Assembly: GCA_002786025.1 (NCBI GenBank)
Contig: NHNW01000048.1
Location: 186,001-250,000 of the forward strand
Direction of reading: 5' to 3'
From: Zasmidium citrigriseum
Lineage: Eukaryota > Ascomycota > Dothideomycetes > Mycosphaerellales > Mycosphaerellaceae
Length of the DNA: 64,000 bases
A program made the translations under genes and the position numbers. Below the pieces are notes generated by a model. It saw nothing but the letters and a program-made list of their open reading frames with translations, ran no database searches and was not told the DNA's origin. Shown here piece by piece: positions 1-64,000 of the stretch. Position 1 is the first letter of the stretch. Each line of letters starts with the position of its first letter.

Positions 1-27
1 GTCATCGACTCTGTCGTAGAGACTGCC

Positions 28-993
28 ATGGCCCCATCCGAACAAAGATCCAGCTCTCGCTCAGATGTCAACCCCACCGGCGGCCAGCATCAATGTCGTC
101 TTCAGTCTCTTCCTACCGAGCTCCGCAACGAGATCTTCACATACGTCCTCAAAGAAGGCCGCCCACTGGCAGTCTGTACAGACGACCACATCCGAACACC
201 CGATGGAGATCCACCGAATACAAAGATCTTTCACGCACTCATTCCTCCTCGATCGGCCAAAACCGCTTTCTACGAGAAATACGCCAGTGACGATTACATC
301 GGCCTTACAGGTTTCTGGCTCTTATGGCGAGAAAAACTAGAGAAGAGACCAGCAGTTCCGGCTCTTGCTTTGACTTGTCGACTGTTCTTTCGCGAGGCTT
401 TGGCGATCTTTCATGAGGTGAATGAGTTTGTACTGAGTGAAATTTACTCGAGGAGATGGGATGAGGCGTGGTTTCAGGTCTCCAAGCGGTTGAGTGTTGG
501 AGAGTCGTTGACGACGATGATGCGGACGAAGCATGTGCGGATCCATGTGTGGAATTGCGGCAATGAGTGCGTGCCTGCTACGGAAGACGCAGGCATGGTT
601 CATCTCACGCAGGACATTCAAAGTAACGAGCTGAGCCTTCGACTCGAGGGCATGTTCGAAGGGTTCTGCTTCTGTGAGCTGCACAGATTTGTCAGCGAGA
701 TCCGAGGCAAGGACTGCGTTGAGACTTTCGTGAAGGTCTTCGGGGAGAAGTGGTACAATGAGGTAGCGAACTTCGAGAGGAGCGGATGCTTCTTGCCTTC
801 TAGATGTAATGATTGTGGCGGAACAGAGTGGGAAACTTGGGAGACACATTGTCGGCGAACGGGACGAGAGCATTGGCTCAACCCGCCGGAACTTGTAATC
901 TCGCAGAGTCCGAAGCCTATGGAGAAGGAGACGAAGGGGACGATGGTACAGGCTGATATACGGGATTACTTCCGCAAGTCGACAAGGGTGTAA
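28..993 (+). CDS. 2EXR/F-box-like domain protein, hypothetical
   Basis: A 321-residue protein with no intron needed. Residues 27-40 (LPTELRNEIFTYVL) match the start of the fungal 2EXR/F-box-like domain, and a second hydrophobic helix near residue 110 (ALALTCRLFFREAL) fits the usual next element of that family. A C-terminal Cys pair (CNDCGG) could bind a metal but the pattern is incomplete. Members of this very large family are mostly uncharacterised; a role as a substrate-recruiting adaptor is a family-level guess. The ATG sits in a good context (gccATGg). It converges on the methyltransferase gene downstream. Confidence 0.75.
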   Translation: MAPSEQRSSSRSDVNPTGGQHQCRLQSLPTELRNEIFTYVLKEGRPLAVCTDDHIRTPDGDPPNTKIFHALIPPRSAKTAFYEKYASDDYIGLTGFWLLWREKLEKRPAVPALALTCRLFFREALAIFHEVNEFVLSEIYSRRWDEAWFQVSKRLSVGESLTTMMRTKHVRIHVWNCGNECVPATEDAGMVHLTQDIQSNELSLRLEGMFEGFCFCELHRFVSEIRGKDCVETFVKVFGEKWYNEVANFERSGCFLPSRCNDCGGTEWETWETHCRRTGREHWLNPPELVISQSPKPMEKETKGTMVQADIRDYFRKSTRV

Positions 994-1229
994 GTTTCGT
1001 GTCGTCATTAGGTTTTCCAATCATCAGATCCTTCAAACGAGAAAGGCTCGTCTTGCTTCGATGTACTCAGCACGATCTCCTGTTCGTGAGGATTGTCCAT
1101 GCTGCTGATCGGAGGGACAGAGGAATGGGCAGAGGGTACAGTGGCTGAGATGGCAATTAGCTTGTAGTAGATTATCGTAGGAGCAGATCTCAGGTTGTAG
1201 TTCGCACCCGTCAAGATCGTTCACCCTTG

Positions 1230-2072
1230 TCACTTCGTGATAATAACTTCCCCATGCAGACACCCAAAACACCCATCCTCAGCCTCAATCCACTCCTGCC
1301 ACGCCTCAGCCATAGCGTCCATCTCCTCCTCATTGAACCCCAGCTTCCTCTCCAAAATCACCTTCCGCATCTCCCCAGCCCGAATCCGATCCCTCATTAC
1401 CCCTCCCCACATCTCCCTCTCTTCCCTCGTACTGTAGCACCAAGTCCCCATACTCGCCTGGATCCTCTCTCTCGGAATTCCCGCCTGCATAGCCAGACTT
1501 ACAAGCCTCGGTCCAATGGCACTATTCCCACCATTGCTATCCATCACAAGCCCGATGAGTTTGTGGAACTGCCACAAAGCATCACTTTCGGGATAGAACG
1601 TCCACATGCGCATATCAGACTCCCGTACTGCGACTGCGCCGCCGGGTTTGCACACCCGAAGCATGGATTTCAGCGCTTCGAGCGGTTGATCCAGATGGCA
1701 GAGGACTTGTTGGGCGTGCACGATGTCGAAGCTGTTGTCTTCGAAGGGGAGGTCGTAGATACTCGCTGCTTGGCAGACGACATTCTTGACGCCTTCGGAT
1801 TTGGCTAAGGCGGCTGCTCGTTGGATGACTTCGTCTGAGAGGTCTGTGGCTGTGACTTCGCCTTCGGGGATGTATTTTGCGAGTGAAACGGAGATGCTAC
1901 CTGGGCCGGCACCGCAGTCGAGGATTTTGAGATTTGGGTTGACTTTGACCATTGATTGGAGAGTGGGGAGGAGGTAGGCGGAGCTGTTTTCCGCAGTTCG
2001 CCAGGTGTGATTTTTGATGTGGTTGGGTTTGTAGCCTGGGGTGTAGGCGTTGTGTTGCTTGGTGGGTTCCAT
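1230..2072 (-). CDS. Class I SAM-dependent methyltransferase (UbiE/Methyltransf_11 type)
   Basis: A single-exon protein of 280 residues. Seen: the glycine-rich SAM loop (ILDCGAGPGSIS, about residue 50), the acidic residue of the next strand (TATDLS), and the post-I block SFDIVHAQQVLCHL followed by MLRVCKPGG, the usual order of a UbiE-like Rossmann methyltransferase. The start at 2072 is preferred over an upstream in-frame start at 2114 because it lies in a ccATGG context and the extra 14 residues look like leader. The substrate cannot be told; proteins of this kind act on small molecules or lipids. No biosynthetic gene cluster surrounds it. Confidence 0.85.
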   Translation of the reverse strand: MEPTKQHNAYTPGYKPNHIKNHTWRTAENSSAYLLPTLQSMVKVNPNLKILDCGAGPGSISVSLAKYIPEGEVTATDLSDEVIQRAAALAKSEGVKNVVCQAASIYDLPFEDNSFDIVHAQQVLCHLDQPLEALKSMLRVCKPGGAVAVRESDMRMWTFYPESDALWQFHKLIGLVMDSNGGNSAIGPRLVSLAMQAGIPRERIQASMGTWCYSTREEREMWGGVMRDRIRAGEMRKVILERKLGFNEEEMDAMAEAWQEWIEAEDGCFGCLHGEVIITK

Positions 2073-2577
2073 GGTATGAAGGTAATGCTGGGTCAGTTGA
2101 TAGTGTAGTTTCAAATTGTTGTTAACGCTTGTCTTGATGGAGTGTTCGCTTATTGATCTTCTGTTGAAGATGAGAGGAGCATGTTGAAACTGATATAGAT
2201 CACCTACTGTGCTCTTTGGGGAAGCTGAGATGTGTGACTCGATTATCGACTAAGAGTCTGCTCCTGTATAGGCAAGGTGAAAAGCAGGGCTGAAGATGTG
2301 AAAGTATTGATTGGATGGCCACTTGATGGACGCGTGGAAGAGGTGAAGTCGAAGTGGAGCCAAAAATAGAAACGTGCCGAGCTCGGACCGAGTTGGCCGA
2401 GTGAAGACTTCCCTTGCTTCCCTTCCCTTCCCTTCTCACTTCTCCTGGAATCTTATAAACATTATGGACGCTACTTCCTGTCACCAGACGCCGCGCTGCA
2501 CTCTTTCGCCAATTGACCCGACTTGTTCGAGGGCAGCCTTCGCCGTGCGTCCTAAGCAACGACCGACTAGGCCATGC
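2073..2577. other. Intergenic region, 5' of methyltransferase and 3' of NACHT gene
   Basis: No gene seen. A pyrimidine tract of repeated CTTCC units around 2405-2445 may be part of the methyltransferase promoter. Confidence 0.5.
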
Positions 2578-5329
2578 TTAACCCCTCAACCATCGAAACG
2601 GAGACCATGATTGCCGATTCTGATTATACTCTTCGCGGATGTTCAACAGCCACTGCGTATCAGCGAGTCCGAATACTGAAGTCAGCCGTTCTTCCTCGTC
2701 AAAGCCAATGCGTTTGGGAGGCTCCTTTGCTCCGACTTTCATCAACTCCGCCGCCACTTGCAAGTACTTCTGCCTTGTCGTAGGTGAGCAGCTCTTGTGC
2801 TCGGCGAAGAACTTGAGACAGAATTCCCACACAGAGCCCTCGGCCATTCGTCTCTTGTTGAGACTGGCCCCGTGGCTGATCAAGACTGAGATTATGCGGG
2901 GATCGAAGCCTTGACGATCTGGATCACGGACCCATGAAAGCCCCAGAATGTCCCCATACGAGCAGGCCTCTTGGTTTGGGGGCTGTAGATAGAGCAACGC
3001 GTCGCACAGGTACACGTCCAACCAGCTGGGCGATGGCGCTTGACTCTTCAGCCTTCTCTCCAGTGCAAATGGCAAGTTGAGCACAGCAAGTATTCTCGAT
3101 TCTTCTGGAAGCGAGTTGGCCCAGCCGTCGTGGGTATCTGCCAGAATAACTTGTTGGCGATCCAGTAGTTCCATCGGCAGAACACCGCCTTTTCGCTCCA
3201 CCTCTCTGGCATGGTGATAAAAGGACGGTATCAACCAGCTCAGAGTCTCCGCATCGCCAACGGAACTGGTGAGGTAATAATTCAGGTACCTCAATCCCAC
3301 TAGAGAGATCTGACACATGCAAGTGTCAAGGTCAAAGCTCTGCCCCGTCCTACTATCGAGAAGCGTTACCATGTCTGGCGTCGAGAGGAAATCCTTGACA
3401 GTACGATGCAAGAAAGATACCTTCCCGTTGCTGACCTCTAGAAGATCTCGACAACGGCCAAGAATCTGTTGACGGAGGCTCTCTTCCATAGCAACGCGGT
3501 CTTGACCGCCTACCTCCGAGTCCAGTGCCGTAGAGATGCGCACTGCCATGGGATCCTCTGGTTGAAGAACTGTGAAGCCGATAACCGGCACATAGTATGG
3601 AGCTTCGACGCACACCCGAAATATCTGCGCGGTCTCGCCTTGGTAAAAGTCGTCCAGTGTGTCGAACATGTGTTGGAAGTATGCTTCCAGGCCAGGAGGG
3701 ATACGACGCAACCTTTTCCGCAAAGTGTGTAAGTTGTCGTTGTTCGTCAGGCTCTTGAGAATCTCATTGATGACCAGATACACCCACAGGAAGACACCGT
3801 CTGCCTTGTCGGTGATCTCGCGAATCAGCTCACCGCATCGAGCGTCAACCGAGAGCATTCTCAGAAACCGTCGATCCTCCTGGAGTCGATTCTGGACGTA
3901 CAACGCTATGTCGTTGCGGGTGAGATCCTGCAAGATCAGCATCTGTCCACGGCTCTGCAACGAACTGAAGGCGAACTCGAACACATTCCACGGACGGCTC
4001 GAGACGCAAATCTTGATATTATCGAGAGCGGCCAGTGTGTTGATGTAGTTGATGATATCATCATGGTGGCCGTCATACTCGTCCAGGCCATCCACGAAGA
4101 AGCAGAACTTGACTTCTTTTCCACCGCTCTGCAAACGTGACTTGCTCACGCTCTTGATGATGTTCGATAACTCGCTGGGTTGCCATACCTCTCGCCTTGT
4201 AAAGTCCGGATCGAGGCAACGAGAGACTGATAGAGCTGCGTACCGATCGGAACAAATTTTGGGAAAGAGATCCGGACATGATCGGAAGATGTCGTAACAC
4301 AGAGACCGCATCAAGCCAGTCTGAGATCGCTGGAGACTTGTCCCGGAGTTCCAGAAGAAATGTCGTGACACGACGAGTTTTGCATCTCCTACCCACTCCT
4401 GCAATGCTGCATGTGTGCTTGGGTTCTCGAACAGGAACTTTAGCAATGTTGATTTGCCGGAGCCTGCTTTACCAGAAACCCAAAGGATCCCAGAGCTTGT
4501 CCGCAGCCACCTCAAGAAGTTCGTAGGTTGTTGGTCATCCAATATCCATTCGAACGTCTTTGCATGGGTATCGCTAATGGCATTCTCTCTGGCTCGTATT
4601 GCATCAAATTGCAGTGTTGAGACCACGTACTGAGTCTTTGCAACCGCCTGAGCTTCCGAATCAAATCGTGTGATCGTATCCAGGACTACTGTGGTGGGTG
4701 TTGACTGAGGATCTCGAACAGACGACAGTCGTATCAATTCGGCTTTAAACCCATCGAGTCGTCTAGTTATATTCGTCTCAAGGGCAGCATCCCGCTCACG
4801 AAGCTTCTCGACCATTGTGTAGACAGTAGATTGCCTTGCGTATGGCCACAAGAGTGTGAGTACATCAAATACCAACAGGATTCGAGGATGGCTCACCAAC
4901 GACTTTGACGAGCTGCAACGTCAAATTAACCTTTCTCGCCAATACCTGCTTCTGATATTCCTCCAACTGCTTGGTCCGCATCTCAATCTTGAAGGCGAGC
5001 TTGAGACTCTTCAGTCTGCTTGCATTGCCCTCGATCTTAAGTTCTCTCCAAAAGGCCAGAATCTCATCCGCCAACTTGCTACATTTCTGGCCCTCCAATA
5101 CCAGCTCATGGCCATCTCGTCGTAATTCGGCATCTTCTCCTTTCTTAGGCTTTGGAAGAGTCGAGGCTACTTGTCTGAATTGTTGCAGCTCGGCCTCGAA
5201 GCTCTGAACAGAATCGAGCGTTCCGCCAGATCGATACACCTTATGAGCGACGCCGAGGAGCTCAGCACCGAAGTCGACGAATTGGCAGATGGCTGTGGCG
5301 ATGGCCAGGCATGAGAAGGGGTCAAGCAT
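2578..5329 (-). CDS. NACHT-domain STAND NTPase (fungal NLR-like), two exons
   Basis: Exon 1 (5329 to about 4897) encodes a helical N-terminal domain beginning MLDPFSCLAIATAICQF, the kind found at the front of many fungal STAND proteins, with a basic/acidic coiled-coil at its end. Exon 2 (about 4834 to 2578) carries the NACHT NTPase: Walker A GKAGSGKST, Walker B-like FFVDGLDEYDG, and the later CVSSRPW block, then a helical C-terminal region with no WD40, ankyrin or TPR repeats. Family knowledge: these proteins oligomerise on ligand binding and can trigger incompatibility or cell death. The best intron (4835-4896, donor GTGAGC, branch ACTCAC, acceptor AAG) does not keep the frame, so either splicing differs or the gene is frameshifted. 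Confidence 0.75.
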
Positions 5330-6117
5330 TGCGGAAGAATGCGGCCATGCAGTACAATATAATGAGGCTGGGTATTGGGATGAAGCTCAGCTGGGTGTTT
5401 ACTCCACTGTGGCTGTAAGCACTTGCATTAGCGGGCTGAACATGCATCCTCTTATTGGACGATGGGATGTTCTGTGTACGGCTGAAATTCAAATGGCTCA
5501 AGCGGGTGCGTTTTGCTTGCAGAGAGGCCTAAATCTTGTGGAAGTTGCATCTCATTCAAAACACTCGAGAAAACAACTCAGCCTAGGAAGACGCTAAGTT
5601 TTGACATTGGCTTGGCATGCCAAGCATCACATGCTCATCGAAACTCCTGGAGACGCTCGACACACCGCTCTCCAGATTGTCAAAGACTGCAATGCCACTT
5701 AAACGCTCATCGGTAGACTGACGCTCAAAGCTATTGATGAGAAGATGGACGATCGAGTATGGGAGAAGAGCTGAAGCGTATTGGACTGAGACTGAATCCT
5801 CACGTTCTGGCTGTATCATCTGCTGACACTCACTACCTCGCCCGTTCCCCTTTTTCCGGCAAAGCAGATAGTTCTTTGATGCCTTATTCCAATGAAAGAC
5901 GAAGCTCATGTCTACCGAGCGACTGTACAACTTCGAGATTACCAATATATGTCTTCCATGTCGAAAGCGAGTGACGTCCTCCAAAAATGCTCTCCGTTCG
6001 CTGTCTGCTCCACTAAAGCAAATCCCCCACGCCGCAAGACTACTAGTAAGATATCAGACCTGGAAACATTCGATTGTCAAGTCGGTCTGTAGCGATTAGT
6101 GTACAAGACATACCCAC
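5330..6117. other. Intergenic region, NACHT gene upstream
   Basis: Only short unsupported reading frames on both strands; no coding bias, repeat or RNA gene seen. It probably holds the NACHT gene promoter and the 3' region of the small secreted gene. Confidence 0.5.
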
Positions 6118-6318
6118 TTAACCCCTGAGGCAGTTGCCATACTGGCCCGATGGACATCCACATCCACCCTGTCGAGTACAAGGCGCCGCAAACTCTGCGC
6201 CAGCGACACAGTAGCACTTTCTTCCGTCCGTGCAGCCGCAACTGGGGTTGCAGGGGCAGACAGCGGAGACCGAAACGGCCACGAGGGTGATGGCGAGGAG
6301 GATGTTCGATAGACGCAT
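6118..6318 (-). CDS. Small secreted cysteine-rich protein, metallothionein-like spacing
   Basis: A 66-residue protein starting MRLSNILLAITLVAVSVSA, a clear signal peptide with a cut expected after Ala-19. The mature part of about 47 residues has 10 cysteines, including four C-x-C pairs (CPC, CGC, CYC, CGC) and many glycines. Such C-x-C density is typical of metallothioneins, which are normally cytosolic; here it is on a secreted protein. Alternatives are a disulfide-rich effector or antimicrobial peptide. The start at 6318 was chosen over an in-frame upstream start at 6372 because it begins the signal peptide. No homologue is recognised. Confidence 0.7.
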   Translation of the reverse strand: MRLSNILLAITLVAVSVSAVCPCNPSCGCTDGRKCYCVAGAEFAAPCTRQGGCGCPSGQYGNCLRG

Positions 6319-7291
6319 GGTGGAGGTTGCCGGCCTTTGAAGAAGAGGGTTGATTGTTGAAAGTTTGAGCAATGGTGATCGAGTCGTGGAATACTGGCTA
6401 CTTTATAGTATTGACTGATCATTTCAGCCGCAGCAATGCCGTCGCTTCATCGGTATTTGAGTGGAGAGGCGATATGCCAAGGGCTTGTCAAATGTGAAGA
6501 TGAGAGGGAATCTGCATATCTGTCGTCAATCGAGGCAATGGAGTCGAAGAGAGGAGGTGCCCTACAGAGCCGGACTCGAATCCTGGCGACAGATAGTCGA
6601 GTGACCAGGGTGGTCAATACCCTACTTGGGAAGGTATGAGTCGGATGTACGGCTGAAGTGTCACGAAAAGCTTGGAGTTCTTGTCATGGATTCGAGACGA
6701 GACGAGGCAGGGCGTTTAGATGAGTGCTCGCTTGGAGCGCATGGAACCGACCGGGAGGCAATCGCGTGACCAAGCGAAAACATAGAGCTAACTGTTGTAA
6801 TCCCGCACGTGAGTAAGCCAAGAGCTGACATGTGAAAGCAACGTCAGTGAATGTATTCCACGAGGGCGGAAGGGTGTGGATAAGCTCCACTAGCTCAAAC
6901 TCTCGGCAGACGACAGCTCCTTCTGTAAAGCCTCCAGATTGCTTGCTCAGCTGGAGTCGGACAGCTCACCCGCAGAATTTGCGAGCTAGCAAGCAGATTG
7001 CTCACGATGACGGCTATCTTCTATTAGGCTAACAACAATCGCCGTTCCAGGCATTCTGAATTCCATGCAGGCAACAACATACCTCCACCTTCTAACGCCC
7101 TTCTTCTGTCCAAGCTAGGAGATCAGCTCTCGCCGAGGGAACATACATTTCTAAGCTACCGGACACCCTGCTAGACTGCTCAGTCGCTGCCGGTAAATTC
7201 GGGGATATCTGAGCACCGTTTCCACTTTGACCGCAACATCGAGGCCACAAGACAGCATCGAATCCCCTCAAGCAGCAGAAACCCATCAACA
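6319..7291. other. Intergenic region
   Basis: No convincing gene on either strand. It separates the divergently transcribed secreted-protein and GNAT genes, so it should hold both promoters; no strong motif was recognised. Confidence 0.5.
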
Positions 7292-8053
7292 ATGCCCCCA
7301 AACCCCAACCTCACAATCACCCCCTCCCTCAAATCCGACATTCCCCGCCTCGTCCAAATAATCGTCCCGGCATTCTCACACATCCCCTTCTCCCAACTCG
7401 TCGGCAACATCAACACACCCACCGGCCTAGCCTCCTGCGCCGCACAACACCTCGCCGCCTGGAAGGAACACGCCCAAGTTTCCGATATCCCGTTCAGTAT
7501 CAAGTGTGTTCACACCGATCCGGTCTCGAGGAGAGAGACGATCGTCGCGACGGCGAATTGGGCAATATACGATCGTCCTCGGGAGAAGGGAGAGTTTGAG
7601 AAGCCCATTTACTTACTCCGGGCGGAGTGGGTCGAAGACGCTGAAGCTCGGGAGAAGGCACAGCAATGGATTCTGCCGGCTCATCATCGTCGGGTGCGTT
7701 GGTTTGGCGGCACGCCACATGCAGAGTTGTATTTCATGTGTACGGATCCAGCGTGGGAGCGGCAAGGGGCCGCGACGACTTGTGTGCAGTGGGGGTTGGA
7801 GAGGTGTAGGGAACTGGGGATCCCGGCTTGGTTGGAGGCGAGTGAGATGGGAAAGGGGATGTATGAGAAGTTGGGGTTTGAGGTTGTGGGGAGTGAGGAG
7901 GGGGTGGGGCTTGAGGGGAGGGGAGTGCCGATGGTTTGGTGGCCGGAGTCATATCCTGAAGAGAAGAGGGGACCTGTGCTACCAGGTTGGAAAGCAGAGG
8001 CTGATGAGAGTGAGTCAAGGAAAGGCGCTCGACGGACCAATGCTCTTGCTTGA
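7292..8053 (+). CDS. GNAT-family N-acetyltransferase
   Basis: A 253-residue single-exon protein. The C-terminal half shows the GNAT fold: the strand LYFMCTDPAWERQGAAT gives motif A with the acetyl-CoA-binding R/Q-x-x-G-x-A loop (RQGAAT, about residue 165), followed by a helix (CVQWGLERCRELG), the strand PAWLEAS and GMYEKLGFEVVG, the motif B signature. The N-terminal half is the typical variable segment of fungal GNATs. Donor is acetyl-CoA; the acceptor amine is unknown. The first 60 codons are rich in C-ending codons and the last third in G-ending codons, a shift seen in several genes here. Confidence 0.85.
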   Translation: MPPNPNLTITPSLKSDIPRLVQIIVPAFSHIPFSQLVGNINTPTGLASCAAQHLAAWKEHAQVSDIPFSIKCVHTDPVSRRETIVATANWAIYDRPREKGEFEKPIYLLRAEWVEDAEAREKAQQWILPAHHRRVRWFGGTPHAELYFMCTDPAWERQGAATTCVQWGLERCRELGIPAWLEASEMGKGMYEKLGFEVVGSEEGVGLEGRGVPMVWWPESYPEEKRGPVLPGWKAEADESESRKGARRTNALA

Positions 8054-8156
8054 GGTGCATTGATTTGGATCGGTTTAGACCTATCAGTATAGACTCGAAG
8101 TAGATAAATGTTTCGACGCTAAGTTATAGATGATGGAAATATCAAATCTTCCTTGC

Positions 8157-10028
8157 TCAGGACTTATCACACCCAGGTGTCGGGTAAACGCATCGTATAT
8201 CACCGGTCCATTGCGGCTTCTTCTTTCCCTTTCCCCTGCCTTTGCCGATCATCTGAGCCGGTGTAGCTGAGGCCGACTCGCTCGTCGTGCTGGCCACGAC
8301 AGGCTTTACCTCCGTCGAAGAAGAACTTGTCTTGGTCTCGCTTGTAGAAGAAGGAGTCTTGCTCGTCTTCGTCGGCTTCTTGGATATCGTCGAAGCCTTG
8401 TCTCCCGACACTGTCTTTGATCCAGTACCCGACGCCGTCTTCGCAGTCTTCGTCTTCGACGGCGGCTTTGTAGTACCAGTACCAGAGACCCGCCCCGTCC
8501 CTGCCACCTGACTCGACCCATTCGACGAAGCAGTCGCCGTAGTTCCACTCCCGGTCTTCCTCGCACTCCCACTCGCCGTCGAACTCCTCCCAACATCAAC
8601 AAACCCGATAACACTACTCTCAAAAAGCCCACTCCTCGTCAACACTCCCGTCGCCATCCCCGTCGGCAACGTCGTAGTATAATAACTCCAACCACCCTCC
8701 GTCCCGCCCTTACCCGTCAGAGTCAAAGCAATCATCTCGCTAGGTGCAGAATAGCTCAACAAAGCCTTCGGACTGACAAACTGAAAAGCCGTCGTCGATG
8801 CGCTGCTAGCTTTAGCGTCGTTGAGATTCGTCCGTGTGAAGTCCACGGGCACCCAGGCTGTACCTCCGTTTACTACGGTGGGTGTTAGAGGGCGAGGACC
8901 GATGGCGCCGGGGACGGAGGAGATCAGGGCGATGGCGGTGCTGGTGGGGGCGACTTGGATGGGGAGGAGAGTTGGGGCGGAGTCTTGGTGGCCGACGTCG
9001 ATCATTTCGAGGGCGGCTGAGATGCGTTCGTTTTGAGGCGTCGTGGGAAGTTTCGTCTTGGCTGCTGAAGATGAGGGACTTGGTGTGGGATTCGGCGGTG
9101 GCGGTCCATTCGGATCCAACAAAGTCGAGAAGGACATGCTTGAAAACAGTCTTGTTCTGAAAGCTGAGGGGCTGGCGGGATCTGGTAATGAGGCAGAAGA
9201 GGTGCCGGAGAAGAACTTGGGAGGCCCAGTCGTGTTTGGCGGCGGAGGGCCGTGAGGGTCCAACAGTGTCGAGAAAGACATGCTTGAAAACGGCCTCGTC
9301 CTGAATGGCGAAGGGCTGGCAGGATCAGGCAAAGAAGCAGAAGCAGAAGAAGAGATGCCAGAGAAGAATTTTGGCGGGCCGGTCGTATTCGGGGTTGGTG
9401 GGCTGTCAGGATCTAGCAGCGATGTGATTGAGATACTGCTCAGGGGTCTCGTCCTAAAGGCCGAGGGACTAGCAGGATCAGGTAGCGAAGCAGAAGAGAT
9501 GCCAGAAAAGAAACTTGGAGCTCCGGTGGTATTTGGCGGCGGTGGACCGTTGGGATCCAGGAGCGATGTGATGGAGATGCTGGTCAGAGGCCTTGTCCTG
9601 AACATCGAGGGTGATTCTCGTGGCGGCGGTGTTGCGTCTTGTCGTCGGCTATCGAGTCTGGTCAGTATCTCAGTGAAATTTATGTTGGAAAGATAGACTT
9701 ACACCAATCTCTCCGCTTCAGCCGCCTCCGTATGTCCCGCAGGAGGGTCGTAGGTATAACTCGGTGGTGGATCATAGGTGTAACTCGGTAGTGGATCGTA
9801 GGTATAACTCGGCAAAGGATCGTATGTATAAGACGGCAGAGGATCGTAAGTGAATTGTGGCGACCATACCGCCGCATACTCTTCCGTCACCACTCTGACC
9901 TCTGTGACGATTTGCTCGTTCTCTTCGTCGCCATCTCCTTCGATCGGCTGTCGAGGTAGTGGAATGTAAGCTGCTGAGGCGAATCGGCCGGCCAGCAGCA
10001 GAGCGAAGAAAGCGTCGTTGGAAAGCAT
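8157..10028 (-). CDS. Secreted Ser/Thr/Pro-rich protein with two sets of tandem repeats
   Basis: Two exons (9703-10028 and 8157-9657) joined across a 45-nt intron at 9658-9702 (GTAAGT...CAG) that keeps the frame; 608 residues. It begins with a signal peptide (MLSNDAFFALLLAGRFASA). Next come five copies of a TYDPLPS-type heptad, then four tandem copies of about 50 residues built on LLDP-GPPPPNTTG-PPKFFSG-SLPDPASPS-FRTR-SSM. The C-terminal third is Ser/Thr/Lys rich and ends in a short segment with two cysteines (CVYPTPGC). Most like a cell-wall or extracellular structural protein; the middle domain (about residues 300-400) is not recognised. The first codon is the ATG at 10028. Confidence 0.75.
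9074..9612 (-). repeat. Four tandem coding repeats of about 140-155 bp
   Basis: Inside the secreted protein gene. Each unit encodes about 50 residues with the recurring blocks LLDP, GPPPPNTTG, FFSG and LPDPASPS. Units differ by substitutions and small in-frame indels (for example an extra Ser-Ala run in one copy). Confidence 0.85.
9742..9852 (-). repeat. Five tandem 21-bp coding repeats (TYDPLPS heptad)
   Basis: In exon 1 of the same gene. The 21-bp unit encodes T-Y-D-P-L/P-P-S and directly precedes the intron. Confidence 0.85.
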
Positions 10029-10415
10029 CACGTATATGATAGAATGAATGTACTTTTCGATGTCGTGGTAAAGTCAGTAGAAGAATCCCAACTCGGGAAG
10101 ACGCATGAGAAAACGTGGGCTCGGGACGGGGGCGTAGCCAGCGTAGATTCCATTGTCCCAAGAACAAGGCCGGGCCGGTGTACGAGTAATCTTGAAATGA
10201 ATAGTGATGTCGCAACAAAGAATTTGAGTAATTGATTTCCAGGAATAGTCGCATCTTGTGACATCAACCTCGTTGGCTGATTAGATACAGTCTGGACACA
10301 CATAGTCAATGATACTACAACTGTACACGTGCACGCATGGTGCGTCGCGAATTTTGTTCCAGAAACCGGGTTTCAACAGCCCTGCTGCATCGACAAGCTT
10401 GGTAAATGGTAAGTT
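10029..10415. other. Intergenic region upstream of repeat protein
   Basis: No gene seen; probably the promoter of the repeat-rich secreted protein and the 3' region of the lipase gene. Confidence 0.5.
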
Positions 10416-11642
10416 TTACAAATCCTCCTTCGCGTGGTCATACTTTGACCCGCCGCCCATAGGATCGCCACCGGGCACGCAAAGCCCCAGTCGCCAGAAG
10501 TAATCTCGATGGGCGAAGAAAAGCTGCCACAGCTTGTACCTTGAAGGTATTCCCCATGGTTCGTGAATGACATCGTGGATCTCGCCCTGAACAGATTCAA
10601 GAAGATCCCGCTTTTGCTTGGAATGCCCAGCGTGGAGCACAGTGGTGTCCTGGCCGGCAATGCAATCCGGATCATAGTCGCCTTTACAGTGCTGCAGATC
10701 TGTGAGATCTGGTGTGAGATCCGGCTTCGAAATATGGATTTCACCCGCATGCATGGCGTAACCCCACTCGGTCAAGGGCAACAGAGGAACCGGATCGTCG
10801 ACATGAGTGACCCTCCGATACTTGAGAAGCGTATCGTTTTGTGGAACTCTGTCCCGCAAATCGAATCGCTGGTCAAGGTATTTCGCCAGTCCAAGATTTC
10901 CAATCCTGGGCTCGCCAAAGGTGGTGATCTTGGGATCCCAACCTCTAGCCTTGAAGTCCAGACCCGCCAACGCAGCCACGGCGCCTCCAAGACTGTGGCC
11001 TACCAAAGAGAGCTCATACTTTGGATAAAGAAAGACCTGCTCTTGGATATCTTGCAGGATTTGCTTGCGAGTGTTCATCCACGAAGTGTAGAAGCCCCAA
11101 TGAACTGTACAGTTGAGGCACTTCGGCTCATTCGCGGGCGCAATATCGCGTTTGACGGATCTTTTGATGCCATTCAAGATCTTCTTTGAAACATCATCGG
11201 ATGTGGTGCCGCTTTCTTTGTCGCCTTCGCCGGGGTACGGCACATACTTCTGAGGGACCGTGCTCAAGTCGACTATGGTGTTGGCGATGCTGTAAGTGCC
11301 TCTGAAAGCCACAATGATGCGGTCCTTGCTATGGTCCAGGGCGATATAGCCGCAGCTGTCGGACAGGAGTGGCCCCGTGTTCCAGGTGTTGACCAGCTCG
11401 AACTGGGGGAATTCGGAACATCGCGACAGGCAGTTGAACGGCTTGCTGATGCCAAAGCTAGTGGAGCCAACGCAGTAGGAGATGTCGACAATGCGCGCGA
11501 GTTCTTCCAGTTCAGTGAAGAGGGCTACCGAGACATTCCGGTCGTTGGGATTGCCATGGCGGAGGAGCGGAGCTTGAAGTGAGCCGAAGACGCTGCCAAG
11601 GCGTAGAAGCAGCGTCAGGAGGAGAGTCAAGAACAGGCGCAT
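10416..11642 (-). CDS. Secreted class-3 lipase (triacylglycerol lipase/feruloyl-esterase fold)
   Basis: A single-exon, 408-residue protein with an N-terminal signal peptide (MRLFLTLLLTLLLRLGSVFG). The alpha/beta-hydrolase core shows the substrate-binding strand IIVAFRGT (residues 109-116), the nucleophile elbow GHSLGG with Ser-217, the acid in HVDDPVP (Asp-283) and the likely catalytic His-378 in AHRDYFW near the end. Paired cysteines around residues 57-101 and 175-178 suggest disulfides. The family hydrolyses acylglycerols outside the cell. All three catalytic residues are present, so it looks active. Confidence 0.9.
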   Translation of the reverse strand: MRLFLTLLLTLLLRLGSVFGSLQAPLLRHGNPNDRNVSVALFTELEELARIVDISYCVGSTSFGISKPFNCLSRCSEFPQFELVNTWNTGPLLSDSCGYIALDHSKDRIIVAFRGTYSIANTIVDLSTVPQKYVPYPGEGDKESGTTSDDVSKKILNGIKRSVKRDIAPANEPKCLNCTVHWGFYTSWMNTRKQILQDIQEQVFLYPKYELSLVGHSLGGAVAALAGLDFKARGWDPKITTFGEPRIGNLGLAKYLDQRFDLRDRVPQNDTLLKYRRVTHVDDPVPLLPLTEWGYAMHAGEIHISKPDLTPDLTDLQHCKGDYDPDCIAGQDTTVLHAGHSKQKRDLLESVQGEIHDVIHEPWGIPSRYKLWQLFFAHRDYFWRLGLCVPGGDPMGGGSKYDHAKEDL

Positions 11643-12278
11643 GGCTTGAAGATGTTAGAGCCTTCGGCGCCGAAAGTGCCGCTTTACATGGCCGGTGGAG
11701 CAGAAGAGTGATGACAGTCGGTAAGGATTTCGTGCGGAGGCCGTGAGGAAGAGGATTGCCTGCGGAGGAGGATTGCGCGTAAGCAGCAGCGGGTAGACAG
11801 GCGGGGGCCGAATCGACAACAGCACGCGCGCAGAATGCCTCCTAAAGCGTGTTAAAGTGAACAAGAACGGGGTTGTTGTAGTAAGAATCGGATCAAGATG
11901 TCGGGGGTGCTTGGTGAGCCGGGTGCAGTGCCAAGGCGGTGCTGACATCATGCTTTGGCGGACAGTTCGCGGCTTCATGGAATGCCCAACCAAGCCTCTT
12001 CTGGCCTCAAGTCCCCAAGTCCGGCTGCGCGCGGCATCGACGCTCGATCTTCCATAATACCAACAGTACTGCCTCACATCTTGGATATACCCAGGACGTA
12101 GCTGCCTGTCTAGGACCGACTGCTCTTCCGCGGAACGCGCACAGGAGAACTTGAACTCGGGAAGCATCGATGCGGTCACCAACACGCACTTGATTCCCAC
12201 TTGCCAAGGGGCCCAATCACCTCAAGCAACACCATCTTCTTCTCGCCCAGACTACTCTATTCTTTGTCCACCGCAACC
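11643..12278. other. Divergent intergenic region, lipase / membrane protein
   Basis: No gene seen. It lies between two divergent start codons and must contain both promoters and 5' leaders; no motif stands out. Confidence 0.5.
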
Positions 12279-13661
12279 ATGGAGGAAGATCCCAAACAGC
12301 ACGACTTCGACCAGCGACACGATGGCCCTTTCGATGCTGCGCGTCCGTCGCTGCAGATCTCGACGCCACAACGAGAACCCGAATTGCCACGGCAAGACTC
12401 GTCCAAGTCGGAACCAATGCAAGAGAAGAGGGTCATGAGCGGCAATGGCGCGGGCGATACACCCACCAAAGCACGAAAGAGTGTGCAATTGCCTAGAGAA
12501 GACTCAGATCCAATGGGCCCGCCACCGAGAAAGAGCACACAGATGTCGCGCGGAGGCCCCAGACCCAGCAGAGACTTTGACAACCGTCGAGATGGACCAT
12601 ATGGACGGCCTTCACTGGCCATGTCGCGACGGCGGTCGTCTGCCATTGGGATCGGGAGAGCCTCAATGGCTGCGGGAGAGGAAGGCGAAGGGGAGCCTGT
12701 CGCTCCAACAATGGCTGAGATTGAAGCTGCAGAGGAACAACCTGGATTTGAGCCCGAGCCGCCTTCCTTGAACTACAGTCTCTGGGAACGCAAATGGTTC
12801 ATTGCTCTGTTTTGGGGCTTAATTCTGATCGATGTCATCGCACAACCGATCGCCTTATATTTTGGACTCTGGTACGGGACGGATCTATCACCTAATGCCG
12901 TCTTCTCCATTATCACGGCCGCGCTTGGAGGTGTCAGTATCTTCGAATACTTTGTACGCTTTTGGAGGCTGTGGAAGAAGAACAGCACCTGTCGAGTCAT
13001 TGGAGCGCGTAGGATGTATCTCGATTGGTTCCATTGGAACTTCAGCCTTGGCTGGATCATCATCATGATTGAGTTGATTGTGTAAGTTCACTCGTCACTA
13101 CCGCCTTTACGACTGCTAACATGTCTTAGCGGCACCGTCCCTGAACATCCACCCATCCGGCTCCTCGCGATGCCCCTCGCCAGTATGCTCTACGCATTCG
13201 GCACGGAGCTTCTCATCGTCGATGCCCTCCGCTACTTCCAAGTCCCCGCCCCCGTGCGAATCTCCTCCATCCCCAAAGGCGCCCAACTGCGTCCCGCCAT
13301 CTACTCCATCATCGAAGATATCGTCGCCGTCGACGGCAGCGGCGGGACAGCGTACCGCGAAGCCCTCAACAAGCGCTACGAAGCATCTCACGTATTCCGC
13401 GCCATGCTTCGACGACTAGGCGCCTTCTGGGCGTTTGGATGCATGGGCATGGCCGTACTCACCACAATCCTCGTCTTCACCATCCAACACGAAGCGGCGT
13501 ACTGCGTGGGCTGGAGTATACCGTTCATCTGGGCCGGCGTTTGGGCGCTCGTGACCTACTTTTACGTTAGGAAGAAGCTGAAAGAAGAGAAGAAGGCTTG
13601 GGCGGATGAAATTGCCGAGAAGCAGGGGGCGATTGCGCTGCAGAATACCGCTTCGGAATAG
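12279..13661 (+). CDS. Multi-pass membrane protein, conserved fungal hypothetical
   Basis: Two exons (12279-13081, 13130-13661) joined by a 48-nt intron with GTAAGT donor, GCTAAC branch and TAG acceptor; 444 residues. The first 170 or so residues are polar and disordered with many Arg/Ser/Pro. After that come about six hydrophobic helices, including WFIALFWGLILIDVIAQPIA, SLGWIIIMIELIV and a last pair near GCMGMAVLTTILVF. The protein ends in a charged tail (VRKKLKEEKKAW). I do not recognise a functional family. Start chosen at ccATGG, position 12279. Confidence 0.8.
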
Positions 13662-14450
13662 GATTCCAAGGAGAGGAGTTCTGAGGAGCAGGGTTGAAAG
13701 TTTTTGATGATCATTATTCTTAATGCTGTGATGAGATACTCCGAATGCGGGCTTGTTGAAAGTGAGCGCTGACTCTGGATAGATGAGAGAGTTCTGCAAG
13801 GCTACAGATTGTTTTAGCGACACATGGTTGTTGTACAGATACGGCATGAGAAATGATATACCCTTGTCGAAGAGGCGTTTGAGAATCACAAGCACGATTT
13901 CCGTACGATCATCGCTTTTGGCATTGGCTGGGATATGGCTGTCGTCGAAACAAGCCTTCTGCGGCCGTCTGTGAAGGTTTCCACGGAATGCGCTGTACGA
14001 CAACGAGAACAGGACATTACTCTTACTTCAAGGATATCCATTTCAAAGGCGCTCAAGACCAAGAAATATCGGCTCGGATCTACGAGGACGTGAGATTCTT
14101 GGTTCTGGATCTTGTTACCGTGGTACACGAGCAGTCGAGCACGTGAAAGTGTGAGGAAGGGTTGGCACCCTGGAGCTTAAGTCGACGACAAGGCACTGGA
14201 CACGGGACCGCGATGTATATCAAACACGATACGAAGATGGGCACAAATGACCTTTATGGAAAGAACGGCCGTGAAGAGAGCACCACACAACATTCACACC
14301 CGTTCGGAGAAGGAAACCCAAACCATGGCTCTTTGGACTTATCGCCGTGATGAGGTTCTCTTCACCGAAGACACCTTGGAAGTCATATGTTGTTCCTGCG
14401 TTTTGCTCGAACTCCCGCTGCATATCGCACAACTGCAAGACCAAGCAACC
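13662..14450. other. Intergenic region
   Basis: No convincing gene; 3' region of the membrane protein and promoter of the RING gene. Confidence 0.45.
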
Positions 14451-15617
14451 ATGCCTCGAAACATTTTCTCACAACCAGTGCAGAAGGGTGACTGGATCCT
14501 GATCCGCCATGCTCGTCAGGGCTCTCGACCACGACTGCTCATCGTCTGGGACGCTCTCCAACAATCTCAACCCCCCACAGTGGACAATGTCCGAGCTATC
14601 GATGCGAACGCCATCGAGTCCTTCCAACCTCCAGCCTGCAATCTGTACCGCAGTCGCATCAGCAGCTCCCGCAACCCCAACCAAACAGTAGCGACAATCA
14701 TGCACGAAATCGCTTCCCAACTCAACGACCGCTTCCGCGAATGTCGATTCAGTCCATTAGCAAATGCCAACGCCCGAGCCTTCAACGAGCAAAGAAGAGC
14801 GCACTGGGATTCCAAAGCCCATCCCCTGCGAAGGTTCTTGGGAAGCGGAAGCTCATTCTTCCACAAACCCATCATCGACGCAATCAGAAAAGTCCTCCAG
14901 AACGATCAATGTTCCAACACTCTTTGCAACAACGGCTTCATCCCCGCCTCCCACCGAGAAGCCACATACCGCCAACACTCCATCCCCCAAGGCTGGAACG
15001 GAGTCTGGGAAGGCGACAGAAAAGACATTCCAATGCAATGTCCCTCCTGCTTCGACAACTTGACAGTCCAGGACTCCGAGAATGTGATCTTGCAGCTTTT
15101 GAATTTGGATCGAGGTGGGAGGTGGAGTAATGCTACGTTGGAAGACGCGAGGGCGAATGAGATGTTGCTCAATGATTCCAGGGCGCAGTTGGGGTATAGA
15201 GAGGTCAAACTCGTGCGGGAAGTTGTATGGCTTGTTGATGGGAAGGATTCTGGGTGGGTGGCGAGGAGGCCGAGGAGGTGGGTTGGGGAGTGTGGGTTGT
15301 TGGGGGGAGAGGATCAGGCTGTGGGGACGAGCGAGGGCTCTTCTCGTACCTGCCGGCATCGACGTCAATCCAGTGCGACTGAAGAGACCGGAGCCGCCTC
15401 TGAAGAACCTTCGACTAGGATTGCAATGACGACGACTCCTGAAGAGTATGCCGAATCCGGGAACGGAACGACGTGCAGTGTATGTTTGGAGGACTTTGGG
15501 CATGGTGATCTGGTGCGTTTCCTGCCATGCGACCATGCGTTTCACTATAGTTGTATTTCTCAGTGGCTTCGGCGGCAGAATACCTGCCCTTCCTGTCGGC
15601 AGACCGTGGGTTCTTAG
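14451..15617 (+). CDS. RING-H2 finger protein (putative E3 ubiquitin ligase)
   Basis: A 388-residue single-exon protein. The C terminus carries a complete RING-H2 finger: CSVC, then FLPCDHAFH, then CISQWL and CPSC, giving C-x2-C...C-x-H-x2-H-x2-C...C-x2-C. RING-H2 domains recruit E2 enzymes, so this is a likely E3 ligase. The upstream part (MPRNIFSQPVQKGDWILIRH) is paralogous to the N terminus of the next gene, and both share a C-x4-C...C-x2-C set (CSNTLC...MQCPSC). Start at 14451 rather than an upstream in-frame start at 14247, because it aligns with the paralogue and has a good context. Confidence 0.8.
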   Translation: MPRNIFSQPVQKGDWILIRHARQGSRPRLLIVWDALQQSQPPTVDNVRAIDANAIESFQPPACNLYRSRISSSRNPNQTVATIMHEIASQLNDRFRECRFSPLANANARAFNEQRRAHWDSKAHPLRRFLGSGSSFFHKPIIDAIRKVLQNDQCSNTLCNNGFIPASHREATYRQHSIPQGWNGVWEGDRKDIPMQCPSCFDNLTVQDSENVILQLLNLDRGGRWSNATLEDARANEMLLNDSRAQLGYREVKLVREVVWLVDGKDSGWVARRPRRWVGECGLLGGEDQAVGTSEGSSRTCRHRRQSSATEETGAASEEPSTRIAMTTTPEEYAESGNGTTCSVCLEDFGHGDLVRFLPCDHAFHYSCISQWLRRQNTCPSCRQTVGS

Positions 15618-15835
15618 TAGTAGTTGACCGTTGGTAGCCGAGTCAATTCATTTGTCGGTTTGTTTAGATAGACCGAACAGTGTATACCATATCAAGTCCA
15701 TCAAAGACGCACCCACGATGTTCACTCTTGTTCCAAGGAGTCTTAATGGCACGCATAAAGCAACCCCTACTCGCAATCCACCCCTAACCTAAACAGCATA
15801 CTCAACCCATCATCAATAAACCCCACCCAACAAAC

Positions 15836-16738
15836 ATGCCACGCTTCTTCCGCCGCGCCCACTGCCGCGACGTCCAAACCTACCACCTCCACCCTCGTCT
15901 CACAAAACGCGGCGACATCCTCCTCAGACGCAGCGCAGACGGCACCGATCCCTCCCTCCTCATAATCCTCAAACCTGCCTTCGACATGCAACTAAACAAG
16001 GACTACATCCTCAATGAAGCGAGTACCCTCGTTCTCGATACTCGGCGCCTTGACCAAGATCCAAGGACTAAGTGGAAGTACTTGGATTTCCTGGCCAATA
16101 TCCCCCAACACGATGATAGCGTCGAGATAGGCCGGTATATTCGGGAGTCGTTGGTGAAGCCTTTGCTCGAGGATGAGAGTGCAGAGCTCGTCTCCTCCCT
16201 CGCACAGACTCTGATATCCACCCTCAACCCCCCCCCCCCCCCCCCCCCCTCAGAAGATGACTTCGTCCTCAACCCCTTCCCCTCAAAACCCAACCACGAA
16301 GAAGACCTCTACTACCACGCCCCCACCCCAACCTCCCTCCGCCGGGCCCTCCTCAACGACACCTGCCTCGCAACCTCCTGCGTCGAAGGCTACATAACCT
16401 CGCGGACAGAATTCTTCACCCTATGGCCAGACTTCCTGCTCAACCTCCCACTGGCCGCGACCTATATCGTCGAGAACGATTTGGCGAGGGGTGGGTATCT
16501 TTGTCCGTGGTGTATGGGGTATTTTCGGTTGAGAGAGGATTTGGAGAAGATTTGCGCCGGTGAGGGGTTGGTGCAGTTGTTGGAGGGCATTGAGCTTGAG
16601 AGGGAGATTTTGGGGTTTTGTGGGGCTTGGGAGGTACCGTTGGAGAGGGATGGGGAGATGGAGGATGGGTATGTGAGTGATTTTGAGGATTCTGAGGGGA
16701 TCGAGAGTGGAATTGAAGATGAAGTGTTAAGTGATTGA
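15836..16738 (+). CDS. Paralogue of preceding gene, lacking the RING finger
   Basis: A 300-residue protein beginning MPRFFRRAHCRD; the first 90 residues follow the pattern of the upstream gene (RGDILL / GDWILI; SLLIILK / RLLIVWD). The central cysteine set (CLATSC...CPWCMGYF) matches the upstream paralogue, but instead of a RING-H2 it ends in an acidic tail (EDSEGIESGIEDEVLSD). The gene contains a 22-C run encoding prolines, which could slip and shift the frame. Function unknown. The two genes form a tandem duplicate 218 bp apart. Confidence 0.7.
   Translation: MPRFFRRAHCRDVQTYHLHPRLTKRGDILLRRSADGTDPSLLIILKPAFDMQLNKDYILNEASTLVLDTRRLDQDPRTKWKYLDFLANIPQHDDSVEIGRYIRESLVKPLLEDESAELVSSLAQTLISTLNPPPPPPPSEDDFVLNPFPSKPNHEEDLYYHAPTPTSLRRALLNDTCLATSCVEGYITSRTEFFTLWPDFLLNLPLAATYIVENDLARGGYLCPWCMGYFRLREDLEKICAGEGLVQLLEGIELEREILGFCGAWEVPLERDGEMEDGYVSDFEDSEGIESGIEDEVLSD
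16228..16249 (+). repeat. Homopolymer run of 22 C within coding sequence
   Basis: Encodes a stretch of prolines in the RING-less paralogue. Length matters for frame; at 22 C the downstream frame is open to the normal stop. Confidence 0.9.
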
Positions 16739-17165
16739 TTCGGCTGATGACTGAGAAGTTCGAGTCGTGTATTATTAGTCGGGAGATATGAGATCTTGAG
16801 ATATCCCGCTTAGTATCATTTATTTGAGTCGAACGGATCTTCAGTCTCCGTTGCCAATCGAAGTGTAGAAGAGACCTAAACAGAAGATAAGCGCTTGAAT
16901 ATCTTGACATGCCTTACCACATTACTGATATGGTGGAAGAGGAAGGAAGCGCACAGCAGTGAGGCAGCGATCAATGGTTAAGCGGCTATGTCACATCTGA
17001 GGTGAAGCCTCCATTTTGATGATCTTGCTCATGCATGAAAAAGCTCCGATAGGCCATCTGTGTTTCGCTATCTCGGAAACTGCAAGCCCTTGCTCTTTGC
17101 GCCAAATCCATGCTCCACACGCTCCCCCAGACTGAAGACATTCCTCATCCAAACGAAGTGGTCGT
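16739..17165. other. Convergent 3' intergenic region
   Basis: Lies between the 3' ends of the RING-less paralogue and the uL5 gene. No gene seen. Confidence 0.5.
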
Positions 17166-17980
17166 TTACCGCACGATACCCTCGAATCGGTTCTTGTACC
17201 ACTTGATCGTCTCGGCCTGGTTGATGCGGTGCGAGGCACCAATGCGGGACTGGCAGCGTCTCCGCTTGGCGACACGCTCACCTGGGCGGGTCCTGTATCC
17301 TGTCAATATCCAATCCCACTCCAAACTTTCATCATTTTCCACTCACATGCAGCAGTAGAAGTCCATGCCGTAGATACCGATGGCTGGGTCGTACTTGATG
17401 CCCAGATCGATGTGCTCGGAGATACCGAAACCGAAGTTGCCAGTCTCGGAGAAGTTGCGCTTACGGAGCTCATACTCCTTGACCTTGAGGCCACGCTCGA
17501 TGATCTCCTCGGCCTTGGGGCCACGGACGGTGACGTGGACGGCGATCTTCTCGTTACGGCGGATACCGAAGGTACGGACGGTGTAGCGGGCCTTGCCTGT
17601 TGTCCATCATCAGCCTCCCTGTCCTCCTTCGCAATTCATATCCTTCGCTCTTTCTTGGTGGTGGTACGTACTGTAGACTGGAGTCTGACCAGACAGCTGC
17701 TCGAGCACCTTGGCGGCACGGGTCAATCTGTCACCAGACTCGCCGACGGAGATGTTGAGGACGAGCTTCTGGATGCGGAGCTCGCGCATGGGGTTGGACG
17801 ACTTGTCCTTGCCGCCCTGGGTCTTGACGTTTTGGCCATCGGCCTGCTGGGTGGAGTTCTCGCCTTTGGCCTGCGTCGCAATGCTGTTAGTTGTTGCTTC
17901 CTCCCATCGCGCTTTCGGAGTGTCGATGATTTCGTGTCGATTGGAAGCGGCGATGCATGTATAACGGGAATACTCACCAT
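17166..17980 (-). CDS. RPL11: 60S ribosomal protein L11 (uL5)
   Basis: Four exons: 17978-17980 (only the ATG), 17672-17870, 17347-17596 and 17166-17292, with introns of 107, 75 and 54 nt, all GT-AG and frame-consistent; 192 residues. Unmistakable uL5 blocks include [50 protein letters not shown] and the C terminus [14 protein letters not shown]...[11 protein letters not shown]. The protein binds 5S rRNA with uL18 in the large subunit. Compared with yeast it has a short N-terminal extension rich in Gln/Lys/Gly. It is divergent from the SmB gene. Confidence 0.95.
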
Positions 17981-18292
17981 TGTGCTGGTGAGGTCTCACG
18001 TCCTGGCGGTTGGCGGTGGTCGTTGGTGCAGGTCCTGCGTGTCGAGCGGATGAAGTTCGAGCAAAGCCGACCTTTTCGTCTGTGGACTCTTGGCATCTGA
18101 TCTGGCACTAGCGCGCGGCTCATCCCGTCCGAGCTTTGGACTTTTGCAGCGGGCTCGTGTGATCGCGACAACTTCATCCACCCGCGACACCCTCACTCGC
18201 GTAATCTCTCAATACCTCGACTCGTTGCGCGTATATACTCTTCATCACTTTGAATACGCCAAAGTCGTGCCCCGGCACGCCACCCACCCACA
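17981..18292. promoter_or_regulatory. Bidirectional promoter region, uL5 / SmB
   Basis: 312 bp between divergent start codons of two housekeeping genes. CT-rich and lacking an obvious TATA box, as expected for ribosomal-protein promoters; no specific site recognised. Confidence 0.6.
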
Positions 18293-19093
18293 ATGAGCAT
18301 GCAGAAGCAGGGAAAAATGGTAAGTTACCACTCAACTCCAATCCAAAGGAGTCCTGCGTTGACAGAGACAGACCGCTGATATGGATAATAGCAAGGCTTC
18401 GTGAGTAAATTCCTCAATCGCCGACTCGAAACTCGTCACTTACACCAGTTTTAGGTCAACTACCGAATGCGAGCCACCCTGAACGACGGACGCCAACTTG
18501 TGGGTCAGATGCTCGCATTTGATAAGGTATGCACATGATGAGAAACTTAGAGATACATGACTGACCTTGCCAAGCACATGAACCTCGTACTCGCCGACTG
18601 CGAAGAATTCCGGAGAGTCAAGCGCAAGAGCAAGCAGGGAGGCGCGCCAGGTACGCAATCAGGACAAGTCGTGGAGACGGAGGAGAAGAGGTCGCTGGGT
18701 CTGGCGATCGTGCGAGGCGCGACTATCGTGTCGTGCTCTGTGGATGGCCCGCCCCCAGCAGATCCATCCGCACGACTCGGGCAGTCGACACCCGGCGGTG
18801 GACCAGCTGCACCAGCTGTTCAAGCTGGACCTGGCACCGCGAAGCCAGCAGGAAGAGGCGCAGGCATTGGACTTCAAGGACCGGCAGCAGGTGTTGGTGG
18901 ACCAGGGTTTCCAGGTGCTGGATTCCCCGGCGCACCACCTTCAGGCGGATTCCCTGGCCGAGGCGGTCCACCTGGAGGAGGATTTCCTGGTGCCTTCCCA
19001 CCCGGCGGCCCACCTCCAGGCTTCCCTCCAGCTGGCTTCCAGCCTCCGGGCGGTCGTGGCTTCCAACCCCCTGGTGGATACCAAGGCCGGTAG
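18293..19093 (+). CDS. Small nuclear ribonucleoprotein SmB/B'
   Basis: Four exons: 18293-18319, 18392-18400 (a 9-nt microexon encoding QGF), 18455-18526 and 18575-19093; 208 residues. The Sm fold is clear: [38 protein letters not shown] is Sm1, then [16 protein letters not shown] is Sm2. A Gly/Pro-rich tail of about 110 residues with repeated PGG/FPG units follows, typical of SmB. SmB is part of the heptameric Sm ring on U1, U2, U4 and U5 snRNAs. The microexon is needed to join KM to VNYRMR in frame and replaces the residues normally preceding that strand. Confidence 0.92.
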
Positions 19094-19496
19094 AAGACGA
19101 GCAGAGAATGGGACGCACCACCTTACAACTTCCGAGAAACCCCCCACGACCACGACGCCACGAAATCCGAGCGCATCAGTAAATTGCTCCCCGCTGCGCA
19201 GACGATTAGCAGCAGCCATACTGGGGCTGTCAGCTGCAGCGAACAAGTGCGTCAATAAGAGTCGCGGAGGTAGGTATCGAGATAACCTAGCATTAGCGAC
19301 GGCGTTGGTGGCAGGTTAGGTTTGAAACAAAATGTGGAAATGTATTCATGAATCCAAGATTCTCCGTACGACACCCTATCTCAATGCTGATGCTTCTCAT
19401 GCTGAACTCGTTGCGCATACCATCATTACTCAACTCTCATTCCGCAAGAAGGGTATCAAAACGCTTCAACGCATCAAGAATCGAATGCCCTCCTTC
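19094..19496. other. Convergent 3' intergenic region
   Basis: Between the SmB and GPI-protein stop codons; no gene seen. Confidence 0.5.
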
Positions 19497-20088
19497 TCAC
19501 AGCAACAAGACACCCATCAACCCTCCGAGGACAGCTCCAGCCATGGGCGCACCAGTCGGCAACGCACCGCTGTCACTACTACTCGAGCTCTCCGCCGCCG
19601 CACTCTCACTTGCCATACTGCTGCTCTCAGCCATACTACTCGTACTCGCCTCCATCGTCTCCGTCGTAATAGCCGCCGAAGAAGAAGTACTCGTCACACT
19701 CAAAAACGCCACCGAAGCGCCATTCGCGACCAGCCCCGACGAGTCCGCCGTGACATCGCCGCCTCCGACCAGAGCGTCCGGGCCTCCGGGTGTGAGCGTG
19801 TGGCCTGCGACTTGGATGTAGCCGGACTGTGAGGTGACTTCGTAGAGGCCGCCGTCTGCGCCGGTGAATTCGCCGGTTAGGGTGCCTGTGCCTGTTCCCA
19901 GGGCGGTGCTGTTGGATTGGCGTTTGAGGAGGGCGAGGGGTGTTGGGAGGGGCGATGGGTCGGGGTTGGCGTTTGGTGCTGGGAGATGTCAGAATTGAAG
20001 TCAACGGGAACGGATGATGGGCTGAGGGCATACCAGCTGCAACAGCCTGCAAGAACACCAACGCGAGAGCAGTGTATACAACCTGCAT
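19497..20088 (-). CDS. GPI-anchored Ser-rich cell-surface protein
   Basis: Two exons (20034-20088, 19497-19978) with a 55-nt intron (GTATGC...CAG) that preserves frame; 178 residues. It starts with a signal peptide MQVVYTALALVFLQAVAAA. The middle has a short domain with LTGEFTGADGGLYEVTSQSG and a Gly/Val-rich stretch. Then comes a Ser/Thr-rich stalk and a C terminus SGALPTGAPMAGAVLGGLMGVLLL, fitting a GPI-attachment signal (small residues, short spacer, hydrophobic tail). It should end on the plasma membrane or wall. The mature domain is not recognised. Confidence 0.8.
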
Positions 20089-20981
20089 TGTCACAGCAGT
20101 TCCTTCTTGATGCAGTGCAACGGATGCTGTGCTGTGGAGCAAAAAACTGTTCGAGCTGCAGCTGCACAGACGAGAGGAAGCTCCAGAGCTTTTATACATC
20201 CAGCTCAATGGCAAGCTCAAGCTTCCAAGCCTCGGTGAGACACAGCTTTGCACAGAAACGACCTTGGCCGCGCAAGCGACCTTCCTACCTGTTCGACAGT
20301 TTCCATCTTTGTGCCACACGTGCGTGACGCCTATCAGACTTGCAGTTGGGAGGCTGGCAAGCTTCATGCGGGCTGCCGCTTGCCGATTGTGCGGAGAAGG
20401 AGATAAGGGTGTTTTGAGGGGATATTTGTGAGATGGAAGATGTTTCAATAAAACAAATGTTGTGAGGGATCTTTGTACGGTGTTACTTGAAGAGTCTCTT
20501 GTTTCCTGTAGTTTGATGTACAATCGTTGCTCATTGTATCCAACTGTTGGAGTGGAGCAACGTGAAGTGAGCTCGGACCAAGCGGTTGGTCGGTGAAAGT
20601 TTCGCCGTGAAGTCAACTTTAACTTGGACCTCACCTGGTGATCCTATGAGACTCTTCCAGCCATTCTTCGCTCCTTGGAATCGTGATACCATCCATCAGC
20701 GCTCCTAAAGGAGCCAGCAGCTCATCCGTGTGCTTTGACCTGGTCTGCTCGATTCGCATGCAGATAGGCATCCCATGGCCGCATACGTTTGTTGGCTGAG
20801 AAGGGGGCTCGAGGAGAGCGGCACTGTAGTCTCCGACGCGAACTGAGGCCAGCTTTTCCGGGATGAGGTTGAAGAGTCGCGACCGTCTTGCTCTGCATGA
20901 TGGTCCGGTCGTTTCTCATTCCTTCCGGAATCGCTCGCAGCAGGATGACCACTCAGTGCACCCATCGCTTTTCCGGCCAGA
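20089..20981. other. Intergenic region
   Basis: No supported gene; upstream region of the GPI-protein gene and 3' flank of the first F-box gene. Confidence 0.5.
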
Positions 20982-21644
20982 TCAAGCGTCAAGTAGAGCC
21001 CAATCTGGAGCATTCCGAACAGCCTTCATGACATCCGCTCCTACTTTCACCTCAATCCACATGGCGCTACCGCCGACTCGATCCAGCTCGAATCCCTGGA
21101 CATACTTCCTGAGCGAAAAGTCCTCGATCTTGATCGTACTATCGCCCATCTTCAGTCCAGAGTCGTTGTGGAAACCCATATCACGCTCTGGTGCTCCCCA
21201 CTCTTGAATCGGCGGCTGGGATACGAGCATCCGGCGCCAGGAGGCCTCGGGTCTGTCGAACTTCTCTGAGTCACGCAGAGGCACCCTCTTGCAGAAACGC
21301 CCGCTGTGTCGGAAGTAGAAGGGGTTTGCGAAGACGGTGTAGCGGTGCTTGTCGGTGTCGCTCTGCGCCCATCGCTTAGTATGCTGGCCTCCACAGATCT
21401 TGACGGGTGCGATGGGCACTGGCTTGAAGAAGAGGGCTTGCTGGAGCTTGGGCGACTCGAGGATCGTGTTGTTCCATGTTGTGCTCACCAGAGGTGCGCA
21501 AAGGAGAAGCTGAGCGATAGGCAGCTGGAGGAGGATGAGCTCGAGGATTTCGGTGATCGCGAGGGCTTTGTGGCATGATTCGAAGCTCTTCGGTTCTGGA
21601 GGTGCCGGAGAAGTCGGAGAGACGATGCGCAGTGCTTTCGGCAT
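20982..21644 (-). CDS. F-box-like protein, copy 1 of 3
   Basis: A 220-residue single-exon protein. Residues about 25-65 form an F-box-like helix set (ALAITEILELILLQLPIAQLLLCAPLVSTTWNNTI) followed by ESPKLQQALFFKP, the block shared with the other two local copies. RPEASWRRMLVSQPP is the second shared block. Start at MPKALRIV (21644); the longer reading frame upstream looks non-coding. F-box proteins bridge substrates to SCF ubiquitin ligases; the substrate is unknown. Confidence 0.8.
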   Translation of the reverse strand: MPKALRIVSPTSPAPPEPKSFESCHKALAITEILELILLQLPIAQLLLCAPLVSTTWNNTILESPKLQQALFFKPVPIAPVKICGGQHTKRWAQSDTDKHRYTVFANPFYFRHSGRFCKRVPLRDSEKFDRPEASWRRMLVSQPPIQEWGAPERDMGFHNDSGLKMGDSTIKIEDFSLRKYVQGFELDRVGGSAMWIEVKVGADVMKAVRNAPDWALLDA

Positions 21645-23152
21645 GGTGGAGCCGAGGTCGGTGATGATGTTGATGGTAAGAAGTGAAGAAATGAGTGTTG
21701 CGTCTTCCAAATTGTGCGACAAAGAGAGGAGAAGTAGCTGACTGCGACGTGGAAGGTGCGAGCTCTGGGTGGAAGCGAGGTGTGGTGAGTGAAGCGACGT
21801 GGTGAGGATGAAAGACGAATGCGACGTACTCACGTGCGCGGAGATGACACTGGCAACAGGCAAGCCCTTTTTCCCCATGCGACGGGACTAATATGACTTC
21901 CTCCGAAACACTCTCCAGAGACGACGACAGTATGCATCGACAAGCAAACCTTTCGACACAGACAGCACGCAGCGTCAGCAGTGCCCAGCCGCGACAAGTC
22001 CGACGGGACTTCCCGGAGTCCAATTGACCTTTATAAGGTTCGTGGAAGCCAGCCAACCACCAAAAAGCAGCAAACAGGTGGTTGTCCTCGCTTGGTGATG
22101 TGGTCTAGCGGTCCATCACCTAGTGACAGCAACTTAACGGTTCCTGACTTCGCCTCGGGAGCACCAAGTTTCTCTTCACCCACGCAAAGGAAAGCAAGGT
22201 GGTCCAGCCAGCTGTAGAAGCTATTAGTATAGGACCCGCCCGTGCGTTGAGGTTTCTCTTTTTGCCCGTCCTGTGTTCGAATCCTGGTAGGTGTGTCTTA
22301 TTTTTCTGCTCCGCTGTGGACGTTGATCGATTTCAGGTTTTGGTATTCGTGTTTTTGTTGCGCCTAAGGACTTTGACTCGAACCGGCGACTCTTTGCAAT
22401 TTCCTTCGACAACATCATGATTCCAGAGAATGGCTGTGAAATAAATGCTGACGAGCGGACAGATCATGCTCCGCGCTTCGTGCCTCCATGCCTCCAATCT
22501 CAAACCGTCTCAGCACTCCGCGGGCTTGAGTTAAAAGCAGAATTGTTAGTTGACGGCTCCGAGAGCTGCATTACGAACGTAGTTGTAGCAGCGAGGTCAC
22601 ATTGCCAACAGCCATTCCCAAAGAGCTTCGAGTTTCTTGGAATTCCCGCCTCTGCAGTCATTGTCCTCGAGGAAATCGACGCCACGGAGAAGTAGCATGG
22701 AGCACCCTCCCGAGCAAGCTGAATTACATGCGATCCGTCGATACCTTCCCCAACTTCTCATCCCGCACGACAGCCCAAGAGCCAGGCAGCGGAGCTTGCC
22801 TCACGATGGAGGGTATGGGACTGGTCAGGACCTAACCTCGTGATCTGAAGATGCATTCAGAGCTACATTCGAAGATCTCGCCGGTTGGATCATCTTTCGA
22901 GACATTCAAGCATTAGTGCACAGCGAACATAAGAGGAGTCATGCAAAGCGTGAGTTCGACATGTTCAGCATCAGCATACATGGAATAGAGAGACTGACGG
23001 GGTTTCCAAAGAACAGATCAATTCATCGTAATCATCGCCAATGCCGCGATGGTCGCCGCCCGGTTCCTGTTTTCGATCGCGTATGAGTGGTTGGTGGGAC
23101 CCGTGCCGGTGTATCGCTCTGGCTGATGCAACCAGCCTCAACTACAAGCACC
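21645..23152. other. Intergenic region between F-box copies 1 and 2
   Basis: No supported gene. A tRNA-like A-box (TGGTCTAGCGG near 22,102) and a B-box-like GTTCGAATCC near 22,272 are present but do not fold into a tRNA that I can complete. Confidence 0.45.
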
Positions 23153-23835
23153 TCACCGCTCCCACTGATCCCACAGAATGAAGTTCTCCGCCCCCTTCTT
23201 GTCTGCTGATCGGTCCCATGGGAACGCAATGCAAAACTCCCAGACTGACTCAACCTGTTCCACTAGCACACCTGGGCCATGCCAATTCTCCACCTTTGTC
23301 GAGAACCACTCATACTCGAAAATTACAGGAAGGTCGTTGGTCGGAGGCTGGCAGATCAGCATCTTGCGCCAAGAAGCCTCTGGGCGTTTCATGGCGTTCC
23401 ACCACTCGAGATTGTCGAAAGGGTAGGCTTTGCTGAGCATGGTATACACCCTGAGCCATATTAGAGACTCCCACAACACGAGTTCTGGAGCAATGCTTAC
23501 GGATTTGCGACCACCTTGTACTCCTCGTCCTCGTCATCAATGACTTGCACCCATGTCTCGAGATCCCACGCATCCTTTGGGAGGCTCTCGAAGACTGCGG
23601 ACTGGTCGGACACTGGCTCATAGAACAGTGCTTGCTGAAGCAGCTTTGAGCCCTTGATCGTGTCCTGGAAAGCTTTCGACACACGCATAGCGCACAGGAG
23701 GTCGAGAATCGGCAGCTTCTGGAAGATCGCTTCGGCGAGTTCGGTGATACCGAAAACACGGGTCGCTGCTGACTCTTTCGGTTCGGACGTGCTGTCGGCC
23801 ATCTTCGCGGCGGTCGTATCAGCTGTCGAACTCAT
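23153..23835 (-). CDS. F-box-like protein, copy 2 of 3
   Basis: Two exons (23501-23835, 23153-23450) joined by a 50-nt intron (GTAAGC...CAG); 210 residues. It has the same layout as its neighbours: an F-box helix set (GITELAEAIFQKLPILDLLCAMRVSKAFQDTI), KGSKLLQQALFYEP, then after the intron RPEASWRKMLICQPP. The intron falls after a conserved Asn-Pro that is also the exon end in copy 3. An acidic run (DDEDEEY) precedes the junction. Probably an SCF-type adaptor; substrate unknown. Confidence 0.8.
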
Positions 23836-24936
23836 TGTTGGCGTATGTCTGTTGCTGTCGCTGGTGTTGGAAACGTCGAGATAGACGAAAAACTGAAAAT
23901 GCAGCGCGGGAAAGAGTGAACGAGAAAATCGCAGGGAAGGCGCGGACTTGCTATTCAAGCGCCGCTGCTGAAACGCCTTGAAGAGGAAGTCACATCTGTC
24001 AGATTGGAAAGCCTAGCGCCGCAAGAACTTCGGCAAAGCTGGAGGTGGTGGATGGAAACATTTATAAGTCTGGAAAAGCTGGCCAGGATGTAATAAGGAC
24101 GAAAAGGCGGGGTCGCCGGATTTCGGGCGTGTTGGTCTATCCCAACAGTCTGACTTCCACATGGAGAGACACCCTAAGGAGCCCGTGCTGGGATAAGATC
24201 CCCTAAGCTTCCCGGTCAACTTCCGAGTTGTGCAATTTCTCTTTCCCTGAAGATCGTTGCTTTCGAGCATCGCTTTCGAGCGAAGATCTTCGGGGTTTAT
24301 GTTTTGTCTTAGGTTCGAATCTCGGTAGGTGTGACTTCCTTTTTGTCAGCTGCCAGAAACCGTTTTGAATCGGACTCGCATCCTCGGCCTTAATTTTTTG
24401 CGTCCTTCGAATTAGATGCTAATGGCCTTCTTTCTTCCTGTCTATCAATATCTGCTGCCAAAGCCATTTGCGGCGTCGGGAAAATAGGGCAGCGCATTCG
24501 AGTCTGCGCATGTGAAAGCTGCAGGGAAGGAGCGCGCTAAGGGAGCACGGACCACCAACCAAACGGAGCGAAAAGGAAGTTGCTGCTGAGAAATGGGAAG
24601 TACTGCCCGAAGAAATAGAGATTCGATACATAATGCACTTTTCAATTTGAGGTCAGACGACTTGACTTTCTCCGTCCAGCCGAGCGTCTCCAAGGCACTG
24701 TGCTCGACTACATATCATTTTCTGCTGTCATCTTTTCGAGAGACGGTCAACAAAGTCTTGCAAGTGTTCCATTAAGAGTTCCTTTATGCTTCAATTATCA
24801 GCATTCCAGTCCAGACAAGCCGACCACAAGACTCGATGCCAACGCTACTCGTTCACGACCATTTACATCGTCCACACTGCCAAAGTACAACACAAGAATT
24901 TCCCTTCCCAGAGCCCTTGCACAAACCCCTGAGACC
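23836..24936. other. Intergenic region between F-box copies 2 and 3
   Basis: No supported gene. A second B-box-like GGTTCGAATC lies near 24,311, followed by TCGGTAGGTGTG, similar to the sequence near 22,272. Confidence 0.45.
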
Positions 24937-25524
24937 TCAAGCAATCTCCAAAACAACATCTTCAGCAGCCTCGACAATACCCCAATTCTCATGTCGGATC
25001 TCTTTCAGAGCCCCAGACTGTCCGCCGCTCAAATCTCCCAACAAGACCCCATTCGGATTTCTCAACTTCTTAGATTTCTTCTGTCCACCCACTTTCTCCA
25101 GCGCAATCGTGCTTGCCGGCGGCTGACAGACCAGCATTCTCCTCCATGAGGCTTCTGGGCGGTTGAAGATCTCCGGCAGACCTTGCTTGGGAATCTTAAA
25201 GTATAGTCTGTTTCATTAGCTGAGTCCAGCATACTCTGTTGGAGATCTCTCGCTGTGTACTCACGGGTTCTTCAGTACGTCGAAGCTCCTCGAGTCTCGG
25301 CTATCAACGGCCCATCTGACAGTTCCCTTCTGACGCCTGATCGGCTCAGTTCTGAGCGGTCTTATGAAGAGCGCTTGCTGGAGTCTGATGGAGCCCCGTA
25401 TGGTATCGCGCCATTGCTTGGATACGCGCTGGGCGAGGAGGACGTCTTGGACGGGGAGTTTGAGGAGGATGGCTTCGGCGAGTTCGACGGTGGCGAAGAC
25501 ACGGGATGCTGCTGGCGGCGCCAT
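24937..25524 (-). CDS. F-box-like protein, copy 3 of 3
   Basis: Two exons (25265-25524, 24937-25207) with a 57-nt intron (GTGAGT...CAG); 176 residues. The F-box helices read ATVELAEAILLKLPVQDVLLAQRVSKQWRDTI, then GSIRLQQALFIRP; after the intron RPEASWRRMLVCQPP. It is the shortest copy. The intron sits after Asn-Pro exactly as in copy 2, showing both derive from an intron-bearing ancestor; copy 1 reads through the same Asn-Pro (FANPFYF) without an intron. Confidence 0.78.
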
Positions 25525-25927
25525 CTCGAATTTACGATGGGTATCTGTGGCAGTGAGCGAGGAGATGAGAGGTTGTAGAATGAATGAGAGCAGCGGGGAG
25601 CATGCAAACGGGAGCTCATGTGTCATATGAAGGAAGGCACGCTAAAAGTGCAGGGATCATTTCACTTGACCTCAGCATTCACTTCACTTTAGCCTTCACT
25701 CTAGCCTTCACTCTAGCCTTCACTCCAGCCTTCACTCCAGCCTTCACTTGAGCCCTCACTTCACTTTAAAATTGACCTCACTTCAGCATTTACTACATAT
25801 GCGTCATCTGAAGCTTGCATGTGAGCGGTGTCCACATCCAGCCTCCGCCCAAACAAACCTCAAAAACATTTCTCCATCCGCTCTTCTCAACAAGCTCATC
25901 TCCATCAACGACCGCCACACTACAACC
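25525..25927. other. Intergenic region containing a minisatellite
   Basis: Between divergent genes. Apart from the 12-bp repeat no feature is seen. Confidence 0.5.
25690..25762. repeat. 12-bp minisatellite, about 6 units
   Basis: Tandem units of AGCCTTCACTCY, degenerating at both ends into TTCACTT and TGACCTCACTTC variants. Confidence 0.9.
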
Positions 25928-26344
25928 ATGAAATCCCACATCCCAACCCCGACAACCCCCCTCCCAACCTCCCTCCTCATCAACATAGCAAACCACGCCG
26001 GCCTCGACGAAATCTCCAACTCGCCCGGCTCCGTCCGCCACCACATCTACCATCAAGGCTACCGACACAAAGGAGAAGGCATCCTCCGTTTTCCAATGCT
26101 ATTCGCCGTCTATCAATCAGGACGATATGGCCCACAGAATGGGTTTCGATTGGTGTTGGTGCATCGGGGGTATCAAGTGAAAGGAAAGGTAGATGGTAAT
26201 GGGGAAGTGCAGAGGCAAGGCGAGGAAGAAGATGAGATTGATTATGTGGAGAAGAAGATTGAGCAGGGACATGTAGAGGTGGTTGTGCTCGGGGATGAGC
26301 CGGCGAGGATTGAGGATCCGGAGGAGGATGGGGCGGAGAATTGA
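25928..26344 (+). CDS. Hypothetical protein, acidic C terminus
   Basis: A 138-residue protein if started at the ATG in accATGa at 25928; an upstream in-frame frame reaches 25748 but crosses non-coding-looking sequence. Codon use has the C-ending third-position bias of nearby real genes in the first half. It contains a region with many His/Tyr/Arg (RHHIYHQGYRHKGEG), a strand-like FRLVLVHRGYQVKG, and an acidic tail. No domain is recognised. Reality of the gene is moderately supported only. Confidence 0.45.
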   Translation: MKSHIPTPTTPLPTSLLINIANHAGLDEISNSPGSVRHHIYHQGYRHKGEGILRFPMLFAVYQSGRYGPQNGFRLVLVHRGYQVKGKVDGNGEVQRQGEEEDEIDYVEKKIEQGHVEVVVLGDEPARIEDPEEDGAEN

Positions 26345-26556
26345 TCGTACATAACTTTTCTCATTTCCAATCGTAGCAGCCTGGACGGCCAGCTCATGTA
26401 TGTCCTCGCGGACAAGAACGTCACCAGGGGTATCTAGCGTCTATTCTAGATGGAACGCTCTTCCAAAGAACTCGCATATCAACGTATCCAGAAAGCGGGA
26501 CCCAAGTCATGACGCTCGTGTTGAAATCGTAAAGCAAAAGGCGGCCAAGAATCCGC

Positions 26557-27990
26557 TTAGTTGTCAACGCCGATGTGCACATTCTTCTCGCCGGGAGGGA
26601 TGATCTCGGCCTCCTTCTTTCCCTTCAGAGACGGCAGCTCCTTGACGGCGTCGGCGATGATGCCGAGGGCAGTCTTGATCTGGTCTTCGCTAATGACAAG
26701 CGGTGGTGCGAGACGGATGATGTTTTGGTGAGTGGGCTTGGCTAGCAGGCCCTTCTCCTTCATGAGCATGCACAGATCCCATGCACTGTGGCCGTTCGTC
26801 TTCGATTCGTCTATCACGATGGCGTTCAGCAGGCCCTTGCCGCGGATGAGGGTGATCATGGAATCCTTGGCCTGTATTTCGCGCAGGCCTTGGCGGAAGA
26901 CCTCGCCTAGTCGCTCAGCGCGTTGGGTGAGTTGCTCCTCTTCGACGATTTCGAGGGCTTTGATGGCGACGGCAGAGCCGAGTGGGTTGCCGCCGTATGT
27001 GCTGCCGTGGGTGCCAGGCTCGACCGTGAGCATGATCTCCTTCGAAGCCAGAACGCAAGACACTGGGTACATTCCACCGCTGATCGCCTTGCCGAGTAGA
27101 ACCATATCTGGCTTGATGCCGCTCCACTCGTGGCACAGCATACGACCAGTGCGTGCAATACCGGTCTGAATCTCGTCGCAAATCAAGAGGACGTTGTGCT
27201 TCGTGCAGAGCTCGCGGACCTTCTGTAGATAGCTCTCGTCTGGAACCACGATACCAGCCTCGCCCTGAATAGGCTCCACCAAGAACGCCGCAGTCTCCTT
27301 GCCATGCTTCTCGAACAGCTCCTCAACAGCCTGTGCGTCGCCAAATGGAATTGGCTTGCCGGTGGTGGGATTGCTCGAGCCGACGTTTGGCAGATATGGG
27401 CCGTAGTTATCTCTGCTCTCCGGGTCGGTAGACATGGTGATCGCGGCGAATGTCCTGCCGTGGAAGTTCTCTTGCACGCTGAAGACCCAGGCCTTGTCCT
27501 TTGGGATGCCCTTGACCTTGTATCCCCACTTCCTCGCAACCTTGACTGCAGTCTCCACTGCCTCGGCACCGGTGTTCATTGGCAGCACCATGTCGAAACC
27601 CATCATCTTGGTGATCTTCTCGGCGAACTTGGGAAAGACATCGTTGTAGAATGCGCGACTGGAGAGGGTGAGTCTGCTGGCCTGCTCTACAAGTGCCTGG
27701 ATGAGCTTGGGGTGGCAGTGGCCTTGGTTGACGGCGGAGTATGCGGAGAGGAAGTCGAGGTAGTGCTTGCCCTCTGGATCCCAGACTGAGCAACCCTCTG
27801 CCTTGGCGAAGACTATGGGGAGCGGGTGGTAGTTGTGTGCGGCGTGGGCGGCTTCAGCGGACATGGCCTGCTGCGACGAGGCGGCATGGTAGGTGGACGT
27901 CTCGCCGGCGGGAGTGAAGGAGGCAGCTTTGGCGTTGAGGGTGCCGTTTGCGTGGCCGTTGGTCTGCTGGTCGATGGCCATGGGTGCCAT
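26557..27990 (-). CDS. Ornithine aminotransferase (ornithine-oxo-acid transaminase)
   Basis: A 477-residue single-exon class-III PLP aminotransferase. Seen: the ornithine-aminotransferase entry YHPLPIVFAKAEG, SAYSAVNQGHCHPKL, the phosphate-binding NTGAEAVETAVK, the Asp that pairs with the PLP pyridine nitrogen (ICDEIQTG) and the Schiff-base lysine in LLGKAISGG at about residue 301. It converts ornithine and 2-oxoglutarate to glutamate semialdehyde and glutamate in arginine catabolism. Start at MAPMAID (27990). Fungal cytosolic forms resemble yeast Car2. It is divergent from a Zn2Cys6 factor. Confidence 0.93.
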   Translation of the reverse strand: MAPMAIDQQTNGHANGTLNAKAASFTPAGETSTYHAASSQQAMSAEAAHAAHNYHPLPIVFAKAEGCSVWDPEGKHYLDFLSAYSAVNQGHCHPKLIQALVEQASRLTLSSRAFYNDVFPKFAEKITKMMGFDMVLPMNTGAEAVETAVKVARKWGYKVKGIPKDKAWVFSVQENFHGRTFAAITMSTDPESRDNYGPYLPNVGSSNPTTGKPIPFGDAQAVEELFEKHGKETAAFLVEPIQGEAGIVVPDESYLQKVRELCTKHNVLLICDEIQTGIARTGRMLCHEWSGIKPDMVLLGKAISGGMYPVSCVLASKEIMLTVEPGTHGSTYGGNPLGSAVAIKALEIVEEEQLTQRAERLGEVFRQGLREIQAKDSMITLIRGKGLLNAIVIDESKTNGHSAWDLCMLMKEKGLLAKPTHQNIIRLAPPLVISEDQIKTALGIIADAVKELPSLKGKKEAEIIPPGEKNVHIGVDN

Positions 27991-28496
27991 GGTGGATATC
28001 GTGTCGTGGTAGGTTGCTGGTCGTAGGTCGTATGTTCCAGTGGTCGTTGTAGGTGAGTATGCAGAGCGAGAGTAGAAATCGGGGTTTGGAGGAATAAAGA
28101 GAAAGAAAGTGTGAGAGAAGCCGGTACTTAGACTTTTTGCATTCCAGGGATGACTGGCCTCAGCAAACTCGTCTTGTGCAGCGTTGGGCGTGTTTGTCGT
28201 CGTTCGCCCCACTGCCGTATCCCTATGCGCAGGTCGTGTCGGAAGATGAGGCTCAATCGTGTAGACCTGTCTTTAGCGGTCGAATTCACGACCCCTCGCT
28301 ATCATGTGCCCATTCCCGACCAGCGGGTAACGACGGCCGTAATCAATATTACCTAATGAAATGCTGCCGCGTGACTGGCCGCTCGGCTCAACAAAGGCTG
28401 GCACGGCAAAGCCCTCAGCGCCCGCCGCCGTGTCGTTGACGCCGCCAAGAAGACCAGGGTAACACATTCACTTACCTCGATCTAAGACATGTGAAG
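27991..28496. promoter_or_regulatory. Divergent promoter region, ornithine aminotransferase / Zn2Cys6 factor
   Basis: 506 bp between the two start codons. It holds the promoters of both genes; no specific operator is identified. Confidence 0.5.
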
Positions 28497-29932
28497 ATGC
28501 CCCTTCAACAGGACGCCAGCCGCAAGCGCAAGGCACACACCAAGTCACGGCGCGGCTGCGGGAACTGCAAACTGCGCAGAGTCAAGGTGGCAATCATGTT
28601 TTCCTCTCACCAGTAAGCAGGTGCTGATGGTGTGATCTAGTGTGACGAAACCAAACCAACATGCCAGAAATGTAAAGAACCGCTGAATAGAGATGTGATC
28701 GAGACTAATGCATATTCCAAGGCACTCAATTCGGCGTAGCATGCGACTACGACTCCAAAGCCTCCGACCTGCAGTTCTCGGGCGTTGGCTCTTTCCAAGT
28801 TGAGATTCCCAAGCCTCCGACTCCTCCGGACACGCCCAAAGACAATGAAGACATCGAAAAAGTCATCGATGGGATGATGAACGCGCCGCTGTATCTCCAC
28901 GTGGACGATGGAGTACAAGGACCTAGCGTCTGCTACATCGACAAACCGCATCTTGATCTCCTTCGAAAGTTCTACAATCGCACCGTTTTATCGATAGGCA
29001 CAGCAGGGACCAAGCACATTTACCGTGGGGTCATGACCAGGATGGCAGCGGGTAACTCGTTTGTCCTGCACGCTATTCTCAGATTCACGCTCATACACGA
29101 TCGCTATTTGTACGACCCACTCGGAACCAAGCCTTCGACTGCCGAGGCCTTTCATGGGTACCATGCCGCAGCACTTTTTGGTCAGAAGCTTTTCGGTCCA
29201 GTGGCGGAGGAAGAGAGAGATGCGATCTGGGGTGTGGCTGCCATCCTTGGCGCCAGCGCTTTCGCCAGTATCGAGGCCTCGAAAGCCGAGGAGGCCTGGC
29301 CGCTAAAAGAGCCAGAACTGGCAGACCTCGACTGGCTAAAGATGAGCGACGGGAAGAAGGCGGCATGGGAAATCGCCGACCCTCTCCGCGAGGGCAGTGT
29401 CTTCAAAGAAGCCATCGAATTCGAGAACGCCAGAAAAGACGAAATACTACACCGCCCTACAGATCCCGAGCTTGACAACATGTTCCCATGGATCACAGAC
29501 CACTTCAAACTGGGCGTTGCTCGGTCACCCGACGACCCCAAAGACCCTTATTACGAAGCCGCATCTATCGTGGAACGACTGGTCCCAATCGAGTGTAATC
29601 ACAACACCATTATGTGGTTCCTGTCTTTCATCGGCCATATGGACCCTGAGTATCGCCGCTTACTAGAAGCCAAAGACCCACCGGCCATGTTACTCCTTTC
29701 CTGGTGGTACGCCAAGCTCATCAACTACGACCAGTGGTGGATGAGGCGACGAGTGCTCTTCGAGTGTCAAGCCATCTGCATCTATCTCGACAGAGAACTG
29801 CCTCCTGACGACTCCATGCGCAAGCTGCTTGAATTTCCCAAGAGCAGATGCGGACTTGATCGAGAGCTGGGCCGGAAAGATTATCCTGCTCACAAGCGTG
29901 AGCAAGCTTTCCCATGGCCACGGACCTTCTAA
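28497..29932 (+). CDS. Zn2Cys6 transcription factor, Upc2-like
   Basis: Three exons (28497-28586, 28641-28671, 28722-29932) with introns of 54 and 50 nt; 443 residues. The two introns split the zinc cluster; after splicing it reads C-x2-C-x6-C-x6-C-x2-C-x6-C (CGNCKLRRVKC, CDETKPTC, CQKC, FGVAC), a perfect Zn2Cys6 pattern. This required donor GTAAAG at 28672 and branch ACTAAT. The rest resembles the regulatory domain of sterol-uptake-type (Upc2-like) factors, including LLLSWWYAKL...QWWMRRRVLFECQAICIYL. It probably acts in the nucleus; its targets are unknown. Confidence 0.85.
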
Positions 29933-30509
29933 ACTCACACTATTGTGGTAATACTATCTTGGACAGCACTTCCCCAAAAAGTCGATGTTTTACTACGATG
30001 GCAAGTCCTAATGAAGAGAGTGCGTTTGGACAGGTTTCTGTACGTATGAAATAAACGATCACTCACGTCTATACCATGCTGCACAATCTCTTCATCACCA
30101 TCATCTTCGGCTTCCAACATCCACAAAGCATATCCACACTTTCACCCAAGCTTCATTTCCGGATTTTCTAGCAGTGATGATTCGTCTAAAAAATACAAGA
30201 ATTCGATCATGTTCGCCAGCTAATCTTTGGTAGCGGGCTCACTTGTGTGGACGAATCTTACCTGCTGACCAGGCCGAAAGGTCAGTGGCACTTGTTTCCC
30301 AACACACACACACACGAAAATGTGGGAATTTCATCCCTCCTCGCTGTATATAATCTACGTGAAGCCTTGTCTCCCAGCGCCCACCCAAAACGCTTTTCAC
30401 ATCAAGAAGTATCACGTGTGAACGCACTCACAAATCTCTGTCGAATACAACTACACTACAATTTTACCTGTCTCTATCCCCGCATCTCTCTACAGTCCAA
30501 AGGATCGCA
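29933..30509. promoter_or_regulatory. Upstream region of first low-complexity tandem gene
   Basis: Contains blocks also found upstream of the next paralogue: GCGGGCTCACTTGTGTG near 30,233, a CA-repeat, a TATATAAT near 30,345, and CTCACAAATCTCT near 30,427. Confidence 0.55.
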
Positions 30510-31145
30510 ATGGATCGATCGACGGCCCAGACGGTCACTCTCGCCGAGAGAGAGATGGCCCTGAAAGAACAAGATCCCTCCTCTCACCCCATCACCGCCT
30601 GGCTTGACGGCCGCATCCAGGCCCACAAGGAGAAGCTTTCCTCCTCTCTTCCCATCACCGCCTGGCTCGATGGCCGCATCCAAGCCCACAAGGACAAGCT
30701 CACCGCACGTCCCCTGAGCAGACAAGCACCAGAAGACGCAATCGAGCCTGAAATTTGGCACACCACTCAGCAACACGGCCTCAACATGCTCTGCTCGGCT
30801 TTCGAACCACCAACCCCTTTTAGGGAAACATCCAGAGACCTCAAGCCCCTGGACTGGACCACGACGACGACACCAGCAGATGTTCCTCAAGGGCTCGAGA
30901 AGTACATGTCAAGACTCGTCACCAAGTATGAGGCGGGCCAAGGAAATTGGATGGGCGCTTCGATGATGACGCCAGCAGATGTTCCTCAAGACCTCGAGAC
31001 GGGAATTTCAAAACTCATCACGAAGGATTCGGCGGGCAAGTGCGAGGAGATGACGCTACCAGAGGGAATCGCGGACATGATGGCGATGATGGAGAGCTTT
31101 GCTGACGAATTGGGGGAGATCGAGGGGTTTGAGATTGACCAGTGA
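30510..31145 (+). CDS. Hypothetical protein with internal repeats, tandem copy A
   Basis: A 211-residue single-exon protein. It holds two copies of a 24-residue unit (PITAWLDGRIQAHK, residues about 25-75) and two copies of TPADVPQ-LE-S-L-TK in the C-terminal half. No domain is recognised and no signal peptide or membrane helix is seen. It has a paralogue (31681-32388) that keeps the MD start, the AWMDG segment and one TPPADVTQ unit. Their upstream regions are also similar, so the whole gene with promoter was duplicated. Restricted to related fungi, I suspect. Confidence 0.65.
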   Translation: MDRSTAQTVTLAEREMALKEQDPSSHPITAWLDGRIQAHKEKLSSSLPITAWLDGRIQAHKDKLTARPLSRQAPEDAIEPEIWHTTQQHGLNMLCSAFEPPTPFRETSRDLKPLDWTTTTTPADVPQGLEKYMSRLVTKYEAGQGNWMGASMMTPADVPQDLETGISKLITKDSAGKCEEMTLPEGIADMMAMMESFADELGEIEGFEIDQ

Positions 31146-31680
31146 GTCAGAGTGTACCATTGTTTGGTGTTGGGATCTTTGGAAACAGGACGAATTGGGA
31201 ATTTCTGGAATTTTTGGATTCGATGTTTTAGCGAGGAGTTTTGGTAGGAAAGCGCTTTTGGTATCGTAATTTCATGTATTCAGCAAGTCATCGGCCTCGG
31301 CATGTTCACTTCCTCCAATCTCTGTAGAAACAATGACCTCCACCATCTCGAATGCCCGGATCACGTGCCCCAGCCTCCTGAATTCTCGGTAGCGGACCCA
31401 CTTGTGTGAATGAATTTGTCCGAATTTCTGAACTCTAACACATCTGTGCAATCAGGACACACACGCAGAAACAAAATGGATGATGTCTTTTCTGAGGGCT
31501 CGAAAGCCATAAATACCACGTATAGAACCGTCTCTGACGTAGTACCTTCTGCTCACATTCAAGTCTGATCAAATCACCTGACTGCTGAAGTGAACGCCTT
31601 CACAAATCTCTCTTGATACAAGCATACATCACAATCATCCACTCCTATCCCCATCTCTCGGCCTATCCCAAGAGGCATCA
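31146..31680. promoter_or_regulatory. Upstream region of second tandem gene
   Basis: Repeats the blocks of the first gene's upstream region: GCGGACCCACTTGTGTG near 31,392, an ACACACACGC stretch, CATAAATACC near 31,509, and TTCACAAATCTCT near 31,598. Confidence 0.55.
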
Positions 31681-32388
31681 ATGGATCCATCAGCGGCGTC
31701 GTTGGTCGCTGCTCGCGAGAGAGCGATGCCGCGAGAAGAGCGCATTTTCGCCTGGATGGACGGCGTGAGCGAGGCCAGCATCGAGAGCACCCAAGACCTC
31801 CACCCAGGCCCCATCCCGCCAACACCCTTCCTCTCGAACCTCTCGTCTCCCTCTTCGACGGCTTCGACACTTCCAACACCCTGGGGATCGAGCGAGGTTC
31901 CTCACGGCCTCCCTAGCCCTTTCTTCACGCCTCAGTCCTCCTTCACAGACGCCGACTGGCAACGCATCAACAGCGAAATGGATCCGGCCAACTACCTGGC
32001 AATGGACGAGAATGTCGCTTGGCCGAGCATCAACAACGAGCCGGATCCCGCAAACTACCTACCACTCGATAAGGATGTTCCTTGGCCGAGCATCGAGAGC
32101 GAGCCCGTACAACCAGAAGACGCCAAAGGTTTCCCAGACTCACCTTCCGAAGATCACGAGTACCTCGCAAGCTCCACCGACGAGAGCGATGGCGAGGAGA
32201 AAATGTCGACTCCACCAGCAGATGTTACTCAGGAGCGTCGTGAGTGGATGGTGGATTTAGCCCAACGTGCTCTCGCACAGATCGAAGAAAATCGAATCGT
32301 GCAGTTGTTTGGAACGATGGAAGAGAGGAAACGATTGGGTCTTCAGGGTTGGGAACCAGAGGGAAGAATACAGATTACGCGGATCTAG
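31681..32388 (+). CDS. Hypothetical protein, tandem copy B
   Basis: A 235-residue, acidic and proline/serine-rich protein. It opens MDPSAASLVAARERAM and has IFAWMDGV, matching the repeat unit of copy A. It contains three imperfect copies of a short unit (NSEMDPANYLAMDENVAWPS, NNEPDPANYLPLDKDVPWPS and a third shortened one) and one TPPADVTQ as in copy A. No known domain. The ATG follows an upstream sequence very similar to that of copy A (cacaa..cATGGATC). Confidence 0.65.
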   Translation: MDPSAASLVAARERAMPREERIFAWMDGVSEASIESTQDLHPGPIPPTPFLSNLSSPSSTASTLPTPWGSSEVPHGLPSPFFTPQSSFTDADWQRINSEMDPANYLAMDENVAWPSINNEPDPANYLPLDKDVPWPSIESEPVQPEDAKGFPDSPSEDHEYLASSTDESDGEEKMSTPPADVTQERREWMVDLAQRALAQIEENRIVQLFGTMEERKRLGLQGWEPEGRIQITRI

Positions 32389-32909
32389 AAGTCAGGGGAG
32401 ATGTTTGCAATGTGAAGAAGCTGTTTGGACAGCTGAGCAGTTGGCAGGGAAACATAGGGGGAGAATCTTGGTAACGGAAAAGTCTGAACGGAGAGAAACT
32501 TTGGAATGTCAGTAGAAGAATAGGTAGACAAGGTATGTGCACGCATAGTGTTAAGCTTTCGGCTTGGGCTTACTGAAGACAGAGCTGGTAATCCAAAACC
32601 ATGACGAGATGATAGGCGCACCTTTTCCTCTCTGCTTTGCAACGCCCTTTTTGGTTCGATCTCATTCGCTCTCTCTCTTGATGCAATAGGCACAAACTGC
32701 AAATCAGTGCAAACTCCTCGCTGGTCGGGTTTCGCGGAAATGTCGAAAGTTCATGTAGAAAGCCATTTTGGTATGTCCAAGATCCCCCGGGCCGGCCTCT
32801 CGTGCCTCAGTACTCCCCTTTTCCTTCTCTGCTCTGTATCGTGGTGGTAGCAATGCAATAGACTCTTTCGGGTCTGGGTGTCAAATGTTCAAGCCGGCGG
32901 CGAGCCGGG
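32389..32909. other. Convergent 3' intergenic region
   Basis: Between the 3' ends of copy B and the SWIB gene; no gene seen. Confidence 0.5.
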
Positions 32910-33970
32910 TCATGCCTCATCAGCTGGGTAAAGGTGAGTTGCGAGCAACTTGTTCATCGTGAACATGTGCACCTTGTCACTCTTGAAGACCGCCCGCATC
33001 GCATCGTCGCACCGGATGTTCCGCTTGTCTGAGGGATCTTGCAGGTCGCGTGCCTTGACGTACTCCCAAATCTTCTTGACTGTTTGCGGACGAGAGAGCT
33101 GGCTCTCGCCCAGCATGGCCGAAAGTGGCTCCGATAGATTCATAGGCTTCTGGAGGGATGTTAGCAAACCACTTTGAACTTCATGTCCCGCCCAACTTAC
33201 GTGAAATCCTCCCTTCTTCTCCTTCTCCGGCTTCTCCTCTCCTTCGACCTCACTGTCATCGTCCGAACCGACCTTCGCCTTGCTCTTCTTTTTGGTCTTC
33301 TTCTCCTTCTTGGCGACTGGCTTGCGCCGCGTGGTGCCTCCGCCGCGGGTCGACCGTGACTGCGCATTGAGCTCTGCTTGTAGTCTGGCCGCCATTTTCT
33401 CATCGGACTCCACACCCCCATTGCTCTTCTTGACCTTCTTGGGAGCCGGCGAAGAGTCATCGACCTCGCTCATGTCCTCATCCTCATCGTCCCTCTCTTT
33501 CCGCTTGTAGCTGGACCCTGGGGGAGATGTGTCTTCGTGTGCCGCGCCATTGACCGTCGGAGCTGGCTCAACCGAGTCCAATGTTCCATTCTCCGCCTCT
33601 TTGGCCTGGGCCTTGTCGAATCGATCCATAATCAGTTCGGTGATGGCTTTCTAGGGTTGTTTGTTAGTGTCGTGAGATCTTGACAAGGAGTTTGCAAGCT
33701 CTGGATCGATTCGCATGTACCTTTTGAGCAGTCAGATCATATTGAACCTGGTCCTGGAGCTCCTTGCGAATACGCTTGGCGGAGATGGTGTTGAGATCGG
33801 CGTTGGCTAGGATCTGGTCGATGATGGCGCTGTATGAGGCCCGTTGCTCTGCGGGAACTGCGCCATAGCATGTCAGTCAGTGTCGCTGATTGGAAGATCC
33901 AGCATGTGAAGATTCGCGCCTGGACGGCAATCGATATGGATCGGAGGGTGGACTTACGAGAGTCGGCCAT
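32910..33970 (-). CDS. SWIB/DEK-C domain protein, UAF30-like
   Basis: Four exons: 33958-33970, 33721-33857, 33201-33650 and 32910-33149, with introns of 100, 70 and 51 nt, all in frame; 279 residues. The N terminus (YSAIIDQILANADLNTISAKRIRKEL) is a DEK-C-type helical domain. The middle is acidic/basic and nuclear-like (KKEKKTKKKSKAK). The C terminus is a SWIB/MDM2 domain (MNLSEPLSAMLGESQLSRPQTVKKIWEYVK...HMFTMNKLLATHL). This layout matches yeast Uaf30, a subunit of the upstream activation factor of RNA polymerase I, and its homologue Tri1. Confidence 0.88.
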
Positions 33971-34428
33971 GATGACGGATGCGGTTGGTTGCGCTTGGAG
34001 GATTGCCGCTGTGTTTGTCTGGTCTATGGTCGGAAGAGTGTCTGGATGGTTGCAGTTGACGTCGCAAGAATCAATGCTAGTGCGCGTCACCAGCGGAAGT
34101 GAGGGTTGGTGAGTGAATGAGTTGACAATGCGGCACGCGGTTGATCTTCCGCGCTGGTGGCTGGCAGCGACTTAAGCCGAATCCGAGATGCTGCCGGACT
34201 CCCCGAGCCGGCGGCGACGATGTTGATTTTGGATGAAGAAGAGGTCGTCGGTGGATGTGGTTCTTGGTGTCGGCAACGCTGCACTGTCAAACAATTGCTC
34301 TGGTGCGTTGTCGGTGGTGAAGACAGCAGATCTGGAGTCCCCACTGTCGGATCTCGTTCCTGAGAGCCGACCGCCGGCGCGAGTGAAGGCTTGGCATGCC
34401 GACGTCACGCGCCAACTCTAATTCAGGG
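33971..34428. other. SWIB gene promoter up to transposon boundary
   Basis: Normal base composition with no sign of RIP. No gene seen. Confidence 0.5.
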
Positions 34429-34437
34429 GCCGCCTGC
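34429..34437. repeat. Target-site duplication, left copy (GCCGCCTGC)
   Basis: Nine bases identical to 46504-46512 and lying immediately outside the terminal inverted repeats. Confidence 0.85.
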
Positions 34438-34456
34438 TAGCCTCAGAAGCTCAGAC
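34438..34456 (+). repeat. Terminal inverted repeat, left
   Basis: TAGCCTCAGAAGCTCAGAC; matches the reverse complement of 46485-46503 at 16 of 19 positions. Confidence 0.85.
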
Positions 34457-34515
34457 CATCTCTTCGCTTAGTCCACCAATCACAGCAAGCTGCGCGGACT
34501 ATCGCGAGATGGTCT
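34453..34515. repeat. Left subterminal hairpin
   Basis: Arms 34453-34474 and 34496-34515 share AGACCATCTC and AGTCC in inverted order around a 21-nt loop. It starts inside the terminal repeat and ends where RIP begins. Confidence 0.75.
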
Positions 34516-37500
34516 AAGGGCCTAAGTAATACGTCTAGTAATAATTCTAAGCCTTTACACGCGTTTTGTATATATATAATTCTAAGGCCTAGTTTTCGAC
34601 CTACGCGATAACAATATTATTAGACTCGATTTTGAAAAAAACGCTCTATAAGTTTGTGCTATTTACTCTAACAAACGAGCTCCCGTTATCTATTTCCCTA
34701 TACGTCGTTATACGCGACCTTTAAAAGGTTTCGCGTCTAATACTATTCCTCGTAGATTTTATATAGTAGCGACGCGAAGCCTTTTAGACGCCGCGTATAA
34801 TAACGAACGCTTACAAAAATAGTATTACTAGAGAGCCTAGACTAACGCGTATAAAGTTATAGGTAGCTTTACTAGTATACTAGCCTATAGTCGCTATACT
34901 AAATAGTTAAGTCTAGTAAATTCTAGTATTTTAGGCGGCGGCGACAATACGAATTCGACGTTCGACGATATAGTTTTCGATAGAGCGGATAGTCTAGCGT
35001 TCGTTTTATCGGATAATATATAGTCTAAAGAGGAGAGTATTAAAGAGATAGCGAATAACGGGTTAGTATATAGTACCTCGGATAGCGATTCGTATAGCTA
35101 GTCTAATATATCTAAGTACGCTAAGTATATACTAGACGCTCCTATCGGATAGGGATATAAGCTAGTAGATAGATAGGACCTTCTAGAGTTATTTAGTAGT
35201 TTCGACTCTATAGACTAGGTATACTATTATAAGCGTTATAACTAGGTCTAGTATCTAATAGAGGCACTACGAGGGCTAGACGTAACTATAGACGACTAGA
35301 CGTAGAAGGATACTATTAGATATAAGCTATACTCTCTACTATAGCCTAGGGATAGTAGAGGAGCTATTAGACCTAAATAGTTTAAGGAAGAGATAATAGC
35401 TAGGGCGAGCTTTAATTCTAGGCTCGGGTCTAAGGTAGTACTAGTACCCTCGATACTATCTAACGGTATCGATAGTATATAGCGATTCGTTCGGAGGAGG
35501 GTATTTAACGCTATATAGGAGGAAATATCTAGTATAGTACAAGAGGCTAAGAAGAACGTATCTATACGGAAGTCTAAGAAGGAAGAGAATACTCTTATCC
35601 GTCTAGGCTCTCGTATACTCTACCTATATATACTACGAGAGTCTTAGACGACTATTATTTAATAGCTACTCTTTAGTAAAGATAATCTAGTATAGTTAGT
35701 ATAGACGTCTATAGGTAAGAGTATAAGTTTCTAGGTATACTCGATATTATACGATCGAACGAGTATTATTATACTTCCTTTAAATTAGATTAGTAAAGAG
35801 TAGGAAGTAAGGATTAAAAGTATAGGTAGGCGGCTACTATTACTCGCGTCTAATCGCTAGAAAGACTTACTACTAGAAGACTAGAAGCGTATATACTAGG
35901 GCTAGTATAGTTATATTCTCCTTAGCCCTAAGATAGCGTCTTAGCCCTAGTTCCGTAGATTATAGTTAGATAGTCGCTTTAGACGTAGGCTAGGGCTAGT
36001 TATATACGATAAGCTATATCTAGTATACTAGTAGGGTATAGAGTCTCCGTTTCGGCTAGAGTACGCTATACTAAAGGTATTCTAGACTATACTCTCGCGT
36101 AGGGTAAAGTTCTATAAGTATACTACTACTCTTAAGCCTTAGACGCTAGGGAAGTATTATTAGGCTACTAGGTTTTAAGATAAGTATAAACTAGTAAAGG
36201 ACCCAATTAATCGTCTAGAGATCGCTATACGTTATACTACGGCGCTAACTAGTATACTAAATAACTACTAAGCCTTATTCTATCTAGTAGAAGGGTTAGT
36301 CGATAGGGCGACGACTAAGCTACTAGAGAAGACTATTATCTTTATTAATTCGAGGTCTAGTACGTATACTACGGCGAACGCGTTACGAAAGTTTATTTAG
36401 ACGAAATAGCTAGGGAGGTTTACTACGTCTAAAATATATCGTATAGTCTAGACCTATTATAGTAGGACTTAACGTTAGACGTAGAGAGCCGTTATACGGG
36501 AGTTTTAGAAGCTAGACTCCGCTATTCGTATCCTATTCGCTACGGAGGCGCTTAGTCTCGGGGTTAATCTACTAGATATTAAGCGTATTGTCTAGTTCCG
36601 TCTACCGACTTATATAATACTTCGTATAATTATATAACGGGTAGGTCGCGCTATACGGGACACGAAGACGTATAGCGAGGGAACGTTTACTATTATATAT
36701 AAGGTATAGTAGCTCGGTAATCGACCCGAGCTAGAGTAGGATACTAGATCTACGAGGCTTACTATATAGCGTATAGAAGCGCTAGACCTAATCGCGTATA
36801 GTAATAGTAAAGGCGTCGACGAGGTAGAACTATTTAGTAAAGCTTAGACGCCTCCGTCGAAGAAGCGAAAGAAGCCGCTATCTAATATAGAGCGTCGATA
36901 GCGTATAAATAGGGACTTATACGTATAGCTAAATCTTTCCGAGTCTAGTATAGATTATAGGCGGCGAACCTTATTAGCGTTTTTCGTAGAAGCGTCTAAC
37001 GAGGTACGACTACTATACTATAATCTATATATATTAGTAATTGCCTTAACCGAGACCGCTATACGAATAGCCGCAAGTTTACTATCGTCTAATACGGAAG
37101 AGCTACTAGTCGACCTATATATAGTAACTAGTTTAAAGAAATAATTACTAGTATAGGAAGCGTTAGAGGCGAAGCGTTTATATACCTATACTATATTTCC
37201 GCTAGTACCTAGTTATCTAGTACCGAATTAAGTCCTAGTATAGCTTATAAAACGGTATAGTAGCTTAGATCGCCCCGTAGGTAGTCTCGCCGCGGTTAAG
37301 AGACTACTCGAAGGTAACTATATTATTTTAGATAGGGAATATCTAAGAACGCTCTACTAGCGGCTAGGCGTATTCTAGATAGTAGTAGCCTCTAGACTTC
37401 CGAAAAAGCGATCTAGTCCTAGTTAGACTCTAGCTAAGGTTAGAGACCCCTCTATATAGGCGTCGGGTATTATAGCCTCCTCGTCTAATACGGCTACTAC

Positions 37501-40500
37501 GTCTAACGTAGCCCGTTAGATATTAATAGCCTCCCTAGATATACTAAAAGAGTCGTAGGCTCCTATATAGGATTCTAGTCCTATACGAGGTACTAATCTA
37601 TTAGAGTCGGTTACGGTAGTACTAACTACGCTATCTAGCTAGGCTAGCTCGAATAGTAGGCGGAAACGTAGGCGTCGTAGTCCTCTAAAAGAGATTTCGA
37701 ATAACGCTAGAGTATAGGATAGGAGCCTAGTTAAATAGGTGTAGCGAATAGTAGAATAAACTCCTACTCCGCCCCTTCGAAGTCTAGATTCTAGTACTAT
37801 TACTACGTCTAGTAGGCGTATAATACTATCGAGGAAACTACGCGAATAATAATAGTACGGCTACTATTTGTTATAACTAAAGAGCTAAGGCTAAGCCTCC
37901 TTACCTAGTCTAGTTTAGCGTATCTTAGTTATCCTCCTATTATACGTATTAATATTTACTACGCGTCTATATACGCTTACTTCTACTCGTCTACTCGCTA
38001 TTCTACCGCCTATCCTCTATACTATATCTAATAGCGACTACTCTACTCGCTACTCTAAGGCCTCGCGCTATAAATCGAATTAGAGTACTAGCGCCTTATA
38101 CGCGAGTCGAAACTAGTATAGAAATTTCCTCTTAAAGCGTAAGAAGGTAGACGCTATAGTATAGGAGATATAGAGGCTAGGTATAACATTTAAGGAGTTT
38201 ATTATACGGTTTATATCTAAAGAGAGGGGTACTAACTAGGCGGTATAAGGGAAGACTACGCGCGAGCGAGCCCGGATTCTAGCGGAAATTCTAGAAGAAG
38301 AGGGCGTTATTCGTCGTCTTAGACCTATTATTACTAATAGTAAGTTATAGTAAGCGTACGAACCTATAATTAAACGCGAGCTTAAGGCTATTAGGCGTAT
38401 TAAGGTAAGGGTTACGAATCTACTAGACTCGTAATACTAATAGACGTAGGAGTTCGGAAAATAGGACTCGACTAGATAGCCTAAGGACGTCTTCTATACC
38501 TAGTTATACTCGTAAGTAGTCTAGGCGGCACTAACGCTCTATCGATTTCTCTCTAGGCTAATTTAGACGCGCTCTAACTCCCGTCTACGTCGCTAGACTA
38601 TATTTCTAGTAGCCTACTTCGCTCGTATAATATCTATCTAAACTAGCTACTAACTTAATCGTATAATAGCGATATATCTTTAGAGTTAGGGTATTAAGCG
38701 CTATATTATCGCTATACTCGCTAGTATAGGAGTCTACTTATTCCCCTAGAGTATATACCGTTTAAACAAACGCCTTTATACTCTAGCGAGCTAGAACCTA
38801 CGTCTATTTAGATAAGATAAGAACTCGTATTTCTATTTCGATAATCTAAACTATATAGAGTAGGTATATAAAACGGGGTTCGCTAGTTAACCTAAATAGG
38901 TATACGTTACGTCTAGTAAAGTATTTAAGTCGATTAAGGTACTATACGGAGGGTTAACGGTCGATATATTATATAAAGAGGTACTACTACGGCCGTATAA
39001 CGTGTTTAGTATACTAGGTAATACGTATACGCTAATATAAGTCCGGATATCTAAGGGTATTATTACCTCCTATCTTACTAGACTATATAGTACCGACCTT
39101 AGATAGGCCTTCGGCGAGAATTAGTAGGACACGGACCTTAAATAGTCGTATATACTAGACTTCCCCGTTATACTAAATATCGATCGTCTCGAACCCTAGA
39201 AGACGATCTATACGACGCTATAGCTTATATTAGAGAATAAAGGGACTACTAAAGGCATAGGAAATATTATAGAAGATATTCTAGAGTATTAGTTTAATCT
39301 ACGAACGCTCTACGAAGAGGCTATTACGAGTAGAACGTCTAGTATAGAACTACTCGCGTTAGACGCTCTAGATACGATTATAGGAGATAGTATTTATTAT
39401 ACTCGCCGCTACCCCCGTTTTAAGTTTCCGAATAGCCTACCTATATACGACTCTACTAGGTTTATACGACTCGTATATAGCGATAATAAGACACTTATAA
39501 ACTTACGAATATAGAAGAAGGAATCCGAGGAGAATAATAGCCTATTCGATAAGGCTAGATAGGTCCTACCTATACTAGCTATCTTCTATCTTAAGATATA
39601 TCTACTATAGGTAATAGAGACTAATTTTAATAGGAATAAGGAGTCTAGAGGTCCTTTATACCTCCTCGTATATCGTAACATAATAGACTAAAAGATCTAT
39701 CTAACTATATAGGCCCTATTTAGCTATTAAGAGCGTCTAGTTTAGGATAGCTTCTATACCTAAGTAGTAGCCTTTATATACGATATTCTTAATTATCGGA
39801 ATAATCCCTCCCTCGAATACTAGGAGCGTATAGGAGCGAAGATTAGTAGTCTAGGTAAGGCTAGCGTACTACGTCTAGTTAATAAGATCTACGAGTAGGC
39901 CTTCTTACTAGACTATAGACGACTTAATCTAGACAAACTCTCTAAAGATACGAGGAAAGTAAACGGCCCGAATTCTTCTTAATCGAAGAAAAGGAAGCTA
40001 AGGAAGAAGAAGAAGGGGACGTCTAATAGCTAGCTAGTCCCTTAAGCTCTATCTAATAAGCCGCTAGATAAAGAGAAGCCTATTAAATATATAGGGTTAG
40101 AGGAACGAGTAAATTATATTAGATTTATCGAGATCGTCGAGATATACTATATACTCTACTATACGGTCTCCTATACTAATATTAAGCTCTTAAAGCTCGT
40201 TATCGACTAGTATATTCTAATCTTCTATACGCGATCGAACTATAACTATACTTTCGTTATACTATAGCTAAAGCGATTAGTTAATATAAAGGCTATAGAC
40301 GAACTATTATAGCGGGCTATATTAGTAAACGGATTAGTAAACTATTCTAGACGACTAGACGCCTAGTTTAAGATTAACCGGGTAAATAAATACTTAAACC
40401 TCTTTCTAAAGAATACTATTCGCGATCGCTAGAATAGAGCCTTCGGCGTAAAGGACTAGCTTAAAGAGTGTACCCTTCTAGCGTTATATACTAGAATAGT

Positions 40501-41000
40501 ACGAGAAAATCTTAAGCGGGCGTTTAGAGAATTTACTAATACTAGATATACTAAACGTTAGACTAAGGAAGAGATATATAAGGTAGCTATTATCTATAAG
40601 AAGGAGACCTTTAGGCGTCGTATAGTCGATTAGAATACTAGGCTTCCGTTCTATACGATAAATCTAATAGCCGTTAGTACGTTATATCTCTAAGGCGCTA
40701 GACTTAATAGCTTTAATTAGAATATAGTCCGCTATCGAGACGAGATCGTTATAGAGGATTAGCCTATTAAAGCCGTACTAGGCGAATTACTAGACCCCGT
40801 TTTAGACCTAAGGTTCTAACGATTTCCCGAGAATAAGCTCTTTCTAATCGAAGATAGTATAGTAGACCCTCTAGACGAAGAATTAGATACGGAATACGAG
40901 TCTAATATAAGTAGCGCTATAAATAGGGAAGAAGAAGATACCTAATAAACTAGTTTATTATCGGTAAATATATCGCTCGAGTTTATTAGACTAGACGTAG
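34500..41000 (+). pseudogene. RIP-inactivated RecQ-like helicase / DUF6589-like fusion ORF
   Basis: One frame (codons starting at positions equal to 2 modulo 3) reads through about 6.4 kb without needing an indel; it is broken only by TAG/TAA codons explicable as CAG, CAA or TGG hit by RIP, and it lacks ATG. Helicase landmarks: Walker A S-I-G-K-S at about 35,708-35,722, motif II Y-D-(E)-L at 36,005, then ATEALSLGVNL near 36,550 and the RecQ-type motif VI (Q)RVGRAIRD at 36,635-36,661. From about 38,100 to 40,950 the reading resembles fungal DUF6589 proteins. The N-terminal 350 codons are not recognised. Ends are approximate. A spacer of hydrophobic low-complexity reading at 37,860-38,060 may be an intron. 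Confidence 0.7.
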
Positions 41001-41079
41001 GCTAACTCTAAACCCGCTTAACGTATTATAAATAGAAAACAAAACTATTCTCGACTTTTAATACTACTAGACCTATCCT

Positions 41080-42430
41080 CCGAACTATTATATACCCGTA
41101 TCTACCTAGACGTATATCTAGAACTACTAGTCTAGTAGGAAATATATCTCCCCTACCTCGTCCTTAATATTATCGTCCTATTCCTTTAAACTACTCTCCT
41201 TCGCCTTATTCTCGAGCCTATTACTTAGCTTAAGTACCGTATCCTAGAGAGCCTACGCCTAACGCCTAGTAACTTACTATCTACTATTAAGCGGTCGGAA
41301 CTAGTACGGTATAACGATATAGCTATAGCGAACACCTATCTACGGACTAATTAGACTATTTATCGTTCCTAGCTATATATCGACTAGTACGTTATTTAGC
41401 GAATCGTCCGTAAAGGTATACGACTCTATAGCTAGGAGATCCTCGATTACTATACGATTTAGAGTACGGCCTCTAGACGCCTCGGTCGTAGCGCCTAGTA
41501 CCGTATATATACTACTAAAGCTAGTAACGAGACTAGATATACTCTAACTACTAGGAAAGTTCTTCTAAAGGGCTATCGTACTTCTAACCTACTTATTATC
41601 CGCCGCAAACTCGCTAGCCGTCGTATTACCTTCTCTAGACTTATTCTTCTTCCGCTTTAGCTTTATATAGGCGTATATCTAGTCGCCTAGACTATAGCTA
41701 TAATACTAGATTATAAACGAATAGCCTATATACGCTCTATCGAAAAGGAACTTAGATCGGAGTATTAGACTTATAACTAGCCGGTTCGTATCTTTATTGT
41801 CCGTATCGAAATCCTTATCTAGTATATCCCGCTAGCCTAGAATACTATCCGTAAAGTACTTCTTTATATATAGGTACCGTCTAAAAGGGCCCTTATTACT
41901 TAGACACTAATTATATCTATAAGGCGAATACTATAACGTTCCCTATATAAACGCCGCTAAAAGCGAACTAAGAATTATACTATTACTATATAGGTTTATA
42001 CGTAGACTCGTTACGCCTTAAATCTAGCGTATAATCCCCTTATAAGCTTCCTAGTTAACTAGATTTAGACTAAGAGACGTATTACCTAACTTTATAATAG
42101 TCTTAAACTTTAGAGAGACCCTACTATTCCGATAGGCGTTGTCTAGAAACTTAGTAAAATAGAGTACTAGACTATAATACTAATACTCGATTATCCGCTT
42201 TAGCTATAGGTATAGGTTAGTACGAGAGAGGTAGACGTCTAACTAGCCGAACTATTTATCCTAGAGCTAATTTATACGCTTTATATATTTGTCCTACGAC
42301 TAGGAGTAGTACTCTAGCTTAACGCCCTAGTCTTTAGGCTTCGGGGGTAGAGTAACTAGTCCCTTCTTATCCTTCTAACCGCTAGTCGAAGAAGTAGACG
42401 CTATACTATTATCTAAGTCGTACTCTATTT
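41080..42430 (-). pseudogene. RIP-inactivated gene of unknown function, paralogue 1
   Basis: On the minus strand one frame is open except for RIP-type stops. It aligns along its length with the frame at 43,930-45,290: shared blocks include RINQLQDKQFG / RIDQLQDNQFG, KYFTDSILG / KYFTNAILG, FLFDRAYIGY / FLFDRVYTNY, and a C-terminal RRQAQALQDTV-K-S / RRQVIALRDTV-K-S (with read-through of stops). I do not recognise the family. Its position inside the element suggests an accessory transposon protein. Boundaries are approximate. Confidence 0.5.
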
Positions 42431-42474
42431 TCTACGACTTAATTAGTATTAATTATACGTATTATACCGCTAAA

Positions 42475-42870
42475 TCTATATACTAAAGAGTAACTAGAGT
42501 AGTTAAAGATCGAGTCGAGTTAGTCGTTAATTAGAGAGCGTCTATAGCGAGTATAGCTAGTTCGAGTCGAGTTAGTCGTCGAAACTAGCGGGTAGCTATA
42601 GGTAGTATATATCGATACTAAGGAAGAGTTTAAGGTATTAGAATAGGTATAGGCGGCTAGAGAGCGTAATAAACGAAGAGGAGGAGGAGGTAGTAGTATT
42701 ATTAGAAAGAGAAAGAGTCTAGACGGAAGTAGTACTTTTAAATAGCGACTAGCGACGATATACGTAGTCTAAGGAGCGCGTAACCGCCCGAAATAACTAT
42801 TCGTAGCTACTAGACGAGGTTAGATACTTCCGAATTAGGTAGTCTACTAGTATATACGAGCTTCTAATTA
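42475..42870. repeat. Internal direct repeat, copy 1
   Basis: About 400 bp similar to 45330-45745, offset about 2.86 kb. Includes two copies of CGAGTCGAGTTAGTCG and the block TACTTCCGAATTAGGTAGTC. Confidence 0.8.
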
Positions 42871-43929
42871 ACGTTCGCTAGTATTAGTTACTTAGACTTC
42901 CGTAAATACCCGGGCCTAGTATATAGTATTTTCGGGAATAAGGAAGGCCTAACTAAGGATTTAGATAGCGGTAGCTTACGTATAAAGAGTATACGGATCC
43001 TAGACTCTACTAGTCTTTAGCTACTCGAGAGACTTCTATTTCCCTTACTATACTTAATAATCCTAGCTTTTAGAACCCTAGGATTACGAGAGAGTATAGC
43101 GAATGTTATTCTAGGAAGGAAGAAGGCCTAACTATAGTATTATACTATAAATCTATACGTCTAACTCGGCCCTATACCCTAGAATCCTCCTATAATTAGC
43201 TCCCTAAGAAACCTATATTCCCCTTAGCTAGACTAAGTAGTCCCGAGCTTTAGAGGCTTAGTTATACTAGAAAGTATAGTAAATAGCTAAGCTAGGGTGC
43301 TAGAGATAGGGAGTAAAGTACTCTAAGGCCTAGTCGTTCGTATAAGAGCTCGAGGATTCCTATACCTCCCTAGCGCTTAACTATTCGATAAACGTATTGC
43401 CCCGAACTTAGACCTCGTAGAACTAGCTACTATAGGCTTAACTATACTTCGAAGTACGAGACCTCTTAATTATAGGAGTCCGAGAACTAAGGATAGATAC
43501 TAGAGTCCCTAGACTACTATATAGAGGCTACCTAGCTCTTATCTCTACTAATCCCTAACTCTCTAATAAATATTATTTTTCCGTTCCCTAGACGATCCTA
43601 TTAGGAATCTAAGAATCGAACTATAATCCCGGGGCTCTAAGATATAAGACCCTTAGCCTAAGAGGCTAAAGACCTATACTTACTCTCCTCTCTCTAACTA
43701 TAATTCTAGACGATCGAATAAACTTAGCTAACTATCCTAAAAGGCTAAACTTGCTCTAAATACGACCCTAATCCGACGAGTACGGTAGATAGGGGTTATA
43801 AAGTATAATAAGTAACGCTTTTTATTTATAGTAGGTATCTCGTATAATTTAATTAGAAACGAAGCTAGCTATCTCTAAACCTACTCTATATATATTTAAT
43901 ATTCCCTTATATAAAGGAAACTAGTCTAT

Positions 43930-45290
43930 ACTCCGAATCCGTCCTAGATACTATCTTAGTCCTACTAGCCTCTAGACTACCGTCTAGACCTACGACTTCT
44001 TACGTATATACGTATCCTCTACCCTACGATTATAATCCTTATTCTACTCCCTTAGACTAACCTAACTAGCCTCGGTAGTAAGCCTCTAACTTATCTTAAA
44101 TACCGTATCCCTTAGAGCAATTACCTAACGCCTAGCGACTTACTAGCTAGTATTAGTCTTACGGAAAGCGTAAGGAATAACTAGATAGCTATCGCGAACT
44201 ATCGCTAGACGACTAGTTAGAGCGATCGTAGTTCCTATATATATATCCGTAGGTACGAACTTATCGCTATTATACGTAAACTTAAACGTCTTAGACGCTA
44301 GGAGGTTCTAGATAGTAATAGTATCGAGGACACGGCTATACGACTATATAGCCTTAGCTAGACTCGCTATAGATACGCGGTTAGCCTTAGCCGTCTAACT
44401 ATATATACTCTATCGTTTAGGCTAGCGCTCGCGTAGGCTTATCGAATACCCGATACGCTAATTATCGCCGCTAGACGTCTCGGCGGCCTTCGTACCTCGA
44501 CTAGACTTAGTCTCTCTCGCTCTAGATTTCTTAAGGACTAGTCTCTTATTAGCTAGAGAGTAGCTATTATACTTACTATCGATTAGATAGTTCGTATATA
44601 CCCTATCGAATAGGAACGACTTTAGACTCTTAGAATCTATAACTAGGTCGGTCTCTTTATTATTAGACGAGAAGTCGCTATTAAATACGAACTCCTACTA
44701 CCCGAGAATAGCGTTCGTAAAGTACTTCCTTATACGCTAGTATCTCTTAAATAGACCCTCCTCGTCGTTATAATTATTATATACTAGTAGGCACTCTAAC
44801 GCCCTACGTATAAAACTCGCTATAACGTAACCTAGAACTCTAGTATTAGAGTATAGCCTTAGAACTATCCTCTCGTTACTAATAAACCGCCGTATACGCT
44901 TAGCGTACTTAGGCTAGTCGACTAGATCTAGACGCTAGTCGTCTTTAGTCTATTTTATAATAGACCTAAACTACGAAAAGACCTTACTATACTTCTAAGT
45001 AGACTAGATAAACCGACCGAAATAGATAACTAGACTATTATACTAGTTTATAAACATATTCTATATCTAGGTATATAAGTTATTATAATATAGTAGGACT
45101 GTAGCCCGACCGAACTAGTTATCCTAGAGCTAGTCTATACGCCGCTTATACGACACCTAAGGTCTAGAGAAGGTATCTAGCTTCTTACCCTAACTATCTA
45201 GCTTCTAGCTAGGTTAAAGCTCGCGACTATTTCCGCTAGGGTATAAAGAAGACGCTATACTTTAGTCTAACGGTTTAAGGATCTTCTACG
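43930..45290 (-). pseudogene. RIP-inactivated gene of unknown function, paralogue 2
   Basis: Minus-strand frame open through about 430 codons apart from TAG/TAA stops of RIP type. It matches paralogue 1 in order and spacing and also carries a Lys/Arg-rich stretch after the FLFDR block. No catalytic motif is recognised. Together with its flanking repeat it forms the second of two tandem modules filling the right half of the element. Boundaries are approximate. Confidence 0.5.
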
Positions 45291-45329
45291 AAACAATTAG
45301 CGCCTATTATATAGAGAGTACTATCTAAG

Positions 45330-45745
45330 ATATATACTAAAGAGTAATATTAGAGAGTAAGTATCGACTCGAGTTAGTCGTTAATATAGGCGCGCTTATA
45401 GCGTCTATAGCGAGTATAGCTAGTTCGAGTCGAGTTAGTCGTCGAAACTAGCGGGCAGCTCTAGGTAGTAAGTATTAATACGGAGGAAGAGATTAAAGTA
45501 TCGGAATAAGTATAGGAAGGTAGATAGCTAGTAAGAGAAAAGGAGGTAGGTAGTAGTAGTATTATTAATAGAAGAAAGAGTCTAGACAAGATTAGTCCTT
45601 TTAAGAGGCGTCTAACTACGATATACGTAGTCTAGTATATACGACAACCTTATATAACGCCCGAATAAGGTATTCGTAGCTACTAGATAAGGTTAGATAC
45701 TTCCGAATTAGGTAGTCCCCTAGTATATACGAGCTTCTAACGACT
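45330..45745. repeat. Internal direct repeat, copy 2
   Basis: Matches 42475-42870, again with two CGAGTCGAGTTAGTCG motifs about 70 bp apart. Confidence 0.8.
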
Positions 45746-46424
45746 CTTAGACCTAGCTTTAGTCGACTCCCTTCCGTTAATACCTAGGCCTAGTATATAG
45801 AAGCTCTAGGAATAATTGTAGTATAAGTAAGGTACTATTAGCTCTAGCTCTACGTCTAACTCTAACTCGATACCTATATAATCCCTAAGCTAGGCTATCT
45901 ATTAGACCTAGCTTCCCTAATACTAGACCCTCTCGACCCGAGTTTTAGACGCCTAGACCTATACTAAAGTATAGTTTACTATAAGACTAGGGTAGACGAG
46001 AGTATAGATAAAGTATATAGATACCCTACTCTATATATAGAGAGCTATCGATTCCTAGACTAGCCTAGTCCTAGGCTACTCGATAAACTACTTCTCCTTC
46101 CCCTATACCCTAGCTACCTATAGTCTAAGAGTATAGAAATACCCTAGAATATACCTAATCGAGATACTAGGAGTACTAGAACCTAGTTAGAGTACTATAG
46201 TCCCTAGTCCTACGTTTAAGAAGCCCTCCTCCTCTAGACTAGCTAGACCCCTAGCTATTTAATAAACTCTTATTTTCCTAGTCCTATACCCTACCTACTA
46301 TAAATCTAATACCTTAGTCGTTATCCCTAAGTATTATACTACCTTATTATATATATTTCATCGAAAAAGAGATGTGGTTAAAAACCGGCCTTAGAATTAT
46401 CTCCCAGACTGTCGACTAGGCCCT

Positions 46425-46489
46425 CAGACTGCCTGCGGCAACTTTCCTAATCGGGCATAGTCAAAAAAAGTTGCCAAGCAGGAAGTCTG
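46425..46489. repeat. Right subterminal hairpin
   Basis: Arms 46425-46445 and 46467-46489 are inverted copies (CAGACT-CCTGC-GGCAACTTT pattern) around a 21-nt loop; the outer arm overlaps the terminal repeat. Confidence 0.8.
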
Positions 46490-46503
46490 TGCACCTGAGG
46501 CTA
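46485..46503 (-). repeat. Terminal inverted repeat, right
   Basis: Reverse complement reads TAGCCTCAGGTGCACAGAC, pairing with 34438-34456. Confidence 0.85.
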
Positions 46504-46512
46504 GCCGCCTGC
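46504..46512. repeat. Target-site duplication, right copy (GCCGCCTGC)
   Basis: Identical to 34429-34437. Confidence 0.85.
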
Positions 46513-46973
46513 ATCACATGTCAGGGCTCATCCATCAACATTCACTTGTCGTCAAATTTCAAAGGATGGCAAGCTCGACAGCTGAGGTCAGCCAGCGGCG
46601 TGGATTCAGAATGAACGACATTCGTCGTGCCGCCCCCAAAGGCAGGCATCAACCAGTCGCTTCCCTAGGTATCACTGGAAGCTACCCGGCGGCTTCTTTC
46701 CTTCCTCAGGTTCTTTCCAGACATGATGAAGAGACACATGGCAAGAGCCATCCAGATGGCTCCAGAACCTCGCTTTCCCATCGAATAGCACCGCTCAGTA
46801 ATTTCGTCTTCGTCTTCTTTCCGGTTGAAAGCAGCACTCGGCGGAACGCTGAGCTACTTCACTCACCATACGACGGCACACACAGCAAATACATCAAGCG
46901 GGCGTCTCTCAGCCTCTGGACGACCCTTCATCGGCAGTTCCCTTCGCCACACCGTCCCAATTGCATCATCGCC
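46513..46973. other. Region between transposon and first ubiquitin-like gene
   Basis: A long reading frame runs through it in phase with the next gene, but it precedes that gene's aligned start and looks like 5' leader. Confidence 0.5.
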
Positions 46974-47676
46974 ATGTCTGCCAACATCACGATCTCGCTT
47001 CCACTCGAAACCATCGCGTCCTTGCAAGCCTATACTGGAGGTCCCGTGTCACATACCACTGCCAATCAAGTCACTCAAGCCGCTACTCAAGCAGCCAAAG
47101 CTCTGCCCGTCAACTTCACGGTGAAGGATGGTGACTCTGCTCAGCCATCTCGAACCCTGCTCTCCAACGGGACTCCAGAGTCCGGATCGATGACCACCCC
47201 AACCTTAGGTGACTCCAACAGCGCCAGTCAAAAGCACAAGCGCCAGAGGCGTAAGGCTGAGAGCGATAACGAATATGAAGTCGAAGCGGACGTCCTGGAA
47301 ACCAAGTCTGACATCAAAGTGGCACGCCTGATGTGGCAACCGCCGCCATCCCACCTTTACTACATCGACAACTCATCTGCTGAGTCCAGATCTGCAATTC
47401 ATATTCACGTCAAGAGTTTGGACGGCCAGGCGTTCGAGATTCGTATGCTCCCGTCATGGACCATCGCCGACATGAAGCAGATCCTGTCGGAGATGACTGT
47501 GTGAACTCCAGACCAGCAGCGGCTGCACTATGCTACGAAGCAGCTTGAAGACTCCCGCAAAATCGCTGATGTAAGTTAAAGTAATCGAGGATTCGCGTGG
47601 CTTGCTGACCACAACTCAGTGCGGGATGAAAACCCAGGCCACTGTTTATCTCGTCCCTCGCCTTCGGGGCTCTTAG
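46974..47676 (+). pseudogene. Ubiquitin-like protein gene 1, interrupted by in-frame TGA
   Basis: Starts at gccATGt (46974), the family N terminus ITISLPLETIASLQA. After a basic/acidic linker comes a ubiquitin-like domain: IHIHVKSLDGQAFEIRMLPSWTIADMKQIL, then TGA at 47502, then in the same frame TPDQQRLHYATKQLEDSRKIAD. A 49-nt intron (47571-47619, GTAAGT...CAG) leads to CGMKTQATVYLVPRLRGS and a stop. The likeness to ubiquitin (PDQQRL, KQLED, LRLRG) is plain. One stop is the only visible defect, so it is a recent pseudogene or, less likely, is read through. It ends in Gly-Ser, not Gly-Gly. Confidence 0.7.
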
Positions 47677-48062
47677 ACGAGATTTGAACTGGTATTCAGC
47701 GCACGGCCAAGCAAGTGTGAGATCTTGACTCTCTCGGATTTTGACGCATGGAACGAAATAGATTCACGAAACAGAATAGCATTTGACCGGCTTGCTGCGA
47801 ATGGCAATGCAAACGCTAATCCATTGTCTTCTATTCTCCTAGCTAGAGAAAGCAGACTGGAAGATGACGATGCATCTCGCACAAGCTCCATTCGCTACTT
47901 CCTGGTGTCAAAAGGTGACGGAGGCAGTGATGTCACCTCGACCTTTCCTACAAAAGCTCGTATTTACTGAGCGATTCCTTTTCTCAAAAGACGAAACCTC
48001 TCGCACTACACAGGATATCAGTTACACCACGCCCACAATTGCTCCCTCAGTGAGTCCTCAGC
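47677..48062. other. Intergenic region within the ubiquitin-like cluster
   Basis: No gene seen. Confidence 0.5.
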
Positions 48063-49122
48063 ATGTCAACCACCATCTCAATATCACTGCCTTGCGAAGT
48101 GATCGCCGCTCTCCAGACCAACAAGTCTGGACGCTTGCGATCAGCCACGATTGACCACGTCGCTCCCGCAATCATCCAAGCCGTAAACGATCTTCCGGTC
48201 ATCTTCATCAAGAAAGAGAACAACCCGCGAGTATCGACACAAAGTCAGCCCGTTGTCGTCAAGCTCGAGCCGGATGCCGCAACCGAATCCAGGCGGAATA
48301 CTGGAACGCGCAGCGTTATCCCTCGGAAGCGCTCGTAGAATGAGGACGAGGACCAGGTCGAGCATGCAACTGCGACGAAGAGAAAATCGCCAGCTCTTCA
48401 GGAGACTTCATCCAGAGACAGACGTCTTCTCCCCGATCCTGATGAACCGGTCTTCATCATCTATGTCAAGCCGTGCCATCATCGCGAATTGAAGTTCTCA
48501 GTGAAAGCTTCGACCAAGGTGGCAGAGCTCAAGCAGATGATTACAAGTGTAAGGCGATACTTCACCGTTGATAAGCAGCTTTTGATTGCAAAGGGCGCAA
48601 AGCCGCTGCACGACAACCATACTCTGGCAGAGGTAAGTGATTATGCGGTAGATGTTGAGATGATGCTGATCCAGAGAGAAAGGACAATATCAAGGAGTAC
48701 GACACCGTTCATCTCTTCCTCCCTGAAGTACACCCTACGGACATGCCGAAGGCCTCGCCTGTCAAACCTTGCAACAGGCTTATTTTCGTCAAGCACGCTC
48801 TGGCAGAGAAAGTCATGCCATTTGACGTCCAACTTCCCGGTACGACCGTCCGACACTTGAAAGATTTGATCTATTTCCGAAGCGGCACTCCTCAAAAGCG
48901 GCAACAATTGAGCGTTCGCGGAGTAGTCTTGTCGCCAGATGATGATCAATCGGAACGAAAGGGACGCACTATGAATCTGCCGCGGACGCTGGCATCTGTG
49001 AGTGACATATACTCCATTTGCGATGACTTGAACTAACCAGCTCCCAATAGTATGGGATCAAAGACCGCGAACTCGTAAATCTGACCACCCAGAACGGAGA
49101 AGAACAAGACAAGAGGCAGTGA
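48063..49122 (+). pseudogene. Ubiquitin-like protein gene 2, two domains, interrupted by in-frame TAG
   Basis: Three exons (48063-48632, 48695-48997, 49051-49122) with introns of 62 and 53 nt. It begins with the family N terminus ISISLPCEVIAALQ. A TAG at 48336 breaks the linker; the same frame then carries ubiquitin-like domain 1 (VFIIYVKPCHHRELKFSV...QLLIAKGAKPLHDNHTLAE) and, after intron 1, EYDTVHLFLPE followed directly by domain 2 (RLIFVKHALAEKVMPFDVQLPG...NLPRTLAS | YGIKDRELVNLTT). Both introns sit at the position used in the other copies. The end (GEEQDKRQ) lacks a glycine tail. Either a pseudogene or two shorter proteins. Confidence 0.6.
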
Positions 49123-49314
49123 GACAGGCATGCAGCCTTTTCCTCTGCCCCCGTGCACTTTTTCGCATGCGCGATTCCAGAAGCCAATCATCATTCCTTC
49201 CAAGTGAATGTTCGCAAGCTGCAGCCTAATCCATGACTATTTACATCCGCTCGACCTCCTCTCTCACCTCGTTCCATAGGAAGTAACTCTTCGATCTTCC
49301 ACATTCGTTACGAC

Positions 49315-49840
49315 ATGCCTCCGAAAGCCAAATCCAGCGCCGTTCGTAAAGCGACGACCAAGTCTGCAAGCACCGACCGAACCAACCGCATCATCAAGAA
49401 CCAGTCCACCCGGCCTCGAGCAGGTACCACCAACAAAGCTTCTTGTTCCCAACCGGCTCGCAATCGCTTCTTTACTCGCTCCATGGCAGCAGCCAACTAC
49501 ATCCAAATAGGCGATGATCCCGTGGTCCAAGTCTTCCTAAAACTTCTGACAGGACGTACCGCCACTTTCGCGGTGTCACTCTCTGCGACCGTGGCTCAAT
49601 TCAGAGAACTTGTACAACGCAAAGAGGGCATACCAATCGATCAGCAACGAATCATTCTTTACGGCAAAACGCTGGGCAGCCAACCCGATGATGACGAAGA
49701 ATCAGGGGAGAGCCGTACTCTCGCTTCGGTAAATTCAATGTATGCTTCATACTCCTCTACTATTACTGATGATATCTCTTTAGTACGGTGTCCACAAGGA
49801 GGCGACGCTACACTTGGTGCTCCGTCTCAAGGGATCTTGA
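49315..49840 (+). CDS. Ubiquitin-like protein gene 3 (intact)
   Basis: Two exons (49315-49728, 49784-49840) with a 55-nt intron (GTAAAT...TAG); 156 residues. The first 60 residues are strongly basic and Ser/Thr/Ala-rich (MPPKAKSSAVRKATTKSAS), unlike the other copies, and could direct nuclear or nucleic-acid binding. The ubiquitin-like domain follows: VFLKLLTGRTATFAVSLSAT, EGIPIDQQRIILYGKTLG, an acidic insert (QPDDDEESGES), then RTLAS | YGVHKEATLHLVLRLKGS. It is the copy closest to ubiquitin, with the hydrophobic-patch and tail strands conserved, but it ends Lys-Gly-Ser. Without a further processing step it could not be conjugated through Gly-Gly. Confidence 0.78.
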
Positions 49841-50050
49841 GCCAGTGGACAGAGATGAGTGTCGTCGAGAGCACTCCCTCTGTCTTGGACAGAAGGAAAG
49901 ATTCCACTACATTCGCCAAAGATCCTCTATTGAACGGAGCGTTTGACTGATTCTGGTAGTAAATGGACTCGGGATACAACAGATGGCTTCTTCCCTCCCT
50001 CACTCCACCAAACCTCACTTTGTTGACCACCTCATCGCCTGTCACACTAT

Positions 50051-50696
50051 CTACAACTTCGCCTTCTTTCCAGTGTTCTCCACCTCGGACTTCACAACCT
50101 CAGCATGGGTCTTGAAAAAGCTGCCCAAGTTCGTGAAGTCACCAAGACTTCGCATAGCCTCGACTGCAGCCATCTTCGTCGAGTTGCTGTGGGAGATATA
50201 GTACGACTTGTCATCCTCGACCCACGCATAGGAGTCGGCAAAAGCGACTCCACCAGCGCTACGAGTCTTCCTCATCATCTTGGAATTGGTCGTCGAGTAC
50301 GACGCTCCAGAGAGAGCTGTGTCGGCCTCGCAGCAGACTGAGTCGCGACTGACAATCTCTCAGTCAGGTAAAACACTCCTCCCAGTCTTTCGATCGATGT
50401 ACTTACATATTCCCGCAGGTCACAATGTTGCAGTCATTGGCCACAGTTCCCTGGATCGAAAAGACGTTTCCGTTGAAAGTGACTCCCATGCCTGAGCCGG
50501 TGTAGTAGAAGTCTGAGCTGGAGTAGAGGACGGTGCCACCCTTAGAAACGGAGCAACAGGTGTTCTCGGCCAGGTTAGTGCATGCGATGGCGAAGTTGTT
50601 GCAGCCTTCGTCGGTGTAGAAGCGAGCGTCGGTCTCGGTTTGGGCGAGAGCGAGGGGGAGGAGGAGGAGGGACAGAGCGGCGATAAATGAAGGCAT
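50051..50696 (-). CDS. Secreted cysteine-containing protein (candidate effector)
   Basis: Two exons (50407-50696, 50051-50348) with a 58-nt intron (GTAAGT, branch CTGAC, CAG) that keeps frame; 195 residues. A signal peptide MPSFIAALSLLLLPLALA is followed by a domain with eight cysteines, including two adjacent pairs (ENTCCSV and DSVCCEA), a pattern expected to form disulfides. The last 90 residues are Ser/Lys-rich without cysteine. Without the intron the frame stops at once after CGNM, so splicing is needed. No known family recognised; small secreted proteins of this sort are often wall-associated or effector-like. Confidence 0.72.
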
Positions 50697-51753
50697 CTTG
50701 GGAAGAGTTGGTATGAAGATTGTCTGCTTGATGAGTCGAGGCTGGTGATGCTAGCAGGAGAGAATGGGAGAGTTTGCTGTGAATTTATAGCCATTGACTG
50801 CCGACTTCACATTCACCGTGTACTGACAGTACTGGGCATCTACGATCGATCATCGCCTCTATACCCGGTCAAGCAAGCCGTTCAAGGTGACTTGGTGTTC
50901 TCAAGCGCCTGGGAGAATGCACGCTTCAATCGAAGTGAGTAGCTCAGAGAGCTATCACCAACCCCTCAAGCGCTCTTCTAAACCGGCCTGAGTTCAGACG
51001 ATGCCATACCATCGAGCCAAGGCGGTGGGATTTCCAGGCTAAACCTCAGAATGTTCCCGATCCGGGAAACGCGAGAAAGGCACCATGTCCTGTTGAAGCT
51101 TATGAGCTGATGCTTGATTAGAACCCTATGTGAAGGATTCAAATGAATGTTAGTTAAGGTTCATACTAATACCAGTCAGAACCTTGTAAGATCCGGAGGA
51201 GGTTACAACATGGCCTGCACGTGCGCTGATCATCTTGAGACAACTGTTGGCTCCTTCCTTATGCGGACTTCTGGACTAGTGTATCCGGCTTGGTGACGTG
51301 TAAGTCTGTCCCGTGCATACTTTAGCCTAAAGCAAACAACGTCAGGCCGTCCAGCTAAATACAGCCTCGTCGAAGTAACAAGGGTCGTCTGAAGCGGACT
51401 ATGGCCAATCGTTCGATCACTCGTTTGAAAAGCCACAGGCTTAATCTTCATGGTGAGTACAAGTCGCCTTAGCAAGGGATATAGTTCAAGCTAGCTGACA
51501 CCAGAAGTGTAACTTGCTCTAGATGTCAGGCCTCCAACGCGACCATGCACTGCTCCGCACCAACTCCACGCCACCTTCACAACAGGAAAGCAGGAACCAC
51601 CTCACGCTATCGTTCTCTAGCTGAACGACAATCGCAGTCGGAGGCAAGACCGAGCCATGACGTGGTACGCTACTCTCTTGAGCTCGAAAGTCGAGCAAAA
51701 TCGAATGCCGCGATCGTTGGAATTTCATCTCTCCGGACAACAGCATCTTCACG
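50697..51753. other. Divergent intergenic region
   Basis: About 1 kb between the secreted-protein and WD40-like starts. No supported gene. Confidence 0.5.
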
Positions 51754-53049
51754 ATGGGAGACGCAATGCCGACTGTGGACCCAGATCCACTGCCAACGGA
51801 GTGGAGCTACACCTTGTTGAGCAACTTCTCTCAAAATGGAGTTCCAGCACGATGGGCTCATGGATCGCCGCAGACCTGGGGAGATGAGCAAAGAGCAGTC
51901 TTCATCGATAAAGACGCAACAAGTCTTTCGGTCAGCCGGGATGAACGCTTCGTAGCCGTGGCTTGCGGACAGAATGCGGAAATTTTGGAAACCCGACTCG
52001 ATTCCACACGGCGATTGTCCATTGGAACCGGGCCGGAAGACTGGAACGTTTGCCACATTGAATGGTTTGCCCATTATAAGTCCCATCAGAACCTCAATCA
52101 TCTTCTTGTGCATCGAGGGAGTCCAGTTCCTGCTCTACCTGGGGGCAAGAGAGACGCAATCGTTCAGATCTACTCGTTGGACGAAGAGAATTGGAGGATG
52201 GCACCGGTGCCAGGCCTGAACTTCCCATGTATTCGATGGACAGGTAGTAATCAGATGATGGTGGATTCCAAAGGTCAGAAGCTTCTGCTGCTTTCCCGTT
52301 CATCCACAGATTTAGCCAACTCCTCCTCTGGAAAAGTGGTTGTACGATCCTTGTCCAATTCATCGAATGTCTCGATCCTTCCTGTCGAATCCAAGGACGC
52401 AAAATGGCTTGGCTTCAGTCTTGACTCTTCGGCAATTGGAATTGTAACTTCCGAAGGCAGAATCCATATCTTCGACGCTGAATCTGGACAGCTGAAGTCC
52501 ATAACCTACCAGCTCGAAGCCCAAATCAATGCTGCTGCATTCTCTCCAGACGGTAGCAAGATCGCTGCGACATGTTCAAGCACCGAAGCTTCAGTCCAAG
52601 CATTCTCAACTCTTGACGGGAGCCGCCTCCTGAGCATTCCCTTCCAACAGATGACAAGGAGCCTGGCGTGGTCTCCTGATGGAAACACACTCGCATACGG
52701 AGCTCAAGGTGGACATCTCCAACTCTTCGACTTTGATCTGGGAATACCGGTACAGACGTGGCATCTGGAATATCCTGGAGTTCGGCCGTCTCCACTCGAT
52801 GAGCCGAGTGATCTACACTTCGTCGATGATGGCCGCAAGCTGTTCTTCAGCACTGGAATGGAGGGCGGAGTGGAGATTTATGATTTGACGAAGAACGTGA
52901 AGTTGAGGTTCGAGCCGAGTGCCGGCAGTGATTTCATTCAAGGCAAGAAGCGAAGCTCGGTCGTTTGGTCGTCGAGGGATCAGACTGCAATCGTGCTGGA
53001 TGGAGATGGATATCTTCGGTTCTGGGAATGTAGAGAGGCGATTGCCTGA
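51754..53049 (+). CDS. WD40-repeat-like beta-propeller protein
   Basis: A 431-residue single-exon protein with repeated strand units of WD40 type: INAAAFSPDGSKIAATCSS, TRSLAWSPDGNTLAYGAQGGHLQLFDF, KWLGFSLDSSAIGIVTSEGRIHIFD, and the last RSSVVWSSRDQTAIVLDGDGYLRFWECRE. At least five to seven blades fit the length. Such propellers are protein-binding platforms; no other domain is present, so its partner and role are unknown. The ATG at 51754 was taken because the first blade-like strands begin about 60 residues later. Confidence 0.8.
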   Translation: MGDAMPTVDPDPLPTEWSYTLLSNFSQNGVPARWAHGSPQTWGDEQRAVFIDKDATSLSVSRDERFVAVACGQNAEILETRLDSTRRLSIGTGPEDWNVCHIEWFAHYKSHQNLNHLLVHRGSPVPALPGGKRDAIVQIYSLDEENWRMAPVPGLNFPCIRWTGSNQMMVDSKGQKLLLLSRSSTDLANSSSGKVVVRSLSNSSNVSILPVESKDAKWLGFSLDSSAIGIVTSEGRIHIFDAESGQLKSITYQLEAQINAAAFSPDGSKIAATCSSTEASVQAFSTLDGSRLLSIPFQQMTRSLAWSPDGNTLAYGAQGGHLQLFDFDLGIPVQTWHLEYPGVRPSPLDEPSDLHFVDDGRKLFFSTGMEGGVEIYDLTKNVKLRFEPSAGSDFIQGKKRSSVVWSSRDQTAIVLDGDGYLRFWECREAIA

Positions 53050-53305
53050 GTCGTCTAGGTCGTAACCGTCGCATGAGACATTTGCTTGGTGTGGGCATGC
53101 TCTCGCGTCTTCGATATTCGTGGCCGATCGGAGAAGGTTGGGTTCCAGTCAATCTTCATGTGAAAGCGGAAGCGTGTGAATGTTCGGGAATTCTCGGTGC
53201 TTGCCGAACTTCCCTGCCTCTCTCCCTCGCTCCTTCCTCAACCTTCTCAAGTCAACTTCACACTTCCCACATCACAAAACACACAACCCAGACACAAACA
53301 ACAAC

Positions 53306-53847
53306 ATGTCGGTCAAAATCACCGTCGAGCTCCCGCTGGAGGACGTCGCCGCAATCCAAGCCGGCAACCTACGCGACGGCAGCGCCATGAAGAGCATGGT
53401 GACAGCCAGCAAAGCCGTCTACGACGCCATCAAGACGCTGCCGTACAAAGTCCATCCATCAAGCGCCATCTCAGCCACCGCTCGCACCTCAAGAACCACC
53501 ACCAGCGCCTGGCAGAACGATCCTGAAGTCCCAATCAACGTCAGAGACATCGGCGGCAAGACCTTTCGCATCCTCATCCCGCTGTCTGCAACTATGTCCG
53601 AGCTAAAGTGGCGCGTTTATAACCAAGGAGGATTTACACCAAGCACCCAGCGGTACATCTTCGCTGGTAAGAAGATTGGTGCAGAGCCGGGTTGCGGCAA
53701 TGCAGAGGACGATGCACGCACTCTTGATTCGGCAAGTTCTCTCAGCCCCTTTATGTTGAAGGACTCCATGCTAATGACAAATCCGAACAGTACGGCATCG
53801 AGCGTGACAGCGTTTTGCTTGTCATGTGGGTTCTCCGAGGCTCATGA
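53306..53847 (+). CDS. Ubiquitin-like protein gene 4 (intact, GC-AG intron)
   Basis: Two exons (53306-53731, 53791-53847); 160 residues. The N terminus ITVELPLEDVAAIQAG matches copies 1 and 2, followed by an Ala/Lys/Val helix. The ubiquitin-like domain reads VPINVRDIGGKTFRILIPLSATMSELKWRVYNQGG, TPSTQRYIFAGKKIG, then TLDS | YGIERDSVLLVMWVLRGS. The 59-nt intron has a GCAAGT donor, a CTAATGAC branch and a CAG acceptor; it is at the same place as in the other copies, which argues it is genuine. Unspliced, the frame would end in an unrelated 33-residue tail. The tail ends Arg-Gly-Ser. Confidence 0.75.
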
Positions 53848-54068
53848 GGAGGAATGGGACGGCGGCGGAGGAAAGCGAAGAAGCTGCTGAACAATGATTC
53901 AATGGCACAATGGGCTTGCGGATACCAACTTGCTACTTACAGATGCGTGTGGCTACCGAGAAGAATTTTATCGCTGTGCATATGACGAGGATTGCTTAGA
54001 GTAGGGTGGAGGTGTTCAAAATGAATCGCTTTTCCAGATCGATGCAATGAGGCAATGTTATGCTCGGT

Positions 54069-54975
54069 TTACGATGTCTTCTCATTGTCGACCGCCACCA
54101 CCAAAGCCCCTGAACCCCCCTGATCCTGTGCATCCAGCTTCGCCACATCGTCCTCGGCTAGTGAGAAGTCATAGATGCTGGCATTCTGTTTGATTCGATC
54201 TGGGTTGTCGCTCTTCGGCAGTGGGACCCAGCCCTTCTCGAGACAGTATCGAAGTAGAATCTGCGCAGTCGATTTGCCATGCTTCTCAGCAATGGTCTTC
54301 AAGGTTGGATCATCCGCCTTCTGGTTTCGCACAAGCGGGCAGTACGCCTCAACCGCAATTCCGTTCTTGTGGCAATACTCAACCACTTCTCGTTGCTGGC
54401 ACCAGGGATGGAGCTGGGAAACATTAGCTTACAGGGCTAGGTATTACGTTGGAAGATCTCACCTCAAGCTGATTGACATGCGGCGGCCAGATTTTTGCAT
54501 ACGCCTTCATACCCTCCATCATCCCAATTCCCGTGTTGCTCACACCAATCGACTTGCACTTGCCCTCTTCGTACAACTTCTCCATCGCCTGCCATAATAT
54601 CTTCACACCAGCGGCTCCCGAAGTGACATTGTGGATCAAGAACAGATCGAGATATCCATTCTTCCCATCGATCTTCTCGACGCTGTCCAAGACCTTCTGA
54701 TACGTGGCTGCTTCGTCGTCTGCTGGCTTGACGGCTTTGCTCGTGATGAAGACGTCCTTTCGGGAAAGACCAGATTTTCGGACTGCTTCGCCGACTTCTT
54801 CTTCGTTTCCGTAGACTTGTGCTGTGTCGATGTGGCGATAGCCGACCTTGAGAGCTTCTTGACAGGATTGAACTGTGAGGTGTTTTGGGCTGTCCCAAAC
54901 TCCGAAGCCGAGGATTGGAAGTTCGTGGCCGCTTTTCAGGAGCAATTTCGAGTTGAGTGCCAGTGATTTTGTCAT
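54069..54975 (-). CDS. Aldo-keto reductase
   Basis: Two exons (54463-54975, 54069-54413) with a 49-nt intron (GTGAG...CAG); 285 residues. The catalytic tetrad is complete: Asp-50 and Tyr-55 in YRHIDTAQVYGNE, Lys-80 in FITSKAV, His-115 in LFLIHN. Later blocks are IGVSNTG, NQLE|LHPWCQQ, AYCPLV and WVPLPKSDNPDRIKQN, the NADPH-phosphate site. These (beta/alpha)8 enzymes reduce aldehydes and ketones with NADPH in the cytosol. The substrate is not evident. It is divergent from MRI1. Confidence 0.92.
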
Positions 54976-55199
54976 TTTCGAATCTTCGTCCTGTGAGCCC
55001 GAATTTGATGTTGATGATCAGGAAGACTCAAACGAGCCCTTGCATATATATCAATGATTCATCACGTGCTTCCAAGTGGGTCTGAAACCGCAGGGATGCC
55101 AGCCAATCGGAAAGCTCTTGAAACTTTCACTTCACCTGCGACTTCCTCAACCACAAAGTCTCCGAGAAAGGTTGCGAGCACAACACGACAAGCGCCACC
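54976..55199. promoter_or_regulatory. Bidirectional promoter region, aldo-keto reductase / MRI1
   Basis: 224 bp between divergent start codons. A TATATAT stretch near 55,045 could serve either gene. Confidence 0.5.
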
Positions 55200-56369
55200 A
55201 TGGTGCTCGAAGCAATCCGATACAAGCCTGGAAGCTTGCAGATCCTCAATCAGCTGAAACTTCCTCATCAAGAAGAATATGACGAAATCCGAACTGCCGA
55301 AGATGGCTGGCATGCGATCAAAGACATGCGGACTCGAGGAGCTCCGGCCATTGCGATCGTCGCTGCGCTTTCACTAGCGGTAGAATTGACGAACAACAAA
55401 ACCTCCGAAAAGGCAGAGGAAGTGGCCGCTTTCATCATCGAGAAGCTGGACTATCTTGTCACGAGCAGACCGACCGCCGTCAATCTTGCCGATGCTGCAG
55501 GAAAGCTGAAGAAGATTGTGGAGTCAGCTGCGAGCGTCAATGGCAATGATGGATCGGCGGTCTCGAAGGCGTACTGCGATGCTGCAGCTCAAATGTTGAT
55601 TGCCGATGTAGCCGACAACGAGGGCATCGGCAAATATGGAGCAGAATGGATTTCGAAGGCAGCAGGTGGTGGAAAGGTCAGCGTCCTCACTCACTGCAAC
55701 ACTGGGTCGCTCGCAACAGCTGGCTACGGAACTGCACTGGGCGTCATTCGCTCTCTGCATGCCAATGGATCGCTCCAGCATGCTTTCTGCACCGAGACCA
55801 GACCCTACAATCAAGGCTCACGGCTGACTGCCTTTGAGCTCGTCCATGACAAGATCCCCGCCACTCTCATCACAGACTCAATGGCATCCGCACTACTCAG
55901 ACTCAAAGGTCCGTCAGAGCGCATCGGAGCCATCGTAGTGGGTGCCGACCGAGTTGCTGCCAACGGAGACACTGCCAACAAGATCGGAACCTACCAACTC
56001 GCCATCACAGCCAAATACCATGGCGTCAAATTCCTCGTCGCCGCTCCCAGGACGACCATCGATCTGAAGACCAAGTCGGGTGCTGACATCGTCATCGAAG
56101 AGCGGCCAGGCAAGGAGATGACGATGTTGAAAGGTCCTCGCTTTGATGGCGTCGACTTGGTTCTGAGTCAAGTAGAGACTATCAGCATCGCAGCGAAGGG
56201 CATCGATGTGTGGAATCCTTCTTTTGATGTCACCCCAGCGGAGTTGATCGACGGCATCATTACTGAGATTGGGGTTTTCGAGAAGGGTGCGAACGGTGCG
56301 TTTGACCTCACAGCGGCGATGGAGGCGCACAATGAGAGCGTGAAGCTGAAGACTGTGGGAGGTCTCTAA
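55200..56369 (+). CDS. MRI1: Methylthioribose-1-phosphate isomerase
   Basis: A 389-residue single-exon protein. Signature blocks: [37 protein letters not shown] (substrate phosphate site), [21 protein letters not shown] with catalytic Cys-166, [15 protein letters not shown], and [21 protein letters not shown] with catalytic Asp-250. It isomerises 5-methylthioribose-1-phosphate to the ribulose form in the methionine salvage pathway. The length is normal and no residue is missing. The fold is related to eIF2B subunits, but the catalytic pair marks the isomerase. Confidence 0.95.
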
Positions 56370-56780
56370 AAGGTTGATTGAGTTTTTGATATCCCCTGAT
56401 AGCTGTGTACGGCGTATGAGACCGTACTGCCTGACGCCAGCGGACCAGCTCAAGAGTTTTCATGCCTTGCTTTCTGTCCTACATGCGGAGTCGGATAGTA
56501 CTGGCGATGCGATCTCTTCATTCGTTGTGTCCGTCGTCTACAGTTCCTGCGCGCGACCACCTCTGCCAAATCTTCTGCAGGAGTATCTCCACTGAGTCGT
56601 TTACTGTGCAGTGTGCGTAGGCAGGAGCAAAGCCTCTGTTGCGGGCGCCGACACTTGTCGGTGTCCATAGAACCGCAACCTGGTAGATGCCGAGGGGAAA
56701 TTGTGGCCGTCACGGATGTCGTTCGTGGCATTTTGGGGCAAGATCAAGGTATGCAAGGTCATGAACTGCTCCATGTCCTT
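56370..56780. other. Convergent 3' intergenic region
   Basis: No gene seen. Confidence 0.5.
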
Positions 56781-57107
56781 TCAGCTGTTCTTCCCGGCGT
56801 TATCAGTGTCCCTGTGCTCTGGCTGATCACCAGTATCGCTCGAGCTCGCCTTGGCTTTCTTCATCTCTGCAACCTCTTTCTGCTCGCTCTCTGCTTGGTC
56901 CAGCAGTGCTTGTATCCTGGCCTCCATCTTGCTGAGCTGATTCTCTAGTGCGGTAGCTGTCCGTTCGCCTTTGGCGAGTTCTTGGAAGGCCTGAAACTGG
57001 AGGTCAACACAAGAATTCGACTTGGAATTGTTGTCGTGCAATACCTTTTCGAGATCAGCCGCCTCGTCACTGCCCATGTACTGCGCGTCGGGTCGCCTGG
57101 AAGCCAT
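56781..57107 (-). CDS. Small coiled-coil protein, hypothetical
   Basis: A 108-residue protein starting MASRRPDAQYMGSDEAADLEKVL. The centre (FQELAKGERTATALENQLSKMEARIQALLDQAESEQ) has heptad spacing typical of a coiled coil; the C terminus is polar and disordered. The in-frame GTG just upstream is not used; the ATG at 57107 is. The build recalls small coiled-coil subunits of vesicle-tethering complexes such as BLOC-1 but there is no decisive motif. Confidence 0.6.
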   Translation of the reverse strand: MASRRPDAQYMGSDEAADLEKVLHDNNSKSNSCVDLQFQAFQELAKGERTATALENQLSKMEARIQALLDQAESEQKEVAEMKKAKASSSDTGDQPEHRDTDNAGKNS

Positions 57108-57347
57108 CACGGGCAGTATATTTCGACGATTGAGTCGATGGTTGTTGAGGTGATGTCAAGGAATGCCAGAAACGGAGACGGCGGAGGATTGGGCCGGTTT
57201 GCCGACGACATTTAATGCAGCTTTCTAATCAACGGGACGTCGAAGATACCGCTGTATCTGAAGCCGTTCAATTGTCCTTGGTCTCTGTCGTTGATATAAA
57301 CAAGAGGATCCACTCTTCGATACTTGTCTCAGTCATTGTCACACGAG

Positions 57348-58549
57348 ATGGAGGACCAACCTGTGGTAACCGCTTACTCATTGGAGCACGCCATCCGGAG
57401 CAGGACCAGGAATCCACAGGGATCAAGTAACTCATTACCCCGACCTTCGACCTCACGTCTTCGGTCATCGCTCAAGGACCGACCCATCTGCACGCAGTCG
57501 TTTGTGGAGGATGCGGATTCAAAGCCTCGGGAGGAGACTGTCTTGTATCTTGCCTACGGGAGCAATCTCGCGGCAGAGAAGTTCCGCAAGGATCGCAATG
57601 TCAAGCCATTGAGCCAGATCAATGTGCAGGTTCCGAAGCTTAGGCTGACGTTTGATCTTGCGGGTATTCCGTACGCTGAACCGGTGAGTGTTTGGGGACA
57701 TGTTACATCCTTAGACGCACGACTTTTGCTGACCTTCGGTCTCTGTTCTAGTGCTTCGCGAACACTGCCCGACGAGATCCATACCACGATCCTCCACAAT
57801 ATGATGCAGCAACTAGCGATGAGAAGACCGCTCTCCTTGGCGATGCAACGACAACGAAGAAAAGCGAAAAGAGATGGACCAAAGGGTTGATTGGAGTGGT
57901 ATACGAGGTGACGCCTCAAGACTACGCACATATCATAGCAACGGAGGGTGGTGGAGCAGGATACCAGGACATTCTGATCGATTGCCATCCATTCGTGAGC
58001 TCTGATCCAAATGAACCTGTTCCCCAGGAGCCAACACTGCCGCCCTTCAAAGCCCATACACTCTTCGCCCCAGCCATTCCCGAAGATGGCATGCCTGCAA
58101 GGGGAGGTCACCGCTCTCGTCCAGATCCGAATTACGCTCAGCCGTCCGCGAGATATCTGAAGCTGATCACAGACGGTGCCGCTGAATGCGAGTTGCCCTA
58201 CGAATATCAGGACTATCTCCTTGCATTGCAACCGTACACGATAACGTCGACCAAGCAACGAATGGGCCAATTCATCTTCCTCGGGATTTGGATGCCATTG
58301 GTCATGTTTGTCTTCAGTGTCGGCAAGCTGTTTACGGACAAGCATGGTAGGCTACCGCCGTGGATGGTGAAGTTGACGAATGCGATCTTCGAGGCTGCTT
58401 GGGCGAGCTATGACAACTTTTTCAAGCCGTTGTTTGGGGATGGCGAGAGGACTGTGGACGGTGATGATGAAGATGCAGACAATAGCAGACCTTCTCTGCT
58501 GCGAAGGACAAACTCAGATACAGACGTGGAGAAGGGCACAACGCCATAG
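57348..58549 (+). CDS. Gamma-glutamylcyclotransferase-like protein with C-terminal membrane helix
   Basis: Two exons (57348-57683, 57752-58549) with a 68-nt intron (GTGAGT...TAG); 377 residues. Residues 67-75 (YLAYGSNLA) are the signature phosphate/substrate loop of the gamma-glutamylcyclotransferase fold; GVVYEVTPQDYAHIIATEGGGAGY supplies the expected strand and catalytic Glu region. The C-terminal part has a hydrophobic helix (FIFLGIWMPLVMFVFSVGKLF) and a polar tail. Family reaction: release of 5-oxoproline from gamma-glutamyl peptides. The membrane anchor distinguishes it from plain cytosolic forms. Confidence 0.82.
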
Positions 58550-58724
58550 TAATGTATAATCTGAAATGATAATGAAGTGATGTTGACCTCTGCCGGGAGC
58601 TTTCCGTCGCTCCTTCCTCAGGTGTGAAGGCAGTCGCGCTGCACGTGGAACGCGCACTTGCTGCTTCAATCAAACCTCAACTTCAACACCTCCCTCGCAA
58701 CATGTCGCTCGCTCATCGCAAACC

Positions 58725-61700
58725 ATGGCCTCGACCCTGAAGGCCATCCAGAGCCAGGAGAGCATCAACGTGAGCTACAATTACAGGACACCATCGACGT
58801 CGCGCTCGCGATCACCTGCCACGCAGAAAGCACCACACCAAAGCCACCCAATCGTCCTGATCGACGACTCACTCAAAGACACAGCACAGGCGATGCCCAG
58901 TCCCGCCGCGCCATCTGTCAATCCTGAGGACGACTTATACGGCGTCAGCCCGGAACGCGACCCCCGATCACAGCACTTTCGCTCCTCACGGTACCAGCGA
59001 CAGAGCCAGAGAGTGCCCGCTTCATCATTTGAGCAGAACAGCCAAACTTCGAACGGTCAGCGAACTCGCAGCCAAGCTGCTGCACTTGCGACAGCTACAT
59101 TGGCCGTAGAGAGTGAGACGTCAAAGAGTGAAGCGAGGGAAGGAGCGACTACCCCGACCACGAAGCTCAAGGTGCTCACCCAGAATCCCAGCGACGACGA
59201 AGTGCTTCGTCCTGCATTCACAACGTCTGCCGCTGCCGAGAGCATACACAGCAACAGTAAAAGCAACTCTCAAGCATCGCGGAAGCCGAGCGCGACATCT
59301 CAGACCAGCCCGATGGCATCTACACGCAAGGCAGAGCCTACATCTGCGGCAAAGACAAGTGAGCAGACTACTGGCAAACGTTCTTCGGCTCTGAATGCTC
59401 TGAGGGCCAAAAATGGTCTTGAACCGAAACCGCAACCCGTTCCTACTGCATCAGCGAGCGTGCCAACGGCGCCGGTGGAGTCTAAGAAAGCGAAGTCACA
59501 AGGGGCTAAGGCAAATTCGAAGGCCTTGTCGCCGCTGAGGGCCACCAAGGCAAACGAAAAGCGTTCAGAATCGAATGCTGCTGCGTCGAAGCCACTTGTG
59601 ACTAAGACACTCAAGAGTCAAGTCGCGGGGGCTTCCACTTCTCCGGGCCAGCATCGTGCCCTCAGAGGATCAGACCAAGCAGAGACTTCGCGGATTGAAA
59701 CCGCTGATTCGCCTCGTAACAGCCCTTTGCGGGATCCAGCTCAGTCGCCCGTCCATGGTGTGTCCAACGAGCCAAAAGGACAGACGAAAGGCAAGTTGAA
59801 GAAGGTCGGCGCATCGAACAAAGGCAAAGGGAAGGAGCGTGAGGCCAGGGATACCGCTGTTGAAGAGGAGGAATCGACTTCAAAAGCAGGGGAGGAGAAT
59901 CCAGCACAATCCGTGCCAACTCAGGACCCTGCTGAGCAGGATGGGAGCGAAAATGATGAAGACCCCGTGAGACCGTCTCAAGAGCGCAAGCGAGGCAAAG
60001 GCGCTCTGAAGAGCAAGCCAAAGACGGCGACTGGTACTGGACGGAAGCAAGCTGACGCAACATATCGACCCTCTGGATCTGAATATGAACTCAAGGACTC
60101 TTCATCTCCGAGAGCACGTGGTCGCAGCAAGATTGTGAAGCCTCAGATGAGCAAGAAGTCAGCTCCTACGGCTAAAGCTGCCCCAAAGTCGAAGACATCG
60201 AATCCCGTCACCACAGGCACGTCGAGAACCACCAGAGCACAGGCGGCCGCTGCTACAAAGTTGCAGCAAAACAATGAGACCAACGGCGAGGACGCAAGTT
60301 CTCCCCAGGCAGGCACCAAGCCCGCCAGCCCGCCTCAGGAAGACAAGCCCGCACCGGCCAATACCATGAAGCAGAAGCGCAAAGCAGCGTCACCAGCCAG
60401 ACAGCTTGAGGAGCCTGAAAATGGACCAGAAGCAGTTATTGAAGAGCCCAGAACCGAAAAGCCGGCAGTCAATGAGGGCAAAGGCAAATCGAACGCTCCC
60501 TCGAAACCCGCACCTCGAGACAGTCCCCGCCATCGACAATCTCCTCGTGGCCTTCCATCAGACGCCCCTGGTGGGACACAAGACACTGCAATTGAGCTTT
60601 CGGATGACCAACCAAGTAGCTCTGTCGCCGGAACACCTGCACCGTCTCCAAATAGCGGGCGTGGCCAGGTTGCAGTCCGCAAGGACACTGCACCCCTTGA
60701 GAACATCCACCATCGTCCACATACTCCAGCAAATCTCCGCTCCAGTCCTCCACTTGTCACAAGAGAAGATGACCAGCAAGAGCATGCAGCCTCTGCTACC
60801 GCCAGATCTCGCAAAACCCAAATTGTGGGGTTTGGCAAACATGGTCCCCGGAATCAAGGCACATTGAGTGGCAAGACGCCTGCAAGAAACGACCGCTCGT
60901 CCGTGGCTCCGACAAAAGTGGCACTTGCTTCATCTGGTGGCAAGTCGAGAATGGATGCGAACCGCAGAAAGCGTGCTTCATCTGTCGCCACAAGCACTCG
61001 CACAACGAGGTCAAACAGACCTGCACCTGCTAGTAATGTGGCCCTCGACGTGAATGATGCTCTCGCTGGGCTCAGCCGAAAACCAGGAAAACAGAATGCT
61101 GTTGCATCCGCATCCAAGCAATTTCAACCTGAAGTGTCTCACCAAGAACCGGATCCTCAGATGCATGATGACGGCTTTGTCAACATCGACGACTTTGAGG
61201 GTCAAACGCTTGTTGACGCCCCAGTTGATGAGCAACAGGCCTCGAAGGCCGTCAGCCTCGACCGCACACAGTCGCAGATTGCAATGCCGCCGCCAGGGAA
61301 GATACCGGCCGCAAGTAAGAAGCTAGTTGAACCTCCAGTTCAGGATACCGCAGTGGAGCCTGCAGTCGTCGATCGACAGACGAGAGGGTCGAAGTCGAAG
61401 CGACCGAGGTCGCCAGAGCCGCCTCCCGAGCGTTCGTCCAAGCGTGCGAAGACCACACACGTTGATGAGGATGTTGGTCGTGAAAGCAAAGAAGCTGCTT
61501 CTGCTAAGAGTGTCCAAGGGACGTCCCGCAAGCGAGTCCGCGCACCAGAGCCTGAAGTTGAAGCATCTGGCAAACGTCCCAAGCTCGCTTCCGAAGCAGT
61601 TGGCCGGGATGAGGGCAATGGCACCATCACGGCGAATGGCAAGACGACCGTCAGGGGGAGTTCACACGCGAAGAGGAATGCTGCTCAGAGGGAGAGGGAG

Positions 61701-62945
61701 TCAACATCGAAGCGTCAAACTCGCACAGCTCAGCGGGCTTTACCTCGCCGACAGACCTCGCAGGGCTCACAGACCGTAGACATGACTGGCAGTCCAGTGC
61801 CGCCTGACATGGAAGTGACCGGGGAGTCCACCGTGCTCGAGACGTACTCGCAGCAAGCCGACCTAGCTCCAGATGGCGACTTCTCGCCAGACGTCTCCAG
61901 TGAACTGGATGAAATGATGCGCCAGCAGCGGAAGACTTCGAATGCTGGTGTACCACGAAGCGACGAGGCTGATCCCTTTCGTCTGCCGCCTTCGCATCAA
62001 ACAGGAGTGCTGTCAAGCAACATTAAGCCACGACCAGCCGCTCCCAATGCGGAATCGAAGATTGTTCCCCGGGTCGACAGTCGCGACTTGGACCTGATCC
62101 AGCAGCGCGATCCGCTGGCTGGTACGCAAGACCCTTTCAACTTGTCCCAAGAAGAGAGGCAAGCTGCATCGAACGATTCGGCGGATGCATTCCCTCGCTG
62201 GCCTGCGTTTGCCAAGCAGTCCGGTTTCTTTGGCGGCAAAGTCGACCACCAAGACCCAGTCAAGAAGAGTCGTGGTGTATTTGCGAAAGCTCCAACTCCG
62301 CCGAATAAACCGCGTCCTGACACCACGAGCGTATTCAGAAGTACGCAACGTCAGATTCAGAAGCTGCGGCGCATCAACGCACCACGTCAACGAGAGGTGC
62401 AAGTCGAAGACCCGGACAAGACGCTGGTGAATGAGGAGGATGAAGACCAAGGCAACAGCTTGGCAGATGAAGGCGCTGAATCCGAAGAATACGATGAGGT
62501 CGATGAGCATGCGTTCGATGCTTCAAGGGCTGAAGCCGACCATGAGCTCTCCGACATTGACCAAGACCACATGATGTCGTGGTGCAACACCCTGAAGCCG
62601 CATCAGCTGGACATGTTCGACGAGCTCGTCAAATGCTCCTACCGCATCGCCGCCTTCTTCACCGAGCGCGAGAACAACATCGAACGCACTCTGGAGCGAC
62701 AACACCGAATGGGTCTCCATGTCATCCAGCAAGACGAGCTCCTCCGCGCGAAAGAGTATGAGCAGGTCAAAGAAAACCTCGCCCGTGCCAAAGACGAGAT
62801 TAAGCAGGAATATCAGCAGAGCCTCAAGCAGTATGAACAGCAGCGCACTGATCGGAGACTTGAGAGATCAAGACGCATTGTCGAGAAGGGCAAGAGAGAT
62901 GATGAGAATAACAAGTTGGAGGCCTTGATCGCTGGGCTGGCGTAA
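58725..62945 (+). CDS. Large disordered nuclear-type protein with C-terminal coiled coil
   Basis: A 1,406-residue single-exon protein. Nearly all of it is Ser/Thr/Ala/Lys/Pro-rich and low in hydrophobic residues, with many basic clusters that look like nuclear signals (KSKRPRSPEP, SSKRAK, RKRVRAPEPE). The only folded-looking segment is the last 130 residues: MMSWCNTLKPHQLDMFDELVKCSYRI followed by a long charged helix (QQDELLRAKEYEQVKENLARAKDEIKQEY) to the end. I do not recognise the family; chromatin, kinetochore or DNA-repair scaffolds are built this way. The ATG at 58725 has a good context (aaccATGg). Confidence 0.75.
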   Translation: MASTLKAIQSQESINVSYNYRTPSTSRSRSPATQKAPHQSHPIVLIDDSLKDTAQAMPSPAAPSVNPEDDLYGVSPERDPRSQHFRSSRYQRQSQRVPASSFEQNSQTSNGQRTRSQAAALATATLAVESETSKSEAREGATTPTTKLKVLTQNPSDDEVLRPAFTTSAAAESIHSNSKSNSQASRKPSATSQTSPMASTRKAEPTSAAKTSEQTTGKRSSALNALRAKNGLEPKPQPVPTASASVPTAPVESKKAKSQGAKANSKALSPLRATKANEKRSESNAAASKPLVTKTLKSQVAGASTSPGQHRALRGSDQAETSRIETADSPRNSPLRDPAQSPVHGVSNEPKGQTKGKLKKVGASNKGKGKEREARDTAVEEEESTSKAGEENPAQSVPTQDPAEQDGSENDEDPVRPSQERKRGKGALKSKPKTATGTGRKQADATYRPSGSEYELKDSSSPRARGRSKIVKPQMSKKSAPTAKAAPKSKTSNPVTTGTSRTTRAQAAAATKLQQNNETNGEDASSPQAGTKPASPPQEDKPAPANTMKQKRKAASPARQLEEPENGPEAVIEEPRTEKPAVNEGKGKSNAPSKPAPRDSPRHRQSPRGLPSDAPGGTQDTAIELSDDQPSSSVAGTPAPSPNSGRGQVAVRKDTAPLENIHHRPHTPANLRSSPPLVTREDDQQEHAASATARSRKTQIVGFGKHGPRNQGTLSGKTPARNDRSSVAPTKVALASSGGKSRMDANRRKRASSVATSTRTTRSNRPAPASNVALDVNDALAGLSRKPGKQNAVASASKQFQPEVSHQEPDPQMHDDGFVNIDDFEGQTLVDAPVDEQQASKAVSLDRTQSQIAMPPPGKIPAASKKLVEPPVQDTAVEPAVVDRQTRGSKSKRPRSPEPPPERSSKRAKTTHVDEDVGRESKEAASAKSVQGTSRKRVRAPEPEVEASGKRPKLASEAVGRDEGNGTITANGKTTVRGSSHAKRNAAQRERESTSKRQTRTAQRALPRRQTSQGSQTVDMTGSPVPPDMEVTGESTVLETYSQQADLAPDGDFSPDVSSELDEMMRQQRKTSNAGVPRSDEADPFRLPPSHQTGVLSSNIKPRPAAPNAESKIVPRVDSRDLDLIQQRDPLAGTQDPFNLSQEERQAASNDSADAFPRWPAFAKQSGFFGGKVDHQDPVKKSRGVFAKAPTPPNKPRPDTTSVFRSTQRQIQKLRRINAPRQREVQVEDPDKTLVNEEDEDQGNSLADEGAESEEYDEVDEHAFDASRAEADHELSDIDQDHMMSWCNTLKPHQLDMFDELVKCSYRIAAFFTERENNIERTLERQHRMGLHVIQQDELLRAKEYEQVKENLARAKDEIKQEYQQSLKQYEQQRTDRRLERSRRIVEKGKRDDENNKLEALIAGLA

Positions 62946-63873
62946 TGAGTGTATATGCGTGCGATGGTTCTGACTATGGCTGGCATCGAATGTTCAGCAG
63001 CTGCTGATAATGTTTTGGAAGATGGATTTCCTCATCGCTGTACGTGCGATGTGCGGCCGATATGGCCGGCAATAACGAATAGCTGTTCTACATGTAGCTC
63101 TCGCTTGATAACAATAATGCAAATCAATGATTCAAAACCTCCTTCCCCTGCTCTCGTTTAGATCCCCTCCAACCCATCCTCATCCGATTGAGCCACCTTG
63201 GCACAACCTTCAAACGTCACCATCACATCGAAAATCCTCCACCGCAGGCATTCCAAGGCCCAAGTGGAGGAAGTCCCACTCATAATCTTGCAGTCCACGC
63301 AAGCCAAGGCGCCATCAACTGCGCAAACAAGCAAGAGAGAAAAAGTAGCTGAAAGATCTGAGATCAAATTATCCATGTTCTTCCAAATTACTTATTAACA
63401 CAAAGGTTGTCTAAATCCGCCCAACTTCCTCCATCCTCCTCCATCCTTCCATCGGCCACGGCGCCCACGTCCTGGTCAACCAAGACGCCTCGCCATACCC
63501 AGAACCCATTTTTCCAGCAGATGCACCCAATGTCTCGTGCACCGGTTTCCCCAAACAAACAAGAACAAGCTAACCCAGTTTCCCTCCCCTTTTGTATCCA
63601 ATCGCAATGCAGAATATTCACAAGTTTCCAGGTCGGTGGCACGGCATCATGTGCCTGCCCTTCCCTGGCAAATAAAAAAGACAAACAGGATGAGGATGCG
63701 ATGCAACTGACAAAGAGGACAGGTTCCCTCTTCTTCCGCCAGAATCATAACCCGCTCGATCCCATATTCTATGCAAAGATCTCTTCGCGAACGCGCGCCG
63801 AATTCATAATCGACGATACCAGGTCTCTTTCGTTGCCAATGGAGGCATTCAAAACATTACATCCTGCGTCGCG
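62946..63873. other. Intergenic region at the right end
   Basis: No supported gene; short unsupported frames only. Confidence 0.45.
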
Positions 63874-64000
63874 TTAAATGCTCGGTCGTAACAGATATTC
63901 GTTCTTCAGATCCTTCTCCTGGATCAACACCAGAACCGGCTCAAATCGACAGACACTCCTCGAGGCTTTCTGGACTTCTAATCCATCGATCTGTAGAGGT
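63874..64000 (-). CDS. C-terminal end of an unidentified gene (partial)
   Basis: The last 41 codons of a minus-strand frame that runs off the window, ending EYLLRPSI and a TAA at 63874-63876. The reading (LEVQKASRSVCRFEPVLVLIQEKDLKNEY) has plausible amino-acid composition but is too short to identify. Confidence 0.3.
   Translation of the reverse strand, partial: PLQIDGLEVQKASRSVCRFEPVLVLIQEKDLKNEYLLRPSI

Follow-up and report, generated by a model that had tools for sequence, protein, structure and literature searches.

Within the window, the whole 64,000-nucleotide stretch of DNA analysed, lies a 12,066-bp element with exact ends, a long broken helicase-transposase frame, two broken accessory frames and a hairpin at each terminus (Table 1). 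The 9-mer that flanks the element as a perfect duplication has no third occurrence on either strand of the window, and the 19-bp sequences immediately inside it agree as an inverted repeat at 16 of 19 positions. With equal base frequencies, an inverted repeat of at least this quality just inside an exact 9-bp repeat is expected by chance 0.0008 times per window, and among the 12,317 real pairs of repeated 9-mers in the window with a separation of 60 bp or more, the element's pair alone exceeds 13 of 19. Usable open reading frames are lacking: of the stop-to-stop frames that reach 100 aa, just one, of 107 aa, is wholly contained in the element, and a second begins in its last 43 bp and continues outside. 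The earlier note had described a complete DNA transposon with exact ends, a perfect 9-bp duplication and no usable ORFs, a description borne out throughout, its completeness by the ends, the duplications and the sibling copies described below.

Table 1. Features of the element, in positions of the window.
Feature	Position	Strand	Remarks
Whole element	34438..46503	+	12,066 bp; same ends recur in other copies
Target-site duplication, left copy	34429..34437	.	9 bp, GCCGCCTGC
Target-site duplication, right copy	46504..46512	.	9 bp, GCCGCCTGC
Left terminal inverted repeat	34438..34456	+	TAGCCTCAGAAGCTCAGAC
Right terminal inverted repeat	46485..46503	-	TAGCCTCAGGTGCACAGAC
Left terminal hairpin	34453..34515	+	imperfect inverted repeat; folding, pair changes, background comparison
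Right terminal hairpin	46425..46489	-	imperfect inverted repeat; folding, pair changes, background comparison
RIP-type mutated interior	34513..46424	.	approximate limits; CpA and TpG almost absent
Broken helicase-transposase frame	34901..40999	+	2,033 codons; 139 TAG/TAA stops; no frameshift in the window copy
RecQ-type SF2 helicase part	35633..36664	+	Pfam and PDB chain match
DUF6589 region, presumed transposase part	39173..40528	+	PF20231, E 9e-14
Broken accessory frame 1	41040..42380	-	447 codons; 41 stops; tail to tail with the helicase-transposase frame
Broken accessory frame 2	43902..45270	-	456 codons; 37 stops; 38% identical to frame 1
Duplicated non-coding stretch, copy 1	42477..42958	.	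gapless pieces 73-90% identical to copy 2
Duplicated non-coding stretch, copy 2	45331..45832	.

Base composition sets the element apart from its surroundings. Observed/expected ratios in the interior were 0.04 for CpA, 0.03 for TpG and 1.90 for TpA, and the GC content was about 0.38, compared to 0.49-0.59 per kb elsewhere in the window. Pairwise differences among five copies of the element, one of them partial, were 93-100% transitions. This pattern suggests repeat-induced point mutation (RIP) as the agent, and the absence of ORFs fits such a history; the earlier note had recorded the ORF-less region correctly and left RIP unnamed. The related loci listed elsewhere in the genome are similarly broken, although an intact copy may exist beyond them. 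Among the matches listed, there were at least 47 DUF6589 loci, all with in-frame stops that were TAG or TAA only, and at least 33 loci matching the window protein (23 of 67 candidates scored), again all with stops. Cytosine-methyltransferase matches were found in two long stop-free frames, on contigs C71 (1,240 codons) and C66 (2,352 codons), and at a third locus on C57 in two pieces, one with a TAA. These methyltransferase-like frames, which we assign to neither RID nor Dim-2, are compatible with a RIP-capable host. The host is presumably a fungus, judging by its genome size, the RIP-type pattern and the appearance of the genes around the element.

The read-through of the long plus-strand frame, of about 2,030 codons, joins a RecQ-type helicase to a downstream DUF6589 region. 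The 139 stops of this frame compare with 244 and 207 in the remaining plus frames of the same region. A Pfam scan of the read-through frame placed PF00271 (Helicase_C) at 36320-36658 with an E of 7e-11, and the best PDB chain was a RecQ (E 8e-06), with RecQ chains covering residues 245-588 and WRN chains matching mostly residues 249-379 alone. The DUF6589 region is the presumed catalytic part. Helicase and DUF6589 lie in a single frame in four of the seven large copies of the element (c1, c2, c3 and the C76 copy), the others being interrupted, and again in a single frame of 1,998 codons in the C72 copy of a related family, family 3, described below. The helicase is thus no occasional cargo of the element; the earlier note was right about its presence and wrong about its cargo status.

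Searches for homologues added little to this picture. At E <= 0.001, neither the full read-through frame nor a five-row DUF6589 alignment (the window and four of 20 DUF6589 loci) matched any protein in a set of 5.8 billion, the 8,000 candidates with the most shared words being scored in each search. The likely reasons are words changed by RIP and possibly a shortage of fungal proteins in the set, so these empty results are no evidence that homologues are absent. A PDB sequence search with the DUF6589 alignment also gave no match.

Mutator-like elements (MULEs) commonly make 9-bp duplications, and a large MULE that had captured the helicase as cargo would account for both the length of the duplication and the size of the element. 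We consider this very unlikely, since helicase and DUF6589 share one frame in the copies named above and since the Pfam-scanned frames (the three plus frames of 34900-41000, two of the three minus frames of 40900-46400 and both accessory frames) contained no MULE transposase domain, which is PF10551 (PMC8290104), nor any other named transposase, nuclease or tyrosine-recombinase domain at the sensitivity that RIP leaves to such a scan.

The right-hand part of the element contains duplicated stretches. The pieces of the non-coding duplicate are spaced 2,854-2,874 bp apart, and the two paralogous accessory frames likewise lie about 2.86 kb apart. Neither accessory frame matched a Pfam family, their alignment found only a ribosomal protein among PDB sequences at an E of 0.87, which is chance level, and a structure predicted for frame 2 from a two-row alignment was uninformative (mean pLDDT 29). 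Among the matches listed, accessory frames occurred at at least 15 loci, including the subfamily 1 copies of the element, where they are split in two at C67:333523 and on C146, as well as positions near the right ends of subfamily 2 copies (C54 and C85) and a match on C32 that adjoins a related transposase piece; none was in family 3. Our best guess is that they encode a putative element-specific helper, which may act in end binding or the control of transposition.

Searching the genome (44,446,153 bases in 148 contigs) with the outer 200 bp of each end, a search of the kind that the earlier note had proposed for the outer 150 bp, revealed further copies with the same ends. The left end matched 10 places and the right end 11, counting the window's own, and from these matches and a terminus pattern we resolved 13 elements; copy numbers given here are lower bounds. 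The sole end match left outside these elements is a weak one to the left end (C63:374698-374750, 85% over 55 bp). The terminus pattern had 24 exact matches in the genome, all within 12 of the 13 elements, while the reversed pattern, used as a control, had none; the thirteenth element, on C83, has mutated termini that fall outside the exact pattern. No family copy with ends lying elsewhere was seen among the 13.

All seven elements with both ends on the same contig are flanked by a perfect 9-bp duplication, and the 9-mers differ among all 13 elements. In the remaining six, the two ends lie on different contigs and were joined by the shared 9-mer itself, each of the six left ends fitting exactly one of the six right ends by 9 bp. 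Because they were paired by that very 9-mer, the split elements are weaker evidence for the duplication, and the case for the element stands on the seven unsplit ones. Contig overlaps were rejected as proof of the pairing because they were not specific: C76 shares 628 identical bp with C134 and equally with C91, and the head of C146 matches C91, C134 and C76 alike. The 13 insertion sites showed no strong motif, with weak tendencies towards C at base 9 (9 of 13) and A at base 5 (8 of 13).

The resolved elements fall into groups of different size and relatedness. Seven large elements, including the window copy, share its ends: three on single contigs (the window copy and two on C67, of 12,066 and 12,062 bp) and four split over contigs (C91/C146, C134/C76, C74/C85 and C72/C54). 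Five of these form subfamily 1 (c1, c2, c3, c5 and part of c4) and are 95-97% identical where compared, whereas C74/C85 and C72/C54 form subfamily 2, at 56-65% protein identity. Two short elements, on C138 (757 bp) and C83 (756 bp), have the same ends. In addition, a related but separate family, family 3, has four copies, on C72 (9,051 bp), C57, C68/C92 and C123/C122, with related ends and 9-bp duplications; its C72 and C57 copies are unsplit and the other two were paired across contigs. The family 3 protein, from the C72 copy, is 33-38% identical to the window family in matched parts. With exact ends, sibling copies, shortened derivatives and another, related family, the structure of the ends becomes open to comparative study.

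The dispersed copies bear directly on whether the locus is a transposon at all. Low-GC RecQ genes have been described in fungal subtelomeres (PMC4522978), and a segmental or subtelomeric helicase repeat of this kind would share the RecQ-type helicase and low GC content of our element. Those repeats are described, as far as that account extends, without terminal repeats and duplications, while here the copies are dispersed, carry inverted repeats and are flanked by differing 9-bp duplications, and the kilobase on either side of each of the seven large copies, 14 flanks in total, is ordinary DNA free of RIP. We give such a non-transposon origin almost no credence.

Among known DNA transposons, the earlier note had excluded hAT, Tc1/Mariner and Starship elements and named the helicase-encoding Academ lineage as the closest type. 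hAT elements make 5-8-bp duplications and indeed do not fit the 9 bp found here, and Starships, which carry a tyrosine-recombinase captain, are disfavoured by the 12-kb size and 9-bp duplications of the element. Academ elements have a DDD/E transposase core, and the superfamily includes AcademH, a lineage reportedly described by Kojima in 2020, of which terminal inverted repeats are a feature; an XPG nuclease marks AcademX and is not known from AcademH. We conclude with high confidence that the element is a complete but dead AcademH-type DNA transposon, which it resembles in encoding a helicase, in its terminal inverted repeats and in its 9-bp duplication. The choice of lineage made in the earlier note is supported, as far as it could be tested, because AcademH makes duplications of 9 or 10 bp and AcademX of 3 or 4 bp, a difference that has been tied to helicase versus nuclease (PMC10045372). 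AcademX, although of the same superfamily, thus differs from the element in duplication length, and no XPG nuclease was seen in the element frames scanned by Pfam. KDZ and Zisupton elements are likewise DNA transposons known from fungi, but Zisupton makes 8-bp duplications (PMC12730594) compared to 9 bp here, and the scanned frames contained no such domain.

The kind of transposon, a helicase-carrying AcademH type, is already known, and AcademH has been reported from Ascomycota, Basidiomycota and Mucoromycota (PMC10799480). Membership is strong but unproven by sequence, being assigned on the published description and not by alignment with an annotated AcademH. The same source describes AcademH as low-copy, and the DUF6589 loci counted above go against this point of the description. 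Our element is also set apart from AcademH, as described in the available excerpts, by RIP killing, two paralogous accessory frames and conserved terminal hairpins, all of which may also occur in published AcademH elements. It could instead represent a helicase-transposon lineage apart from Academ, in which the RecQ helicase and DUF6589 define a new superfamily and the 9-bp duplication is coincidental. DUF6589 was not mentioned in the literature searched and no tie between it and the Academ core emerged here, and those excerpts mention neither an accessory frame pair nor terminal hairpins, which fits a lineage of its own. We nevertheless regard this as quite unlikely, given that a helicase together with 9-10-bp duplications is reported for AcademH, fungi included (PMC10045372, PMC10799480). 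On the AcademH assignment, these data place AcademH-like elements in a genome that bears strong marks of RIP; features that merit following up are the hairpins at the ends, the pair of accessory frames and the abrupt limit of RIP.

We propose that the large RecQ-type helicase and DUF6589 transposase protein would recognise the approximately 80-bp ends, made up of the 19-bp inverted repeat and the hairpin, that its helicase would open them, and that the element would move as DNA. Joining across 9-bp staggered cuts followed by host fill-in would then generate the 9-bp duplication. The family would have spread as 12-kb copies plus short derivatives, the latter presumably moved in trans because they are too small for the element's genes, and the host would subsequently have mutated the copies by RIP, breaking their frames.

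Each end of the element folds into an imperfect hairpin of about 65 bp within its outermost 80 bp or so. Compared to single-base shuffles, fold z-scores ranged from -1.3 to -5.8 for left ends and from -2.2 to -5.5 for right ends. Of 608 pieces of 85 nt from the rest of the window, 24 were as stable as the left end and one as the right end, and the inverted-repeat score of the left end was reached by two pieces and that of the right end by seven. The pairing is conserved: standard pairs filled 91.1% of cells in right ends (n=8) and 91.2% in left ends (n=9), with four and eight pairs, respectively, changed on both sides, compared to 26-49% and at most three double-changed pairs in slid controls, over which the tested structures are favoured because they were derived from folds of the same sequences. 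The ends aligned were those in hand with near-identical ones omitted, a few related sequences. Because RIP acting on a palindrome can alter both arms alike, part of this signal may stem from RIP, and double changes from C-G to T-A are not taken as support. Four pairs changed by transversions, which RIP cannot make, all of them at family 3 ends: columns 34-62 and 35-61 on the right and columns 35-61 and 37-59 on the left. The left end of family 3 itself folds weakly (z -1.3), and a measure of further pair types showed no excess over shuffles (129 and 150 of 500 reached the observed value). Together, the alignments provide good but not final evidence that hairpin pairing has been kept by selection.

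That the arms stay paired between families through double changes that include transversions, while their sequence changes, hints that the helicase-fused transposase might act on folded ends, its helicase opening the termini so that a DNA hairpin and not a plain double-stranded repeat is recognised. We hold this reading tentatively and think it on balance improbable; still, the conserved end hairpins offer a testable idea of why such transposases carry a helicase.

Finally, the copies serve as a natural measure of how far RIP reaches towards the edge of a repeat. The index TpA/(TpA+CpA+TpG), pooled over the seven large copies, was 0.05-0.16 in flanking DNA, 0.14-0.29 within 75 bp of the end, 0.54-0.83 at 75-150 bp, 0.74-0.99 at 150-250 bp and 0.95-1.00 from 250 bp to 1 kb, such that about 75 bp are spared and full strength is attained by about 150-250 bp. 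The short copies provide a comparison: the C138 copy, in ordinary surroundings, has spared ends (0.36 and 0.31), while the C83 copy, which lies inside RIPed DNA and, as a single copy, acts as a control for the edge measure, has RIPed ends (0.71 and 1.00). The simplest reading is that RIP needs homologous sequence to either side and declines where the repeat ends, and the similar lengths of the hairpin block and the RIP-spared block may be a coincidence. A statement that RIP weakens at repeat edges was not found in the literature searched, including the available parts of PMC12543289, PMC4858203, PMC7296669, PMC6710886 and PMC10787394, although it may still have been reported.

The timing of mutation was followed in four copies (c1, c2, c3 and c5), leaving aside c4, which is partial, and both copies of subfamily 2. 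In these, 336 of the 387 interior changes in CpG context were confined to a single copy, and much of the RIP therefore appears to postdate separation of the copies. Sparing of the ends through selection for transposition is disfavoured as an explanation by this late RIP and by the RIPed ends of the one copy on C83. On the other hand, of the CA/TG sites remaining in the interior, 370 in the four copies taken together, 202 were common to at least one other copy, which points to unequal exposure of sites or to RIP partly shared by descent and counts against wholly separate RIP in each copy. The position of the RIP edge also varies by copy, the left end of c5 being spared past 100 bp, and the family 3 copy on C72 shows a similar profile while being less RIPed.

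Among copies of the element inserted in unique DNA, RIP weakens across the outer ~75–150 bp, and the single copy that lies inside RIPed DNA, a short element on contig C83, shows no such weakening at its ends. A weak match to the left end (85% over 55 bp) also occurs at C63:374698-374750, without a resolved element.

Within the element, the accessory frame was duplicated together with its upstream non-coding stretch, at a spacing of ~2.86 kb. Two other copies have interrupted transposase frames. In the large copy c4 (C146:4010-25437), two parts of the frame lie ~21 kb apart, and this gap is a nested insertion. The subfamily 2 copy c7 (C72:1286435-1293169, 1293909-1300342) has its frame parts split twice, by ~6–7 kb; both gaps are probably further nested insertions.

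Three genes in the window, named by eye, place the element in an ordinary, gene-rich region.

Features in the window
Feature	Position	Strand	Remark
NACHT-like gene	2578-4920	-	named by eye
Ornithine aminotransferase-like gene	26557-28272	-	named by eye
RIP-fade stretches	34438-34587 and 46354-46503		
Duplicated non-coding stretches	42477-42958 and 45331-45832		
Methylthioribose-1-phosphate isomerase-like gene	55122-56369	+	named by eye

Finally, the genome in the past contained a varied set of DUF6589-bearing elements: DUF6589 occurs at no fewer than 47 places in the genome, including several separate lineages besides the families described here, with in-frame stops in all 47 places among the matches listed.
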